From assembly GCA_006503475.1 (NCBI GenBank), contig RSEH01000120.1, positions 62,001 through 126,000 on the forward strand: DNA of 64,000 bases, read 5' to 3'. This DNA comes from Stentor roeselii (Eukaryota; Ciliophora; Heterotrichea; Heterotrichida; Stentoridae). This document shows positions 1 to 64,000 of the stretch, in pieces. Position numbers and translations under genes: made by a program. Positions within the stretch are counted from its first letter, which is position 1, and each line of letters starts with the position of its first letter. The notes beneath the pieces were generated by a model. That model was not told the origin of the DNA. It saw only the letters and a list, made by a program, of their open reading frames with translations, and did not search any database.

Positions 1-107
1 AGATGTTGAGGGACCAGGAAAAAAATAGAATGCAGAAGGAAAGGGAATTTGAAAGAGAACAGTACGCGATTGGATTGAGGAACTTGATGGCAAAGCAATG
101 TAATTAG
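1..107 (+). CDS. C-terminal end of a coiled-coil protein (partial)
   Basis: The window opens inside a reading frame whose codons start at base 3 and which stops at a TAG ending at 107. About 34 residues are visible, rich in Lys, Glu, Arg and Gln (for example KNRMQKEREFEREQ), which is typical of a helical or coiled-coil tail. The 5' part lies outside the window, so no family can be named. A methionine at the first visible codon is probably internal. It is followed 54 bp later by a gene on the same strand. The main support is the open frame and its position against the next gene; it could also be a chance short frame. Confidence 0.5.
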   Translation, partial: MLRDQEKNRMQKEREFEREQYAIGLRNLMAKQCN

Positions 108-161
108 TTAATTCTCGATACCTTTAATATTTTAAAATTTCAATAAAAGTAACATTTAAAT

Positions 162-1106
162 ATGATTCTCCTCCTTTTTCTTAACGTTCACTCCTACCAA
201 GTCTCTAACTTCTTATCTCTATCTCCAGAAGACCAAGTCTCTTTAAAACTAGCAGAAGGCATTCAAAACACAGAACAAGCCCTCAACTCTTTTTCATCAG
301 ATCTCAGCACCTCCTTAAAATCCCTGGGTCTAAAACTCGACAACTCTCTATCCCTGACATCCTCATCAATAATTGCCCTTCTCGACTCTGAAATCGATTC
401 AAAAAAGCATTTAATATCAACAATATCCTCTGAAATCCACTTTTTACTCCGAAATTCAAACAACATCTACGAAAAATGTTCAGGTTTCCGAACATGCGAA
501 GCATGTTCTTACAACCCTCTCTGTGTTTGGTGTGAAGTAGAGCAGCTCTGTGTTGGTGGAGACCAAGACGGTCCATTCCACGCAGAATGTTCTTATTTCA
601 GCTACGAGACCTGCTTTACCAACAGTTGCAAGGCGCATAACACTTGCAGGTCTTGCGTCCAAAGCCAGAGGTGCGGTTGGTGCTCGACCCAAAGTGAATG
701 CCTTGAAACTTCAGACGCTTGTCAAGGAATGCCTTTTGTTAAGTTCGCAGTACCTGGAGCCACCTGCTCAGATGATGAACCTTTCAATTATCCTGAAGTT
801 TATGTTAGTCAAAATCCTACTGCTTCTCAAGATGTTAAACTTGAACAGGATAGTAAAAGAATTCAAGAACTTAGAGAAGAAAGTAGCTTGATTTTACAAG
901 ATATTCAGAAGTTGGAACTTGTTAAGGTCAGGCTTATGGAAGGAGTTCAGAAAAATGCTGAAATTGGAGTTGAGGGGATTCAAGGATTAAGTGAAGGGGA
1001 TGATTTGGTTGATATGGTTAAACAGGTTATTGATAAGAATGAAAGAGTTGTTGAGGATAAAAGTGAAGAGAGGGTTGATGATTATGTGGGTATTGGACAA
1101 GGTTAG
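162..1106 (+). CDS. Secreted PSI-domain (plexin-repeat-like) protein with coiled-coil tail
   Basis: A 314-residue protein with a hydrophobic N-terminus (MILLLFLNVHSYQ) that looks like a cleaved signal peptide. Residues about 105-145 and 150-200 hold two Cys-rich blocks with the CxxC...CxWC spacing of PSI domains (CEACSYNPLCVWC and CRSCVQSQRCGWC). PSI domains are small disulfide modules found in extracellular parts of receptors. Both flanks are predicted helical: an N-terminal Ser/Leu-rich stretch and a C-terminal Glu/Lys-rich coiled coil ending at residue 314. No membrane segment follows, so the product is probably secreted or held in the secretory or cortical compartment. Family assignment rests on the Cys pattern only; partner and role are unknown. 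Confidence 0.75.
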   Translation: MILLLFLNVHSYQVSNFLSLSPEDQVSLKLAEGIQNTEQALNSFSSDLSTSLKSLGLKLDNSLSLTSSSIIALLDSEIDSKKHLISTISSEIHFLLRNSNNIYEKCSGFRTCEACSYNPLCVWCEVEQLCVGGDQDGPFHAECSYFSYETCFTNSCKAHNTCRSCVQSQRCGWCSTQSECLETSDACQGMPFVKFAVPGATCSDDEPFNYPEVYVSQNPTASQDVKLEQDSKRIQELREESSLILQDIQKLELVKVRLMEGVQKNAEIGVEGIQGLSEGDDLVDMVKQVIDKNERVVEDKSEERVDDYVGIGQG

Positions 1107-1156
1107 ATTTTAAAGTTGATGTAAATTTAAAAGATTTAATAAAATAAGAGATTATC

Positions 1157-1885
1157 ATGGCAAAAAATATCGGAGTTTGTGCTCCTTACTTTTGGTGGAG
1201 TTTAATGATATTATTGTGTCTTACTTGTATTGCACTTGAAGTTGCATCTCTTGCTACTCCCAGATGGTTTGAACAAGGATCTTCTTCTGGTCATTGGGAA
1301 GGAGGGCTGTTGAAATCTTACCCGTCAGAGACTTTTTATAAGGACAAGGAATGTGACAGAGACTATCGAAATGATGGATATTGTGATATGTTTAAACATC
1401 TTTGGATAGGAGGAGTCGTTTATGTTGTTTGTGAAGCAATTTCTTTGGCGCTTTTTGTATCTTGCATCGTTATTTACTTGGTTTATCTTAACAAAAAGTC
1501 AAGGAAATGCGTTTTGGTCACTTTTTTCATATGGGGTGCTGTTATTTTGCATATGGTAGGATTAATCACTTGGGCGGTACTTGCGAAAATGACTTACAAA
1601 GGAAAATGTAAATCGCTTTATTTGAACAATGGGAAAGACCCTGCAAGGATTTGCAGGAAAGAAGGAGCTACTCTTGGACTACTTATTATTTTGTATATAC
1701 CACTTATTGCCATGCTTCAAACTTTACTATGGTATCATTCGAGTAAGAAGGTAGAGGAACACCCTCAGATGAAGGAGTACAAAACTCCTGTAGAAAACCC
1801 AGAACTGAGTAGCCGAGAAGAAAGTAGTCGAGAGTTTAATTCAAGTCGCGAATATCACTCAGAATCAGTTGATGCTTCGAAATAA
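1157..1885 (+). CDS. Claudin/PMP22-like four-pass membrane protein
   Basis: A 242-residue protein with four hydrophobic segments at about residues 13-35, 86-108, 118-140 and 168-190. The long first extracellular loop carries a tryptophan followed by GHWEGGLL and two cysteines (KECDRDYRNDGYC), which recalls the W-GLW-C-C signature of the claudin/PMP22/clarin fold. The tail after segment four is charged and Ser-rich with repeated SSRE units, a likely cytoplasmic phosphorylation region. In the family such proteins organise membrane contacts or tetraspan scaffolds; in a ciliate a plasma or alveolar membrane site is plausible but not shown. It sits 50 bp after the PSI-domain gene, same strand. Confidence 0.7.
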   Translation: MAKNIGVCAPYFWWSLMILLCLTCIALEVASLATPRWFEQGSSSGHWEGGLLKSYPSETFYKDKECDRDYRNDGYCDMFKHLWIGGVVYVVCEAISLALFVSCIVIYLVYLNKKSRKCVLVTFFIWGAVILHMVGLITWAVLAKMTYKGKCKSLYLNNGKDPARICRKEGATLGLLIILYIPLIAMLQTLLWYHSSKKVEEHPQMKEYKTPVENPELSSREESSREFNSSREYHSESVDASK

Positions 1886-2001
1886 TAATATTAACTAACT
1901 CCTCAAATCCTGAAAATCGATTAATCTAATAAAATCATATTCTATTCAAATATTCCAGCTCCTGACATGCAACAACTCAAATCTTCCTAAATTTAAACCT
2001 A

Positions 2002-2994
2002 TTACTCAAACCTAGTCCTAAGAAGTATCTTGTTATTCGTTGCACTTTCAGTCGGATACTTAAGAAGCGTTTCTCGTGCTTGGCTCAAATTCACGACTCT
2101 CGAATGTTCAGTCTTAAAAACATTTTGCAGTAAATTCTGTACAAAATACCCGACCTGAACTCGATCCTCTCTAGACTTCCTCTTAATCCAAGGCATAAGC
2201 CAGAGTCCTTTCAAGTTTTTCTCAAGCATCATCAAGTCAAACTGCCTGACAGAATTATTTTCATTAGAAAGTCTTCCATATGCATAAACCGTTCCTCCAT
2301 TACTGACGAGTTCAAGCATATCACCAGTGGCAGTGCCTCCAATAGCTTCAAATCCAGCAAGAGCGCCTCCCAGTTGATTCAAAACATTTCTTGCCTGATC
2401 TTTCCAGTCATTTAAACTTGTATTAACGACGTAATCAGCTCCAACAGCCTGAAGAGCCTCGACTTGTTCTTGTTTCCTGACAAGATTAACAACAGCGACT
2501 CCAGCTTGTTTTCCCCATTTGACTAGCATTTTTCCTAAAGCGGAAGCAGCAGCGTTTTGAATGACTACTTTTATGTTGTCTCTTTGAATGATTTCAATGA
2601 AAAGAGCGACAGTCATCGGGTTCACTATTAGGTTTGCTGCGTCTTCGAATGAGGTGGAATCGAGTAATGGGAACACGTCGTCTGATGTTACTTTTATGTA
2701 GTCGCCCCAAGTGCCTCTGCCGTTAACTGCTACTCTTTTGTTAAGCAAGGACTGGGCATAAGGACCTGAACCTGCACGGACAACTGTTCCGCTACCTTCA
2801 AGGCCTATTGGCACTGGAAGATCAGTCGGCGGGTACCTTCCAAGGGCTGTGCCCAGGTCACTCGGATTGACTGTAGAGTACTCCAGATGCACAAATACCT
2901 CTTCTTCAGCTAGGTCAGGAAAAGACAGTTCTTGAGTCCTGACTGCTTCTAAGTCACCAGGTTTGTCAGTAACAATCCTCTTGTAGACCTCCAT
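2002..2994 (-). CDS. Zinc-independent MDR oxidoreductase (quinone reductase / enoyl-CoA reductase type)
   Basis: A 330-residue medium-chain dehydrogenase/reductase. The GroES-like N-terminal half contains NPSDLGTALGRYP and the core PIGLEGSGTVV, and the NAD(P)-binding Rossmann half follows from about residue 145 (IQNAAASALGKMLVKWGKQAG). The Cys/His ligands for catalytic and structural zinc seen in alcohol dehydrogenases are absent, which places it with quinone oxidoreductase and MECR/ETR1-type 2-enoyl-thioester reductases. The NAAASALG stretch matches the nucleotide-binding loop of MECR-like enzymes. No strong mitochondrial presequence is visible. Length is normal for the family. The substrate cannot be decided by eye. 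Confidence 0.85.
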   Translation of the reverse strand: MEVYKRIVTDKPGDLEAVRTQELSFPDLAEEEVFVHLEYSTVNPSDLGTALGRYPPTDLPVPIGLEGSGTVVRAGSGPYAQSLLNKRVAVNGRGTWGDYIKVTSDDVFPLLDSTSFEDAANLIVNPMTVALFIEIIQRDNIKVVIQNAAASALGKMLVKWGKQAGVAVVNLVRKQEQVEALQAVGADYVVNTSLNDWKDQARNVLNQLGGALAGFEAIGGTATGDMLELVSNGGTVYAYGRLSNENNSVRQFDLMMLEKNLKGLWLMPWIKRKSREDRVQVGYFVQNLLQNVFKTEHSRVVNLSQARETLLKYPTESATNNKILLRTRFE

Positions 2995-3083
2995 TTATTC
3001 ACCAGTGAATTTATTCAACAGGTATTTAGAATTTTCTTATTAATTCTAGAATGTTAGGAGGTATAATAAGTTCATTAGATTAT

Positions 3084-6000
3084 CTAAGACTCTTCATCAT
3101 TTTTCACTGCTGAGCTCATTTTTAAAACAGCCTTTAAACCCTTCAGCGACTTTTTAGGAGGAGATGCTGGCTCTCCCGGGTTGCCTTGTTTAATTCCTTC
3201 AACCCAAGTTCCAGATTCAACCCTGCCATCAGGCCAGAAGAACTTTCCTTCTCCATGTCTAAGATTTTTAGCGAATTCTCCCTGATACCTGCTTCCATCA
3301 GGCCAGAAATATTCTCCAACTCCATGTAATTTTCCATCAACAACCTCACCTTTAAAGCTTTTTCCATTTTTCCAAACAAATCTTCCATTTCCATTAGGCA
3401 GTCCTCTTTTGAACTCTCCTTCAAATCCAGTATCATCCTTATCAGTCATTTTTCCATTTCCATGTTTCAATCCATTAACAAATTCTCCTTCATAAATAGA
3501 TCCATCAGCAGCCTTTTCAATTCCTATTCCATTAGGAAGGTTATTTTTGAAGTCGCCTTCATAAGTGGTTCCATTAAAATAAGTCATGATTCCGAAGCCA
3601 GCCATGATTCCATGTTTTAACTCGCCATCGAAGTGATCTCCGCTTTCAGTCAAAAGTGTTCCTCGTCCGTGCATGGTTCCTTTGTTGAACTCGCCTTCGT
3701 ACTTTTTGCCGTTGGCCCAGATGTAGATTCCTTTGCCGTGAAACATGTAGTTTTTGAACTGGCCTGTGTAGCTGCTTCCGTCAGGCTTCGAGTAGGTCCC
3801 TTGCCCTGTCAACTGCCCGTTTTGGAATTCTCCTTCGTATGTTGAACCGTCTGTTCGGGTTTCTTTCGCATGGCCGTTGGGCACTCCATTCACGAAATCG
3901 CCTTCGATTACTTTGCCGTCTGCTTGTCGGAGTTTACCGGAACCGGTCATTTCGTTGTTTTCGAATGTCCCTGAAAAAATGTCACCGTTTTCGAGCTTTA
4001 GAGAACCGGAACCTGACATTTTGCCATCGGACCAGGTCCCTGTGTAGGACTTTCCTGAATCCCATTTGAATGAACCTTCACCGTTTATATGGTCGTTTGA
4101 AAAGTTACCTTCGTATGTACCGGATTGGGTCTTAAAAACTCCAGTCCCTTGTTTTTTTCCTTCTGAAAATTCCCCATCATACTCTTTTCCATTTTCCACA
4201 AGTTTTCCACGTCCATGTCTCAAGTCATCCCTGAATTCTCCATCAAAATAATTCCCATTCGGATAATTTTCTCTTCCCTTTCCATTAATTTTCCCTTTTT
4301 CAAAAGACCCTTCCCTAACAACTCCATTATCAAGAACAATTTTCCCAAATCCATGTGGAAGTCCATCAACAACTTCTCCTTCAAAATATCCTCCATTAAC
4401 TCTACTTTTCATAGTACCAACCATTTTCCCCTTTTCCCAGTGATTTTCCACAACTTCTCCAGTTTTAAAAAATATTTTTCCAGGTCCCTGTAAATAATCA
4501 TCAACAAAAACCGCTTCAATTCTTCGATCAGAGTAAAAAACGACTCCTCTTCCTTGTTTTTTATCTTTAACCCAAGAAGCTTCAACTTTAAATTCATTGA
4601 AACTTTCTTTTCCTTTTCCATGTTTAAGCCCATTGACGAACTCTCCTTCATAAGTTGAGTCTTGAACGAGTTTTCCATGTCCATTCCTAACACCCTGATA
4701 GAACTGTCCAATATAAGCCCCTCCAGGAAATACTTCTTCTCCCTCACCATGGGGAACAACAGGTGAATAAACATCAAGTGCAACAAAAGAGCAAAAAAAA
4801 GACCCTTTAAATTCCATTCCATTCGATCTGATCAAAACACAACTTCCTTCTTTTTTCCCTTGATTGAAAGTTCCAGTGAAAGTATTTCCATCTGATGAGA
4901 TTTCAGTGCAACACCCATGAGGCCAGTCATTATTAAAGTTTCCAGAGACAGTGCTCAGGTCTTTTCGAGTCCATTCGCCTTGCCCGTCCTTTTTTCCAGC
5001 TTTGAACTCTCCAGAGTACTTGCTGCTGTCGGAGTACTTCATGTGTCCCTTGCCTTCAGGTTTAAAATCTTTAAACTCGCCGTTGTAGTCATTGCCTGAC
5101 TTCCAAACAGCTCTTCCTTTAACGATTTCTCCGAAGAAAAACTCGCCTTCAAAGAAATTTCCTTCTTTGTCTGTGAGTTTTCCGACCCCTTCGTATTTTC
5201 CTTTGCTGAACTCGCCTTCATAGCTGGACCCTTCGTGAGTCAAAAGGCCGAGACCGTGGTACTTGTCGAAGGAAAAGTACCCGAAGTACTCGCTTTTGTG
5301 AGCTTTGAAGTGACCGTAACCTGCACGGATACCTTTTGAAAAAAAGCCTTTGAACATACTTTCATCTTTGTAAAAAACAGTCCCGAAGCCTTCTCGAAGA
5401 TCGTTGGCGACGTCGCCGATGTAAACAGAGCCGTTTGGGCAGACTTCGTAAGACTTGCCGAAAGCTTTGCCGTGTGAGAACCTGCCAATAGCAGTGATTC
5501 CATTGTCTCTGTAAAAAGTTCCTGCACCATGTGGCTGCTGGTCAAGCATCTCTCCCTGATAAAAGCCGCCTTCTACTTTACAAGTCATCTGCCCACCTAC
5601 GAGTTCCCCATTTTTCCACAAGCAGTTCACTTCCAGTCCAGACGGGTAAATAATTTTTCCTTCTCCATGAAGTAAATCATTTTCATAATTTGCTAAAATT
5701 TTTTCATCAATTTTAATTATGGAACATTTTCCGTGTTTTAAGCCTTTTATGTAGAAAGTTTCGATTATTGTGCCGTTTTTGTGGGTTTCTTTACCTGGAC
5801 CTTCAAACAAATCGTCTTTGAAGGAACCTTCATATGTGAGGAGACTGGTTTCGAGTTTTCCGGAACCGTCTTTTTTGCCGTGAGAAAAAGTGCCGTTGTA
5901 TTGACAAGGAACGCGATTTGAACCTTCTGATTCGAACCACTTTGAAAGACCTGTCCCGTGAGGGATGAGTGTAATGTATATGTCGACTTCTGAGTAGGGA

Positions 6001-9000
6001 AGAAACTCGCCTTCGTATGAACTGCTGTCGATACGTTTTAATGTGCCTGATTGTTTTAAACCGTTTTTGAATATACCGTAAAAGATCTCGTTACCTTCGG
6101 GAGATGTTTCTTTGCATTTACCGTAGGGGAGGTTGTATCTGAAGAAACCGGATACTTCGCTACCGTCTTTACGTGTCCAGATACCTTCGCCTTCTTTTCG
6201 ACCTTTGCGGAACTCGCCTTCGTAGTGAGAGTTATCTGCAAGTTTTTCACTACATTGGCCATAGGCTTTACCATCTTTAAATGTCCCTTCAATTATGTCT
6301 CCGTTTGGAGACTTTTTGCATCCGCTACCATGCAGTTTCCAGTCAAGGAAATTTCCTTCGAAAACATCATTAGTTTTAAGATCAACATATTTTCCAAGTC
6401 CCTCAGCCCTTCCTTCCACAAATTCCCCTTCATACTGACACTCATCTTTGATTTCTATCTTTCCCTTTCCATGAAACACATTTTTAACAAATTCTCCCTC
6501 ATAATTAACCCCATCAGTCGAATACTTTCCTTGTCCATGTCTTTCCCCATGTACGAAAAATCCTTCAAAAACTTCATCATCATCTTGAAATATTCCACTT
6601 CCATGATAGCTTCCCTTATAAAACTCTCCCTTATAAAAAGTGCCTAAACTGCTTATTTTTTCAGCAAATCCATGAGGAAGTCCAGCTTTAAACATGCCCT
6701 TGACAACATCTCCATTATCCCCAGTGAAAATTCCTTCACCTTCAGGAAGTCCATTTTGAATTCCACCTTCAAACCACCCGTCCTCGACCCTAAATCTGAA
6801 ATTTTTCGGAAGTTCTCCATGGGTAATGTTGCATTGTAATTCAATCCCTGAAGGCAAAACAATAACAGCAGGTCCTTCAAGTACATCATTTACGAAAGTG
6901 CCTTGAATAGTCTGGTGATCAGTTGTAACAATGCCTGACCCTTGCTTGGCCCCATTGACGTACTCAGCTTGAATGACTCGACCATCATTGTGACTTTCAG
7001 TTCCTTTTCCATGAAACAGTCCTTCTTGGAATTCTCCTTCGTAAAGAAAATCAGCTCTTAAAATACCGAATCCATTTCTGAGCCCTTCTTGAAATTCTCC
7101 ATCATAAATAAAACCGTTTCCTACTTCGATGCCTTTTCCATGAGGGATTATTTTTGAGTATGAAAGAACTTCTTCACCTTTTTCACATAAAAAATCACCT
7201 TCGTAAGAACCTCCATCGACCCGAGTTAATTTTCCGGATTTTTTCACACCACATTCGAATATTCCTTCGAATTCTTCGCCTTCAGCAGAGGTTTCTATGC
7301 AATGACCGTGAGGTAAGTCAGCTTCGAAGTTTCCATTTACTGTGCTTAAGTCACTTCGAGTCCAGAGACCTTTTCCGTGGCGCAGTCCTGATGAGAATTC
7401 GCCTTGGTACCTTGACCTGTCTGCACCTATGAAAGTTCCTGAGCCGTGGGGGCGGTTCTGTTCGAGACTACCTTCATAAGAGTCTTTATTGGCCCAAACG
7501 ATTTTCCCTTGTCCTGTGAGTAGGCCATCATGAAAGAATCCTTCAAAGTAATTTCCTTGAGAATCAAGAAGTTTTCCTTTTCCCCAGATACTTCCTCCTT
7601 CGAACTGACCAGTGAAATGATTTCCTTGCCATTTATAATCACCTTGTCCATGAAACAATCCATCCAAGAAGTCGCCTTGATATTCCAGGTCGCCCTTGAT
7701 GAGTTTTCCTTTGCCTTCTTTTTTCCCATTGACAAAGTACCCGTCATAATCTTCAGAGACTGACTTAAGATGACCTTTACCATGATAAAGGTTTTCATTG
7801 TAACTTCCAGTGTATTCGAGTTCTTCACTTTTAAAAGTTCCGAAACCTGATTTGGTGCCTTCAATGAAATTCCCTTCAAAGATAGACCCATTTTCCTTCA
7901 GTGTGCCATTTCCATGAAACTTGTCATTGTAAAAATGGCCTTCATAAGTCTGGCTTTCACTTTTCAAAGTCCCCAGGCCCTTTTTTTTCCCTTTGCTGAA
8001 ACCTCCAGAATAAGTGAAGAGCTGAGTGACAAGAGTTCCATTTCCATGAAACTTTTCATTATAAAAGTACCCTTCATAAGTGAAATCAGGTCCCTTTAAC
8101 ATACCTTTACCCTTCTTATATCCATTTTCAAAGTTCCCGATAAAAACCACGTCACCCACTTTTAAAGTTCCACTTCCATGATAAAGATCTTCTAAAAAAT
8201 TCCCTTCATAAAACTCTTCACCTCTTCTCAACCTTCCAAACCCTTCCCTGACTCCATTAACAAAATTTCCTTCATATTCAAAGTCAGATCCATTGATAAG
8301 CTTTCCCTGTCCATGAAACCTTCCATTTTTAAAAAGTCCTTCATAGTTCAATTCAGGACTCGTGAGTTTTCCAAAGCCTTCTCGAATTCCATTTAAAAAG
8401 TTGCCTTCATAGCAGTTGCTTTCCCATAAAAGTTTTCCGTTTCCATGATACTGATTCTGAAAGAACTGTCCAGTGTATTCAACTTCAGGAGTTCTAAACT
8501 TTCCCTGGCCATCTTTCTTTCCAGCGACCCAGTTTCCTTCATAGAAGCAGTCATTTATTCTGATCTTTCCTTGTCCATGTTGCAGTCCATTCGAAAAGTT
8601 GCCTTCATACTCAAGGTCGACATTAGTTAACCTTCCATTTCCTTCTCTTACTCCCATCTGAAAGTTCCCTTCATAAACCTCTTGTCCTATTTTCTGCTTG
8701 GCGAATCCATGAAGAGCCCCATTCAAGAACTCTCCATCAAACGAGTCTCCATTTGCAAGAACCAACAGCCCCTGGCCTTCAAAGCTTCCAAGATGGACCT
8801 CGCCCTTATAAACCGCCCCATCCCTCATGAAGACAACGGCCTTGCCGCTCATATCGCCATTGACAAAATTTCCTTCATATCGAAGTCGTGGTCCATTTTG
8901 CCAGCAGTACTTTCCAAGGCCATTTTGCTTGCCAGCGACCCAGTTGCCTTGATACAAGTCTCCATTTTCCCAAATGATTCTTCCGAAGCCATGTCTGAAG

Positions 9001-9452
9001 TCATCTAAAAACTCTCCAACATATTTATCAGCAGACCTCAAAATTTCCACCCCGAAGCCATTGCGCTTGAAAGTCTGCATATCCCACTCGCCTTCATAGA
9101 CGACAGAGTCAGAAAGTTTTACTGCAGAGTGAAAAGTATGACGGCCTTTAACGAAGTTCAGCTCTTCCAACGTCTTTTCGACGGTTAGGACTAAAGGGTT
9201 GGTAATGGAGTCCAAAGGGTCTGCAAAGTCTTCATAAGGAAAAACGTGCTCGGCTAGAGCTTCTGACTTGTGGATGTAGTCGAGTAGCATCGGAATCACC
9301 TTTGCTCTGAGAAGAAATGCTCGCGCTGATGCTTGGAGAGCTATCTGGGTTTCAAGGGAAACTAGAAGGATGTTGTCTCCGACGCCTAGTTCGTTCTTTT
9401 TACCTGCTATGTGGTCTTTTATCTCTTCGATCTTGCTGGTTTGCGCACCCAT
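3084..9452 (-). CDS. Giant MORN-repeat protein, N-myristoylation signal
   Basis: A single uninterrupted frame of 2122 residues. The N-terminus MGAQTSK fits the N-myristoylation rule (Gly2, Ser6, Lys7), so the protein is probably anchored to a membrane. Residues 8-116 form a helical non-repeat head. From about residue 117 to 2090 I could lay out 86 consecutive MORN units of the type YEGxFxxGxxHGxGxL, mostly 22-23 residues long. A short Lys/Pro-rich tail ends the protein. MORN repeats form long beta-ribbons that bind membranes or scaffold cortical structures, as in apicomplexan MORN1 and junctophilins. The array is organised at a higher level: a two-unit alternation near residues 259-611 and a 17-unit block present three times at 681-1870. 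Units 29, 46 and 63 carry long inserts, and 34, 51 and 68 are degenerate. Length is far above usual MORN proteins. Confidence 0.93.
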   Translation of the reverse strand: MGAQTSKIEEIKDHIAGKKNELGVGDNILLVSLETQIALQASARAFLLRAKVIPMLLDYIHKSEALAEHVFPYEDFADPLDSITNPLVLTVEKTLEELNFVKGRHTFHSAVKLSDSVVYEGEWDMQTFKRNGFGVEILRSADKYVGEFLDDFRHGFGRIIWENGDLYQGNWVAGKQNGLGKYCWQNGPRLRYEGNFVNGDMSGKAVVFMRDGAVYKGEVHLGSFEGQGLLVLANGDSFDGEFLNGALHGFAKQKIGQEVYEGNFQMGVREGNGRLTNVDLEYEGNFSNGLQHGQGKIRINDCFYEGNWVAGKKDGQGKFRTPEVEYTGQFFQNQYHGNGKLLWESNCYEGNFLNGIREGFGKLTSPELNYEGLFKNGRFHGQGKLINGSDFEYEGNFVNGVREGFGRLRRGEEFYEGNFLEDLYHGSGTLKVGDVVFIGNFENGYKKGKGMLKGPDFTYEGYFYNEKFHGNGTLVTQLFTYSGGFSKGKKKGLGTLKSESQTYEGHFYNDKFHGNGTLKENGSIFEGNFIEGTKSGFGTFKSEELEYTGSYNENLYHGKGHLKSVSEDYDGYFVNGKKEGKGKLIKGDLEYQGDFLDGLFHGQGDYKWQGNHFTGQFEGGSIWGKGKLLDSQGNYFEGFFHDGLLTGQGKIVWANKDSYEGSLEQNRPHGSGTFIGADRSRYQGEFSSGLRHGKGLWTRSDLSTVNGNFEADLPHGHCIETSAEGEEFEGIFECGVKKSGKLTRVDGGSYEGDFLCEKGEEVLSYSKIIPHGKGIEVGNGFIYDGEFQEGLRNGFGILRADFLYEGEFQEGLFHGKGTESHNDGRVIQAEYVNGAKQGSGIVTTDHQTIQGTFVNDVLEGPAVIVLPSGIELQCNITHGELPKNFRFRVEDGWFEGGIQNGLPEGEGIFTGDNGDVVKGMFKAGLPHGFAEKISSLGTFYKGEFYKGSYHGSGIFQDDDEVFEGFFVHGERHGQGKYSTDGVNYEGEFVKNVFHGKGKIEIKDECQYEGEFVEGRAEGLGKYVDLKTNDVFEGNFLDWKLHGSGCKKSPNGDIIEGTFKDGKAYGQCSEKLADNSHYEGEFRKGRKEGEGIWTRKDGSEVSGFFRYNLPYGKCKETSPEGNEIFYGIFKNGLKQSGTLKRIDSSSYEGEFLPYSEVDIYITLIPHGTGLSKWFESEGSNRVPCQYNGTFSHGKKDGSGKLETSLLTYEGSFKDDLFEGPGKETHKNGTIIETFYIKGLKHGKCSIIKIDEKILANYENDLLHGEGKIIYPSGLEVNCLWKNGELVGGQMTCKVEGGFYQGEMLDQQPHGAGTFYRDNGITAIGRFSHGKAFGKSYEVCPNGSVYIGDVANDLREGFGTVFYKDESMFKGFFSKGIRAGYGHFKAHKSEYFGYFSFDKYHGLGLLTHEGSSYEGEFSKGKYEGVGKLTDKEGNFFEGEFFFGEIVKGRAVWKSGNDYNGEFKDFKPEGKGHMKYSDSSKYSGEFKAGKKDGQGEWTRKDLSTVSGNFNNDWPHGCCTEISSDGNTFTGTFNQGKKEGSCVLIRSNGMEFKGSFFCSFVALDVYSPVVPHGEGEEVFPGGAYIGQFYQGVRNGHGKLVQDSTYEGEFVNGLKHGKGKESFNEFKVEASWVKDKKQGRGVVFYSDRRIEAVFVDDYLQGPGKIFFKTGEVVENHWEKGKMVGTMKSRVNGGYFEGEVVDGLPHGFGKIVLDNGVVREGSFEKGKINGKGRENYPNGNYFDGEFRDDLRHGRGKLVENGKEYDGEFSEGKKQGTGVFKTQSGTYEGNFSNDHINGEGSFKWDSGKSYTGTWSDGKMSGSGSLKLENGDIFSGTFENNEMTGSGKLRQADGKVIEGDFVNGVPNGHAKETRTDGSTYEGEFQNGQLTGQGTYSKPDGSSYTGQFKNYMFHGKGIYIWANGKKYEGEFNKGTMHGRGTLLTESGDHFDGELKHGIMAGFGIMTYFNGTTYEGDFKNNLPNGIGIEKAADGSIYEGEFVNGLKHGNGKMTDKDDTGFEGEFKRGLPNGNGRFVWKNGKSFKGEVVDGKLHGVGEYFWPDGSRYQGEFAKNLRHGEGKFFWPDGRVESGTWVEGIKQGNPGEPASPPKKSLKGLKAVLKMSSAVKNDEES
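3843..5021 (-). repeat. 17-unit MORN super-repeat, copy 3 of 3
   Basis: Codes for units 60-76 (residues about 1478-1870). It opens with a unit ending GEWTRKDLS, has the insert with VPHGEG at place 4 and a degenerate unit ending RVNGG before YFEGE at place 9. The ten units that follow (77-86) do not repeat the pattern. Confidence 0.75.
5022..6227 (-). repeat. 17-unit MORN super-repeat, copy 2 of 3
   Basis: Codes for units 43-59 (residues about 1076-1477). It opens with a unit ending GIWTRKDGS, has the long insert with IPHGTG at place 4, and a degenerate unit ending KVEGG before FYQGE at place 9. The insert is a few residues longer than in the other two copies. Confidence 0.75.
6228..7412 (-). 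repeat. 17-unit MORN super-repeat, copy 1 of 3
   Basis: Codes for units 26-42 (residues about 681-1075). It begins with a unit ending GLWTRSDLS, has a long-insert unit at place 4 containing IPHGKG, and a degenerate unit at place 9 ending RVEDG before WFEGG. The same order of odd units recurs in copies 2 and 3. Confidence 0.75.
7620..8678 (-). repeat. Two-unit (about 44-residue) alternating MORN array
   Basis: Codes for MORN units 7-22 of the giant protein (residues about 259-611). Odd units tend to read NGxREGFG or GKKxGxG and even units xxFHGxG or xxYHGxG, giving a period of two units. Nearly every unit here is exactly 22 residues, more regular than elsewhere in the protein. This suggests growth by duplication of unit pairs. 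Confidence 0.7.
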
Positions 9453-9668
9453 TTATAGGTGCCATTCAATTTTGAATCAATTTTACTTGGTTAAAGAGAA
9501 TTAATATTCAGGTACTTGAGTAAAAAGGGAGGATGAGGAAAGGTTGTGATTTGAGGACTTTTTGATATTAAGAAGTAAATTTTGGCATTTTTCGATTAAA
9601 GAGATTTAAATTGTTAAGTCTTTCTCTATCGTCGACCTTATCACTTGCTTATTTCTCCATAATCCTTA

Positions 9669-10217
9669 ATGAAAACCTTTATATGGGAAAGTTCAATCTT
9701 TCGGACCCGAACTCCTCAGCTTCAAAGCCGAAAACCTGAGAAATCTTTAGCGAACCACTCAATCCGTAACATCAGCACATCGAAAAGTAAAGAAACCAGA
9801 AGCATCTCTCATCAACCTGGCGAATCTTTTCTATTTCCCAGGTCTCGCTTATCGAATTTTCCTTCTAGAGTCGACACAGACCCAGTTTTACCTGAAGACT
9901 TGAAATTCCTTCAAACATCTGAAGAGCCTTCAGAAAAGCCTTCAATAGAGCGATTTGAAGAAGGGTTAAAGGACTATAAAAGTTTATTCGTAGTCCATAC
10001 ATATGCAAGACCTCGTCGTCTGGTCTCAGTAAGAGAAAAACATTCAAACAAAGACATTTCAAACGACAGTAAAAAACAACTGAGCAGCCCGACGATTCGA
10101 TTGGGAATATCAGGGTGGAAGTTATCAAAGCCGAGAAGTGTGACGCCGAGCAACTTGCCATTCAAGTCGAAAAGAAAGAACAACTTTCTTCAAGTTATTT
10201 CAACAAAACTAGCGTGA
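9669..10217 (+). CDS. Basic, Ser-rich protein of unknown function
   Basis: A 182-residue protein rich in Ser, Arg and Lys with low hydrophobicity. No domain is recognised. A short acidic stretch with DPVLPEDLKFLQTSEEPSE lies mid-protein, and the C-terminus is strongly basic (FKSKRKNNF). No signal peptide or membrane segment is visible. The start codon is the first in-frame ATG and lies 216 bp from the divergent MORN gene. Its stop is only 10 bp before the next start codon on the same strand. It is probably a disordered structural or regulatory protein; small basic genes like this recur across the window. Confidence 0.7.
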   Translation: MKTFIWESSIFRTRTPQLQSRKPEKSLANHSIRNISTSKSKETRSISHQPGESFLFPRSRLSNFPSRVDTDPVLPEDLKFLQTSEEPSEKPSIERFEEGLKDYKSLFVVHTYARPRRLVSVREKHSNKDISNDSKKQLSSPTIRLGISGWKLSKPRSVTPSNLPFKSKRKNNFLQVISTKLA

Positions 10218-10227
10218 ATTTTTTATA

Positions 10228-11034
10228 ATGTCTTTAGGATTAAGATGCATGGTCAACTGCCCAATCATCATTACTTTGGCGTTGTTTGTAGGAGGGTATT
10301 TTGTGTTTCTTCGAACTGAACCTTTTGAAAGTGAAGGAAAAATTGCATTAGCGGGTTTTTTTCACTTGATGGTTTTTTTTGCACTTTTGAGTCTTTTTAT
10401 CACTTTTTGCATTTCGCCTGGATTTGTTGACCCTGGGTTCAATATTTCTGAATTTCCTGAAGATTTGAAGGTTTCTTATATTGAAGACTTCTCAGAAATT
10501 GACTTCGCTTTGTGCAGAGTGACTTTTTGTAAGAAGTGTGAAATATACAGACCTCCTCGATGCCATCATTGCAATACTTGTGGAAAATGTGTACTTCGAT
10601 ATGAACATCACTGTCCTTTTGTAGCGAATTGTGTTGGGTTCAGAAATCAGAAGCCTTTTATCTTGTTTCTTGTGTATACCTCTATTTCACTAGTACTTTT
10701 GACCGTATTTTTAGTATGGAAGTTGCTGACAGAGTACTCAGTTCTCTGGCTTTCTCTTACTTTAGCTGTTTCAGCGATTTTTATCTTAGAAACCGGTTTC
10801 GCCTTATCCCAAATTGCGATGGTTGCTGAAAATGTGACATCTTTAGAGGTCTCCTGGTCACATCGAGTTTTCGACACTGGTTCACATTTAAAGAACTTCG
10901 AGCAAGTCTTCGGTGAAAACATCTTCCAATGGTTTTTTCCCTGTTTCATCTTGAAAGGAGGTGAAAACTTCCCAGTCCGAATTCGATTAAAATCAAGAGG
11001 AATCCACGTAATCGAAAATCAATTCCTGGTCTAA
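10228..11034 (+). CDS. DHHC-family palmitoyltransferase with EHHC variant
   Basis: A 268-residue protein with four hydrophobic segments (about residues 10-30, 42-62, 143-165, 170-195) around a cytoplasmic Cys-rich domain. Residues 98-144 match the zDHHC core: CKKCEIYRPPRCHHC, then CGKCVLRYEHHCPF, then NCVGFRNQKPF. The enzyme transfers fatty acyl groups from acyl-CoA to protein cysteines through the Cys of the DHHC motif. Here the motif is EHHC (residues 126-129): the first Asp is Glu, while the catalytic Cys129 and both His are kept. Start context is TATAATG. Its TAA stop directly abuts the stop of the convergent phosphatase gene. Confidence 0.92.
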   Translation: MSLGLRCMVNCPIIITLALFVGGYFVFLRTEPFESEGKIALAGFFHLMVFFALLSLFITFCISPGFVDPGFNISEFPEDLKVSYIEDFSEIDFALCRVTFCKKCEIYRPPRCHHCNTCGKCVLRYEHHCPFVANCVGFRNQKPFILFLVYTSISLVLLTVFLVWKLLTEYSVLWLSLTLAVSAIFILETGFALSQIAMVAENVTSLEVSWSHRVFDTGSHLKNFEQVFGENIFQWFFPCFILKGGENFPVRIRLKSRGIHVIENQFLV

Positions 11035-12294
11035 CTAGTCTTTAACTATATAAAAATAATCAACTATCTCTCTTTTCCTGTTCAGCTGTTCCCACAGCAG
11101 ATGTGAGGCATTAAAAAAAGTAAGAACTCCGAAGCCATACTGCTGGCTCTGAACACGAAACCAGTCAACATTGGTAGAAACATCCGGGTCTCGTTTTCCT
11201 CTGTCATTCCCTCCATTCCCTGAAATGACATAAACAGGTGACGACGGGTTGATATATTCATGAATAGAGTCATTCTTTCCAGAAACATCAGAATTATTGT
11301 AAACTGCTGAGTCTCTTTCATATTTATGCATATGGCCCTGAATCACCAGGTCAACCTCGTATTTATTATAAGGTTCTTCCAGGAACTTTCGAAGTTTTCC
11401 AGTTTGTTTGACGCAGTCGAATTCACTGTGAGAATTTCCTACTTCATAAAAACAGTACAAGGGCTGATGTGACAAAACTACCACCCAAGGGTTTTTATCT
11501 CGATTTTCTTGGGCTTTTTTCAGTTCTTGGGTCAACCAGTTGAGTTGTGTGGTTTTTTCTTCTTCAGTTCCATAGATGAACACGTTGGTATTCAGCAGAA
11601 TGTACCTCACAAGCCCTGCTTCGAAAGAGTAAAAAAGTCCTGAACCCTCATTTGCCTGGTTTTTCGGCATCGGGTACCTGGCGAGGTAATGTGAGTAATT
11701 CGATTTGACTTCGTGATTTCCTGGAATTGTCATAAATGGGTAAAAAGCAGTGATCGGCTCAATCATTTCACCGAATCGGTCACCGACAGTGCCTTGATTG
11801 GTGAAGAGGTCATAGGCGAAGTCCCCGAGTTGTACTACTCCTTTTACTGAATTTTCTTCAAGGTACTCAAGCATTGCATCAATGACTCCAGCTGACTTGC
11901 GACTAACACCCAAGTCGCCATAAATAATCATTTTATCTTCTTTTGTCATCTGGTCTCCTGGAGTCCATCCTTCAAATGAAAAAATTTCACTGGCAAAAGG
12001 ACCATTTTTGACTCTATATTGAAAAGTGCAGCCTTTTGCTGTGAACTTCACACGAGCCGTGTAAATAAAACCAATACGTGGAAAGCCTTCACCGAAATCA
12101 AAGCGATTCGAAGTGATATTCACAGAAACCTCGTCGTCTAAACATTTCACAGGCCAGACTTCGACTAGTGGTTCAGAATTCGAGTAGCAGATCCAGTTAA
12201 TCTGCATTTCATCTGAGTTTTCAGTCCATGACAAGTGAACTTGTTCAGGCTCCCAGAGCGACTGGACCATTGGAAGGATAAAGAAAACCAGCAT
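11035..12294 (-). CDS. Purple acid phosphatase, secreted
   Basis: A 419-residue protein with a short hydrophobic start (MLVFFILPMVQS) that looks like a signal peptide. A fibronectin-like N-terminal domain (about residues 15-110) precedes a metallophosphoesterase domain. All five metal-binding blocks are present in order: YGDLG (125-129), GDFAYD (157-162), GNHE (192-195), VVLSHQP (272-278) and GHMH (320-323). This is the set of plant- and fungal-type purple acid phosphatases, which hydrolyse phosphate esters at low pH using an Fe/metal centre. Likely lysosomal or phagosomal, or secreted. Upstream on the same strand, 13 bp away, is a second metallophosphatase, so the pair may be co-regulated. 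Confidence 0.92.
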   Translation of the reverse strand: MLVFFILPMVQSLWEPEQVHLSWTENSDEMQINWICYSNSEPLVEVWPVKCLDDEVSVNITSNRFDFGEGFPRIGFIYTARVKFTAKGCTFQYRVKNGPFASEIFSFEGWTPGDQMTKEDKMIIYGDLGVSRKSAGVIDAMLEYLEENSVKGVVQLGDFAYDLFTNQGTVGDRFGEMIEPITAFYPFMTIPGNHEVKSNYSHYLARYPMPKNQANEGSGLFYSFEAGLVRYILLNTNVFIYGTEEEKTTQLNWLTQELKKAQENRDKNPWVVVLSHQPLYCFYEVGNSHSEFDCVKQTGKLRKFLEEPYNKYEVDLVIQGHMHKYERDSAVYNNSDVSGKNDSIHEYINPSSPVYVISGNGGNDRGKRDPDVSTNVDWFRVQSQQYGFGVLTFFNASHLLWEQLNRKREIVDYFYIVKD

Positions 12295-12307
12295 TATAAA
12301 GCCTTGA

Positions 12308-13543
12308 TTAATTATCCTTTATAATTGACTCAAACAAAACAGATGAGTTCAGCGAATCAATAAACTTTATTGAAAAGTGAGTCTCGTTTAAAGAGACTTG
12401 AGAATATCCATGAATTGACTTCCCGAACTTCATCTCGGCCATGGGACTTTCTATGAAAGGACAAAGAGGATCTAGTGTTGCCCCTCCTGCGCCTTGGATT
12501 ATTTGATGCAAATGCTGACCTTTCTTGAATTCCATTCGAGGGGACTCGAGGTACTCAGGAGACTCTTCCATTGGTATCCGATTCGTGCAGTTCAGTCCTC
12601 GAGATTCACATCTTGAGTCACGAGAAACGCAAAGAACTGAGAATGGTCCACAGTTGAAATGAGAAACTTTTAAACATTCAGAATCAGTCTTTTGTCGTTG
12701 ATAAGGTAAAGAGTTATTGTGGATCAGGTACTGCATGTTATGATTGTGACCTGAAAGCACAGCGTCTATTTTGTACCTTTTTAATAAGGGAAGAAGGTAA
12801 AGCTTCAGAGATTCGTTATCCGCACTTGAAGTTGATACTGAGAAGAGTGGAGAATGACTCACAACAAACTTCCATTTTATTCTAGCGTCTTTTGAAATTG
12901 CACGAAAATGACGGGAGATCCTCTTGTAAATTGTCTTGTTGTTGTTCACTGCTTTCATGTCATTGCATTGTTTTTCAGTTCTGTAACTTTTCGTCGGGCC
13001 GTAACAGACCAAGTCGCAAGGTAAAAAAGTGAAAGAAACTGAGAAGGATTCGAAGTTAAGAGTCATGTTCCAAAACCCCTCTGGCATAAAAATTTGTGGA
13101 TATAGTGTCTCGAGGTAGATTCCGTATTGGTTGCTGAAATAGCAATCATGGTTACCGTAGGACAAGTACCATGGAATTTTAGATAAAACTGAAGAGTTCA
13201 TGTAACTTTCAAGTACTCTCGCAACTGTTACCATGTAACTTGTGTTGGCTTCATTGTAAAAATTATCTCCGAGTGATATGATCAGTGAAATATTTTCTCT
13301 ACTGGCAAGGTTTGCCATTGAAGTGGTAAGGTCTCGGAGAGGTACGTATTCTGAGTTGTTATAAGGGTGGATGTCCCCGAAATCTCCGATAAGAAGCATT
13401 TTTAGATCGTTTCGACTTAAGTTCAAATTGACTTTCGGTAATTTCTTCGCCTCTTTTAGGCATGATGCCATTTTAAAGACCTGGGCAAAGAGAAGGGTAA
13501 TGCAGAGAATGAGAAGACATGAGTAAATAACACTTGTCTTCAT
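12308..13543 (-). CDS. Type-5 (tartrate-resistant-like) acid phosphatase, secreted
   Basis: A 411-residue protein with a signal-anchor-like N-terminus (SVIYSCLLILCITLLFAQ). The metallophosphatase blocks are LIGDFGD (51-57), LGDNFYNE (91-98), YGNHD (129-133), a VVSHSPLFS block and SGHNHNMQYL. GDFGD and GDNFY are typical of ACP5/TRAP rather than of the larger plant-type enzyme encoded next door. Several Asn-x-Ser/Thr sites and many Cys fit an extracellular or lysosomal product. A longer Cys-rich insert (ECLKVSHFNCGPFSVLC) after the last His block is unusual. It is head-to-head with the CFAP97-like gene, with 39 bp between start codons. Confidence 0.88.
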   Translation of the reverse strand: MKTSVIYSCLLILCITLLFAQVFKMASCLKEAKKLPKVNLNLSRNDLKMLLIGDFGDIHPYNNSEYVPLRDLTTSMANLASRENISLIISLGDNFYNEANTSYMVTVARVLESYMNSSVLSKIPWYLSYGNHDCYFSNQYGIYLETLYPQIFMPEGFWNMTLNFESFSVSFTFLPCDLVCYGPTKSYRTEKQCNDMKAVNNNKTIYKRISRHFRAISKDARIKWKFVVSHSPLFSVSTSSADNESLKLYLLPLLKRYKIDAVLSGHNHNMQYLIHNNSLPYQRQKTDSECLKVSHFNCGPFSVLCVSRDSRCESRGLNCTNRIPMEESPEYLESPRMEFKKGQHLHQIIQGAGGATLDPLCPFIESPMAEMKFGKSIHGYSQVSLNETHFSIKFIDSLNSSVLFESIIKDN

Positions 13544-13582
13544 TTATAAGAACAGATTTAATAATCTTAGATATATTAAACT

Positions 13583-14383
13583 ATGTTTCGAGATATTCCC
13601 ACAAGTAACAAGTTTCTTCAAAAGCTATGGAATGAGAAAAATCTCTTAATACATCAAAATAACTTGAAAAACGTCAAGTCACTGATAGACCAAAAAACAC
13701 CTCCGAAGTACTCTCATTTAAAAACCAAATCAAAACACCTCATCAAACAGGATGAAAGATTCTCTCAGATAGAGCGCGAAAATCGCATTCTTCTCGAGAA
13801 GATGTCACAACCTTCGCTTCAGTTTTCCAAGTCTCTTCCGAAAATCGGGAAAAGCTTGAACCAGGAAGCCAGGAAAAAAAAGCTTGTAAGGATAACAATT
13901 GAAAATCAAGCTCTTATGAAGAGAATCTCAGAGAAAAAGTCCGCTTATGACCTAAACAAATGGAAAATATCCAGGAAAATCAACGAAAAATTACTTGAAA
14001 ATATTTGTGAGTTTCCTTACTCTTTAGGAAGTACTCAGAAAGTCTTCAGAAGATCCAGTCAGTTCTTCAATCGTTTTAGTCGGCAGTCCTCAGTAGGCAA
14101 AGGAAAAACGACATCAAAAGGTTCAATATTCCAAAAGACAATCTTGATTGATGGACAGAAGTTTGACGTTATGATCATTAGAAAATCTGAGTAATTTTCA
14201 TGTAGTGGATATAAAATTGAAGCTTTTTCTCAAAAAACACTGAAAACTTACACATTTGATGTGGGACTCGAAGAAGCTCTCACGATAATGAATGGAAAAG
14301 AAGACTATTTAAAGTTAGTTTCAGCTCTACAGATAGACGGAGACGACATGATTTTAGTCGAGTACTCAGAATTAATGATTTAA
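13583..14383 (+). CDS. CFAP97/Hemingway-family ciliary protein (spliced)
   Basis: Two exons joined over a 15-nt intron at 14191-14205 give 261 residues. Residues about 38-76 match the CFAP97 signature: PPKYSHLKTKSKHL, then RFSQIERENRILLEKMS. CFAP97-family proteins (Hemingway in flies) are needed for axoneme assembly or maintenance in cilia and flagella. Splicing replaces an early stop and adds a C-terminal part, DGYKIEAFSQKTLKTYTF, with an acidic end (QIDGDDMILVEYSELMI) that continues smoothly from ILIDGQKFDVMIIRKS. The restored frame and the GTAA...TAG intron ends make the splice convincing. The C-terminal half is not a domain I know. Confidence 0.82.
14191..14205 (+). other. 15-nt spliceosomal intron
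   Basis: Sequence GTAATTTTCATGTAG in phase 2 of the CFAP97-like gene. If kept, the frame reads GAG then TAA and stops at once. Removal opens 59 further codons. Confidence 0.85.
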
Positions 14384-14498
14384 TCACTGCAGAATTAATA
14401 AAACTATCGTCGCATTTCAAATAAAACCTCAATTATTAGTTCTTTTTATCATAAACCTCCTTAAAACTCTGAACTCTATTAAAAATCCGCTTCAATAA

Positions 14499-17129
14499 AT
14501 GGAAAAAAGGTCAAAACAAAAAGAAGAGTCAAAAATCAGCAGCTTAAGCCGAAACTTAAAAAAAAAACTATTAGTAGTTGATTCTCGTAAATCAAAAAAC
14601 CAAGAAACCGATGCTCCAACAGCCCAGATCTCCGACAGAGCCAAGTCCAGAGCCGACCTAGAGCTAATAAACAGTGCACTAAACAAACATTTTATATTTA
14701 CAAGTCTGCCAGACGAGAACCGTATGGTCCTCATAGAAAGAATGCTTTTTTACTCACTCGGGGCAAACGAAATCGTCTTCGAGCAAGAGCAAATGGGCAA
14801 CAACTACTTCATCGTAATAGCAGGGTCATTAGAAGTAATCGTGAACGGCAAGCCAGTCAGCGTTCTTAAAGAACGGGACAGTTTCGGAGAACTTGCTTTG
14901 CTTCACGACACTCCTAGAACTGCAAGTATTGTGACTCTTGAAAAAACCTTCCTTTGGGGCCTTGATCGGAAGACTTTTCGTTCAGCTTTAGAAGCTTTGA
15001 ATATTCAGAACTATTCAGAAAATCGACAGTTTATTGACACAGTGCCTTTGTTGGGAGTCTTGACTCATAATCAGAAGGAACTTTTGGTTAGTTCTTTTTC
15101 AAGTCTCAAGTTTAGGCCTAAGGAAAGAATTGTTATTGAAGGGGATACTGGAGATTTGTTTTATATTATTAAGGAAGGTGTTGTTTCTTGCTCGAAAGCG
15201 GGAAATGAAATCAGGCAAATGTTTGCAGGGGATTTTTTTGGTGAGCAGGCACTTTTGTATAATAGTGTCAGGACTGCTACTATCACTGCTGTTACTGAGG
15301 TTAAGTGTATTGCTATTGGAAGGGAGAGACTTGGAAAGGTACTTGGGAACCAGCTACAGCATATTTTGTATCAGAATACTAAGAGGATTGCTTTGGAAAA
15401 GTCTGAAGTTCTTAGGAATCTTAGCTCTGGGCAGATGGCTAAGGTTGTTAATGCACTGCTAGTTCAGGTTTATAAGAAGGGCTCTGTTATTGTTCCTGCG
15501 GGAATAATCAAAGGAAGTAAGATGTGGGTGATTCTTAAAGGAAAGGTGATCGATCGCAGAGGCGTGGTAGCAGCAGAAGTGTTTAACTGTATCGGCGACC
15601 AAGACATCACCAAGCCAATAGGAACCGAGACATTCAACGATCTCTTCAGCGAGAACGAAGTAACAGCAGCAAGTATATCACGAGAAGAGTTCTTATCAAG
15701 TATAGGAGGTGACTTTTCTTCCGTATCATCAAACAACGAGGCAAGTGCAGCTCTTCACAAAGTCCAAGTTTTCCGAAGTTTATCCCAGGACCGTTTTTCA
15801 GCCTTAGTATCAGCATTAACAATGACCGAGTACGAGGCAGGTGAGTTAATTTTACAACAAAACAGTGAAGGCAATTCATTTTTCATAGTAAAATCAGGAA
15901 AAGTGAATGTAATCCGCAACGGAGTCAACATCCGCACAATAACAAAACTTGACTACTTCGGCGAAAGAAGCATTTTAAACCACGAGCCCAGGACCGCCTC
16001 AGTCGTTGCTGACGGGCCTGTTTCTTGTTGGGTCCTCAACCAGTCAGACTTCTTCAGAATCTTAGACGATAACATCCGCACTCAGCTGGTGAAGCGAATT
16101 CAACTTCAAGACGACACGATTTCTCTTCAAGACCTTGCCATTGTCAGAATGCTTGGAAAGGGCATGTTTGGAAATGTTTTCCTGGCAGTCAGAAGAGACC
16201 AGCAGACTCTTTTCGCTTTAAAAACAGTTGAAAGAAGGAAAATTGAAAGGTTTGAAATACAGGAAAATCTGGTACTTGAAAGAAAAGTCTTGATGCAACT
16301 TGACCATATGTTTATTTTAAGACTGGTGAAGACTTTCAAGGATACGAAAAGAATTTATTTTTTAACTGAGTTCGTGAAAGGCATGGACCTCTTCGACGTT
16401 TTAAGGGAACTCAACCTGGTCACTGATAAAGACTCGCGATTTTACACTGCGAACATGATTTTGTTTCTTGAACATCTGCATGAAAGGGATATTATTTATC
16501 GTGACTTGAAACCTGAAAACGTCATGGTTGATGAAGAAGGTTATTTGAAACTAATTGATTTCGGCACTGCGAAAATCGTCACTTCAAGGACTTACACTGT
16601 TGTCGGGACTCCTCATTACATGGCTCCAGAAATCATTATCGGCAAAGGCTATGGAGTCGCTGCTGACTTCTGGAGTCTCGGCATCATTCTTTATGAATTT
16701 CTTTGTGGAGGAGTCCCTTTCGGCGAAAATGAAGAAGACCCTTACGCGATTTATGAAAAAGTAATGGAAAGAAAATTGATTTACCCTCCTTTTGTCGACC
16801 CTCGGCTTTCAGCGAAGCCTTTTATTGAACAGCTGCTGAATAAGAACCCAGGAGTGCGAACTGGAGGAAGTATTGAAAATTTAAAGGCGAATCCTTGGCT
16901 AAGCACAATAAATTGGGTACTGATTACTTAGGACCGAATGATCAGCAAGTCAATTCAACCTCCTTTCATCCCACCAACTGCCTCGATGGACAAAGAGATC
17001 AGAGTTGCTTTAAGAAGCAACAAGACCTACGACGAAATCATCAGCAAGGAAGAAGCAAACGACCCTCTTCCTGGAAAAAGCAGCAAAAAGCCCAGATCTT
17101 CAGTTAAGAACTGGGATGAGGACTTTTAG
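14499..17129 (+). CDS. PKG: cGMP-dependent protein kinase with four CNB domains (spliced)
   Basis: Two exons around an intron at 16917-16931 give 871 residues. Four cyclic-nucleotide-binding domains precede an AGC kinase. Phosphate-binding cassettes are clear in A (FGELALLHDTPRTAS, 129-143), B (FGEQALLYNSVRTAT, 247-261) and D (FGERSILNHEPRTAS, 487-501). The third domain (about 305-405) has lost the FGE...R.A core. The kinase runs from about 548 to 805: GKGMFG loop (553-558), Lys575, YRDLKPEN (667-674), DFG (687-689) and GTPHYMAPE. The spliced C-terminus reads INWDRMISKSIQPPFIP and ends NWDEDF, the AGC tail expected for PKG. Three working sites plus one degenerate third site is the layout known from apicomplexan PKG. 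Without splicing the tail would be lost. Confidence 0.93.
16917..16931 (+). other. 15-nt spliceosomal intron
   Basis: Sequence GTACTGATTACTTAG, phase 0, in the PKG gene. Its last codon is an in-frame TAG. The 5' end is GTAC rather than the commoner GTAA. Splicing joins INW to DRMISKSIQPPFIP, the conserved AGC-kinase tail. Confidence 0.9.
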
Positions 17130-17140
17130 GTGTTAATAAT

Positions 17141-18634
17141 ATGGAAGAAAACTCTTTGCTTAAATGTATCAGGTCTTCACAAGAGTATGGACTAGGAATT
17201 TTAGACAGTTTTCAATATGAACCGATTTATGTCTTTCCCAAGAACTTTACTGGAATTTATAGACCTTCGCATAAAGTGAGTGGATTTGAAATCATTGACT
17301 TGAAAGAACTGAAGTGCGGGTTGGAAGTTATTTCACAGTATTATATTCTTTCAGTCGTCATGCCCAGTCTTCCCAGTCATATGATCAAAGCGGTCTTGAA
17401 TGACGTCATGACTCTCATCCTCCCGATTTTCATGGAAATGTCGTATGACGAGTACCAGACCCCGAAAAGCACTGACCGTCATTTCAAGTCAAAAAAACTG
17501 TTGAAACCTGAACTTTTTGAAAAGTTAAGTGAACAGCTTGACTCTTTCATGTCACTCAGTTTTTATAGGCTTTTTCCTTACTTTTTATATGAAGATGAAG
17601 ACTTCGAAGTTTCAAGTATAAGCTTCCCTTGTTTAAGTCTTCCTCCTGCACTCGGTTCAGTTGCCTGTTGTTTTTCGTTGTCGATTGGTCTCCAGCTACA
17701 AATCGACATGATTTCTCAGGTCTTGCTACATGAATCGACTGTCACAGTTCATGAAATCTTGTCTCTTGAACAGCCTTCAGGAGTACTTAAAGAAATTGTT
17801 TTAATTTATAAAGGCTATCTAATTGCTGGGTCTCCATCTCGGCAGGAGTTATCAGAAATTATGAGAATTTATAACTCGCTAAGGTTTTACCTGCGAAATG
17901 ATAGCTTTGGTGAAGAGAGTCATACAGAAAAAGTGAAAATTTCTGGAGAGGACTTCAGAGTTACTTTAGTCTCTGTACGTGGAGTGACTGCAGGTGTTCT
18001 TATTGTTCCTTTCAGTGAAGGGGTAAATGACTATGACCCTTGGATGACTGCTAAGGTGAAGAGGATGCTGAGTGAAATGAATGAAAGCAAGTTAATCGAG
18101 AAAATAAATCAAGAGTTCGATCAAAGTCTTTTAAAAATCGAAAGCCAGATACTTGACGCAAATAAAAAAATGGAACTTTTCAATAATATGAAAAAATCGA
18201 GAAGTCTTGACTCATCTCCCATCGGCTCTCCCAGGTCTTTTGGCTTTAAAGACAAGAAATACACTCCTTTGTTTTTAAGCAAACATAAAATCGCTGTTTT
18301 TCATTATGCTTTAGTTGATTTGGTTGCTGGACTGGTTAACTCTTCGCATGTTTCTGCTTCTGGAGGGTTTTATATGGCTGTTTTAAGAAGAGTTTACTGT
18401 CATTATGCGGAACTTTTTGAAAAAATTTCGAATGATCTGCAGAAGACTTTGAGTTTGAATGATGGAAGCAGGTATTTTGAAGTCTTGGCTCGATTTCCGG
18501 ATTATTTCGAGTGCGAGAAAGTAGCTGTTGTTAAGTTCAATAATTATTTGATGTTTGCGCTTTATAGAGGCACAATTGAAGGTTTGAAGCAGTTTGGATA
18601 TGAATTAATCTGTGTTAATAACAAGTTTTATTAA
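17141..18634 (+). CDS. Possible longin-domain trafficking protein (CCZ1/HPS4-like), uncertain
   Basis: A 497-residue soluble protein starting 11 bp after the PKG stop. No catalytic motif is visible. The mid-protein stretch LKEIVLIYKGYLIAGSPSRQ resembles the second longin-type module of CCZ1/HPS4/Inturned proteins, where a phrase like 'lyndqLiWSGL' occurs. The C-terminal stretch EKVAVVKFNNYLMFALYRG resembles the last strand-pair of CCZ1. A Ser/Pro-rich linker (SRSLDSSPIGSPRSFG) separates two folded halves. CCZ1 forms a Rab7 exchange factor with MON1 on late endosomes. The match is weak and by memory; the clear first longin strand of CCZ1 is not seen. An unknown alpha/beta protein is the fallback. 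Confidence 0.4.
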   Translation: MEENSLLKCIRSSQEYGLGILDSFQYEPIYVFPKNFTGIYRPSHKVSGFEIIDLKELKCGLEVISQYYILSVVMPSLPSHMIKAVLNDVMTLILPIFMEMSYDEYQTPKSTDRHFKSKKLLKPELFEKLSEQLDSFMSLSFYRLFPYFLYEDEDFEVSSISFPCLSLPPALGSVACCFSLSIGLQLQIDMISQVLLHESTVTVHEILSLEQPSGVLKEIVLIYKGYLIAGSPSRQELSEIMRIYNSLRFYLRNDSFGEESHTEKVKISGEDFRVTLVSVRGVTAGVLIVPFSEGVNDYDPWMTAKVKRMLSEMNESKLIEKINQEFDQSLLKIESQILDANKKMELFNNMKKSRSLDSSPIGSPRSFGFKDKKYTPLFLSKHKIAVFHYALVDLVAGLVNSSHVSASGGFYMAVLRRVYCHYAELFEKISNDLQKTLSLNDGSRYFEVLARFPDYFECEKVAVVKFNNYLMFALYRGTIEGLKQFGYELICVNNKFY

Positions 18635-18672
18635 TGTCTACTTCTTAGATGGAAATATAGAAATGATTATAA

Positions 18673-20217
18673 ATGGAAATTCATCATCAGTTTGGCAGCG
18701 ACGTGGATTGGATTGTTCATGATGGAAGGGTAATTTTGTTCTTGAAGACCTTTCATGAAGGAGACTTCTCGAAACATGAACTGGGTTTAATTAATAACTT
18801 CATTAAAAGGCAGAAATCTCATACATTTATTTACAAATTTCAAGAAATTTTACCTGGAGACTCTAAAAAGTACTTATCAATCTCTTATAGTGAAAGTGAT
18901 TCAAATATTATTGGAAATAAAGCATATCAAAATTTTTCCAATTTGAAAGAATATATCTTAGATTTACTTGAAAACAGACATTTACTGGAATCTCTGCAAG
19001 TCAGTAAGTTTGATCAAGAAAAAATCAACTTATCATTGATAAAATGTTTGAAAATCTTGGGTTTTAAAGGAATAAAAGAAACAGTTAAATCTTTAAAGAA
19101 TTTAGAGTATATTTCACTTGTCGCAATCAATCTAGGAACCGATAATCCTAATGAAGAATTTAGTTTATTCCCAATACTTATCACCTGCAGTAATTTTAAA
19201 GTAAGTCTCAAGTTTATTGTCACGAAAGACACGAAATGGTTTGTTTGTGAAGAACGATTTTTAACTACTGTTGAAAAGATTTTAAATGATGTTTTATCCG
19301 CTCTGCATCCTAGCGAAAAGCTGGTCTATGATTCAACCTCAAAGGGTGTTTGCTTAATAACTGAATTCTTGTTTTACGAAAAATTTGATAAAGAATTAGA
19401 GATTCAGAGAGAGTTCCTTAGAAGGTTTTTTTGCTCATTAAGTAATTTTACAATTGTTTCAAGATATTTATGGACTTTGTTTAGTGGGAAACCTGTTGAT
19501 ATTGAAATATTACTAAATGAACTAAATAACATCAAAAGAATTAAGAACTTCAATTTAAACAATCCTAAAATCGATGAACCTCGAATAATTTTCCCAGATG
19601 AACACGAAAAGGTTAAATTCGAAGAAAATCCAGAAGATTTTGAAAAAGAAGTTGAAATAATTGAAAAACTCAAACAAAGTTCACATCACTTTTACTGGAT
19701 TGAAATTAACTATCAAAAGAAATCAATAAAATACCCAAAATTTAATGGATTTCCCATCATTCAATATCAACATCACTCACTAGTCATGAAAAAACTGATA
19801 ATTTTTTTCCTAGAAATGTCTAAATCCGGTTATTTATTAGTTGATTTCTTTGAAAACCTGATGATTTTCGAAGAAAACAGTAGTATAATCTTCTACATAA
19901 AACACAACAATTTTAGAAATTTATTCACAAAGCACACCTCATTCAACGACTTGAATCAAATTTATCAGATACTCATAGAAAAATCCTTAGAAAAAGTATT
20001 CCAAATACAAAACAACTTAAAAAAAATATCATTATCAGATTTCGACTCGTTTGACTCTCATTCAATGACAGGAAGACTAATAAACGAAGATGTTTACTTA
20101 ATATCTCTCGAAGAATTCACTTCAAAAGATCAAAAAACTAAAGAAAATTTCCAAACATTCGGCTATATCGAGTTAAACTCACTTAAAATGATTGTCTACC
20201 GAGTAAAGAAAATTTAA
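18673..20217 (+). CDS. Large soluble protein of unknown function
   Basis: A 514-residue protein, 38 bp after the preceding gene and on the same strand, with start context TATAAATG. It is rich in Lys, Ile, Asn, Phe and Leu and has alternating predicted strands and helices, so it is probably globular rather than disordered. No signal peptide, membrane segment or catalytic motif is recognised. It begins MEIHHQFGSDVDWIVHDGR and ends YIELNSLKMIVYRVKKI. Two blocks about residues 110-270 and 330-470 look structured, with a charged linker (EENPEDFEKEVEIIEKLKQ) between. Codon use is more AT-rich than in the neighbours. Its place beside the possible longin protein raises the idea of a partner subunit, but nothing in the sequence proves it. 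Confidence 0.75.
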   Translation: MEIHHQFGSDVDWIVHDGRVILFLKTFHEGDFSKHELGLINNFIKRQKSHTFIYKFQEILPGDSKKYLSISYSESDSNIIGNKAYQNFSNLKEYILDLLENRHLLESLQVSKFDQEKINLSLIKCLKILGFKGIKETVKSLKNLEYISLVAINLGTDNPNEEFSLFPILITCSNFKVSLKFIVTKDTKWFVCEERFLTTVEKILNDVLSALHPSEKLVYDSTSKGVCLITEFLFYEKFDKELEIQREFLRRFFCSLSNFTIVSRYLWTLFSGKPVDIEILLNELNNIKRIKNFNLNNPKIDEPRIIFPDEHEKVKFEENPEDFEKEVEIIEKLKQSSHHFYWIEINYQKKSIKYPKFNGFPIIQYQHHSLVMKKLIIFFLEMSKSGYLLVDFFENLMIFEENSSIIFYIKHNNFRNLFTKHTSFNDLNQIYQILIEKSLEKVFQIQNNLKKISLSDFDSFDSHSMTGRLINEDVYLISLEEFTSKDQKTKENFQTFGYIELNSLKMIVYRVKKI

Positions 20218-20236
20218 TCATCTTAAATATTGCTAA

Positions 20237-20626
20237 TCATTTCGCCCATCTCACAAATGGCAATTTCGTGACTATTTTTTTCATTTTCTCATCAAAACGA
20301 CTGGGAGTCTTGCTTCTTTTCTTTAAACTAACTGGAAAGCCTTGAAGGTTCATCAGGTTCCACTGAGGTTGAACTGGCAAAAGTCGCTGTTGAGGAACTC
20401 GAAGCTTGACTGGACTCATCTCACGGGGAGCCTTGAGTTCACTTCGAGGACTGTCAGGAGAGCTGTTTGCTAGAGAGTAATCAAAAATCGGGGAAATCAT
20501 GCGAAAAGGACTCTCCGCTCTTTTCGATGACAGAGAAAAATTTCCTCGGCTTCTTTTGTTGATCGGGTGGATCGCTTTTAAAAAGTTGTCTAGGGTCTTT
20601 CGGTTGAAATCATATTGAATTTGCAT
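20237..20626 (-). CDS. Small basic protein of unknown function
   Basis: A 129-residue Ser/Pro/Arg-rich protein, probably disordered. Several SP sites (ESPFRMISP, NSSPDSPRSE, REMSPVK) suggest proline-directed phosphorylation. It ends KIVTKLPFVRWAK. No known domain. Start context is GATAAATG. It is convergent with the gene before it, with 19 bp between stops. Confidence 0.65.
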   Translation of the reverse strand: MQIQYDFNRKTLDNFLKAIHPINKRSRGNFSLSSKRAESPFRMISPIFDYSLANSSPDSPRSELKAPREMSPVKLRVPQQRLLPVQPQWNLMNLQGFPVSLKKRSKTPSRFDEKMKKIVTKLPFVRWAK

Positions 20627-20944
20627 TTATCTCGTTTTTCAGTCGATCTTTCCTGCTGAGTGTATTTGTCTTGAGTACTGTTCGATTTGGAGTTGAAGGG
20701 AAAGAAATGACTGATAAAAGCGATTTGTAGAACTGTTGAATTTTTTAGATTGAATGATAAGGAAAGAAAAAATTTTCAAAATTTTTTGGTTTCCGAAGAA
20801 TTTTCTAAGGTTTTTTTAGATTCTAACAAAGGTAAAAGTGGAGAATTTACTTAAGGTTCTTTATGGATAAAACAGATTTATTGTAAATCTTTCATGGTTT
20901 GGCAGTTTTCTTTAAGTTAGTCATTAAGAATTTAATTCTTACAA
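20627..20944. other. Gene-free spacer, AT-rich
   Basis: About 318 bp upstream of the small basic protein gene and downstream of the next minus-strand gene. Both strands lack a convincing frame even when short introns are allowed. It presumably holds the promoter of the minus-strand gene. Nothing else is recognised. Confidence 0.6.
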
Positions 20945-21160
20945 TTAATTATTTCTTTCAGGATTAACTTCCCAGATGAATCGTTTCCCATCTGGAAGAG
21001 GCCTGTCTTTCTCGAAATCATAGCAAAAATAAGAAGATGCCTTGACTGCTGAATTATGCAACTCTCGTTTCATGTCGTCGAAAAATTTCTCGAGTGGGCT
21101 GAGGTGATCCAATGTAGCCAAGTTCGATTCTGACATTTTTATAAACGAATACGCAGCCAT
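20945..21160 (-). CDS. Very small protein of unknown function
   Basis: A frame of 71 residues with the core LSPLEKFFDDMKRELHNS and DFEKDRPLPDGKRFIWEVNP. It looks more like a folded small subunit than random sequence: acidic and basic residues are balanced and Trp, Phe and Tyr are present. The upstream ATG gives 71 residues; an ATG at residue 9, with last base of the start at 21134 and first at 21136, has TTTATAAAA directly before it and would give 63 residues. That second start fits the local start-site pattern better. No family recognised. Confidence 0.55.
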   Translation of the reverse strand: MAAYSFIKMSESNLATLDHLSPLEKFFDDMKRELHNSAVKASSYFCYDFEKDRPLPDGKRFIWEVNPERNN

Positions 21161-21478
21161 CGATTGATTTCAAATAATATAAAAAACTTAGTATAACGCT
21201 AAGAATGGAATCTAGAACAAATTGGATAGATTCAGAACTGGTCGAGACTTAAAGCAAATCTTGAACTGATTTGAATTAATCTTTGATGATTTTATCTACG
21301 CGGGTCAACATCATTGAGGATTTTTTGAGGAATGGTAGAGGACTTGCAGGGTAAGCGAAACCCTGGATTAATGGATGATTGATTCAACATTCTTTAAATT
21401 TTTCTGGGTTTACTGAAAAAAAATTCTATAGTATTCCTATTTCAGTCCATATTTTTTACCATTAAACTATCTAGCCAA
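21161..21478. other. Gene-free spacer
   Basis: About 318 bp without a credible frame. A less AT-rich patch around 21295-21370 (with CTACGCGGGTCAACATCATTG) stands out from the surrounding sequence and might be part of an RNA gene, but no tRNA, snRNA or snoRNA pattern could be completed. Otherwise it is promoter sequence for the small minus-strand gene. Confidence 0.5.
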
Positions 21479-22243
21479 TCAAAACTTTCTTTTATCACCC
21501 ATCGGGACGAGATTATTCTTCCTACAATTGAGTACATTATTGTCAAAGGGTATCCTGCTTCCATTCTCAAACAAAAGTCGAAAGATACTCATACCTTTAG
21601 CCTTAACATTATTAGGATCCCTCATCACAATATGATTTCTGAGCATTTTTTCACTGAAGTTATCCAAATACTCAACCTGATTTAAATACCAAGAGTTTTC
21701 AAAGATCCTCTTAGAGTCTTCAATATCACATTCAAAGCATGCATAAGGAAACATATGATTGACTCTGACTTGCAAGAAAAACAAGTCAGTGAGTTCGCAG
21801 TACCTGATTCGATACTGATTTCTCCAAGTTTTATGTTTATCATTGAAGTCCTTCTGGTCCTTCAGTAACTTTTCCATCGCCTCTGACTCGCTGCCGAAGT
21901 CGTCCCAGTTGTAAGTCAAGTGAAGAGGAGGGTTGTAAATATCTGAAGAAAGACGATGTTTATATTGCTTTGCTATTAACTTGTATCGTTTTTTTGACTC
22001 CTCTGTCAGCACCTTTCCTACTGGAACACCTCCTAACCATGCGTTCTCTGCTGGAGGGTTCAGGTGACGGTACAGCTGGGAACGGTCTGGAGGCTTTTCT
22101 GGGTAGTCTTCTGCGGAGAGATGGATTTCTTGCTTGAATAGAAGAGGGACGTAAGGGTTGAATGGGATTTGGTGACGTGTTATGAAGTCTAGAACTGTTA
22201 TCGCATACTTTGAGGCATCGGTCAGTGGCTTTTGTAATTGCAT
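21479..22243 (-). CDS. Protein of unknown function with HNH/AP2-like C-terminal phrase
   Basis: A 254-residue protein. The first half contains PFNPYVPLLFKQEIHLS and a basic stretch TEESKKRYKLIAKQYKHR. The C-terminus (about residues 195-250) reads LRNHIVMRDPNNVKAKG then RIPFDNNVLNCRKNNL. The phrase 'D-N-N-V-L-N-C-R-K-N-N-L' recalls the end of AP2-linked HNH modules ('vDHinGn.lDNRrsNLr'), but the His pair and zinc-site residues are not clearly present. It may therefore be a DNA-binding domain without nuclease activity, or unrelated. Start context is GATAAATG. No membrane segments are seen. Confidence 0.6.
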   Translation of the reverse strand: MQLQKPLTDASKYAITVLDFITRHQIPFNPYVPLLFKQEIHLSAEDYPEKPPDRSQLYRHLNPPAENAWLGGVPVGKVLTEESKKRYKLIAKQYKHRLSSDIYNPPLHLTYNWDDFGSESEAMEKLLKDQKDFNDKHKTWRNQYRIRYCELTDLFFLQVRVNHMFPYACFECDIEDSKRIFENSWYLNQVEYLDNFSEKMLRNHIVMRDPNNVKAKGMSIFRLLFENGSRIPFDNNVLNCRKNNLVPMGDKRKF

Positions 22244-22442
22244 TTATCGATGTGATTGAAGAGGTTTGAATGGGTTTTAAGTTTAGGTAGGATGGTTTTG
22301 ATTATTTAGATAAGGTTTTAATGTTATGTTGTCGTTTTTATGTAGATATGAAAGTTTTTATTAGTTCTAATCATTGGAAATAATTTCCTTTGGATAATTA
22401 CGAGATTACTATCACTAAAATAATTGAATTCGAATTAACTAT

Positions 22443-24158
22443 CTATGCAGAAGGAGTATCTTTTCTCATCTCTTCAAACATCTTTTCAAGTTCTTCCAAA
22501 TTCGTGATCTCACTCATGCTAATATTATAGTAATTTTGAATTCTGGTCAAATCTTCAAGTTCATGGTCACTTGTAATAAGATTGATGCATATCCCACTTC
22601 TTCCAAACCTCGAGCATCGACCACTCCTATGTAAATAAAGTACATAGTCCATTTCCTTACTTCTAATAATCCTTGGCAAGTCGAAATTAACGACACAGTT
22701 AACTTTAGTGTTATCAATTCCTCTTGCCAGCAAGTTAGTTGTAATCAAAACACTATACCTTCCTTCTCTGAAATCCTGCATAGTCAAGTTTCTTTCATCT
22801 ACAGTCATATCCCTTCCCATCAACAGTGCAGCTTTATGTCCAGAATTCTGAACCTTATTGTAAACCCTGTTAGCAAAGTCACAGGTATTCACAAAAGAAA
22901 CAGCTATTCCAGTGTTCACTCTCTTTAATATCTGCTCGAAAGTAGTGATTTTTTGCTGTTGGTCACATCGGAAGTAAAGGTGTTTTATCAAGTCCAGCAT
23001 CAGTTCTTCTTTCTTTATAGTAATTTCGTTCATTTCTCTCAAGAGTTTCACGATATCAGTTTTGATTTCTTCGTTGAAAGTCGCTGAAAACAGCAGAAAT
23101 TGAGCAGATTTCGGAATTACTGAACTTTGGATAGCATAATTCAAACTATTATAAAACTCAGCAGAATTTTTAGAGTCAAGCAAATGATCAGCCTCATCAA
23201 CAACAAAAGCTTTTAACGAGGAAAAGTCGCATTTTTTCTTTAATAGTTTGCTGAAACTTCCAGGGAGTGTAACCAAGACCTGACCAATATCCTCAAGGCG
23301 GGCTTCTTTGTTGAGCATGGTCATTTTAATGCCGATCCTGGTGGTGAATTTTTCATATTCATGGAAGAGCTGGTTGGTAAGTTCTATTGTGTGCCCGATG
23401 CAGATTACTTGCACTTTTGGGTTCTGCAAATCAACTCTGGATAAGCTTCCAATGATAAAAGTCGCAGTTTTTCCAGAGCCGTTTGGAGCCTGGGCGATAA
23501 GATTTTCGAATCCTTCTTGCAAAATCACATCGATGCCGAAACTTTGTATCTTTGAAGGGTAAATATATCCGATTTCTTCAATGGCTTCTAGAATATTCTT
23601 GGGAATGTTGAGTTCATCCCATTCGCGGTCAGACCTAAAGTGTGACTGAGTCGAGAGAGCTTCAGGGTCGATTTGTTGTTCATCTTCTCTATAAATAACC
23701 TGTTTATCATGTTTATTTTCGAACATGCGATGTCTTTTGATTTTGGCTCTCTCGGCATTATGTCTTCCCCTATCTCCATCAGGTCTTGATCTCGGAAACC
23801 TTCCCCTTTCTCCCCTTCTTTGATATCTCGGTCTATCAGTGCGTCCTTCATAATGTCCTCTTCCTTCATGATGCCCCCTTGGCTCATTATGTCCTCTTCC
23901 TTCAAAATTCCCGCGAGTGGGTCTATCATCTTCATGCTTCCTTTCCTCATAATGATGACTTCGACCTCCTCGATCAAAGTCAGCTCTTCTGCCTCTTCCT
24001 CGTGGTCGTCGATCTCCCCGAGGAGCAGTTGAATCATATTTTTTAGTTTCCCAAGAATCAGAAGGCTCTTCCTGATTATCTCCCCAAGGGTCAGAACTTT
24101 CTTGTTTTTTATTCGACTCCGGAGCAGAGTCATCAACACTTCCCCAAGGGTCCGACAT
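22443..24158 (-). CDS. DEAD-box RNA helicase, DBP5/DDX19-like
   Basis: A 571-residue protein. The N-terminus has repeats of SDPWG (MSDPWG, SSDPWGDN, PSDSWE) followed by an Arg/Gly/His-rich region (about 48-135). The helicase core follows: Q-motif YPSKIQ (about 200), motif I APNGSGKT (224-231), VDEAD (motif II), FSAT (motif III), ARGID and HRSGRCSRFGRSG (motifs V-VI). The PSKIQ and the order of motif III fit DBP5/DDX19, an ATPase that remodels mRNPs at the nuclear pore. The long RGG-type extension is unusual for DBP5. Motif I is APNGSGKT rather than AQSQSGTGKT, and motif VI carries RCSRFGRSG. It is head-to-head with the RasGEF gene. Confidence 0.9.
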   Translation of the reverse strand: MSDPWGSVDDSAPESNKKQESSDPWGDNQEEPSDSWETKKYDSTAPRGDRRPRGRGRRADFDRGGRSHHYEERKHEDDRPTRGNFEGRGHNEPRGHHEGRGHYEGRTDRPRYQRRGERGRFPRSRPDGDRGRHNAERAKIKRHRMFENKHDKQVIYREDEQQIDPEALSTQSHFRSDREWDELNIPKNILEAIEEIGYIYPSKIQSFGIDVILQEGFENLIAQAPNGSGKTATFIIGSLSRVDLQNPKVQVICIGHTIELTNQLFHEYEKFTTRIGIKMTMLNKEARLEDIGQVLVTLPGSFSKLLKKKCDFSSLKAFVVDEADHLLDSKNSAEFYNSLNYAIQSSVIPKSAQFLLFSATFNEEIKTDIVKLLREMNEITIKKEELMLDLIKHLYFRCDQQQKITTFEQILKRVNTGIAVSFVNTCDFANRVYNKVQNSGHKAALLMGRDMTVDERNLTMQDFREGRYSVLITTNLLARGIDNTKVNCVVNFDLPRIIRSKEMDYVLYLHRSGRCSRFGRSGICINLITSDHELEDLTRIQNYYNISMSEITNLEELEKMFEEMRKDTPSA

Positions 24159-24185
24159 TTATAATGGCCATTCAGAATGATATAA
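24159..24185. promoter_or_regulatory. 27-bp shared bidirectional promoter gap
   Basis: The only DNA between the start codons of the helicase (minus) and the RasGEF (plus). Both start codons sit in TATAAATG on their own strand, so each end of the gap carries a TATAA box touching its ATG. Any further control sequence must lie inside the genes. Confidence 0.55.
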
Positions 24186-25664
24186 ATGGCTGAAGTCCGA
24201 GTCAAGTTGTCAAATGGAAAAGACATTACAGAACTTTTGCAGTTTTTACTTGAAGAAAACAAGAAAATGGAAGAAGAGTTTGGAGAACCTTTGGATATTT
24301 TAGAAGAGGACTTCGAAAAAAATATTCAGTACCTGCCTGACAGGTTTAAAGAATTGTGTCGAGAGATTTTTACTGCACTTCCACAGTCTACTGAGTATAA
24401 GTTTGATGAGCCGGACTCGGTGAAGAACTTGGAGTACTCTCCTGAAGGGGCTATTATTGGAGCGAGTTTTCTGAAGTTGATTGAAAAAATGACTGATGAT
24501 GCCTCGAATGAACTTATTGATACTGTTTTTTATACTTTTCCTTTGTATGCCTCTCCGAAAGAAATGTTGGAAGCTCTTATTTGGAGACATAATGTTGTCC
24601 ATCCTCCACTCATGTCAAGATCAGAACAACAAGTCTTTCAAAACATTAAAGTCAGGACTATTCAAAGTAAAGTCGCAAGTCTTTTAAAAAAATGGATAAA
24701 ACTCTGGCCGAGTCATTTCAAGGAAAACAAAAATTTGAAGACGATGCTTCTTCGCTTTTTAGATAATTTGAAAGAAAATTCTAATGAAAATTTCATCAGG
24801 TTGAACTGCAACGCGATTTCTGGCCTTTTGAATGGAATTGATGAAGAAGAGAGAAAGATCAAGTGCAGCTTTGGGGACTTGAGGATACCTGAAGACCCGA
24901 TACTTCCGAAAGAGATTGATTTTAAAATGGAACCTTTGCTGCTTTGGAGCCCGATTGAAATTGCAAGACAATTAAGTCTCATTGAAAGTGACTATTTGAA
25001 GAGAGTTGGACTTGGAGAACTACTTGGGAGGTGCTGGGATAAGGAAGGGAAAGATAAGCTGGCTCCCAATCTTCTTATGATTAAAAAAAGGTTTATCATT
25101 GTGAGAGAACTTTATATCACTGCTATTGTTAAGCAAGATGATATTAATAATCGAATCAAAATTATCAAAACTTTACTTGAAGTAGCGAATGAGTGTCTTT
25201 ACACTATTAAGAATTATGAAAGTCCTTTTGTTATCAATAATGCCTTGAAAAGTGACTATATTAGAGCTTTAGAGATTTCTACAAGAGAAGTTAAGAAAAG
25301 TGCTCATCATCGTGCTATTTGGACAAAAATTGATGAACTTTATGATACTGAATTTGCCAACTGCAGAGCTGAAATGGAGGCAAACTCGGCGACAATCCCT
25401 TGTTTTCTTGCTTTCAGGCAGGCTCTTAGTAGAATAGACACGCATAAACCGGACTATCTTGAATCGAAACTAATCAATATAGCTAAGCATAAGCAAACTG
25501 CTGACATCGTGCATAAAATCAAAACTTACAAAGAAAATTCATTAATATTTCACCCGATCAAGATTTTGTATCAACATTTGCTTGCTGAGGATGCTAGTCT
25601 TAACCATGAAGAGATGCTTAAAAGAGCGATTTCTCTTGAGAAAAAACCTTTAGATAAAGATTAA
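24186..25664 (+). CDS. Ras guanine-nucleotide exchange factor (REM + CDC25 domains)
   Basis: A 492-residue protein. Residues about 85-210 look like the RasGEF N-terminal (REM) helical domain, with SPKEMLEALIWRH. Residues about 255-485 form the CDC25 catalytic domain: SPIEIARQLSLIESDYLKRV, then LAPNLLMIKKRF, a stretch of basic helices, IPCFLAFRQALSRID and the closing HPIKILYQHL. The pattern IAxQLTLIE and PCxP..xxxL is diagnostic of Cdc25-type exchange factors, which load Ras-family GTPases with GTP. No PH, RA or cyclic-nucleotide domain is attached, so this is a minimal GEF. Start lies in TATAAATG, 27 bp from the divergent helicase. Confidence 0.85.
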   Translation: MAEVRVKLSNGKDITELLQFLLEENKKMEEEFGEPLDILEEDFEKNIQYLPDRFKELCREIFTALPQSTEYKFDEPDSVKNLEYSPEGAIIGASFLKLIEKMTDDASNELIDTVFYTFPLYASPKEMLEALIWRHNVVHPPLMSRSEQQVFQNIKVRTIQSKVASLLKKWIKLWPSHFKENKNLKTMLLRFLDNLKENSNENFIRLNCNAISGLLNGIDEEERKIKCSFGDLRIPEDPILPKEIDFKMEPLLLWSPIEIARQLSLIESDYLKRVGLGELLGRCWDKEGKDKLAPNLLMIKKRFIIVRELYITAIVKQDDINNRIKIIKTLLEVANECLYTIKNYESPFVINNALKSDYIRALEISTREVKKSAHHRAIWTKIDELYDTEFANCRAEMEANSATIPCFLAFRQALSRIDTHKPDYLESKLINIAKHKQTADIVHKIKTYKENSLIFHPIKILYQHLLAEDASLNHEEMLKRAISLEKKPLDKD

Positions 25665-26478
25665 GTTATATGATTAAATTTGGATATTTGTAGATTGATT
25701 AATATTAATTCATTGAGTTTTGCTTGGAATCGGGGTGAATTTAACGATTTTATTTGGATTTGATTAATTTGAATTTAACTAATTTTCGATTGTTTCCTTG
25801 GTATTTATTTTCATTAAATTACTGTTCTAATAATCAATAAATCTGTATATTTTTATCAGGATTTTGGAAGTGATTAGCATTTGTTACCTGAAATACAATT
25901 TTATTTTTAATATTTTATGTAAATTTGGATATATTTAAGAATAATTGAAAAGAATATTCATGATATATCAATAGTATTGACTCTTAATTAAACTTAAAGT
26001 TGATTAAGTATTCTTATATATCAAAATTCCAGGAGATGTTTATATATTCAATCAACATTTAAAAAATTTTCATAAAAATTTTGCAATTTCCTAAATTAAA
26101 GTATTTATTCAACTTTTACATAATTCAAACTTGGCTCAACAATTGAAAAGTTTTTTCAGTAGGTTTTCTAGTAAATCAATAATATCAATATTAGATTAAG
26201 TTTTTATTCCTAGATGTTGACTCAAAAGAAATAAGATTCTTTTTATTTACTTATTAAATTTTTCATCGATCAGTGATCTCAAACTTACCATAAAGCAAAA
26301 ATACGCTCACCTTCTAAGCAAATTCACACATTACTTAATTAAAACAACCAAGAGATAAATTTTATTCTTTTTAAGCATACATCCTATAAAATCAAACTCA
26401 AAAGCAATAGTTGCAAACAAAATCAATTCTCCACAATTGAAAGAATAGAATGTAAAAGTATTTCCAGCTTTAATAAAA
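25665..26478. other. Long AT-rich gene-free spacer
   Basis: About 814 bp with very high AT content and no supported frame on either strand. A 71-codon minus-strand frame at its right end overlaps the start of the next gene and has no support. It lies upstream of the large receptor-like gene and may hold its promoter. No tRNA or other RNA was recognised. Confidence 0.65.
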
Positions 26479-29400
26479 ATGAATAATCTCTTTCTAATCA
26501 TCCAGATCCTGCTAAAACTTTCTGAATCAGTGAACATAAAATGCAAAGACTCTTTCTGTAACGAGTGTCTCTCAGGGTTAAATTTCGAAAAAGTCTCTTG
26601 TCTATCAACCTGTCCAGAAAACTACAAAGAATCAAACTCTTCATGCATTCAAGAAGCGAGTTCTCCATTCATCAGTCTCTCTCTTTTCCGGTTCCTCGAC
26701 GTTAGTGCCTCAGAAGTCGGCGATTTCCAACACCCGGAAAACCTGCAATTTCAAGACACTCAAAGAAAAAGTCCGATTCCAACAAAAGACCGGGGCTTTT
26801 ACTTCAATAATTCCAGTTCTTTGGTATCTAAAAGGTCCTGGGTGTTAGCTCCAACTTTTTTCATGAATTTCCTGCTGAAAATTTACGATGACGGCAAAAT
26901 TCTCGTAGGTACAAGTCAAACAATACCTTTTCTAGAGGTTTGGTTTAATGCAAGTCAAATCTTTTTTAAATTCTCTGCACTTGACTTGAGTGAAACAAGC
27001 GAAATCGTTGTGATAAGAGAGTTTCCTAGAGAGAAATGGAAAACTTTATCAATTGCTGTTTCATTATCGTTGAGGAATACTAGTGTTGAGGTGAATAATG
27101 TGAAAACTATTCTGCCGTTTATGGAATTTGACTCTGAACATGAGATTTTTTTTCATATTGGGTATCAAGGAGAAAGTTTTAGAGGATTTCTTCAACAGTT
27201 TCAGCTTGCTAATGCGAAATTTACAGGGTTTAACCCGATATATCAGGAAATTGACTGTGACTTCAACCAGTTCTTTGATAGCTTGAATAACTCCTGTCAG
27301 GACTGTGATCCGCTCTGTCCTACTTGGCCTTGGTGTGTTCGAAATAATACCTGCAGTATTTGTTTGAGTGAAAATTGTAACTCTTGCTATGGATTTGATT
27401 ATTTTCATTGTGAGTCTTGTAAAAATTCAAGTCTTGCGCCGTTTTGTGAACCTATCAAGTTTTGTATGACTTGGAATGGAACTTATTGTTTGGCTTGTCA
27501 AACTGGGTATGTTAAAATTGATGAACTTTGCATTCAAGAGCCGTATTTGTATGGAAATGATTCAAGTTTTCCTGTTATAAATATTCGATTTGATTATATT
27601 AGAGAATTATATGGAGGGCTCTTTAAAAGTGGATCAGACTCTTCCACATACGGTCCATTCAACAACTCATCCCCCGATGACCCATTCCCATCATCAAAAC
27701 GAGGTATATACTTCAACGGGAGTACCTACCTAGAAACCATAATCGACATCAGACTAAACTACAAATTTTCTCTATCATTCTGGATAAACATCCAAGACTA
27801 CAACTTCCGTTACCTGCTTCATTCAAACAATTTTGAGCTAACCAACTACTTCATATCTTTAATAAAACTAACAAACATAGAAGAAACTCGTCTTTTCATA
27901 GTCCCTCAAAAAAAAGGCCAAAAGTCTTCTTGGAACTTTTTAACACTGACAGTAGACTACTTAAACTGGACTCAAACCTTTTTAATGAGAAGTAACTTAG
28001 ACGAATCATTTTCCTACTCAATAGCCGGGTACGTTTTTTACGATCTTCCAGGTTCTTTGAAGATTGGATATGGCCAAGGGTCCAGAGGTTTCATCGGATA
28101 TATTTATTCTTTCGCCTTGTGGCAATCAGCGATTTATTTAGACTTTGCAGATGTTTTTGCTTCACGACCTGCAGAACTTTGGAATGTCGAGATCGGTCAG
28201 TATTACAACTATTATGAGAAAAAAGCTATGAAATGTGACACAGAATGTATTAAAGGATGTAATGTTTGGGGAAACTGTAATCAGTGCTCTTCACTTAATT
28301 GCTCGTTTTGTGATAATTTTAATGATACTTGCTTGGAAGACCAAAATGCTCAATGTTTGGATGGGTATTGGTTTGTTGAGAAGAAATGTTGTGACTTTAA
28401 GTGCTTGGACTGCTTTGGACCTGGGTATTACAGATGTCTTGCTTGTGTACCTCCATTCGTTAGACTTGGGAATATGTGTGTCGAGCGATGTCCTTCTTTT
28501 TTGCAAGGGGATGAGTGTCATGGTGAAAAACATTTGATTTCATTGAAGTTTGATAGGGCTGTGCCATTGTTAGTTGATGATATTCATTCTGTTCAGTTTC
28601 ATTCTGAGACTAACTCTCAGTTTTGGCCTCATTTGTATGAAAGTGACCCTATTCCTAGTTTTAAAAGAGGATTTTTTTTTAGAAATTCTTCGGTTTTGAT
28701 TAGCGATGATGTCAGCTTTAGTCATAACTTTACTATTGTGTTTTTTCTTAAGGTGATTAAACCTGGAGTGCTTTTAACTAAAGGAAACTTAACTTTTTCT
28801 ATTGAAGATGATGGAACTTCGTTGGAAATTGGAAGTTTTCCGAAAATTTTCATTCGAAAATTCGATTTTGATAAGTGGACTGTTGTCGGCTTTCAAGTCT
28901 TTCACGACATGGACGGTGAACTTTACTACGTAAGAGTAAATTCAAATAACACTTTCCAAAAACTAAAGACAACTTCAATTGACATCCAACACGATATCAA
29001 CTCTCCAATAATCCTCGGTAACATTTTCAACGCATCAGAAGCTTTCATCTGGCGTTTAGAGGTATTTAACTCGATAGAGTTATCAAATTACTCAATAACC
29101 ATCTGCAGTTCTTCAACACAATCCGGATGTCTATGGGACTGCTCGCTCGACTCTTATTTAACATCAGATCTTTGCCAACCCTGCGACTCTTCCTGCAACT
29201 TCGGTTGTAAAGCCTTCGAAATCTGCAACTACTGCGAAGACAACGAGTGCCTAAGTTGTTCTGTTGAAACTTCTGAATGTTTTCTCTGCAATCAAAATTC
29301 CTTAATTGAAAATTCGAGATGTTCTTGCAAAGACGGTTTTATCAGAGGAGAAGATGGAAGATGTTCAAGGTGTCCTTTAGTTTTCATTGAATTTTCTTGT

Positions 29401-32127
29401 TTTGAGTTATGTCCTCTTGGGTTCACACTTGTAGAGTCTTCCCAGGAGTGTGAAAGAAAAAGTGATGAGAAGATTGTAGCGAAATTTGACTTTTATTTAA
29501 GTATTTCAGGAGTTTTCATCGACCCCATTTCTGGATTGTTTTGCGTGACTGGAAGTTCTGAACAGTTTTACCCGAATCTTGAAGATAATGACCCGATTCC
29601 TGCTTATCAAAGAGGATTGTATTTCAGGGGAAATGGATCTTTTATCAGTTTTTTTCCACCTTATAAAATGTTGTTCTTTGGTTTGAAGTTTTCAGTGATG
29701 ATTTGGGTGATGCCGGATAGTCCATCAACGATACTTTTTAAGAAGCAACGTGTGAAGAACTCAGGATTTGAGAGTCTTCTTGAAAACTCTGTCCTGACCT
29801 TTAAAATCCTTCTTTCAGATTCAGTATTGTCCATCACTTTCCCTGACCCTTTGATTATATCTACCTGGAGTCAGGTTGTTTTTACCTTGAAAAATGAAAA
29901 ACTCTCTTCTTTTTACTATTTAATTGTAAATCAACGACAGTCTGCAATATCAACAAGTCTCGAATTTATTCGAGACTCGCCTGAAGGAAAATTCGTTTTC
30001 GGGTCATGTGAAAATTTTCCTTCATTTAAGGGTTTTTTGTATTCAGCTTCTGTTTACATTGATGAACTCAGTAAAGATGATTTGACTGAATCTGGATATT
30101 TTTCTAGTCCTGAACAAATGACGACCACCCCAAGTGTAACTTGCGATATAAATTTTTACTTTGATGAAGAAAAAAACTCCTGCAGGCCTTGTCTTGCTGA
30201 ATGTTTATACGGCTGCCGTTATAACGACTCTTGTGGTTTATGTGCTGATAAAAATTGTGAAATATGTGAAAACTTTGAGACTTCTTGTGAAAGTTGTGAA
30301 GAAGGTTTTTTTTACCATGATGAAAAGTGTGTTAAATGTAATAGTTCAAGTTTTTTTAATGAAAGTTTGAAGATGTGTCAGGAATGTTCTCCTCTTTGTG
30401 TGAGTTGCTCAAGTCGCGAATATTGTAATGAATGCAGGCCGAATAGTCACTTGAATCTGAATATGTCCTGTGAATGCAGTCAAGGATTTAAAGGAGTTGA
30501 TAGTTGTGAGCAGGTCTACTTTACTGTCAAGGCTTCCTTTCATGACAAGAAACTCACTTTAAACTTTTCTGAAGAACTTCTGTTCGATCTGAATAAAACT
30601 CAATTTGAGGTCTTTATCGATGAGATTAGAACTATATTCGATATAAAAAAATTATCTCCATGTTGTTTTCAAGTGATTTTTTCATCCTCTCAAACAAAAT
30701 CATCGAAAGTTTGTATTTATTTCTTGGGAACAATTTTTTCGATAAATAAATCAGTCCTTAACACAACTTTCATTGAAATAGAAACGAAAGTAGAAGCTCA
30801 AAACACTATAGTAAGGGCGATTATTGAACTGAAAAATTCAATAAAATATATATATCTAGCAACTATCGGATTTATTATCGGCACAAGTGTCATAACTTTC
30901 GACCCGAACTGTCTTTTTACCTTTTTAAACAGTGCCGAATTAATAGCTTTTACTTCAACTTATGAGCTAGAAATGGGTGAAAATTTAATTGATTTTTTGA
31001 ATAACCTAAAAATTTCATCAAGTCTTCCATCTTTTTTTTACGACTTAGAAACAGATTCAGGAAAAGTGAATGAAGTAAAATTAATTGCTTACGGATATTC
31101 AAGCAACCTACTACTTGATAACTCTGGTTTTATCGTATCATTCTTTATCACTCTTATTTTCCTCAATATTTTACTATTCGCTCTATCAAGATTAAGGGTC
31201 GGTCGAGGAAGAATCTGGATGCTTAAGTTGTTGAAGTACTTTAAATACGAATTTTACCTGAGACTCTGGATACAGACACTTTTCGAGTTGATTTTAACGA
31301 GTTTCATTGCTTTTCGGTTTTACAACCAAGGGTCTACCTTCCAGATCGTGAATATGATAATAACTGCTTTGATATCTGTAAGTTCTAATTAGCTGACTCA
31401 TTTAATTTTATTCGTCTGTTTATGCATAATTGTCAACAAAAGACGAAAAATGCAAAATTCAGTAGAAATCGAAAATCTTTTAGAAAAATTCGGAATTTTT
31501 TTTGATGAGTTCTCGACAGGTCCTTTTTACAAATATTTATTTTACATCATTTTCTTTATCAGAAGACTAGTCCTGTGCATATTTGTGATTTTTTCTCATT
31601 CAGGAGGCTTCCAGATAATAGTTTCTCTTTTATTTTCATTCATAGTAAGTCCCACTCAGGTCATTTTATTCACAAAACTCTCCAGTTGTTTCAAAGACCG
31701 ATATTTTGACAAGTACTTCTTCAGCTGTGAACTTCTAATCGCAGTGTTTTACTCCTGCCAAGGTCTTTTTGCATTGAACTTCATATCAGCAAAGTCTCTA
31801 GCAGTGACAGGTTACTCAATAGTCTTCATCATTCTCTTCATAACAATAATTTTCGGCTCTTCATCTTCACTAATCAAAATCTGGAGAACCTGCCGAAAAT
31901 CAAGAAAATCAACAAAAGTGACCCCTGCGAAATACGAAGAACGAGAAAACGTTAACGATCACACAATTTCTTACAATGGACTCAACTCAATGAACCAAAA
32001 ATCTGAGGTTTCCCGTCATTCAGGAGTAGAAATCGAAGTAAGAGACCTAAAACGTTACTTTTCTTTCCGCTTCGCTCCGAATGCATCACTCAGAGACTCA
32101 CTTGAAGAATCGGTGCACGTTCAATAA
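26479..32127 (+). CDS. Large Cys-rich receptor-like membrane protein with four LamG-like modules (spliced)
   Basis: Two exons around an intron at 31378-31392 give 1877 residues. A signal peptide (NNLFLIIQILLKLSES) is followed by four copies of one module. Each has a concanavalin/LamG-like domain opening with a [DS]P[IF]PxxxRGxxF phrase (near residues 98, 400, 722, 1037) and then a furin/TNFR-like Cys block such as CDPLCPTWPWC or CLAECLYGCRYNDSC. The spacing is about 300-320 residues. After residue about 1450 come roughly eight hydrophobic segments, the last four gained only by splicing. A charged cytoplasmic tail with Ser-rich ends closes the protein. The layout fits a surface receptor or channel-like protein of the kind expanded in ciliates. 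No kinase or pore motif is recognised. The ligand is unknown. Confidence 0.88.
31378..31392 (+). other. 15-nt spliceosomal intron
   Basis: Sequence GTAAGTTCTAATTAG, phase 0, ending in an in-frame TAG. Removal joins membrane segments of the receptor-like protein; exon 2 starts with LTHLILFVCLCIIV, a clean transmembrane helix. Confidence 0.92.
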
Positions 32128-32136
32128 CTTACTAAT

Positions 32137-33448
32137 CTAAATACTCCATTCAGGCAGAATCAAATAATAAGCATTTTCTTTCCAAGCCGGTAAATTTTTT
32201 CTTATCTCCAAAGCTTTTTCTTGCATTTCTTGAGCTTCTTTTTCACGTTTTTTGAAGTTTTTCAGAAGTTTCGAGAACTGTTCTAACAAAAAAACTTCAG
32301 AAAAGTCGTTTTTCTATTTTTTTCTTACGTTTTTCACTTGTTCTGAAACGTTTCTGAAAATTCCTTCAGCGTGTAAAGCGTTTTTATTGAAGGATAAGAC
32401 ATGACCGAGGAGGAGCAAAGCCTTGGAAGTATTTTTTGGGTCGTTCGCTTCGAAGAACTTGAGAGCAGCTTTGATCCACTCGACAGCTTTCTAAGTCCAT
32501 CTTTACGTTTTGATTGGCTTGTTCGAGGTAAATTTCGCCGATGTTAGTCAGAACCTTTCCTGGAAAATCAGGAGAAAGATTGAGGTCTACTTGTAAATCG
32601 TATATCATGGGAAAGGACTCGAGTTCTTGGATTGATCTTTGAAGAAGGTTTATTGATTGTGAAAAGTTTGCTTCTGAAGGGGTTGGTGATTTGGAAGATT
32701 TGATTGATTTGTTGACTTGATAGGATGAAGTTAATTCTCGAGAATCCAGCCAAGTCGCTATTGCAAGATTATGCAAAACTTCTCCTAATTTCAAATGACC
32801 CGAAGTCTTCTCAAAAGACTCAAAAAAATCATCTTTCAAAACCGTGTTTTTATTCAATCCAGGTAAAGATTTTGAATCATCCTCAGTTATTCCTCGATGA
32901 TTTTTCATTGAAAAGCCAGCAACCCAAGCAAGTTTCTTAGAAGCTTCATCAAACTGTCCTTCAAGTATCAAAGCAGTCTAAATACAAACTACCCCAAATA
33001 AATACAAGACCTCACAAACTGCTTCAATAGGCAAATCTGCGAATCCAGGTAAAGATTCTAAAGACCTGCATAAATCCACAGCTTTTAAAGGATTAGTCAC
33101 CAGGAAGAGCTTCGCCAAAGACAAGTGAATCCTGCAAAATGAAGGACTTTTCAGGTTCTTTAAGATTTCTTCAAGAGTTTTTTCGCATGAAAGGACTTTT
33201 TGTTGGTTTTTCTGGCATTTCGCTAAAGATTCAAGAATAAAATTGTGAACTGGACCTGATGATAAGTCAGTTTTGCAGATTATTTCACTGCATCGAATTA
33301 GTTCCAGCTCGGCCATTGACCAGTTTTGTTGTTTGATGAAAGAAACTGCGCTGAGGTACTCAGGAAAACTACTTGCCGAGGCTTCGAGTGATGAGGTAGT
33401 TGATGGCGAAAAGAATCTTTTGAGAGTCGTATTAAAGAACCTGTGCAT
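32137..33448 (-). CDS. TPR-type protein with possible mitochondrial presequence (four exons)
   Basis: Four exons with introns at 32978-32992, 32491-32506 and 32314-32328 give 421 residues. The N-terminus MHRFFNTTLKRFFSPSTTSS is basic, Ser/Phe-rich and lacks acidic residues, as in mitochondrial targeting peptides. The remainder is helical with TPR-like repeats, for example NIGEIYLEQANQN continuing after splicing to KAVEWIKAALKFFEAND, and SKALLLLGHVLSFNKNALH. The C-terminus is a charged helix ending LPAWKENAYYLILPEWSI. TPRs are protein-binding scaffolds. All three splices keep phase 0 and extend a consistent repeat pattern, and the stop ends 9 bp before the convergent receptor-like gene. The exact family is unknown. 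Confidence 0.8.
32314..32328 (-). other. 15-nt spliceosomal intron
   Basis: On the coding strand GTAAGAAAAAAATAG, phase 0 with terminal in-frame TAG, intron 3 of the TPR gene. Between the GT and AG ends it is nearly all A. Confidence 0.8.
32491..32506 (-). other. 16-nt spliceosomal intron
   Basis: On the coding strand GTAAAGATGGACTTAG, intron 2 of the TPR gene. It is the only intron here that is not a multiple of three, so retention shifts the frame. Splicing restores a TPR helix. Confidence 0.85.
32978..32992 (-). other. 15-nt spliceosomal intron
   Basis: On the coding strand GTAGTTTGTATTTAG, phase 0, ending in an in-frame TAG. It is intron 1 of the TPR gene and has GTAG at its 5' end. Confidence 0.85.
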
Positions 33449-33653
33449 CGAATGGCTTTATAATGTGAAAAAGTTGGAAATTCACGAAATGAGTGAATTT
33501 AGGTGGGTTTAATTGAAAACTTTAATTTTTCAATTACTGGAGGTTAAGGAATTTTAAGTGTAAGATTTTTTAAGAAATTGTGAAAATTTTGTTTTGTTTT
33601 GATATTTGAGAATTAGGTTTAGGTATCAATTTTGTTGAAAATGTAAAATTTTA

Positions 33654-34925
33654 ATGAATATCATTTTCTTGATATGTCTCGCTTATGCTGACACTGATAA
33701 ACCTTGGTCACTTCTTGGACTCTCAGGATATGCAGGAGAAGTAGAGGTCAATAGAAGGACTGGGTCTTCTTTGTTTTACTGGCAGTTTAATTCAGTGGGA
33801 AGCGATATTTCAACTGATCGTCGGCCTTTGATTCTTTGGTTGCAGGGTGGCCCGGGTTGTTCAGGTCAAGAAGGAATGCTCGGTGAGAGGATTTCTCCGA
33901 TTTTTATTGATGACAACAGAGTTCCACACTTCAACAACATGACCTGGGCACTTAACTTTCATTTGCTTACTGTCGATTTTCCTTATAATACAGGATTTTC
34001 TTACTCGAATGAACAGAGTGATCTACAAAATTCAACTGTTGGGGCTGTTGGATATCTTTATAATTTTCTTCAGATACTTTATTCGAAGTACCCGATTTGG
34101 TTTGACAGAGAATTTTACATTTTTGGGGAAAGTTATGGAGGACACTGGGTTCCTGGATTAGCCTACAAAATCCTAATAGAAAATTCCGGTTCATCACTGA
34201 CAGGAGTTTTCGACATTCCACTCAAAGGTATCGGAATAGGAGACGGTTGGTTCGACGCAAATTTCCAGTCATCCTACTACTCCACCTATTCCTTTAACCA
34301 AGGTTTAGCAAACCGTCAGCAACAACAAAACATGGCAAACAACGAGTACAGCATCCAATCAAGTTTAATCCAAGGAAACTACTCAGCAGCGAACGACTAT
34401 TGGAACAATTTGCAAGATCAGTTCTCAAACTACAGCAACGGAGCAAGCGTTTACAACACCCGGATCTTCGGATGGCAGAATTTCGGAGACTTTCCAGGGT
34501 GGCTCAACCTTCAAAGCACGAAAGACTTATTAAACGTCATGAATAATCAAACATGGACTGGATGCAGTGATGATGTTTATGACGCGTTCACTGATGATAT
34601 TTTTCAGGGCTTTATATCGAACATGATGCCTTATGTCCTCAATAGTATTAAAGTACTTATTTACAATGGACAGGATGATTTCATTGTCAATGCCATCGGG
34701 GTTGAAAATTTCATTGCAAACTTACAGTGGAATGAAACTGTTAATTTTATGAGGAGTCGAAAAGCTGTTTGGCAGGTCGTTGGACGGGTTGCTGGGTATG
34801 TGCAGAGCTATTCGAATTTGACTTTCGCGGTTATTCTGAATTCTGGACATTTTGCACCTTTTGATCAGCCTTATGCAACTAGAGACATGGTTAACCGGTT
34901 CATATTAAACCAAGGATGGAATTAG
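33654..34925 (+). CDS. Serine carboxypeptidase (peptidase family S10), secreted
   Basis: A 423-residue protein with a signal peptide (MNIIFLICLAYA). Family S10 landmarks are all present: LWLQGGPGCSG (61-71) forming the oxyanion region, FGESYGGHWVP with the nucleophile Ser160, NGQDDFIVN with Asp342, and SGHFAPFDQP with His399. The enzyme removes C-terminal amino acids at acid pH, so a lysosomal, food-vacuole or secreted role is likely. Length and spacing are normal for the family. It is divergent from the TPR gene with 205 bp between starts. Third codon positions switch from T/G-ending to C/A-ending and back within the gene. Confidence 0.95.
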   Translation: MNIIFLICLAYADTDKPWSLLGLSGYAGEVEVNRRTGSSLFYWQFNSVGSDISTDRRPLILWLQGGPGCSGQEGMLGERISPIFIDDNRVPHFNNMTWALNFHLLTVDFPYNTGFSYSNEQSDLQNSTVGAVGYLYNFLQILYSKYPIWFDREFYIFGESYGGHWVPGLAYKILIENSGSSLTGVFDIPLKGIGIGDGWFDANFQSSYYSTYSFNQGLANRQQQQNMANNEYSIQSSLIQGNYSAANDYWNNLQDQFSNYSNGASVYNTRIFGWQNFGDFPGWLNLQSTKDLLNVMNNQTWTGCSDDVYDAFTDDIFQGFISNMMPYVLNSIKVLIYNGQDDFIVNAIGVENFIANLQWNETVNFMRSRKAVWQVVGRVAGYVQSYSNLTFAVILNSGHFAPFDQPYATRDMVNRFILNQGWN

Positions 34926-35053
34926 TTAAGTATATTTTCTGAATCCAACTATTAAAAAACCACCAAAACCTAAATTTTTTTAACTGAAAAATGTAACCTC
35001 TCATAACTCCGCCATTCCTCCAAAATTCAAATAAATCCCTTAATAAAGATAAA

Positions 35054-35614
35054 ATGAAAAACACTCTAAAAGCCAAATCAACCCCAAAAAATGCAGTTTC
35101 CCCCAAAAACCCTCCTCATTCAACCAAAAACGAAAACAATTCATCTCCAGAAAATCCATTCCGCATCTTACAAAAGTTAGAAAACCAGTTAATCAAAGAC
35201 AAAAATGGAAAAAAGTATCGAGCAGTTCTATTAGAGGACAATTTATTCACCTCAAGTATATTCGAAACAATAAGTTCTTCATACAAAGACCGAAACATTT
35301 CAATAACACCTTCAAATTCAAGCAAGCCACGCAGTAAAAGTTTCAAAACAGCTTCAATCGATTTAAAAAGAGGAGCTTTTTCCTCGAAACAGTCAATAAT
35401 CCGAGTGGTTCCTTCATCAAAGCGAAGAACTTTCACAAAATCAAAGAACTGGCGATCTGAAGTGAAAAGTCCGACTCCAGGTTCAGCCTTTGCCTTTGTT
35501 CAAGTCCATGCAAGCACTGTGGAGACTGAGCAGGACTTGACAGTTGATGCGAAAGGAAAAATGAATGAATTGAGTCCTTGGAAGCTTCTGATGAGAGAAC
35601 TTTGTAATGAGTAA
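35054..35614 (+). CDS. Basic, Ser/Lys-rich protein of unknown function
   Basis: A 186-residue protein, probably disordered at both ends. A short central part (RILQKLENQLIKDKNGKKYR, AVLLEDNLFTSSIFETISSS) could form helices. Several RS and SP sites occur (KSPTPGSAF). No domain recognised. The C-terminus (SPWKLLMRELCNE) is a likely amphipathic helix. Start context is A-rich (AAAGATAAAATG). The next gene is convergent with 17 bp between stops. Confidence 0.65.
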   Translation: MKNTLKAKSTPKNAVSPKNPPHSTKNENNSSPENPFRILQKLENQLIKDKNGKKYRAVLLEDNLFTSSIFETISSSYKDRNISITPSNSSKPRSKSFKTASIDLKRGAFSSKQSIIRVVPSSKRRTFTKSKNWRSEVKSPTPGSAFAFVQVHASTVETEQDLTVDAKGKMNELSPWKLLMRELCNE

Positions 35615-35631
35615 GAGTCTTAATTAGTCTG

Positions 35632-35874
35632 CTACTTAAGTTTTTGGTGCATGTCTATCATAAACTCTAACATTTCTTTATCGTCGCAAGGATCTGGAGG
35701 CTCCCTGTTTGACTCTTCTACTTTTCTTTGGATTTCCTGGCAGTCAAGACTGCCTTTTAGGCTCGAGGTTCCTGAAATGTCGACTGTTTTTTTGTATTCG
35801 CTGACTGGGGATTACTCCTCGAAGGTTTTTAGGCTGGATATTAAAGAATCTGATAGATTTGCCTCGCTAGCCAT
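35632..35874 (-). CDS. Very small spliced protein of unknown function
   Basis: Two exons with an intron at 35801-35815 give 75 residues: starts MASEANLSDSLISSLKTFED, ends DKEMLEFMIDMHQKLK. Unspliced, the frame stops after 20 codons at GAG-TAA, the same layout as in the CFAP97-like intron. The product is acidic and helical. The plus-strand frame of 93 codons over the same bases has no support. I rank the spliced minus-strand reading higher because a canonical 15-nt intron restores the frame exactly to a stop just before the convergent gene. No family known. Confidence 0.6.
35801..35815 (-). other. 15-nt spliceosomal intron (candidate)
   Basis: On the coding strand GTAATCCCCAGTCAG, phase 2, making GAG-TAA if retained. 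It lies in the 75-residue gene. It contains a second internal CAG, so the 3' site is chosen by length. Confidence 0.6.
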
Positions 35875-36612
35875 ATTAATAAAGGTTTACTTATCAAGTG
35901 GTTGGATCACCAACACTAATACATTTCTATAGTTAATAATAAATTTTGGTAATAAGAAAAATTATTTACTTAGATTTAGAATGATCTATTAATATCAAGA
36001 TATAATCGAGTTATAGTATGTCGTGATGAGATTTCAGTAGATTTTAATTGTAACTTTAATTATATAAAACTTTCTTATTTTATTAAAATACCTTTTAAAT
36101 GTATGTGTAATTTAGCTTTGAGCATTTCGAATGAAATATTCCATTTTTTAGATTGAAATCATATTGAAAAATTCATTTCTCTCAACAATAAAGATCAATT
36201 TTACCTTTTTCAAATTTCTTTAATAGATATAAATAATTTTATAATAGATATATATTCATATTAAATAGTTTGGCATTGTCACTATTAAATGGATATCTTT
36301 ATTCTCTTTCTAAAATAAGAAATTTGAAACTTGTTATTGAACCTCTTTTGACCTGATATTTTTGAAACATAAGTTTCAACCTGATAAGAAAATGATTTTT
36401 TTTACTGATTCTTTCATCAAGATGTCAGTAATCCTAAAATTTTGAAATAACTTAATCATAAACCCGAAATTGAAACCATAAAAACTGAATATTATTTGAT
36501 TCGACTTAACGAATATAAATATTATGAAAATTAACGATAATATAACTCTTTCCAAATAATTTATTAGATAAGTGAATCTAGGAATATAAATTCTATTAAA
36601 AATTTCAATTAA
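35875..36612. other. Long AT-rich gene-free spacer
   Basis: About 738 bp, strongly AT-rich, lying upstream of the 75-residue gene and downstream of the ankyrin gene, both on the minus strand. No frame, with or without tiny introns, could be supported. It contains one perfect short hairpin and two copies of ACCTGATA flanking it; otherwise nothing is recognised. Confidence 0.6.
36362..36379. repeat. Short perfect inverted repeat (7-bp stem, 4-nt loop)
   Basis: TTGAAAC, loop ATAA, GTTTCAA inside an AT-rich spacer. ACCTGATA occurs just before and just after. It could be a protein-binding site or chance in AT-rich DNA. Confidence 0.35.
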
Positions 36613-39447
36613 TTACAATAATGCTGTCTTGTTTAAGTTAAGTCTCGGCATCAGTCGAGACTCGTTCCAATAACTGGGACGAGCAGTGACACGATGTAAC
36701 TGTTTTAAAATTTCATGATATTCCAAAAATCCGTTCGAGTTTTGATCAGTGGCCTTGAAAAGCCTGGCAGATACTTCAGCACTGAAGGCAAGTCCCAACC
36801 AGGCAGTCATACCTTGAAACTCATTCAAACAAAGAGCTCCCTTTCGGCCTTGGTCCATCATATCGAATAAAAACGCGATTGAAACCTTTTTATCTACAAG
36901 TTTTTTTGAAATCATTTCCCAGAACTGCTGACTTTCGCGGTTTTCAAGTTTTTCAACATTTTTTAAATCGTTTTTCTTTGAAATCTTTGGCAAACTTGCA
37001 GCTTTTCCCAGGTTTCCTGAAATTTGACTGTTTTGGGCATCGTCTTTACCCGGGCCAGCGAAACTGGACCGCTTTTTGCTTTCTTTAGAGACGCTTGCCT
37101 TAGCGAAAAGGGTTGAAACAGACGTAATAAACTCTCCATCAAGTCCAGAAAAAGCACTTTCCAAAGGAGTTTTTCCTAAACAATTCCGAACCCCTATATT
37201 CGCTCCAAGTTCAAGCAGCACTTTAATAACCTGCACCTGTTTATTCTCAACAGCAACATGCAAAAGTGAAGCCTTTTTAACAATCGTCTGATCATTAACC
37301 TCAGCCTTGCCCCCCGCAATACAATCTTTAAGTCTTTCACAGTCACCAAGTCTACAAAAGTCCCAACAATGTAGAAAATTTTTCTCAAGTTTATTAAAAA
37401 CATCTAAGTCTTTAGGTTTTCGTTTTTGAATATCAAGTTGAGTCCGAAGCAAGTTTTTATCAGCATCAAGCCTCACAAGGAAGTCGACAACTTCTGCAAA
37501 TCCTCGACTTGCAGCAAGATGAAGAGCGTTTTGAAGTTTTCCATTGCGAAAGTAGATGTCGCAGTTCCATCGAACTAAGACTTTGAGAGTGTCAAGGCGG
37601 TTGTGCTTGACTGCGAGTAAAAAAGGAGTGAACTGCTTTCGACAAGGGTGGTCTATTATGCTGGATACTGGCTTTATTGATAGTTTTTGGAAGACCTCTG
37701 GACAGTCTGGGTCGGTTTTTACCAGTTGTCGGGATTGGAATACGTGTAGGATGTAGTCTAGTAAATCGGGAGAGCTATGAACAGCTGCGATATGCACGAT
37801 CGTCCAGCCTTCTTTGGTGATAGCTTCTAAGGCAACCCAGGCGTCTCCGACCCAGGCCTTGATCCCAAATTTCCAAGGTTCACTTTCATGTTCACTTCCT
37901 TCAAGCATAATTTTCACAAGGTCAAAGCAGTTATTTTGCACAGCAAACATCAAAGAATTCCACCCTTGCGAATTAATTTCTGAAATTTTCGCTTTTTTAT
38001 TAAGCAAGATTTCAACCGTTTCTTTATTTTTCGCTTTTACAGCTGCCCTAATTGAAAATCACATCAAATAGTTCATATGTGAATCTTTTCTAATGCACTT
38101 AGAAATATCTTCTTCACTCAAGACCTTCAAGTCCCTTTTATCAAGTCCATCGAGTCCTTTTCCCTTTTTCAAAGCAAGACTTTCTTTCAGCTTAAAAACG
38201 ATTAAAGAAGTGATAAACTTTGACCTGCTAAGCTCAAGAGGCCTTCTTCCTGCAACGTCTTCGACGTTGATACTCGCTCCCGCGTCTAGAAGCGCCTGGA
38301 CAAGGCCTGGCTTATCGAAAAAGACTGCTAAATGAAGTGCGGTGCGACCTTCATCGTCTGTCCAGTCTAAAAACTTGCCGTCTACTCGATTTTTTATCGA
38401 CTTTCCAGAAGATTTACTCATTTTTGATAGAAGATCTTCTATTTTTTCGTTGAAGTCTTGGGAGTCGATGTTGGTTGATGGGCAGTTCCTGGATAACTCT
38501 AAAGGCTTGCAGTAATTGTTTGATGGACCTCCTGGACGCTTATATTTTATCAGACGGGCAACTGAGTGAGTGTTTTTTATGGTTGACATTGATTGGATTA
38601 TTTTTGGGTGCTTTGATAATGAACGCAGGAGGATCGGAACTAATTGGGAACAGTCTGAAAATACTGAGTAATGAAGAGGTGACCTTCCTTTAAAGTCACA
38701 GATTTTAGGATCTGCTCCGAGTTTCAGAAGGATATTGGCTAGCAGGTCATTCCCCAACGCACATGCATAATGAAGAGAAGTCCTTAAAAACTGGTCAGAA
38801 GTGTTAACTTTTTTGGCTCTTTCCATATCAGACGAGCAGCAGTCCAAATGAGCTTCAACAATTCTAAGATTTTCAGTAATACTTGCATGTACCACACTTT
38901 TACTCGGCACACTTTGCAAAATTTTCGCTTTTTTCAATATTTTCGCACTTTCCCTAATCCTTGCTTTAATCTTCATCTCAAAAACATCATCTTGGCTACG
39001 AGTAAGATTTTCTTCTTTAAGCGAATCAACAAGGTTTTCAATATGAAAAACTTTTTTCAAAGTAATTTTTTTGATAGTTTTCGACCTTTCTTGTTGAATT
39101 TGCTTTTCTTTTTCCATTCTTTCCCTGACTTTAATCTCTAATTTTTCAGATCGGGCCTGTCGAGCCATGAGAGCTTTTTGAGAATTTGAAATTCCGACTT
39201 CCAGATGTTTAGAAAACCTCGCCGGCAGGTAAGATTTTGATAAAACTTCTTTAATTTGCGTGGGGGTCTTAGGGGGCAGGTAAATCGGGTGCATGTCAAC
39301 CTGCGAGTCATCTGAATAAACTTGAGACATGTCAAGACTTGGAACTTTCGAAGGCCTGGCTTGATGAAAACCTGAAATAATTAAATTCACATTGTCAAGA
39401 TCATCTAATTCGCGAAGGTCAGCCACTGTTAAACTACTCAGATTCAT
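36613..39447 (-). CDS. Ankyrin-repeat protein with C-terminal EF-hands (spliced)
   Basis: Two long exons around an intron at 38048-38062 give 939 residues. Ankyrin repeats appear in both exons, for example TSLHYACALGNDLLANILLK, TALHLAVFFDKPGLVQALLD, NSLMFAVQNNCFDLVKIMLE, NALHLAASRGFAEVVDFLV and SLLHVAVENKQVQVIKVLLE. The splice joins MNYLM to AAVKAKNKETVEILLNKKAK, itself an ankyrin helix pair, so the two halves are one gene. A charged linker rich in Lys and Ser leads to two EF-hands near the end: a poor one (DQGRKGALCLNEF) and a canonical loop DQNSNGFLEYHE. This suggests a Ca-regulated scaffold. A basic coiled coil (about residues 95-140) lies near the N-terminus. The start is the first ATG; an upstream GTG is not used. 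Confidence 0.85.
38048..38062 (-). other. 15-nt spliceosomal intron
   Basis: On the coding strand GTGATTTTCAATTAG, phase 2, giving TGA in frame if retained. The 5' end is GTGA, not GTAA. Removal fuses two ankyrin-repeat frames. Confidence 0.88.
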
Positions 39448-39456
39448 GTTAATATA
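39448..39456. promoter_or_regulatory. 9-bp head-to-head gap
   Basis: GTTAATATA is all that separates the likely start codons of the ankyrin gene (minus) and the next gene (plus). A start further in the plus gene (39547) would widen the gap to 99 bp. Confidence 0.4.
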
Positions 39457-39999
39457 ATGAAAAGAAACAAAACTACTCACAACTTTAGAAATTGCATTAA
39501 AATTTTCCCTGGTATCGATAAAAACTTGTCAGAATCTCAGAATTCAATGAAAAAAGACCAGAATAACAGGGAAAAGTTAAAAAAGTTAGAAGAAAATGTG
39601 ATTGTTTTTCCGAAGTTCTCCTCTTTCACAACGGATTCATTCAAAAATCGAAAAGAGAATCAAGGACTGATGCAGGTCAGAAGTATTTTCGATGACTGTT
39701 CAACTCTCCTGAATCCTCGTCTAAAGGGAAAAAAGCACTTATTATGTGAATTGAACAAAATAATTGAAAAATGCGATGATGGTTTTTTACGAAGCAACTC
39801 AATAAAACTAGGTATTTCCAAGACACAAGATGAAATAATAACCCTTCGTCAACAAATGGGAGCTCTTCACACTCGTCATGAGAACCGGAAAGCCTTCCGA
39901 ATGATATACAAAGGAAAAGAGCCGACATTCAGCCGAGCGAACATGAAACAACTGATCCAAGACATGAAAATTGTTTATAAGCGAACCATGGCAATGTAA
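39457..39999 (+). CDS. Basic protein of unknown function
   Basis: A 180-residue Lys/Asn-rich protein. The central part (SLLNPRLKGKKHLLCELNK style helices, then TQDEIITLRQQMGALHTRHE) is predicted helical; the C-terminus reads FSRANMKQLIQDMKIVYKRT. No known domain. The first ATG is used here, but the ATG at residue 31 (MKKDQNN) is an alternative. Its stop is 4 bp from the stop of the convergent gene. Confidence 0.65.
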   Translation: MKRNKTTHNFRNCIKIFPGIDKNLSESQNSMKKDQNNREKLKKLEENVIVFPKFSSFTTDSFKNRKENQGLMQVRSIFDDCSTLLNPRLKGKKHLLCELNKIIEKCDDGFLRSNSIKLGISKTQDEIITLRQQMGALHTRHENRKAFRMIYKGKEPTFSRANMKQLIQDMKIVYKRTMAM

Positions 40000-40003
40000 T
40001 TAA

Positions 40004-40303
40004 CTACTTGGAGAGCTTCAAGTCGCCCACCAGTCCAGCGCCGTATTTTTTTTTCCCTTCACCGTTGAGCCAGTGCAAGTAGTCCAAAAAGTCGCCGATG
40101 TTTTGCTGCTCCATCTGCTCTGGCTGTGAAATTGAAGCATTATTCGGCCTGTGCATGATTTTTCTCTCAATTTTTTCAAGAACTACTTTCTTAGTCTTGG
40201 CTTTTTCATCATCGCAAAGGTCGTTACGAGGACTTCCTAAACGCTCATTTGTTCGCTTTGGACTTAAAATTGCCTGCTTTTTAAATAAATTCAGTCTAAT
40301 CAT
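40004..40303 (-). CDS. Small basic protein of unknown function
   Basis: A 99-residue protein: MIRLNLFKKQAILSPKRTNE at the start, a Lys-rich middle, and a C-terminal helix NIGDFLDYLHWLNGEGKKKY. The latter is the most conserved-looking part, with a Trp and a possible short motif. The start follows the stop of the upstream minus-strand gene by only 3 bp, so its promoter must lie inside that gene or the two share a transcript. Confidence 0.6.
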   Translation of the reverse strand: MIRLNLFKKQAILSPKRTNERLGSPRNDLCDDEKAKTKKVVLEKIERKIMHRPNNASISQPEQMEQQNIGDFLDYLHWLNGEGKKKYGAGLVGDLKLSK

Positions 40304-40306
40304 CTG

Positions 40307-40657
40307 TTACTCTCGATGAAGACTCACTTCTTTTAATGTGGCTTGACGGAGTTTGTTGAGTTCTTTTGGGAAAATTCCGTAGTTTTCTTGTCTTTTTATT
40401 TGAAGTTCTAGTCTTTTTGAGATTTTTGAGTTTATTTTACGTTTGAAGTCTAAGTACTCGGCTCTTGCTGAATAGGGAGATGATTGGATTTTTGGTTTTT
40501 CGTAAGTTTCGAGGTGGATTGGAGAGAGGACTGGAGAAAGGCATGTGTAAGGCGAACGAAAACTGGAATCGGAAAGAACGTGCTGGATTGTTGGAGTTCG
40601 GACTATTATTTTCAGCTTTTTTTTAGAGTTTGATGACTGCAAAACTGGGCTTTGCAT
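40307..40657 (-). CDS. Small basic protein of unknown function
   Basis: A 116-residue protein with Ser/Pro-rich N-terminal half (SPYTCLSPVLSPIHLETY) and a basic helical C-terminal half (RKINSKISKRLELQIKRQEN). The pattern of short Pro-directed sites then a coiled coil is common to cytoskeleton-binding proteins, but no family is recognised. Start context is TATAAATG. Confidence 0.65.
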   Translation of the reverse strand: MQSPVLQSSNSKKKLKIIVRTPTIQHVLSDSSFRSPYTCLSPVLSPIHLETYEKPKIQSSPYSARAEYLDFKRKINSKISKRLELQIKRQENYGIFPKELNKLRQATLKEVSLHRE

Positions 40658-40662
40658 TTATA
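40658..40662. promoter_or_regulatory. 5-bp shared head-to-head gap (TTATA)
   Basis: CAT-TTATA-ATG: the two start codons face away from each other across five bases, giving TATAAATG on the minus strand and TATAATG on the plus strand. An upstream plus ATG at 40633 would overlap the minus gene, so this one is preferred. Confidence 0.5.
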
Positions 40663-43600
40663 ATGAATAAAAAAAGACTTGTTCCTGCTTGGAAAAAAAA
40701 GTTTAATTATTTGAAGCCTCTTGAAGTACCTGGATGGAGGAAGATGAATGGTGATAAAGCCGATTTCTCCGTTGATAGCAAGTTACCATCCATATTAAAC
40801 GACCGAGGCGACTACTACCGAAACCTAATCTACCCTCACTGGACGCTAGAGCCTTTGACTTCTGACTCTGTAAAAAACTCCACTTCAACAACAAAAAAGC
40901 CTTCAACCCTCTGCGTTCTTCAAGGAAAGCAAGGTCTTTTAGACTACGAAGCCCAAAAAGACTTCGAAAGAATTCCAGGCAAAAACATAACAATCGGTTC
41001 GTTAACCTGCAGAGAGCCATGCAACTCAGTGCAGCCTTTCAAAATCATCCTTCAAGACACTCCTAAAACTTATCGCATAAAGAAATTAAATCAACGAAAA
41101 CCAGATTTAACCAAAAAATCTCTGAATTTTTATCAGTTCCCCTTATCAACCAATCAAGATACAACAATTTGTGAAAGTAAAAACATTGAAACTGAAACTA
41201 TTGACAACGCAACTCGAGAAAATCATGCAGAGGAAAATGAGTTATTTGTTGAAATGTTAAATTCTTCTACTTCTCGCACGGCTTCTGCTGTTGTCTTCGG
41301 CAGTAAAAAAACTTTACTTGATGTTTTTACATCTGCTCTTCACAGTGGCTCTGCGAAAAACGCAGAGGAGGCAAAAATGCTTGTGAAAGAAACTCTGGGA
41401 AAAGGCGTTTTGGTTAAATCTGCTCAAAAAATGAAACTGATTTTAAAAAATTATGAAAAAAATTTGAATGATTGCTCAGTGAGTTCGATTTTTAAGGAAA
41501 ATGAAGAGTCTTTAAATAGTCCGGCTTTGGCTCCGATAAATAATCGTCGGAACTCGCTTAATCATCCTTCAGATGCCGGGCACAGTTCAGCAATGTCGAA
41601 AGATGATCAGTTTGAAAGTGTTTCAACGAATATCACCTATTCTAACCGCAAGTCGCAGGAAAGCATCAGAAGTCAAGTTTCAGTTAAAAAATCTCCAAAA
41701 AACGAAATAAGAATCATTAAACAGGTCTTTAGGGCAAAGGATAAATCTCCTAATGTTACTAAAAACCTGAAAAATGAGGCAAAAAAGGAAAATGACTTCA
41801 AAATCAGGATTAAAGAACTTGCTGGAATTGAAATACTTGAGTCGGATGACCCTCTTTTGAAGTTTAGGTCGAAAAGTGTCACTAATCATTTTGAAATCAG
41901 GTCTCTTGCTAGCTCCAGTCGAGGTGAATGGAAAAAAAATAAGGAAAATGAGAAAAGTACTGAAAAAGAAGAAAATAATAAAGCTGGAAATGTTTTTTTC
42001 GAAATTCCTAAAGTAAATTCACAGAAATCTTCTGATAAAAGTTTGAATACTGGACGAAAAAAACTGAAAAAATATGAAAAAAAGGAAGAAAAGAAAGAAA
42101 ATGCAGAAATTAAACCAAAAAACCTTAAAAAATTAAAAAATAACCCAAAAAAAACTCAAAAGTCTTCAAAAATCCCTGAAAAAAAGGAAATTGACATAAA
42201 AGACGAGTTCTTAACCCATACTTTAAAAGTAAAACACGAAGAAAACTCACCTAAGACCCTTCGCCCATCAAGAAAAGAAGAAATAGCAGAGCGTATCCTA
42301 GTTTCCTACGATCAAACCCCTACAAACCCCCGCAGGTCATCCTTAGCATTAGACATAATTCACGAGAAGCCTAAACTAAAAGGAAAGCGAGGTTCTCTAG
42401 GCGATATAAAGCCAAAAAATTCTATTTATTCATTAAAATCCTCAAAAACCAGCAAAAATCTGACCTTGAGTAAAAAACCCGAAAAAAAACTCGAAATAAC
42501 TCCAGTCATCCAACCCGAGACCCTCATTCAAGAAGATCAAGACTCTTCAGGAAAAAAAAGAAATTCAGCTGTTTCAGTCCGACCCTCATTTTCAGCACTT
42601 CGGGAAAATAAAGAACCTCAAGACCCAAACAAGTCTCTTGTGAAAAAATCGACTTACGGTGAAAAATCATTCAAATCTTCTCTTTCTATCAGAACTGAAG
42701 ACCTCGGATTCGAAAAGTCCTGGTCTCGGTCAAGTTCTTTAAAGAAAAATATTGTCATTGCTCCTGTTCAGAAAAAAAAAGGAAAAAAAATCAGAAGAAA
42801 AAAAACAGGGTCTTCTGAAGAGTTTTCTGAATACGAAGATGAATCTGGTGAAAGCCAAAAGTCGTTTGAAAGGCCGAAAGACCCTAAAAGAGAGACGATT
42901 CTTTATGAGTTGAACCAACTCGAAAAATTGAAACAATTTCAAGAAAAAAACCAGGAAAACTTTGAAGACGAAGCTGATCCTGATCCTAGTGAAAAAGAAA
43001 AGCATGATAATAAAGAAGCTTCTTCAAATTCCGACTCAGAAAATGATGTTTCAATTGACTTTGAACTATCAGAACTCACAAAAAGCAAGTACTTCCAAAT
43101 AAACAAATTCGCATTCACCCCTCAAGTCGTTTTCCGCTTCAGTCAAAGGATCGACACAAGTCTTCAGTCCAACGTGAACGAACTAGAAATAAAAGAATAT
43201 AACATCGACCATGAAAACTTCGAAAGTTTCATCATAAAAAAGCGATTCGGAAACTCAGCAAATGCTGCAACGGCCAGTTTGAAACCAACCAACAAGTATC
43301 TCGAAATCCTTGACCTTGAAGAATACCTGCCGATCGAAGTTTTTAGGCAAAAAATGAAGGAATTCGAGAAAATTAGGAAAAAAGATAAAATCTTGCAAAG
43401 TCGAGGTGTTGTTGTAGAGATCATCAAAAAACCGAAGTTTAGCTTTACTGGACTTCCTGATGTTAATCTGGGAAAAGTGAAGGCTTTGAGTGAAAGAGGA
43501 ATTTCTGATGATGATATTATTAGGTCTGGGGGAAGTCTTCTTGTTAGAGACAGTTTGCATTCATCTGAAAGACTTTACTGCAGGATTAAAGATGTTTATC

Positions 43601-43698
43601 AACTTGACAAGCTCAGCGGAATTAATTCTAATTCGGTTGACCGGCTTATGAACAGTCTTAAGGCGAGTGTTAAAATACTTGATAGGGTGGCCAAATGA
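40663..43698 (+). CDS. Large Lys/Ser/Glu-rich, mostly disordered protein
   Basis: A frame of 1011 residues. The N-terminal 130 residues look partly structured (WRKMNGDKADFSVDSKLPSI; LIYPHWTLEPL). The middle is an extended Lys, Ser, Glu, Asn region with many KK and SS runs (KKLKKYEKKEEKKENAEIKP), typical of disordered filament- or microtubule-associated proteins. The C-terminal 170 residues become ordered again, with VEIIKKPKFSFTGLPDVNLG and SERLYCRIKDVYQLDKLSG. No catalytic domain was found. The ATG at 40633 gives ten more residues but overlaps the divergent gene. The TGA stop overlaps an ATG of the following frame. Confidence 0.8.
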   Translation: MNKKRLVPAWKKKFNYLKPLEVPGWRKMNGDKADFSVDSKLPSILNDRGDYYRNLIYPHWTLEPLTSDSVKNSTSTTKKPSTLCVLQGKQGLLDYEAQKDFERIPGKNITIGSLTCREPCNSVQPFKIILQDTPKTYRIKKLNQRKPDLTKKSLNFYQFPLSTNQDTTICESKNIETETIDNATRENHAEENELFVEMLNSSTSRTASAVVFGSKKTLLDVFTSALHSGSAKNAEEAKMLVKETLGKGVLVKSAQKMKLILKNYEKNLNDCSVSSIFKENEESLNSPALAPINNRRNSLNHPSDAGHSSAMSKDDQFESVSTNITYSNRKSQESIRSQVSVKKSPKNEIRIIKQVFRAKDKSPNVTKNLKNEAKKENDFKIRIKELAGIEILESDDPLLKFRSKSVTNHFEIRSLASSSRGEWKKNKENEKSTEKEENNKAGNVFFEIPKVNSQKSSDKSLNTGRKKLKKYEKKEEKKENAEIKPKNLKKLKNNPKKTQKSSKIPEKKEIDIKDEFLTHTLKVKHEENSPKTLRPSRKEEIAERILVSYDQTPTNPRRSSLALDIIHEKPKLKGKRGSLGDIKPKNSIYSLKSSKTSKNLTLSKKPEKKLEITPVIQPETLIQEDQDSSGKKRNSAVSVRPSFSALRENKEPQDPNKSLVKKSTYGEKSFKSSLSIRTEDLGFEKSWSRSSSLKKNIVIAPVQKKKGKKIRRKKTGSSEEFSEYEDESGESQKSFERPKDPKRETILYELNQLEKLKQFQEKNQENFEDEADPDPSEKEKHDNKEASSNSDSENDVSIDFELSELTKSKYFQINKFAFTPQVVFRFSQRIDTSLQSNVNELEIKEYNIDHENFESFIIKKRFGNSANAATASLKPTNKYLEILDLEEYLPIEVFRQKMKEFEKIRKKDKILQSRGVVVEIIKKPKFSFTGLPDVNLGKVKALSERGISDDDIIRSGGSLLVRDSLHSSERLYCRIKDVYQLDKLSGINSNSVDRLMNSLKASVKILDRVAK

Positions 43699-43778
43699 AA
43701 GATTTAATAATTAAAGATAGTAACCAATCATTATTGGGTGGAATTAAAAATATCAAGATACCAATAAAGGACTTTATT

Positions 43779-44204
43779 ATGTCTATGAAACCTAGAACCT
43801 CTGCACAGATTTATAGAAGACAAACTAAATCGCCCGGTACTCTTTGTTTCAATAAGAAAATACTTTTTAATCGCCTATCGCTCGGACTAATGAACTTTAG
43901 TGAAGAAAAAAAAATCACAGCGAGAAATGCTAAAATACTTCCACGGAGGAAGAATATTTCGATGATGGCGTCGTTTGATGCAAAACGTAGAGGAAAGTCT
44001 CTTAATATATCTGAAAAAAACCGACGAGGTAAGTCAATGGACTTCACTTCAGAAACAAGTCCAGTGAAAAAGCGTCAAAACATCGAAACCCAAGGAGGAC
44101 ACTTCTCCTTAACCCTCTACTCTCTAGAAAAGTGTTCAACTTCAAGTCGTTCCATCGAACCCCCTTCACAAATCCAATCAATCCGATCCTTCCTCATATC
44201 CTAA
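43779..44204 (+). CDS. Basic protein of unknown function
   Basis: A Lys/Arg/Ser-rich protein of 141 residues from the ATG at 43779 (MSMKPRTSAQIYRRQTKSPG). Twin RRGKS motifs (KRRGKSLNI and RRGKSMDF) are notable. An earlier in-frame ATG at 43695 overlaps the TGA of the preceding gene as ATGA and would add 28 residues; the later ATG has a TTTATT context and leaves a normal spacer, so I prefer it, with low certainty. No family recognised; probably disordered. Confidence 0.55.
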   Translation: MSMKPRTSAQIYRRQTKSPGTLCFNKKILFNRLSLGLMNFSEEKKITARNAKILPRRKNISMMASFDAKRRGKSLNISEKNRRGKSMDFTSETSPVKKRQNIETQGGHFSLTLYSLEKCSTSSRSIEPPSQIQSIRSFLIS

Positions 44205-44273
44205 AACTCCAATTCACTTAAAAATTCTCTAAAAACTCATCAAATTTCTTATCCCTAATAAAAATCATTCAAA

Positions 44274-45434
44274 ATGCACAGTAACTACTAATCAGAATAC
44301 CGACTAATTTCCAAAAAAGGCGAAGGAACATTCAGCGAGGTGTTAAAAGCCCAAAGTATCAAGACCGGAAAGTACGTGGCGATAAAGTGCATGAAGAACC
44401 ATTTCAACAGCATTGAAAAAGTGAACAACTTGCGAGAAATTCAAGCCTTACGTCGTTTGTCGCCTCATCCTCACATCGTGAAGCTTCTTGAAGTGCTTTA
44501 GTAAGTTCTAATCAGCGATGAACCGACAGGTCGCCTGGCCCTTGTCTTCGAGTTGATGGAGCTGAACATGTATGAGTGGATCAAAGGTCGAAAGACTTAC
44601 CTTCCAGAGCCGAAGATAAAGCATTTCATGTTTCAGTTGATGAAAGCACTGGACCATATGCACACTAACGGAATTTTTCATCGAGATATTAAACCTGAAA
44701 ATGTGCTTCTTGCTGAGGAAAACTTGAAACTCGCTGATTTCGGGTCTTGTCGAGGGATTTACTCGAAACAGCCTTTTACTGAATATATTTCAACTAGATG
44801 GTATAGGTCACCTGAGTGTCTGTTGACTGATGGGTACTATTCTTATAAAATGGATATTTGGGGAGTCGGCTGTGTCTTTTTTGAAATTTCTGCACTTTTT
44901 CCTTTGTTTCCTGGGAAAAATGAACTTGACCAGATCAATAAAATTCATAATATTTTAGGAACACCTCCTGCTAAGATTTTAGACGATTTTCGATCACATG
45001 CCTCGCATATGGAAATCAATTTTCCTCCGAAGGAAGGGACTGGAATTGAAAAACTGTTGATGCATATGAGTGATGATGCACGAGATTTGATTGTGAAGAT
45101 GTTGGTTTATGACCATGAGGAAAGGATTACTTGTAAAGAAGCTCTGGCGCACCCTTACTTTAAAGATTTCGCTGATGAAGGCATGAGGAGAATTCCCAGT
45201 CCATTCGGGAAAAGCGTTGCAGGCGATTCAGCAGCAGGAGAAAAAACAAAAGAAGAAAAGTCCCAAAACAAGATGTTTTTACCTCTAATATCAAAGAATC
45301 CGAATTCAAAAAACCCAAGCTACACTAAAATTTCAATGAGCATGGAAAACAAGACAATGGCTCCAAAGAACTACGCGATGTCGATAAAAAACCATGCTCA
45401 ATATGTACAGAAGGGTTTTAAGTCGTATTATTAA
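44274..45434 (+). CDS. MOK: MOK/RCK-family protein kinase (three exons)
   Basis: Exons joined over introns at 44281-44295 and 44501-44515 give 376 residues. The first exon is only 7 nt (ATG-CAC-A). The spliced start reads MHKYRLISKKGEGTFSEVLK, closely like animal MOK. Landmarks: glycine loop GEGTFS (11-16), Lys33, VNNLREIQALRRLSPHP, HRDIKPEN (126-133), DFGSCR (145-150) and the TEY activation-loop motif (159-161) in KQPFTEYISTRWYRSPE. The MOK/MAK/ICK group controls cilium length and intraflagellar transport. After the domain there is a Lys/Asn-rich tail. Neither domain half is complete without both splices. Very high confidence. Confidence 0.95.
44281..44295 (+). other. 15-nt spliceosomal intron after a 7-nt exon
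   Basis: GTAACTACTAATCAG, phase 1, containing TAA in frame if retained. It contains a TACTAA-like branch signal. Joining gives MHKYRL, the true kinase N-terminus. Confidence 0.9.
44501..44515 (+). other. 15-nt spliceosomal intron
   Basis: GTAAGTTCTAATCAG, phase 2, reading TAG-TAA if retained. It differs from the receptor-gene intron at 31378 by one base (TCAG for TTAG). Confidence 0.92.
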
Positions 45435-45475
45435 GGTCTAGAGTTAGCTACTTAAAATAAAAAGATTAGTTAATC

Positions 45476-45871
45476 TTAAGCGACATCTTCACTATACTCG
45501 TCCGTGTCACTATTCTTTTTCTTACTTTTTTTCGGAGCTTTTCCTTGCATTGAAGGGTTTCGCTTACTTGGAATCATTATTTCGAGATTATCATACTCCG
45601 TGATTTTTACAGGAAAAGTCGCTGAAGACAGTGAAAAAACTCGATCTTTGTTAAGAACTGTTCGGCCATTCTGCTTTTTCGTTGCAGGATAAGTGCTTGT
45701 TTTCGTTGCTTTTGCAGAAATAAGTGCTTCCCAGCCTTTCAAGATGTTTCCATCGACAGAAGAGTCCCTTAGATAGTTAGTTTCAAGTTTATAGATGAAT
45801 TTTTCTAGTTCTCTTAGTTCGTTTTCAGCTAATTGACGTCTTTCTTCGATATGTCTCAGTTCTTTTGACAT
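45476..45871 (-). CDS. EAF6: EAF6/MEAF6-like histone acetyltransferase subunit, paralogue 1
   Basis: A 131-residue protein. Residues about 8-56 match EAF6: a helix of RQLAENELRELEKFIYKLE, then TNYLRDSSVDGNILKGWEAL, where GNI(I/L)KGW is the family signature, then DRVFSLSSAT. In yeast and animals EAF6 is a subunit of NuA4 and related MYST acetyltransferase complexes. The C-terminus KKSKKKNSDTDEYSEDVA is basic then acidic and is shared with the neighbour. It lies 40 bp downstream of its paralogue on the same strand and is convergent with the kinase gene. Confidence 0.85.
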   Translation of the reverse strand: MSKELRHIEERRQLAENELRELEKFIYKLETNYLRDSSVDGNILKGWEALISAKATKTSTYPATKKQNGRTVLNKDRVFSLSSATFPVKITEYDNLEIMIPSKRNPSMQGKAPKKSKKKNSDTDEYSEDVA

Positions 45872-45911
45872 TTTTTTTATTTATTATTTAATTGGGGGTG
45901 TTATGTGGTAC

Positions 45912-46295
45912 TTAAGCCATTTCTTCACTGTACTCGTCTGTTTCACTGCTTTTTTTCTTCAATTTTTTAGGAGTCTTGCTTTGAGAAGAGAAGTTTCGCT
46001 TTAAAGGAATTGAAAAGTCTTGTTGATTGCTTTCGTTGAAAATTTTTGAAGAGGACTGAGAAAAAACTCGGTCTTTGATGGGAATTGAACGGATACTTGG
46101 CTTTTTTGATGATGGCGTCATTGGCTTTGAGGGCTTAGAAGTGATTAGAACTTCCCAGCCTTTGAGAATGTTACCTTCTGTTGAGGAATCTTGCAGGTAG
46201 GAGGTTTCTAGACTGAAAATGAATTTTTCTAGCTCTTTGAGCTCGTGTTCTGCTAATTGTAGCCTTTCTTCGATTTTTTTCAGTTCTTTTGACAT
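45912..46295 (-). CDS. EAF6: EAF6/MEAF6-like histone acetyltransferase subunit, paralogue 2
   Basis: A 127-residue paralogue of the gene beside it. The N-terminal helix (LQLAEHELKELEKFIFSLE), the SYLQDSSTEGNILKGWEVL core and the DRVFSQSSSK segment align with it residue for residue, and the tail KKSSETDEYSEEMA is nearly identical. The middle linker differs most. The two copies are clearly related but far from identical, so the duplication is not recent. Both keep open frames, so both are probably functional. Confidence 0.85.
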   Translation of the reverse strand: MSKELKKIEERLQLAEHELKELEKFIFSLETSYLQDSSTEGNILKGWEVLITSKPSKPMTPSSKKPSIRSIPIKDRVFSQSSSKIFNESNQQDFSIPLKRNFSSQSKTPKKLKKKSSETDEYSEEMA

Positions 46296-46507
46296 TTTTA
46301 AATATTGGTGATGAAAACTGGATGATATTAAAAAAGTTTTGGAGAGAAAGAATTAGTAAATTAGTTGATTAAGTTTTGATGATAAGTGATAATTTACTCT
46401 ACAACATAAAATCTCAAAGGAACTTCAATAAAACTAACAAATCCATTCAAATTTTCAGAACACAACATAACTATTTTCATATTGAAATTCATTTAACTTA
46501 TTTATAT

Positions 46508-47044
46508 TCAAGTATTACAACTAGCATCTTTAGTAAGCCCATCCTCAGTCCCCTTATTAACTTCCTTATAAAACATGACATCATTTTTGCTAATATCGAC
46601 ACTTTTGCTCAAATTCGGTAACTTTCTAGGTAAACCATTTTTCTCTCTTCCCCTTAAATTAGCCTGAATCTTCAAATCTAAAAAATCATCTGCATGTTTA
46701 AAATTCATTCTTCCATCTTTCAAAATCTTCCTTTTCGAATGATCACTATTAAAATACCTCCCTTCAAGTTCAGACTTCGCAACTTCAGCCAAAGACTTTC
46801 TCTTAAAACTTAAGTCCTGACAATATTTATAAGTAGAACTATGAAAATGATCTTTGCTGTATTTTTTCAAATTTCGATGTAAAACTGAAAGAAACCGATA
46901 AGTCCTCGGGCTTGCTGGGTTGTTGTAAAGTTCAAGATAAGGAAAAATAGTTCGAGACTCTGAAGTTTTGATAGGCTCAGAGTCTTTAATTTGTTTGATT
47001 AATGTTGGAATGTTCATCGGTCTTGATGAGGTCTGAGTTAGCAT
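46508..47044 (-). CDS. Basic protein of unknown function
   Basis: A 178-residue Lys/Ser/Arg-rich protein. It holds TIFPYLELYNNPASPRTYRF, then basic helices (RFLSVLHRNLKKYSK, AEVAKSELEGRYFNSDHSKR) and an ordered phrase RMNFKHADDFLDLKIQANLR. No domain recognised. The start lies 65 bp from the divergent small gene. It ends with TGA. Confidence 0.65.
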   Translation of the reverse strand: MLTQTSSRPMNIPTLIKQIKDSEPIKTSESRTIFPYLELYNNPASPRTYRFLSVLHRNLKKYSKDHFHSSTYKYCQDLSFKRKSLAEVAKSELEGRYFNSDHSKRKILKDGRMNFKHADDFLDLKIQANLRGREKNGLPRKLPNLSKSVDISKNDVMFYKEVNKGTEDGLTKDASCNT

Positions 47045-47109
47045 TATTTTAATTATTAGTTGAAAGAATCTGGTATTAGCATTGGGGCATTCGAGAATTA
47101 GCTTTATAA

Positions 47110-47322
47110 ATGGATTCGAAATTTCAAATAAAACCGAGTCTGAATACTTTTGAAGAAAATTTGCAGTTGTCTCCTATTTCGCAGCTTGTTAAAAACTATA
47201 GAAAATGCCCTTTGGAAGAAATTAAAAATTTGAGGATATCTGACCCGATTCAAGAATTTGAAGATTTACCGACTTTTACACCTTGCTTTGGAGGGTTCAA
47301 GGCCATGAGTAGGATGAAGTGA
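47110..47322 (+). CDS. Very small protein of unknown function
   Basis: A 70-residue protein beginning MDSKFQIKPSLNTFEENLQL and ending FGGFKAMSRMK. Start context is TATAAATG, matching the local start signal, which is the best support. The mid-part (PLEEIKNLRISDPIQEFEDL) is acidic and helical. The stop is followed by about 250 bp without a frame before the next gene. No family recognised. Confidence 0.55.
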   Translation: MDSKFQIKPSLNTFEENLQLSPISQLVKNYRKCPLEEIKNLRISDPIQEFEDLPTFTPCFGGFKAMSRMK

Positions 47323-47575
47323 AGTGATGAAGGCGTTATTAATTCTTTAAATTGAAAGTTTATTTCAATCTTTGAGTTATCTGAAATTTGCATAGGAATG
47401 ATTGTTTATATTTTATTATAAATTTTATATAAGCCTGCTTGATTTATAAATTTAGATGATCTGATTGAAGATTTAGTAGATAGATTTATTTTCAATTTTC
47501 CACTTATTTCTTTGATTGCGGCAAAGTTCAAATTCGAGTTTTCATAAACTATCTAACAATAAAAATCAAATCAAA

Positions 47576-48295
47576 ATGGACAGACCTCAAACCCGTCAGT
47601 CACGAAAACTAAGCCTAAGAAACCGTCCAATAAAAATATTACTTCCAGGCCACTTCAGTTTTATCCACGCAGGTCACCGCAGCATAATATCAGATGTGAA
47701 ATCCTCATTTAAAAACGTGATCCTAATAGTTGCAATAATAGAAGACGAAACAATCCCATCAGTCCTAACATCACAAGAAAAGTTATCAACAATGAAATCC
47801 TTTCCAGAGGTAGACCAAGTCCTTTTAATCCCAACCCCTCCAAGCGAAAAAGACTTGCAAGACTGGAAAATCGATCTTCTGGCTTCAGGCAACCCAAGCA
47901 AATACAAAGAAATCGGGCAAGTCCTCCGAATAGAAAAGAAGCACAAGTTCAGCACATCATTAATAATAGCGAAAATCATCAGAAACAGCGAGGATCACCT
48001 TTCAAGACTATTGAATCAAGGCTACCATCGCAGTTCTCTCAACATCAGCAGGTTATCTGAAATTTCCATCAAGGCCAGGGTGAAACTGTCGTCGATCAAA
48101 AAGTCTTTAACGAGAAAGAGTTCGAGTCCTGAGTACATCTCCAGGTATTTAGAACAATGCAAGAAAGTCTTTCAACTGCCTTCTTCATTTTGGTCTCCTT
48201 CCAGGGTGTTAACTTTGAGGACTTGGCTCGAGCAGGGCTCGAGCGCTTCAAAATGTATTCAAAAACTTTTCAGTGATATTTGGGAGTCGGCTTAA
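47576..48295 (+). CDS. Cytidylyltransferase-fold protein, choline-phosphate CTP transferase-like
   Basis: A 239-residue protein from the first ATG (an earlier TTG at 47516 is not a start). Two family signatures of nucleotidyltransferases are kept: PGHFSFIHAGHRSIISD with HAGH at 31-34, and KKHKFSTSLIIAKIIRN with the STS of the RTEGISTS block (about 126-128). The central VILIVAIIEDETI fits the strand-turn-D pattern of the same fold. Choline/ethanolamine-phosphate cytidylyltransferases use these sites to bind CTP. The usual RTEG part is degenerate and the membrane helix of CCT is not clear, so the substrate may differ. It lies 18 bp before the next gene on the same strand. Confidence 0.75.
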   Translation: MDRPQTRQSRKLSLRNRPIKILLPGHFSFIHAGHRSIISDVKSSFKNVILIVAIIEDETIPSVLTSQEKLSTMKSFPEVDQVLLIPTPPSEKDLQDWKIDLLASGNPSKYKEIGQVLRIEKKHKFSTSLIIAKIIRNSEDHLSRLLNQGYHRSSLNISRLSEISIKARVKLSSIKKSLTRKSSSPEYISRYLEQCKKVFQLPSSFWSPSRVLTLRTWLEQGSSASKCIQKLFSDIWESA

Positions 48296-48313
48296 TGTAA
48301 GTATTTCTTATAT

Positions 48314-48910
48314 ATGAAAAAAGCGAGTTCTGCCAAATGTGAGAACTGCAAAGCGGTTAGGTCTTCTAAAGAAATGGCCATACAGACTGATAACTTGTTG
48401 GATGAAAAGGCGGCTATTAGGTCTCCTCCTCCTTTACGTGTGGTGCGCATGGACTCTGGAGTCATGTTTAAAATTGACCAGAATCGAGGTGATATGGATA
48501 ACCTAGACGAAGGCGAAAGCATAGAATATTCAGAAGAGTTTTCCGAGTCATTCGAAGAACTTCAAAACTTAGAAAATTCTTCAAAAAACGAGACAGTAAA
48601 GTGTTCTCCTTCAACAAGTGCAAAGCAAGACCTGACAGAGAGCACGAAGTTCCAAGGCTTTATCCACAACTGGATCCGAGCCTCTCCCGAGTTACGAGGA
48701 AGTTTCTGTGAAGTCGAAGGTAGAGTATCAAGAACTCCAGGTCTCTCCAAGGCCTGCAATGATTCAATGTGGGAGACCGTCGAACACGACCTAGACCGTT
48801 CCCAATGCATCGGCAAAGAAATGAAAAAAAGATTCGAACGACTCGTAATGATTGAAAAGATGTCAATGCAAGAGCGATTCGGGAAGAAGATGGGATTTCG
48901 GAAGTTTTGA
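48314..48910 (+). CDS. Acidic/basic protein of unknown function
   Basis: A 198-residue protein. The N-terminus has two Cys (KCENCKAV), then an acidic region (EGESIEYSEEFSESFEELQN) and a C-terminal part with FQGFIHNWIRASPELRGSF and basic helices ending GKKMGFRKF. It looks like a regulatory or scaffold protein with a short folded end. No domain recognised. It is convergent with the next gene, 27 bp between stops. Confidence 0.65.
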   Translation: MKKASSAKCENCKAVRSSKEMAIQTDNLLDEKAAIRSPPPLRVVRMDSGVMFKIDQNRGDMDNLDEGESIEYSEEFSESFEELQNLENSSKNETVKCSPSTSAKQDLTESTKFQGFIHNWIRASPELRGSFCEVEGRVSRTPGLSKACNDSMWETVEHDLDRSQCIGKEMKKRFERLVMIEKMSMQERFGKKMGFRKF

Positions 48911-48937
48911 ATGTAAATTAATGTCAATAGTTGTTAT

Positions 48938-49285
48938 TTAAACCTTTTGTGGAGAAATTACATTTTCCCCGTAAAACTTTTGACAATAGTTTGAAAGTTT
49001 CGACTCCAGTTCTGAAAGTCTTCGATAAAAAGAATTGTTGATATCTCGAATGTTCAAGTCTAACTTCTGTAGTTTTGGTAAATTCGAGCATCGTGTTTTA
49101 GGAGGTTTATCTTTCGGAAGTAAATTTTCCTTGCTTTTTCTAAGCATGATATTTTTCAGAGATATCTTCGAACTTGACTCGGCTGATGAACTTCTAGCTT
49201 TGCTTGCGCTGCCTGTGTCGGAAGTTTTTCGGCTGAGACTACGGCCTGAGGTGAGTTTTGAGATTGAAAGGGGTCTGGCGTTCAT
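48938..49285 (-). CDS. Small Ser-rich protein of unknown function
   Basis: A 115-residue protein whose first 60 residues are Ser/Lys/Arg-rich (SRKTSDTGSASKARSSSAES), followed by a helical C-terminus (LQKLDLNIRDINNSFYRRL, LESKLSNYCQKFYGE). It may act as a disordered linker with a small coiled coil. No family recognised. It ends at TAA and is 32 bp from the SGT1 stop. Confidence 0.6.
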   Translation of the reverse strand: MNARPLSISKLTSGRSLSRKTSDTGSASKARSSSAESSSKISLKNIMLRKSKENLLPKDKPPKTRCSNLPKLQKLDLNIRDINNSFYRRLSELESKLSNYCQKFYGENVISPQKV

Positions 49286-49317
49286 TTAAATTATTTAACG
49301 ACATTTCTATAACTAGG

Positions 49318-50250
49318 TTAGTTAGGCTTCGCCCATTCCTGGCCTTTTGGAGCATCTGGACGGTCTTTTCCTTCGTAGTCCTTTTCTTTTACTTCTCCCC
49401 AGTTTGTGCTTAAGACGGTTCCACCGGAGGTTTGGTAACTTTTGATCATCGCTCTTCTTGTGTCTTCGTCTGCGTTTGAGTAGATTTGCTTGAATAACTC
49501 GTTTAGAGCAGCTTCTCCTTCGGGTTTCTCTTTTTTTAACTCTTCGTCGATGTCTTTGTCGATCTTGCTCCAGTCTACGTGCTTTTTGCTGCTGCTTGGG
49601 TATGTTGGACGGGTTTCTTGGATTTTGGTTGGTTCTAGAGTAGTCCAATTCGAAGGACTTCCTTTTTTCAACACGACTTCAACTTTATTGGGTTTAACCG
49701 CAAAACTAGACGCAGAGGGTTCAATACAATGTAAAAGTTTAACATTATGAACAAAATCCGCTCCATTGACAGTCTTAGCATAAATCGCGACAGAATTCTC
49801 TAAAAACTCCAACCTGACATCATCAGCCGATTTCGTCTTCACATAAAATACCAAATGAACCTCATCTCTACTTTGAAACCATGTATAAGCCTCTTTCTGA
49901 ACAGTATGCTTCAGTTCAGCTTCACATTTCTGGATCCAAGAAGCAGCAGACCCTGGGCTTAACTTTTCGCTATGAAGGAAAACTTCGAGGGCTCCTGCGA
50001 AATGTTGACTGAAGAACAGCCCTTGAGCCTTGCGAAGATAGGCGAGGTAGTTTGTTCCGTCTAGTTGAATTGCGCTTTCAGCTTTCGAGATTGATAATGG
50101 AAGGTTACCCTGTTTTAGCAAAGCGTGGGACCAACTTGTTAAAGCTTCTGAAGCATGGTCTGCATGTGTTGAAGCTAGTTCGTATTCGGATGCGGCTTCT
50201 GAGAATCGGTCTGCGAGAAAGAAGGAATGACCTTTGAAGAGATTTTCCAT
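49318..50250 (-). CDS. SGT1: SGT1 co-chaperone (TPR-CS-SGS)
   Basis: A 310-residue protein with the full SGT1 layout. TPR repeats lie at about residues 1-110 (SEAASEYELASTHADHASEA; NYLAYLRKAQGLFFSQ). A CS domain follows at about 118-205 (DEVHLVFYVKTKSADDVRLEF style strands). The SGS domain (about 225-310) has the hallmarks VDWSKIDKDIDEELKKE, LFKQIYSNADEDTRRAM, IKSYQTSGGTVLSTNWGEV and KDYEGK. SGT1 links HSP90 and SCF ubiquitin ligases and is needed for kinetochore assembly and immune-receptor stability. Length and domain order are normal. No introns needed. Confidence 0.95.
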   Translation of the reverse strand: MENLFKGHSFFLADRFSEAASEYELASTHADHASEALTSWSHALLKQGNLPLSISKAESAIQLDGTNYLAYLRKAQGLFFSQHFAGALEVFLHSEKLSPGSAASWIQKCEAELKHTVQKEAYTWFQSRDEVHLVFYVKTKSADDVRLEFLENSVAIYAKTVNGADFVHNVKLLHCIEPSASSFAVKPNKVEVVLKKGSPSNWTTLEPTKIQETRPTYPSSSKKHVDWSKIDKDIDEELKKEKPEGEAALNELFKQIYSNADEDTRRAMIKSYQTSGGTVLSTNWGEVKEKDYEGKDRPDAPKGQEWAKPN

Positions 50251-51151
50251 TTACGGATTAGAATTCCAGAATGTTTAAGGGTGTTTTATGGTTAGGGATA
50301 GGTTGTGATAGTTGATATTGAGGTCTCATGGTTTTTTTAATATTGTTTTAGATATTTTGTTATTTATTATCAGTTAATTTGTTTGAAGGTTAAAATATTT
50401 AGGGTAAGGTTTGATTGGATTTAAAATTTAGAATAATTCTTAATGGGAAAGGCAAATTACTTTTAATCGGTTTTTATAGATATTAAATTGATAATTTTGA
50501 TTTGTTGGAAGATGTTAATAGCAAGTCAATTGAGTATCGAGGTCTGTGTATTTCTACACTTAAAATGTGGATAATAAATACTCATTCTTTTTTGGTTGAA
50601 TTAAAAGATAACTGAAAGACGAGAAAAGTACTATTATCTGTTTATCAAATAATTAATGCAATATTCACTTATTTTACAGATAAATAAATAACTTTATTCC
50701 AAAATAAAGGGTAATTTATGGCGATTCGATTAGATTAAAAACTGTATAAAATCTAGTCGATTATGTTTCGCTACAAGAAGACAGATATCATAAAAGAGTC
50801 AAACTAAAGAAAATATAAATTTTATGTTTCTTGAATTCAAACATCAAAAAATTCGGGTAAATGCATATCAATTCAGTCTTAAAACATGAAAACATCCATA
50901 ATTTTATTTTCATAGCTTTATTTATATCAATATAATAGATTTATTCCTACTTTAATATTACCAACAATAGAAATCACAAGGATCACTTAAGAATTTGAAT
51001 TAAATTTCTCTTATTCCCTAGAGAACAAAAAAATCTTCATCTCATAGAAAATCTGCCCCACTTCTAGTAATCAAACCCAAATAATAGCATCATTTAATAT
51101 ACGAGATCTTTAAAATTTATACTAAATTTTTAATTGATAATGAATTATTAA
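50251..51151. other. Long AT-rich gene-free spacer
   Basis: About 901 bp, the longest gap in the window and very AT-rich. No frame on either strand could be supported even allowing 15-nt introns. It lies upstream of SGT1 (minus) and downstream of the RBR gene (minus). It may hold the SGT1 promoter or an RNA gene I cannot recognise. Confidence 0.6.
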
Positions 51152-53644
51152 CTATTTTGAAACTTCTTCTCTTGTCACAAGTCTAGGCGTTTGCAACCTT
51201 TTCGGTCTTTTACAAAGCCCTCCTTGAATTTTACACTCAGAGCATTTCTCCAAAGGTTTATCATCATGACCATCATAATTGCTAAAATACGAGCATTCAG
51301 GTCTATGATAATGGTTTCCATGTTCCATAGTTGGAGACCTTATGCAAGCGCATGTAAAGCAAAAGTCAATTCCACAGACAGGGTTAATACAAGTCGCATG
51401 AGCGCAAGTATCCGTATTTTTAATATAAGGCCATCTGCACTTAGGACACTGAGTCACTCCTCCAGGATCTTCTTTCAACATCTCAATTCTCTGTTGAATA
51501 AAAATATCTTCACAGTCTCCACTTTCATGAAAAGGTTCATTGCACTGCTTGCAGAAAGAAAAATTACAATCTTTATTCACACAGACAGCTTTTCTCACCA
51601 TGCTAAGTTCGAATCGTTCATTACATTTCGGACAAGCCATGATTTGTCCTCCACTTGTCTGAGCAGAGATAATGTTAAGTTTTTCTGATTGTTCTGGAGT
51701 TAAAAGTATGTTTAATTGATTTGCTGCTATTTCTACTTCCATGCACACAGGGCACATTTTTACAGAATTTATTTGAGAAATGTCTTTGAAAAATTCGCTA
51801 ATCGTTGAAGAAAAGCAACTTTTGCATATAATATGTCCACAGTTTAAGAAATCTATTGTCACGTCCATGGGTCTTTCAATACAGCAAACAGGACAAGCTT
51901 TTGTTATTTTGTCTCTATCTTGTTTATCTTGGTACATTGTTTCTATGTACTTAAAAGCATTTTCATTGAATTTTGTTGAACAAACAGGGCACTTAGTCTT
52001 GTCTTCAATGTAATTTTTATCGTTTAATAAACAAATATCACAGATTGGGCATTGACAGTTTTTCAATCGCCAAAATTTTGATCTTACATTGATTAAATCA
52101 GGACAATTGCTACACTTCACTTGAAATAGCATTTTATATTCAGCACGACTAATGTTAAAGCTTTTATAATCCCTGAAACAGACTTGATTAGTTCTAAGAC
52201 TTTCATCATCATAGCAATTTAAACAAAAGTGATGATCACAGAGTTTTTTTCCGAATTCTTTTATTAGTTTATAATTTTCGAAGCATGAATCACATTTAAA
52301 ATCAACTTGTAAGAATTTTTGAACTTCTTGATTGGTAGTCACATGGTTACAATCGTTACATTTTTTTATATTTTCGCGAATGTTCTCAGCTTGACATTCG
52401 TAGCAAGAATGTAAACATTTCGAATAGAACATGTTTCTATTTTTAACTATTCCACAACTTTGGCATTTTAACACTGCTCTTTTTGTAGCATCTTCGTTGT
52501 ACTTATGAAATCCTTTTAAGTGTTTTTCTAAGTCCTCCATTGTAATTTCATAAGAGCAGTGATCACAGGATAACTTAAATTGCTTTTCGAAATCATTCAA
52601 GACCATTAAACCTTGGGTTTTTATTCTGACTATTTCTTCAAAGCAATATTCACAATATTTATGATTGCATTTAAGAGTTATTAAATTATCGAATTGGCTA
52701 CAGTTACTGCAGGTTAGATCTTCAAAGTAGCTTTGATCTATACCATTTTCTGCTAAATGATATCTTAAATCTATTAAAGGTTTTATTAATTTTTGTTTTT
52801 TTAAATCGATAATAATATGTTCTGTAAGTTGCTTTAATAAATTGAAATCTTTATCTAACTTATCTATTTCTTTTCTAAGATTTTGTATTTTCGAAGGGTT
52901 TTTTTCAATTCCAATATATGCCTTAGTAAAATTATAATATTCAATATAATCCATCGAGGCTTTTTCATGTTCAGTATATAAAATATGGAAACCATCTTTA
53001 ACTTTCAACAAATTTATATCAATGCTTCCATTCATATTATATAAAGTGTCAATATTTCCATTATTGTTAAAAATTCTGATCTTAAATCCGAATAAGTCAA
53101 ATATTCTTTCATAGTTTTTATTATAATTTTCAGCAAGATGAATAAATAGTGAAAGGATATGGTCAGGGTACTTCAAAGCTTCAATCATCGCTAAATTAAA
53201 ATTCCCTAGTTTTATATTGTTTAAAAAAAAATTGCAAATTTGAGCCAGTTGCGGACAAACTCCTCTAATTTTTTCAATATGGACTGAATCACGAGAAATG
53301 TAAGTAAATTCAAGAATTTTGATTGAAATAATGAAATTCAAATCAGCAAAATTTTTTCTATCCATCACTCTGATATATCGAAACTCTTCCAGGAAGTACG
53401 CTGGAACGTTTGGGTCTTTTAAGTAAGTTCGGGTTTGGCAAATTCGTTTAGAACTGAACTCAGGAAGATGAAGGTAATTTGATTGGTCTGCCCAGAGTAA
53501 ATCTCCAATAACCAGGTCGCTCATGCTGATATTTCCTCCGTTTGCTGACCTGATGTTTCTGATTTCATATAAAAAAGGCCGGTTTTCACCCTCTGGGGTC
53601 AACTGAACAGTTGTTTCGTTGACATGTAGGATTAAGTAACTCAT
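51152..53644 (-). CDS. RBR-type E3 ubiquitin ligase-like protein with extra zinc clusters
   Basis: An 830-residue protein. Residues about 1-300 are non-repetitive with a helical end. From about residue 313 on come several Cys/His clusters: CSNCSQFDNLITLKCNHKYC, a series of CxxC pairs, then CPVCCIERP to CPVC (RING1-like, about 585-650), IBR-like CPKCNERFELSMV to CNEPFHESGDC (about 670-720) and a RING2/Rcat block CPKCRWPYIKNTDTCAHATC (about 735-760) followed by CxxC pairs. RBR ligases pass ubiquitin through a Cys in the Rcat domain; here TDTCAHATC supplies the candidate Cys. The extra upstream zinc clusters are unusual for RBR proteins. Confidence 0.85.
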   Translation of the reverse strand: MSYLILHVNETTVQLTPEGENRPFLYEIRNIRSANGGNISMSDLVIGDLLWADQSNYLHLPEFSSKRICQTRTYLKDPNVPAYFLEEFRYIRVMDRKNFADLNFIISIKILEFTYISRDSVHIEKIRGVCPQLAQICNFFLNNIKLGNFNLAMIEALKYPDHILSLFIHLAENYNKNYERIFDLFGFKIRIFNNNGNIDTLYNMNGSIDINLLKVKDGFHILYTEHEKASMDYIEYYNFTKAYIGIEKNPSKIQNLRKEIDKLDKDFNLLKQLTEHIIIDLKKQKLIKPLIDLRYHLAENGIDQSYFEDLTCSNCSQFDNLITLKCNHKYCEYCFEEIVRIKTQGLMVLNDFEKQFKLSCDHCSYEITMEDLEKHLKGFHKYNEDATKRAVLKCQSCGIVKNRNMFYSKCLHSCYECQAENIRENIKKCNDCNHVTTNQEVQKFLQVDFKCDSCFENYKLIKEFGKKLCDHHFCLNCYDDESLRTNQVCFRDYKSFNISRAEYKMLFQVKCSNCPDLINVRSKFWRLKNCQCPICDICLLNDKNYIEDKTKCPVCSTKFNENAFKYIETMYQDKQDRDKITKACPVCCIERPMDVTIDFLNCGHIICKSCFSSTISEFFKDISQINSVKMCPVCMEVEIAANQLNILLTPEQSEKLNIISAQTSGGQIMACPKCNERFELSMVRKAVCVNKDCNFSFCKQCNEPFHESGDCEDIFIQQRIEMLKEDPGGVTQCPKCRWPYIKNTDTCAHATCINPVCGIDFCFTCACIRSPTMEHGNHYHRPECSYFSNYDGHDDKPLEKCSECKIQGGLCKRPKRLQTPRLVTREEVSK

Positions 53645-53707
53645 ATTTATAAAGATCTACATTTTTAGAGTCGACAATTAAATATAAAATGCAAAGAATA
53701 TTCACTC

Positions 53708-54814
53708 TTAATTCTTACACACTTTTGCGTAATTTGGTAAGTTTGATAGGGTTGAACTAACACTGTAAGTTCCTGGGCCAGGTGTCGCACATCTAATCTT
53801 ACCTTCTCTAGAAGCAGTCCCAAAATGCCACCTAGGCCCAGCCAAATCCCTCTGAATATCATACTGTCCAGGTCCCGGATTCCTAATAATCCTAGGCCTG
53901 GAAATTCCATTATTCTTCCCATCATTTCCATTTAAATCCTCATCATTCAATTCTTCAAACTGACTTTTTTTAGCAGCTCTTCCAAAAACCGCGACACTCG
54001 AAGATGACTTCAAAGTATAAGAATAATCTCCAGGTCCCGGTGAAGGATTTTTCGGATTTTTGAACCCGTCTCGAGCAGAAGTCCCAATTTTCCAAGTGGG
54101 CGACTTAGGCCTGACAGTTCCAGGGTTGTAGCTTCCAGGCCCAGGAGTTGCTTGTCGCGCTCTAATAATTGTTTTAGACGACATTGTGATACCTTTCGAA
54201 GCAGTTTTGGGAATATTGTAACATCCTGGACCCAGGTTATCAGGTGGAATCAAATAGTCCCTTGACTGGCTTCCAAACTTCCACTTAGGACCTGAGGCGA
54301 TTTTTTCGGATTGGTAACTTCCAGGTCCAGGCGTGATTGCAGAGCAAGGCCTTGATGTTTTTGATTCGTTTCCAATGGTATAGCTCGGGACTCGATGTCG
54401 ACTTGTAAAATCATTCAAATCATTTTCATATTGCCCAGGACCTGGGTTGTTTTTATATCCCAGGCCTTCTACTTTCCCCACCATTGAGTACCTGGGCCCT
54501 TCAACTGACTTTGGACGGTATTCATATGCTCCAGGTCCAGGAGTTTCTTTAGTGTCCTTCAAGTAAGTTCTTTGAGAGTTGCCGATAGTTGGTCCAGTCT
54601 TCACAAGACTAGTTTGAAAAGACTTATAAGTGCCTGGTCCTGGAGTTTCAATTGGAAAATTCGTGTATCTCGCACTTTTGCCTATTTTCATATTCGGAGT
54701 GGATTTCAGGTGAGAGGACTGAGGACTGTAGTCCGCTGGACCTGGAGACCTGTCAAGAGGTCGCTTTACAGTTTTGCATGAAAATGACCAGGCTGGAGCA
54801 GAGAGGACATTCAT
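53708..54814 (-). CDS. SHIPPO/STPGR-repeat protein (ODF3/CIMAP-like)
   Basis: A 368-residue protein built from about ten PGPxxY motifs spaced about 30-40 residues: PGPADYS, PGPGTYK, PGPGAYE, PGPGQYE, PGPGSYQ, LGPGCYN, PGPGSYN, PGPGDYS, PGPGQYD and PGPGTYS. Such STPGR repeats occur in ODF3/CIMAP proteins, now known as microtubule inner proteins of cilia and sperm tails. Between repeats are basic stretches with WKIGTS or WHFGT phrases. It is expected at the axoneme or cortical microtubules. The N-terminus (MNVLSAPAWSFSCKTVKRPL) is typical of the family. No intron is needed. Confidence 0.88.
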   Translation of the reverse strand: MNVLSAPAWSFSCKTVKRPLDRSPGPADYSPQSSHLKSTPNMKIGKSARYTNFPIETPGPGTYKSFQTSLVKTGPTIGNSQRTYLKDTKETPGPGAYEYRPKSVEGPRYSMVGKVEGLGYKNNPGPGQYENDLNDFTSRHRVPSYTIGNESKTSRPCSAITPGPGSYQSEKIASGPKWKFGSQSRDYLIPPDNLGPGCYNIPKTASKGITMSSKTIIRARQATPGPGSYNPGTVRPKSPTWKIGTSARDGFKNPKNPSPGPGDYSYTLKSSSSVAVFGRAAKKSQFEELNDEDLNGNDGKNNGISRPRIIRNPGPGQYDIQRDLAGPRWHFGTASREGKIRCATPGPGTYSVSSTLSNLPNYAKVCKN

Positions 54815-54959
54815 GTTTATAAGGTATAGCTAATGATTAACAGAGTATTTAAATATTCTCTAATCTAGTGATAGGAAAATAGTTGAAATCCATTTATGAA
54901 GAATTCTTTAAAAACCGTTAAAATTCAAAGATCTTTAAGTTAAATATTGATTATTTTAT

Positions 54960-55490
54960 CTACAGTTCTTCATAAACAGGAGTGAATTTCACAGGGCTTT
55001 CTTCTTCTTGACTTTCATTCTCTAAGATAATTTGATTATCAGTTTGCAAAATCCTGCTGATTTTAGTAGAATGTCGAGCATTTACTGATTTAGCTCTGTA
55101 CTTTGCTGCTATTTTCCGATTTATCGAGTTTTCAAATGTAGGAGTGATGCAGTTATGTCTGATGCACAAATCAAAATTCGAAAAGTTTCTGCTTTTGCAG
55201 GAAGGAAGTTTGAAATCATCAATATTCAAGCTTCTCAGTTTGTGCTCGACATTAGCAGGATAAAACAAGTTATTTTGTTTTAAATTTCCAGTTTTATCCA
55301 GCGTGATTGGTCCATTAAAAGAAGAAATTTTTTCAATCCCTTGTTTTTTCAGGTGTTGTTTCGATGAAAACAGGTACTTATCAATAATCGAGTTGTACTT
55401 TTCAAGAATCGGTTTATTTTTCACATCCTTCATCGGTTTCCTTTTCTGAATCGATCGAGCAATATATTCATTTCTCGGAAAAAGAAACAT
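54960..55490 (-). CDS. Basic protein of unknown function
   Basis: A 176-residue Lys/Arg/Ile-rich protein. It begins MFLFPRNEYIARSIQKRKPM and ends EEESPVKFTPVYEEL. A Cys-bearing stretch (LPSCKSRNFSNFDLCIRHNC) may be ordered. There is no hydrophobic segment long enough for a membrane helix. No domain recognised. The SP site near the acidic end suggests phosphorylation control. It sits between the phosphatase gene and the SHIPPO gene, all on the minus strand. Confidence 0.65.
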   Translation of the reverse strand: MFLFPRNEYIARSIQKRKPMKDVKNKPILEKYNSIIDKYLFSSKQHLKKQGIEKISSFNGPITLDKTGNLKQNNLFYPANVEHKLRSLNIDDFKLPSCKSRNFSNFDLCIRHNCITPTFENSINRKIAAKYRAKSVNARHSTKISRILQTDNQIILENESQEEESPVKFTPVYEEL

Positions 55491-55538
55491 TTAAATATAA
55501 GAAATGTCAAGTTTTATCTCCAGTTTAAAATTATTACA

Positions 55539-56408
55539 TTAAATGTCGTCAAACTTGAACTTTTTCCCACCATTTGCATGAACCGGAGAGTTGAAAGGTC
55601 CTCGATTAGTAAGAACTCCATGATTTTTGACAACCATTCTAACACTATCAGGATTCAAGTTCAATCGACTTTTTTTTATTTCTTCTAACACCTTAGGAAT
55701 ATCATTAACAGCAGACAACTCATTCAAAGTATGCCAAAGACTTTCAAGTTCTCTGTCATTTTTATCATCAATCCAGGTTTTAACAGGAAAAGCATTATTT
55801 GGTTGAAAAGCGTAACTTGTAGGCGAGTTCTAATTAAACCTTACATCAACAATCAGCACATGTTTCAAGTCTCTTCCAAGTCTTGACAGGTCTTTCACAT
55901 ACCCTGAAGGTGAAAACGTGCAACTGTCTCGAAAGAGTCGAAAACTCAAAAGACCTTCAGGGTCTAAAGCATTAAGCAAAGGGTCAGCGTAAGCCGCAAG
56001 ACTCGCTGTAAAAAGAACAACTTCGAAAAGTTCAGCGCATTTTGAAAGAAACTCGTCTACCCCAGGACGCTTTAAAACGTAGACCTTGTAAAACTCTCCT
56101 TCAATTTCAATGTCTATTGTTAGGTCTGACTTAATTTTAGTAAAACTGCTGTGAACTAATGTCTCGTCTAGATCTAAAACTAAAGTGTTTCTTCCTATGT
56201 TTATTTCTCTTTGTGGCAAAAGTAGGGATTGGTCTTGGTGAGGAGAGTACCTGAAGTTTGAAACGCGGAAACAATTGCAAAGAGATGCGATCCAGGAAAA
56301 ACGAGGCTTTGGGAGGATTATTTGTCTGCCGGAGGAATTGCTTTGTTGAATAATGTCTGGAGGGTTCGAAGAGAGGTTGTCGTCTTGGTCACTACTTTTA
56401 CTAAGCAT
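55539..56408 (-). CDS. CTD-type (FCP/SCP, NLI-interacting-factor-like) phosphatase (spliced)
   Basis: Two exons around an intron at 55830-55844 give 284 residues. The HAD-fold signature DLDETLVHS (79-87) and RPGVDEFLSKCAELFEVVLF are typical of small CTD phosphatases, which dephosphorylate Ser of the RNA polymerase II tail or other targets. Splicing gives VLIVDNSPTSYAFQPNNAFP, where the conserved block 'VDNSP.sf..np.Naipi..w' is complete, then WIDDKNDRELESLWHTLNEL. Without splicing that block and the end of the domain would be lost. The C-terminal tail (GPFNSPVHANGGKKFKFDD) is an extra. Its start lies 3 bp after the VTI1 stop. Confidence 0.92.
55830..55844 (-). other. 15-nt spliceosomal intron
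   Basis: On the coding strand GTAAGGTTTAATTAG, phase 0, ending with an in-frame TAG. It interrupts the conserved VDNSP phosphatase block exactly between VD and NSP. Confidence 0.93.
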
Positions 56409-56411
56409 TTA

Positions 56412-57032
56412 TTAGCCTACTTTAATGTAAAGAACTATACCAAATGCAATAGTCAGTAACAAAATAGTCAGCATCATGATCAGTTTTATGCATATTCGAC
56501 GGTTGTTCATTGTTAAAACTAAACGATCGGCTCTTGTCACATTTGCTCCCACATCATTAACCTTCTCACCAATATCCTGTATCTGTTTCCTCTGTTTCTT
56601 CAAAGCATGAACAGTATCATTCCCCAACGCTTCAGTTTCAACAGCAATTCTATTAGCCGAGTCAAGAACATCTCCAGTTTCCTGTAAAATCTGATTATTC
56701 GTGAGCATTTTTTCCCTCTGAGCATTTTGCCCAGATGCAAAAAGTTCATCTTTATCCTTCTTATTCCTCGCAGAAGCCAATTGTTGTCTTAAATTCGCTA
56801 AATTTTCCTTATGTCTCTGAAACCTTCCCTGAAGCTGAGAAGCTTCATGAGAGCCAAGTCCTCTTAAGTCATTTTCCATCATCGAGACAAGTCTTCCAGC
56901 TTCGTCTAAAGATTGTTTGGTGTCGTTTAAGATGTAGTCCCCAGACTCCTCCGATGACAGCATCGCTAATTTCCTGTTGGCGTTTGAGATGCATTTCGAA
57001 AACTCTTTTTCATGGTCTTTGTATATTTCCAT
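56412..57032 (-). CDS. VTI1: VTI1-like Qb-SNARE
   Basis: A 206-residue protein from the first ATG (an upstream TTG is not a start). It has an N-terminal helical bundle, a SNARE motif at about residues 115-175 (LQETGDVLDSANRIAVETE, LGNDTVHALKKQRKQIQDIG) with the central Gln at QRKQI, and a C-terminal membrane anchor (LIMMLTILLLTIAFGIVLYI). This is the layout of VTI1, a Golgi/endosome Q-SNARE. The SNARE layers fit Qb. Only 3 bp separate its stop from the start of the next gene on the same strand. Confidence 0.88.
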   Translation of the reverse strand: MEIYKDHEKEFSKCISNANRKLAMLSSEESGDYILNDTKQSLDEAGRLVSMMENDLRGLGSHEASQLQGRFQRHKENLANLRQQLASARNKKDKDELFASGQNAQREKMLTNNQILQETGDVLDSANRIAVETEALGNDTVHALKKQRKQIQDIGEKVNDVGANVTRADRLVLTMNNRRICIKLIMMLTILLLTIAFGIVLYIKVG

Positions 57033-57224
57033 TATTATTTTCAACAGAGATTCGACTTCAGCAACTTTAAGTTGTCGTTGTTTTTATGTGAAAGAGAAAA
57101 GAACTGGAGAAGGGAGGGTTGATGGAGAAGGTTGAATTAGGAAAGGGTATTTGTGGGGATGTGGAGATTTTATTAGAGGAGGTTGGATTTTAGGGGATGG
57201 ATAAAGGGATTTGAAGGAGGTTAA

Positions 57225-58466
57225 TTAGTTGGGTGGGTTAGAAAAAGGACGCTTTGAAGAGCGCTCGCTTTTTTGACTGCCGCTTGCATGGCTCTTGCTG
57301 AAGATAGGGTTTTGTATGGGGAAGTCTTTCATTATTGAGATTTTTATGTCTTGACTGTAGATTTGGTGGATCTTCACCCCTTTTGTATTGGCACTTACTA
57401 GTAATAAGGCGAAAGCTTTCGCTGCTTGGATCCTGTCATAACCTGAAATCGCTTCAGAAAACCAGCAGTTTCCATTTGAATCAACTATTCCAGAGATTTT
57501 TTCCTCGAACCTTAAATTTTGAGTGTTTTTTACAGGACTCTTGTATTCAAAGTAAGGGTTTACCTCGCTTTCAAAGGCGAGTTCTTTGTAGGAATAAATG
57601 ATTTCTTCACCTTTTTCACTTTTTCTGTCTAAATCTCCATCAAAGTGGTTATTTTCAATGAAACCTCCAGAAAAGTTCAGAAAATTAGGTTGAAAGCCTT
57701 CATCAATAACTCCATCAATCTGAATTTCTTCTTTATTTTTAAAATCCTTCAAAAATTTTAAAATTTCTTCAGCAAGAGTAGGAATTTCTATTCTTTCTCT
57801 GATTTTCTCAATATTTCTAGTTGAAGGTATTTCTTTGATCCCTTTAATGACAGTAACATCATCAAAAAGCTTCTTTTTTTTAACAGTACTTTTAACAGAA
57901 GTAGGAAAACCACTTCTATTCGACCTGTTATCAATTTTCGGTGTTTGAAACTCATAATTTTGTTCTTCTTCAAAGTGAATTAATTGATTACTAGGTTCAA
58001 GATACGTATCTTCTCCAAAAAAGATACGATTTTCAGATACTGAAACGATTTCCAGCTCTTCTAAAATATTTCTGGCGCCCATCGCTTGTCGAAAGTCCTC
58101 ATTTTTCTTATGCGAGCCAGTTAGCATCTTGAAGTTTTCTCCTGAGTACCTCAAAGAACTCTGGATTAAAAGATGGTTTGAATTTTCTGCTTCACTTAGC
58201 CGAGGCTTGTGAGGTGTTTCGAAGTTATTCGAAAGTATTTTCATCTGTTCTTCCTTCAAAAAGTCTACAAGTTTATTAAGAATTCTACAGATTCCTAATA
58301 TCAAGACTGCTAATTGATTTAAAGTAAGATTCTTGTTTTCTTTGATTTCAAGAACTGCCTTACAAATAGGAAATTTTATCAAAGTTTGTCTTTTGATACT
58401 ACGAAGATGAGTGCAGGCAAGCCAGGGTGTTTTAAGAGATCCTTGAATTACTTCACAAAGTTGCAT
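57225..58466 (-). CDS. Alpha-kleisin (RAD21/REC8-like cohesin subunit)
   Basis: A 413-residue protein. The N-terminus (about 13-78) matches the kleisin N-domain: PWLACTHLRSIKRQTL, then NLTLNQLAVLILGICRILNK followed by LVDFL. In cohesin it contacts the SMC3 neck. The C-terminal part (about 345-390) fits the winged-helix that binds the SMC1 head: AAKAFALLLVSANTKGVKIH. The long acidic/Ser middle is expected for the separase-sensitive linker; no clear separase site can be named. It is shorter than most RAD21 proteins. Choosing between RAD21 and REC8 is not possible here. Confidence 0.82.
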   Translation of the reverse strand: MQLCEVIQGSLKTPWLACTHLRSIKRQTLIKFPICKAVLEIKENKNLTLNQLAVLILGICRILNKLVDFLKEEQMKILSNNFETPHKPRLSEAENSNHLLIQSSLRYSGENFKMLTGSHKKNEDFRQAMGARNILEELEIVSVSENRIFFGEDTYLEPSNQLIHFEEEQNYEFQTPKIDNRSNRSGFPTSVKSTVKKKKLFDDVTVIKGIKEIPSTRNIEKIRERIEIPTLAEEILKFLKDFKNKEEIQIDGVIDEGFQPNFLNFSGGFIENNHFDGDLDRKSEKGEEIIYSYKELAFESEVNPYFEYKSPVKNTQNLRFEEKISGIVDSNGNCWFSEAISGYDRIQAAKAFALLLVSANTKGVKIHQIYSQDIKISIMKDFPIQNPIFSKSHASGSQKSERSSKRPFSNPPN

Positions 58467-58602
58467 TATGAGACTGTATCTAAGATCTTAAAATTCCTCC
58501 ATATTATCCTCAATCCCACAAAAATTAAAAGAACTTTAAAAATCTTCCAACACTAAAAAAACATTCAACTTAATCCCTTTTCTAATTTTTTCCCCAAATA
58601 AA

Positions 58603-59955
58603 ATGAATCTCCTGCTTTTTTTAATCCACAAAAGCCTTCTCTTCCCAGAGTCTCCCTTATCTTTCGCATCAGGTTGGTCAATCGATGACTTCGGTGCAAT
58701 AGCAAACGAGTACTCTTTAGAGATCTCTTTAACGAACGGTCAAGCATTTAACAAGGCATGTCTCGCTGCAAACAGCAGCGATGACCGAACAGTGTTAGTT
58801 CCAGGAGGAAATTTTTATTCATGGCTTCCAGCAGGGACAGTGTCTAATCTAGTGAACGTGACAATAATAATTGATGCGACAGTCCACGCTTGGCAAGGTC
58901 CTGAAGAAGACTGGCCAGTGAGTGCTTCAGGCGACGTGCTTCCGTTGTTTGACATTCAGTATACAGAGAACTTGCACCTGACAGGGTCTGGAGTGGTTGA
59001 CGGTCACGGGTACTGGTGGTGGTGGCATGTTATTCTCTCTGGGCAGGATAATCGACCCGTCTTGCTTAACTTGGGACATGCTGTTAATACTGTCATCGAT
59101 AGGCTTACTTTTAAGAACTCACCGAAGTACCACCTGTTCTTATATGACATGCTGCATGCCACTGTTCAGGACTTGGTTATTTATGTGGATTATTTGAATG
59201 AAAGACCTTTTTTACATAATTTACCTACTTTTCCTTTGAATACTGATGGAATTGATATTGCTGGAAAAGATATTTACTTTAGGAATTTAAGTATTCAGAA
59301 TTTTGATGATGCCATCGCTGTTAAACCGACTCATACTGGAGGGGCACTTTACTCTAACTGTACTCAGGATATTTTAATTGAAAACTCGTATGTGAAGTAT
59401 GGAGTTGGTATGAGTATTGGATCTGTTCCTCCTAATAATGCGCTCGCTTGTGTCAGGAATATTACTACCAGAGGAGTTTACTTTGATCGTCCTCTTAAAG
59501 CGATTTATGTCAAACCTAACCCTGGGACTCATGGGTCTGGAATTATTCAGGATATTGTTTATGAAAATATTGAAATTCATGATGCGCTTTGGTGGGCTGT
59601 TTGGATCGGACCTCAACAGCAAGACCAGCCAGGAGGATACACGACAGGCTGTTCGTTTTTTTTCCCTCTTCCAGGGAAAAAGTGTCCTACAGACCCTCTA
59701 GTGACACTAGACTCAATAGTCTTAAGAAACGTGAACATCCACGGAGGGGTGTTATCTCCAGGTGTGTTACTCTGCAACGTGACAAACCCATGCACGAACT
59801 TTTTATTCGAAAACGTGAATGTTTTCAACAGGTCTCACTTCCCAGTGCTTGAAGGATTTTACTGTGAAAACGTGCAAGGTTTTGCAAAGAACAGCAACTT
59901 GTTCCCTCATTGTCTGACTGACATCACAGAGAAACCGAAGGAATTCTTAGAATAA
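58603..59955 (+). CDS. GH28-like glycoside hydrolase (polygalacturonase fold) with altered active site
   Basis: A 450-residue secreted protein with N-terminal hydrophobic sequence (LLLFLIHKSLLFP). The right-handed beta-helix signature is present: SGSGVVDGHGYWWWW-type start, NTDGID (213-218), DDAIAV (235-240), GVGMSIGS (267-274) and KAIYVKP (299-305). In family 28 the acids are Asp of NTDG and the DD pair, with a His in the GHG block. Here the GHG is GVG: His is replaced by Val268. The RIK block is also changed (KAIYVK). The acids are kept. It may hydrolyse a different substrate or bind sugar without full activity. Such enzymes attack pectin-like food polymers. Confidence 0.85.
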   Translation: MNLLLFLIHKSLLFPESPLSFASGWSIDDFGAIANEYSLEISLTNGQAFNKACLAANSSDDRTVLVPGGNFYSWLPAGTVSNLVNVTIIIDATVHAWQGPEEDWPVSASGDVLPLFDIQYTENLHLTGSGVVDGHGYWWWWHVILSGQDNRPVLLNLGHAVNTVIDRLTFKNSPKYHLFLYDMLHATVQDLVIYVDYLNERPFLHNLPTFPLNTDGIDIAGKDIYFRNLSIQNFDDAIAVKPTHTGGALYSNCTQDILIENSYVKYGVGMSIGSVPPNNALACVRNITTRGVYFDRPLKAIYVKPNPGTHGSGIIQDIVYENIEIHDALWWAVWIGPQQQDQPGGYTTGCSFFFPLPGKKCPTDPLVTLDSIVLRNVNIHGGVLSPGVLLCNVTNPCTNFLFENVNVFNRSHFPVLEGFYCENVQGFAKNSNLFPHCLTDITEKPKEFLE

Positions 59956-60021
59956 TTAGTTAAGTCTTTATCAAAGTTCCATTATTTCCTATTTTCACTA
60001 AGATTATTATTACCCCCATAA

Positions 60022-61224
60022 ATGATACATCATGATCTTAGGTCAGCATTCAACTCACCGTCTCCTTCGAATTTTAATAATAGTTCGCGATACTTCTACA
60101 CTCGAAGGATTGAGTCAGCTCCAGGATTTGATATTGGAACTCCTTATAATTGTCATGTTTCTGCTTCTTGTAGAATTCTTAAGGCTATTAAAGCAACTAG
60201 CACATCGGTTTTAAGTCCTGTTAATGAAAGTACTGATGAAAGTATTTTTTCGATTAATGATCTAAGAAGCGGCTCAAGCCTTGAAAGGATTTTAGACGCT
60301 CCAGAGGTAGAAGACGACTACTATCTAAACCTGATGGATTTAAGCAACGACGACATCCTAGCCGTAGCTTTAAAAAGTCGTCTATACACATTAGACATAA
60401 TAACCAACCACGCTCAAATAATCGCAGATTTCGGAGACTGCATAATATCCTCAGTTTCCTGGATGAAAGGAGGATCCTGCCTAGCAATCGGTGATTCCAC
60501 CAACAACATCCGTATATTCGACATGAATCGTTTAATCCAAATCCGAAACATTTCAGTCCACAAAGACCGAGTCTCTTCTCTATCCTGGAAAAACTGCGTA
60601 TTAACTTCAGGAAGTCGTGACAAGTCAATAGTAAGTCATGATGTCCGTGCAAAGGACTACTTCTTCAAACACACTTTCCACAAAGACGAGGTCTGCGGTT
60701 TGAAATGGAACCAAAACTTAAACCTTTTAGCTTCAGGGTCAAATGACAACTCAATCTGCATCTGGGACCAGTCAATGCCAAGTCCAATCATTCACTTCTC
60801 TCAACATTCTTCTGCTGTTAAAGCTCTTGCCTGGTGCCCTTGGAAGCACAATGTTCTTGCTTCTGGAGGCGGGAAACTTGACAGATGCATTAAAATCTGG
60901 GACTGCTCTTCGGCGAGTTGCATGTTTAGCAAGGATACTGGAAGTCAGGTCTCTGCCATTGAGTGGAACTCGCTGAGCAATGAACTTATCAGTGGACATG
61001 GTTTTTCAAAGTTTCAAGTAAGTTTCTGGAAGGGAAGTGAACTGGTCCCGGCAGGTGAATTGTTTGGACATTGTGATAGGATACTTGGAATCGCGTTGAG
61101 TAATGACCAGGAGACTTTGACTACGATTTCAGCTGATGAAACTTTGAGGTTTTGGAGACTTTTTACGAAGAGTTTCTTTTCGAGGCAAGGCAATGGTCTT
61201 GGATTTCAGTCAGAGTGGAGATAA
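60022..61224 (+). CDS. CDC20/FZR1-family WD40 protein
   Basis: A 400-residue protein. Its N-terminal part has the CDC20 hallmark LERILDAPEVEDDYYLNLMD (about 88-107), followed by seven WD-type repeats, e.g. SSVSWMKGGSCLAIGDSTN, VSSLSWKNCVLTSGSRDKS, ALAWCPWKHNVLASGGGK and LIGHCDRILGIALSNDQET-like LFGHCDRIL. CDC20 and CDH1 activate the APC/C ubiquitin ligase and choose its substrates. The canonical N-terminal C-box (DRFIP) is not clear; SSRYFYTRR lies where it should be. The C-terminus ends EWR, not the usual IR tail. These are the two APC/C contacts, so the protein may be a diverged or meiosis-type member. Confidence 0.88.
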   Translation: MIHHDLRSAFNSPSPSNFNNSSRYFYTRRIESAPGFDIGTPYNCHVSASCRILKAIKATSTSVLSPVNESTDESIFSINDLRSGSSLERILDAPEVEDDYYLNLMDLSNDDILAVALKSRLYTLDIITNHAQIIADFGDCIISSVSWMKGGSCLAIGDSTNNIRIFDMNRLIQIRNISVHKDRVSSLSWKNCVLTSGSRDKSIVSHDVRAKDYFFKHTFHKDEVCGLKWNQNLNLLASGSNDNSICIWDQSMPSPIIHFSQHSSAVKALAWCPWKHNVLASGGGKLDRCIKIWDCSSASCMFSKDTGSQVSAIEWNSLSNELISGHGFSKFQVSFWKGSELVPAGELFGHCDRILGIALSNDQETLTTISADETLRFWRLFTKSFFSRQGNGLGFQSEWR

Positions 61225-61274
61225 TCATTTTTGTATTCAGGTGAAATTTTAATTATTAGAAATTTTGAAAGATA

Positions 61275-62528
61275 TTAAATATTCAGTCGTTTTGAGTAGT
61301 TCACGTATTTAAATATCGTTGGAAGTATTTGACTTCCTGGAAATCGCCCTAAGTCGCCTTTTGAACAGTCGATTTCGTTGAAGGTTAAGGATGGGTGTTG
61401 AATTTCTGACTGTGAATGGCATAGAACGAATGGCACTGGCTCGAATGAATGGTCACCGATATGTGTGTTTGTGCTGTGGTCTCCAGTGACCACCATCACT
61501 ACATTTTTTAAGCTTTCGAATGTTTTACCAATCATTTTATCGATTTTTTCTATCAGAGTCACTCGGTCTTCATTGTTACGGTCATGTCCTAAGTCGTCTA
61601 TCGCCTTGATGTGAAGGAATCCGAAGTTGTAATCTTCTGAGAGCTTTTGAAGAGCGACTTCGAATTTTGCTGAATGGTTACTGTGAACATCTCCAGTTGT
61701 TCCTGGAACATCAACTATTTCACTTTGAATCGTCATGCCAAGACCTCTAATTATCGCTGTAGGTGCAATAAAGAAAGATTTCACATTGTGAATCGTGTCG
61801 AATTTGGGAACTTTCAACTTCACTCCTGCCCCTCTTAACAGAAGTACGTTGGCTGGACTTTTGTTTGATTCAAGACGTGCTAGGTTGAGAGGGTGTCTTG
61901 AAAGCACTGAGATGAGCAGATCGGATACTGCATTTACTACTTGGGCTGTCAGGACTGAATCACTGTCTGACTCGTCCCAGGCTTTTGATTTTAAAAGAGG
62001 TTTGTTGTCTACTAACGGGTCAGTCCCTTCAATTTTTTGAGTCAACCTAGGCCCCGTAATCTTTAACCCACATCGATGTTCAGTTGCATGTTTGACACTA
62101 ATAACATACTCCTCAAATCCTGGCACCCTAAGTCCATTAATATCATCGACAATAGGAAGCCCCCAAAGATAAAACTTTCGACTAACCCTTCTTTTAACAA
62201 CAATTCCAGTCTGAGTATTTAAAGTAGCGAAATTACATTTAAAAGCAATTTCATCGTCTTCCAAGGAAAGTCCAGCTCCCATCGTTTCAAACCCGCCCCT
62301 TCCCTGATAGAGTTTCAAAGGGTTATGGCCGAAGATTGACATATGAGCCGTGTCACTTCCACAGGCCAGGCCTGTCTCAACAGGATCAACAATTCCTGAA
62401 AGTCCTCTTTTAACAAGCTGGTCAAGGGCTGGTGTAGATGCAGCTTCCAAATATGTCTTTCCTCCAAGACACTCATTTGCAGAGTCCCCAAGTCCATCAA
62501 TCATAACAAAGAGAACTTTAGGGTCCAT
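61275..62528 (-). CDS. apgM: Cofactor-independent phosphoglycerate mutase, archaeal (ApgM) type
   Basis: A 417-residue protein. Family landmarks are FVMIDGLGD (7-15), the phospho-Ser site region CGSDTAHMSIFGHNP (about 56-70), the YQGRGGFETMGAG stretch, IKAIDDLGHDRNNEDR and TGDHSTNTHIGDHSFEPVP, the last with metal-binding residues of the alkaline-phosphatase superfamily. It interconverts 3- and 2-phosphoglycerate in glycolysis with two metal ions and no 2,3-bisphosphoglycerate. This ApgM clade is typical of archaea and patchy in eukaryotes. Length fits the family. Confidence 0.9.
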   Translation of the reverse strand: MDPKVLFVMIDGLGDSANECLGGKTYLEAASTPALDQLVKRGLSGIVDPVETGLACGSDTAHMSIFGHNPLKLYQGRGGFETMGAGLSLEDDEIAFKCNFATLNTQTGIVVKRRVSRKFYLWGLPIVDDINGLRVPGFEEYVISVKHATEHRCGLKITGPRLTQKIEGTDPLVDNKPLLKSKAWDESDSDSVLTAQVVNAVSDLLISVLSRHPLNLARLESNKSPANVLLLRGAGVKLKVPKFDTIHNVKSFFIAPTAIIRGLGMTIQSEIVDVPGTTGDVHSNHSAKFEVALQKLSEDYNFGFLHIKAIDDLGHDRNNEDRVTLIEKIDKMIGKTFESLKNVVMVVTGDHSTNTHIGDHSFEPVPFVLCHSQSEIQHPSLTFNEIDCSKGDLGRFPGSQILPTIFKYVNYSKRLNI

Positions 62529-62598
62529 TTAATAATGCCTTCAACTTTCTTGAATAATAAAAAATTGCCTTAGACTTTTCTATTAAAACTATTAAAAC

Positions 62599-64000
62599 TT
62601 AATGTTTTCGTCTTCCTCCTCTTTCCTTAGTGGCGAGTTCAATGATAGAAGAAGGGACAACATTATAATACGCGAGAGTATTCGCATCTTTCATGACACT
62701 ATGAGTAATATTCTTAAATTTCATTTTTCCCACAGGCATTCCAAGTATCTCACTTAACTGTTGTTTTATCTCTAATATCGTCGACCTCATTTCTACAGAC
62801 AACTGCAAAATCTGCCCATTAAAATTCCATTTTTCATTCACCGAGTCCGACGGTATCTGAATATGAACAGCGACAGGTCCCGAGTGCATCTGCGCCCATT
62901 GTTTTTCAGAGACCAGATTCGGTAAAAACTCATCAGCTGGCCTTTTTTTCGTCTTTTCCATGATTGGATCAGCAGTGACTGAAGCTTCAGCTCTACTTCT
63001 TTCTTCAACATTTTGACTTTTCAGATCTGGTCGATTTTTTGCAAGATTTTGTAAATTTTTATAAACTTCTGAACCAGAAGCGAAAACTTTTGAAGGTTCT
63101 TTTCCTTTAAGACTTTCTCTGCTTTGTTTGAACTTCGGGTCCATGAGTTCGAGGCGGACATGTTCTTGAAAGTCGTTGACGGGGATCATGTCTCTGCAAA
63201 CAGGGCATCTTTGAGAGTAGTTTTCATTTAAAATAACTCCTGGGTCCACTTTTGGCTTTGTCTCGACTTCCTTGTGAAGCGGAAGACTCATGGTTTGAAC
63301 GACTGACAAGTCGTTTGGAGCTGGCAAAAGTTCTTCGTCGGCGAAGTCGATTGTTTCGACGACTAGGAAATCGTGCCAGTCAATCATTGACATTTGTTGA
63401 CGTTCTTCTTCTTCTAGCTCTTCTTTTGACTTCTGGTTTTTTTCGAGGTTCTTTTCGCATGAAAACCTTTCGAGGCACTCTTGTAAAATACTCTCAGGGT
63501 CTAATAGGTTTTGTTGGAGGACTTTTATGTCTTCAAGCTTTGGGACTAGGCAGCGGGAGTAGGACTCTACTAGGGACATGAAGTAGGAGAATAAAGCGTG
63601 GTTTGGCTTTAGGAAACTGAATTGAGGGTTTTTGGATTCACGCTCGCTTAGACCTGTCCAGAAGTTTCTACCGTTTTTTGCTGTGAATAGAGCTGTGAGC
63701 TTTATCACGTCCATGTCGACTTTTGCGATTACGGGATGTTTTAAACAGAAGGGACTCGGCTCATGCACCTTTTCTTCACCTTTTTCATTTTCAGATTCAT
63801 CCAATTCATCCTCTTCCTCCAACTCAAACTTTTCGACAAACTCAAAAACCTTCTGTTCATAATACGGCCTATAAGTATCTCCATGTTTAAGAAATCCGAA
63901 TTTCGGGTTATTTTTTTGTGTTTCCCAAATCTTAGACTCCATGGCGCTTCCATTCCTTGCGACGAACTCAGCAGTTTTAGTGACAAGAGCATCGATATCA
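62599..64000 (-). CDS. SF3A1: Splicing factor 3A subunit 1 (SF3A1), 5' end outside window
   Basis: At least 466 codons; the frame runs off the right edge. The part beyond the first visible ATG (DIDALVTKTAEFVARNGSAM) fits the SURP1 start and shows that ATG is internal. SURP1 continues NNPKFGFLKHGDTYRPYYEQ, and SURP2 is DVIKLTALFTAKNGRNFWTG to NPQFSFLKPNHALFSYF. The middle has MSMIDWHDFLVVETIDFADE, a well-kept SF3A1 core, then a CPVCRDMIPVNDFQEHVRLE segment. The C-terminus is a ubiquitin-like domain (LEIKQQLSEILGMPVGKMKF) ending RGGRRKH. SF3A1 is in the U2 snRNP, which here must act on introns of 15-16 nt. Confidence 0.95.
   Translation of the reverse strand, partial: DIDALVTKTAEFVARNGSAMESKIWETQKNNPKFGFLKHGDTYRPYYEQKVFEFVEKFELEEEDELDESENEKGEEKVHEPSPFCLKHPVIAKVDMDVIKLTALFTAKNGRNFWTGLSERESKNPQFSFLKPNHALFSYFMSLVESYSRCLVPKLEDIKVLQQNLLDPESILQECLERFSCEKNLEKNQKSKEELEEEERQQMSMIDWHDFLVVETIDFADEELLPAPNDLSVVQTMSLPLHKEVETKPKVDPGVILNENYSQRCPVCRDMIPVNDFQEHVRLELMDPKFKQSRESLKGKEPSKVFASGSEVYKNLQNLAKNRPDLKSQNVEERSRAEASVTADPIMEKTKKRPADEFLPNLVSEKQWAQMHSGPVAVHIQIPSDSVNEKWNFNGQILQLSVEMRSTILEIKQQLSEILGMPVGKMKFKNITHSVMKDANTLAYYNVVPSSIIELATKERGGRRKH

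Follow-up and report, generated by a model that had tools for sequence, protein, structure and literature searches.

A 2122-Residue MORN Protein of Stentor roeselii with an N-Myristoylation-Type Start and a Triplicated 17-Unit Superrepeat

Introduction

How regular cortical distances are set in giant single cells is an old question, and to our knowledge few candidate rulers for cortex spacing have been named. A 64,000-nucleotide stretch of contig RSEH01000120.1 of Stentor roeselii (the window) encodes a MORN protein of 2122 residues, referred to here as the giant. The locus raises the question of whether so long an array is a part whose length matters, and of how it would be held in the cell. 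We address this by delimiting the gene, counting and ordering its repeats, and comparing it with its relatives in the genome (44.4 Mb, 522 contigs) and with characterized MORN proteins.

The Gene Is an Intact Open Reading Frame with a Secure Start

The giant is encoded by an intact ORF (3084–9452, reverse strand) that, in the standard code, stays open between its ATG and a terminal TAG. The codon immediately 5' of the ATG is an in-frame TAA, with a TGA and a TAA farther upstream, and neither the 300 nt upstream nor the first 60 nt of the ORF contains a GTR..AG 15- or 16-mer. Because of these stops and the lack of an upstream intron candidate, the Gly2/Ser6 start is hard to remove, and a false start or hidden upstream exon was rejected on the same grounds. 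The start codon proposed in the first-pass annotation of this DNA therefore holds.

Two stretches of the ORF may be introns. One is a GTA..YAG 15-mer near residue 1472, where the closest paralogue, L002, shows no corresponding 5-residue gap; the other is a 16-mer within the final 24 nt, which, if an intron, would alter the final few residues. In Stentor coeruleus the code is standard and introns are 15–16 nt long; the branch-point A of most 15-nt introns is at position 10 (PMC9505925). The 21 longer ORFs in the window end in TAA and TAG, with TGA in one. Elsewhere in the window, the sequence GTAAGTTCTAATTAG at 31378–31392 (+) is a 15-nt intron-like stretch with an A at position 10 and contains the apparent stop of ORF 26479–31392. 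The frame beyond it stays open for 244 codons, so the ORF list probably understates the length of this gene.

The Giant Contains 86 MORN Units

MORN (PF02493) is the sole family found in a Pfam scan of the giant (E = 8.1e-219; 695 bits against a cut-off of 22.5), in 56 stretches. An HMM seeded with 80 units from other MORN genes of the same genome finds 76 stretches, some of them partial. A chaining model built from that seed finds 82 units, of which 71 score above 5 bits, while 50 shuffled copies of the protein give at most 5 units. Chance repeats as the source of the array were rejected by these shuffles and by those of unit order described below.

The chain passes over the slots at residues 728, 750, 872, 1146, and 1548, with a half-slot at 761 replacing the one at 750. 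Filling the skipped slots by hand yields 86 units between residues 119 and 2100: 44 of 23 residues, 32 of 22, six of 21, 24, or 25, the three extended ones (32, 33, and 39 residues), and the unit that ends the array. Superrepeat copy 1 (see below) has 17 units by slot count and 15 by the chain alone, and its structure prediction has 34 strands, equivalent to 17 hairpins. Since the hairpins match the slots, 86 is the better count, profiles undercounting divergent units. The first-pass annotation had also arrived at 86, at residues 117 to 2090. Its proviso that a profile might find far fewer units is borne out only by the strict Pfam count (56).

The Array Is Ordered around a 17-Unit Superrepeat

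The units are laid out as 6 + 16 + 17 + 17 + 17 + 13 (Table 1). This order stands out poorly in residue-level comparison: when the three long proteins of the family are each compared with themselves by blastp, no off-diagonal pieces appear at E ≤ 1e-5, and in a gap-free residue-shift score of the giant the top shifts are 23, 46, 22, 864, and 44, the superrepeat shifts of 797, 402, and 393 scoring lower. Whole units were therefore compared instead. Across the 86 slots, offsets of 17 and 34 score 31.7 and 32.7, whereas 500 shuffles of unit order reach at most 17.3; an earlier comparison over 89 slots, with the extended units split, had placed the same offsets at 18 and 36.

These offsets mark a 17-unit superrepeat, triplicated in tandem, that makes up the middle of the giant. 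The three copies are 37–38% identical across their aligned cores; conservation is highest in mid-copy and weak toward the edges, which makes the copy borders approximate. Each copy contains one unit that exceeds the usual length by 9–16 residues, with a PHGxG motif C-terminal to the insert, and copy 2 carries 8 extra residues after its motif. The preceding block, residues 260–612, alternates two types of unit (offset 2 scores 20.6 and offset 4 scores 18.0, both above all shuffles). Working from the ORF, the first-pass annotation had recognized the repeats and the N-terminus but missed the superrepeat, the alternation, the IQ-like motif, the paralogues, and the small family described below.

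Table 1. Features of the giant MORN gene and its product, with positions in the window
Feature	Residues	Position	Strand	Basis
Whole ORF, 2122 aa, read without introns	1–2122	3084..9452	-	ORF translation, standard code
Non-MORN N-terminal region, common to the giant and two long paralogues	1–118	9099..9452	-
N-myristoylation-type signal MGAQTSK (Gly2, Ser6, Lys7)	1–7	9432..9452	-	Sequence pattern
IQ-like motif LQASARAFLLR	39–49	9306..9338	-	Pattern; aligned in all three long members
MORN units 1–6	119–259	8676..9098	-	Chaining and slot count
MORN units 7–22, mostly 22-residue, two alternating types	260–612	7617..8675	-	Chaining, unit comparison
Superrepeat copy 1, 17 units, borders approximate	613–1006	6435..7616	-	Unit comparison, AlphaFold
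Loop-extended unit of copy 1, 33 residues, PHGKG	750–782	7107..7205	-	Copy alignment; loop pLDDT block 62
Superrepeat copy 2, 17 units, borders approximate	1007–1410	5223..6434	-	Unit comparison
Loop-extended unit of copy 2, 39 residues, PHGTG	1146–1184	5901..6017	-	Copy alignment
Superrepeat copy 3, 17 units, borders approximate	1411–1802	4047..5222	-	Unit comparison
Loop-extended unit of copy 3, 32 residues, PHGEG	1548–1579	4716..4811	-	Copy alignment
Last 13 MORN units, most of them 23 residues long	1803–2100	3153..4046	-	Chaining and slot count
Short Lys-rich tail	2101–2122	3087..3152	-	Unlike C-termini of both long paralogues

Predicted Fold, Length, and Comparison with Known MORN Proteins

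An AlphaFold model of superrepeat copy 1, built on an alignment of the three window copies only, has a pLDDT of 90.9, a pTM of 0.68, 34 strands, and no helices. We read the strands as 17 modelled beta-hairpins, placing the giant among proteins with the hairpin ribbon fold of PF02493. The beta-ribbon proposed in the first-pass annotation is thus supported by structure prediction for one superrepeat, the confident model covering 394 of the 2122 residues. Residues 1–350, modelled as a single sequence, have a pLDDT of 33, and that N-terminal model is worthless.

Structural matches of copy 1 include MORN1, FAP266, junctophilin, radial-spoke, and MORN4 proteins and cover approximately the first 260 residues of the model. 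The Foldseek TM-scores of the MORN matches, taken by query length, are 0.19–0.44, low because the solved MORN arrays are shorter than the query. Dimers of TbMORN1(2–15) are rods of 25–26 nm that overlap at repeats 12–15 (PMC7725318), so that one unit spans about 1 nm and, by analogy, the 86 units of the giant would form a ribbon of about 85 nm contour, an estimate without curvature. The ribbon may be stiff.

The closest matches in both sequence and fold are MORN1 proteins of Toxoplasma, Plasmodium, and Trypanosoma (PDB 6t69, 6t6q, 6t4d, 6t4r, and 6t68), canonical ribbons that serve as cortical or cytoskeletal scaffolds. Apicomplexan MORN1, the nearest functional model for the giant, scaffolds the cortical basal complex, and removal of one repeat prevents its function; TgMORN1 also has a predicted palmitoylation site at Cys4 (PMC2924399). 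The giant is not of the MORN1 type, having 86 units rather than about 14–15, and MORN1 is not known to have a myristoylation-type start or an IQ-like motif. Among the open-licence papers listed, none describes a MORN protein of such size or a MORN superrepeat. In a phage collection, tblastn returned one unannotated faecal phage record (MT837156.1, 5214–5879) with a partial MORN-like match (28% identity, E = 6e-10).

The axonemal matches suggest another reading, in which the giant belongs to cilia or basal bodies, as a MORN protein of the axoneme or oral apparatus that works like those of radial spokes and the central pair and whose N-terminal lipid aids ciliary delivery. Many of the 29 distinct solved sequences matched are axonemal (FAP266, RSP1, RSP10, MORN3, FAP207, FAP227), such proteins recur in the fold comparison, and regeneration in Stentor, during which oral cilia are rebuilt, up-regulates MORN proteins among other genes (PMC9371601). 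However, the passage on them does not name the giant gene, the top four sequence matches and the top five fold matches are all MORN1 proteins, and Pfam sees only MORN in the giant. Axonemal MORN proteins (RSPH1, FAP266, RSP10) share the fold but have short arrays inside multi-protein axonemal complexes. We know of no lipid signal as a feature of the solved ones, which also counts against a ciliary role, and we consider this reading unlikely.

Junctophilins are likewise MORN ribbon proteins located at a membrane, and they match the giant in both sequence and fold comparisons. A junctophilin-like giant would tether the plasma membrane to cortical alveoli or the ER and couple Ca2+ stores to the surface. 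Junctophilins end in a C-terminal membrane helix, and the giant lacks one: its Lys-rich tail is poorly hydrophobic (mean hydrophobicity 0.19–0.29 and charge +3 to +5 in four tail windows), with no long hydrophobic run. A ribbon of 85 nm would also exceed the usual membrane contact gap unless it lay sideways. Junctophilins have only 8 MORN repeats (PMC7725318), and a tether of this kind is very unlikely.

The N-Terminus Carries an Acylation Signal and an IQ-Like Motif

N-myristoylation calls for Gly2 followed by a small residue at position 6. The MGAQTSK start of the giant fits this rule and its start codon is secure; moreover, all three long MORN members begin with MG and have Ser6, a match kept between the giant and its long paralogue L002 despite an identity of only 49%. 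This upholds the signal read by the first-pass annotation, and Gly2 is probably acylated. Unlike its small relatives, the giant has no Cys within residues 3–8.

A genome search with residues 1–116 finds, besides the giant itself, the paralogues L002 and L051 (E = 3.8e-26 and 2.8e-5) and one 352-residue MORN frame at E = 0.45. When the N-termini of the long and small proteins are compared as profiles, they match at 95.7% (E = 8.4e-9) and, once the first ten columns are dropped, at 87.4% (E = 3.7e-6), as against at most 1.6% for 100 column shuffles. By this comparison, the giant's N-terminus is homologous to those of the small MG-MORN proteins, and because the two sets align, the myristoylation reading draws on common descent in the family and not just on a single heptamer.

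The giant has a net charge of approximately −57. General lipid binding by MORN repeats is doubted in PMC7725318, although the same paper reports that phosphatidylethanolamine co-purified with TbMORN1. The charge and this doubt together suggest that the N-terminal lipid, not the ribbon, would make the membrane contact; with its negative charge, the ribbon would probably not bind acidic membranes.

An IQ-type pattern occurs at the aligned place in all three long members. Pfam finds no family in residues 1–116 of the giant at E ≤ 10, no IQ (PF00612) in L002, and no family in the 127 N-terminal residues of L051. Because the long members fail the Pfam IQ test, calmodulin binding by them stays conjecture. 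A related possibility, compatible with a membrane-tethered ribbon, is a calcium-switched anchor, in which calmodulin or centrin on the myristoylated N-terminus would free the ribbon during Ca2+ signals or contraction. The shared position of the motif in the long members agrees with this, as does the presence of Pfam IQ matches above the cut-off in two of four small relatives, and the giants, lacking the Cys at 3–8 that all 29 small members have, would possess a weaker, reversible single anchor. Given that the motif is short, fails Pfam in the long members, and has no counterpart in 11 of the 29 small ones, we regard such a switch as quite unlikely.

The second ORF upstream of the giant (10228–11034, +) encodes a DHHC palmitoyltransferase (Pfam E = 2.7e-27); in a genome rich in MG..C MORN proteins, this neighbourhood may be chance.

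A Family of Small MG-MORN Proteins

The genome also encodes many small MORN proteins with an MG start, an N-terminal Cys, and often an IQ-like motif (L005–L049). The sample comprises the best-scoring loci, 150 of 1302 candidates having been scored, and among its 46 MORN ORF rows L004 is a truncated copy of L051 and two are frames from L050. An MG start is present in 34 of these 46 rows, compared with 2 among 54 other ORFs that are 200 residues or longer and none among 10 of 250 or more, a background of mechanical ORFs that are perhaps partly not genes.

We define the small members as the 29 rows under 450 residues that start with MG, which excludes L053 (527 residues, MG, 15 units). All 29 have 8–10 MORN units and a Cys within residues 3–8. 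Position 6 is mostly S (14), C (8), or T (4), with A in one and Q or L in two. The IQ-type pattern is found in 18; of four members scanned with Pfam IQ, two are above the cut-off, one is just under it (18.4 against 20.3), and one has no match. These proteins (e.g. L007, L013, and L017) thus resemble the giant in their start, their MORN array, the motif, and an N-terminus that aligns by profile, and differ in their few units and N-terminal Cys and in being too short for a 17-unit superrepeat. On this sequence evidence, the family explains where the giant's N-terminus comes from. It suggests that Stentor roeselii has a class of IQ-MORN membrane proteins that are probably acylated, possibly a lineage-specific expansion.

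Two Giants Retain the Same Number of Units

The giant's best match in the genome besides itself is L002, a protein of 2114 residues that starts MGQDVS and is 49% identical over 2099 aligned residues. It shares the N-terminal region and the layout with three superrepeats and differs at the C-terminus. The two are collinear, with no whole unit gained or lost; they are separated by 18 indels, mostly of 1–2 residues, the others being 8 (in the copy 2 loop) and 9 and 5 (in the tail). Both chain to 82 units, and the weak slots that are skipped partly differ between them. The third long member, L051 (1157 residues, start MGDTCSC), has the same N-terminal region but retains the N-terminal Cys, chains to 44 units, and has a different C-terminus and a single superrepeat-like block without a loop-extended unit.

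In a tree of the superrepeat copies, each copy of the giant pairs with its counterpart in L002 (A1–B1, A2–B2, and A3–B3; local supports 0.98, 1.0, and 0.97), and the one branch left is L051. The triplication is therefore older than the duplication that produced the two giants. Synonymous sites between them are saturated (pS 0.77), so no ratio of the dN/dS type is usable, and dN is 0.47; dN at this level against saturated synonymous sites led us to reject the giant as a pseudogene. Identity is 0.70–0.94 at unit positions 1, 3, 5, 8, 12, and 14, and 0.20–0.57 at the other 17 of the 23.

Consensus positions and unit number are constrained and the rest changes freely, a pattern that fits a component dependent on its shape and length, although the diverged positions could equally reflect different partners of the two giants. 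The same divergence, at 17 of 23 positions, and the readiness with which repeat proteins expand are what an inert expansion by slippage or drift, with no length-dependent role, would call upon. Against it, the protein is constrained, the triplication predates the paralogue split, and no unit has changed since; we disfavour this explanation as extremely unlikely.

A Proposed Membrane-Tethered Ribbon and a Candidate Ruler

We propose, at about even odds, that the giant is a membrane-tethered structural scaffold or spacer ribbon. Its N-terminus would be myristoylated co-translationally on Gly2, holding the protein at a membrane face. The region after the anchor, probably helical, bears the degenerate IQ-type motif, to which a calmodulin-like light chain may bind and modulate attachment. 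The 86 hairpins would join without breaks into a single twisted beta-ribbon and act as a scaffold or as a spacer with a defined length; the loop-extended units, recurring every 17 units, would mark it at even intervals of about 17 nm for binding partners or for self-assembly. The membrane concerned may be that of the pellicle or the cilia, and the location may be cortical.

A spacing role would agree with the comparison of the giants: with no whole unit changed between them, length is conserved, as expected of a spacer or ruler. Unit number is narrow in the small family too, and a constant number may therefore stem from rare slippage rather than from a need for a given length. The more specific idea that the two giants are true length-setting rulers is offered as conjecture, and one that is probably wrong. 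With a loop-extended docking site at each 17-unit step, the myristate-tethered ribbon of 86 units would set a repeating distance in the cortex or in ciliary rows. As to origin, a small dual-acylated IQ-MORN membrane protein would have grown longer and its middle block would have been triplicated; from then on the length would have stayed fixed and the remaining sequence drifted. What the gene pair contributes to the question of cortical distances is a concrete candidate ruler, probably anchored, with a fixed unit number kept while half of the residues changed and a 17-unit period. RNAi works in Stentor (PMC4019465), making the idea testable.

Other genes near the giant include a single chain at 14499–16931 (+) that combines a protein kinase with three cyclic-nucleotide-binding stretches, like cGMP-dependent kinases, and, at 11035–13543 (−), two adjoining same-strand metallophosphatase (purple acid phosphatase-like) genes, possibly a tandem pair.
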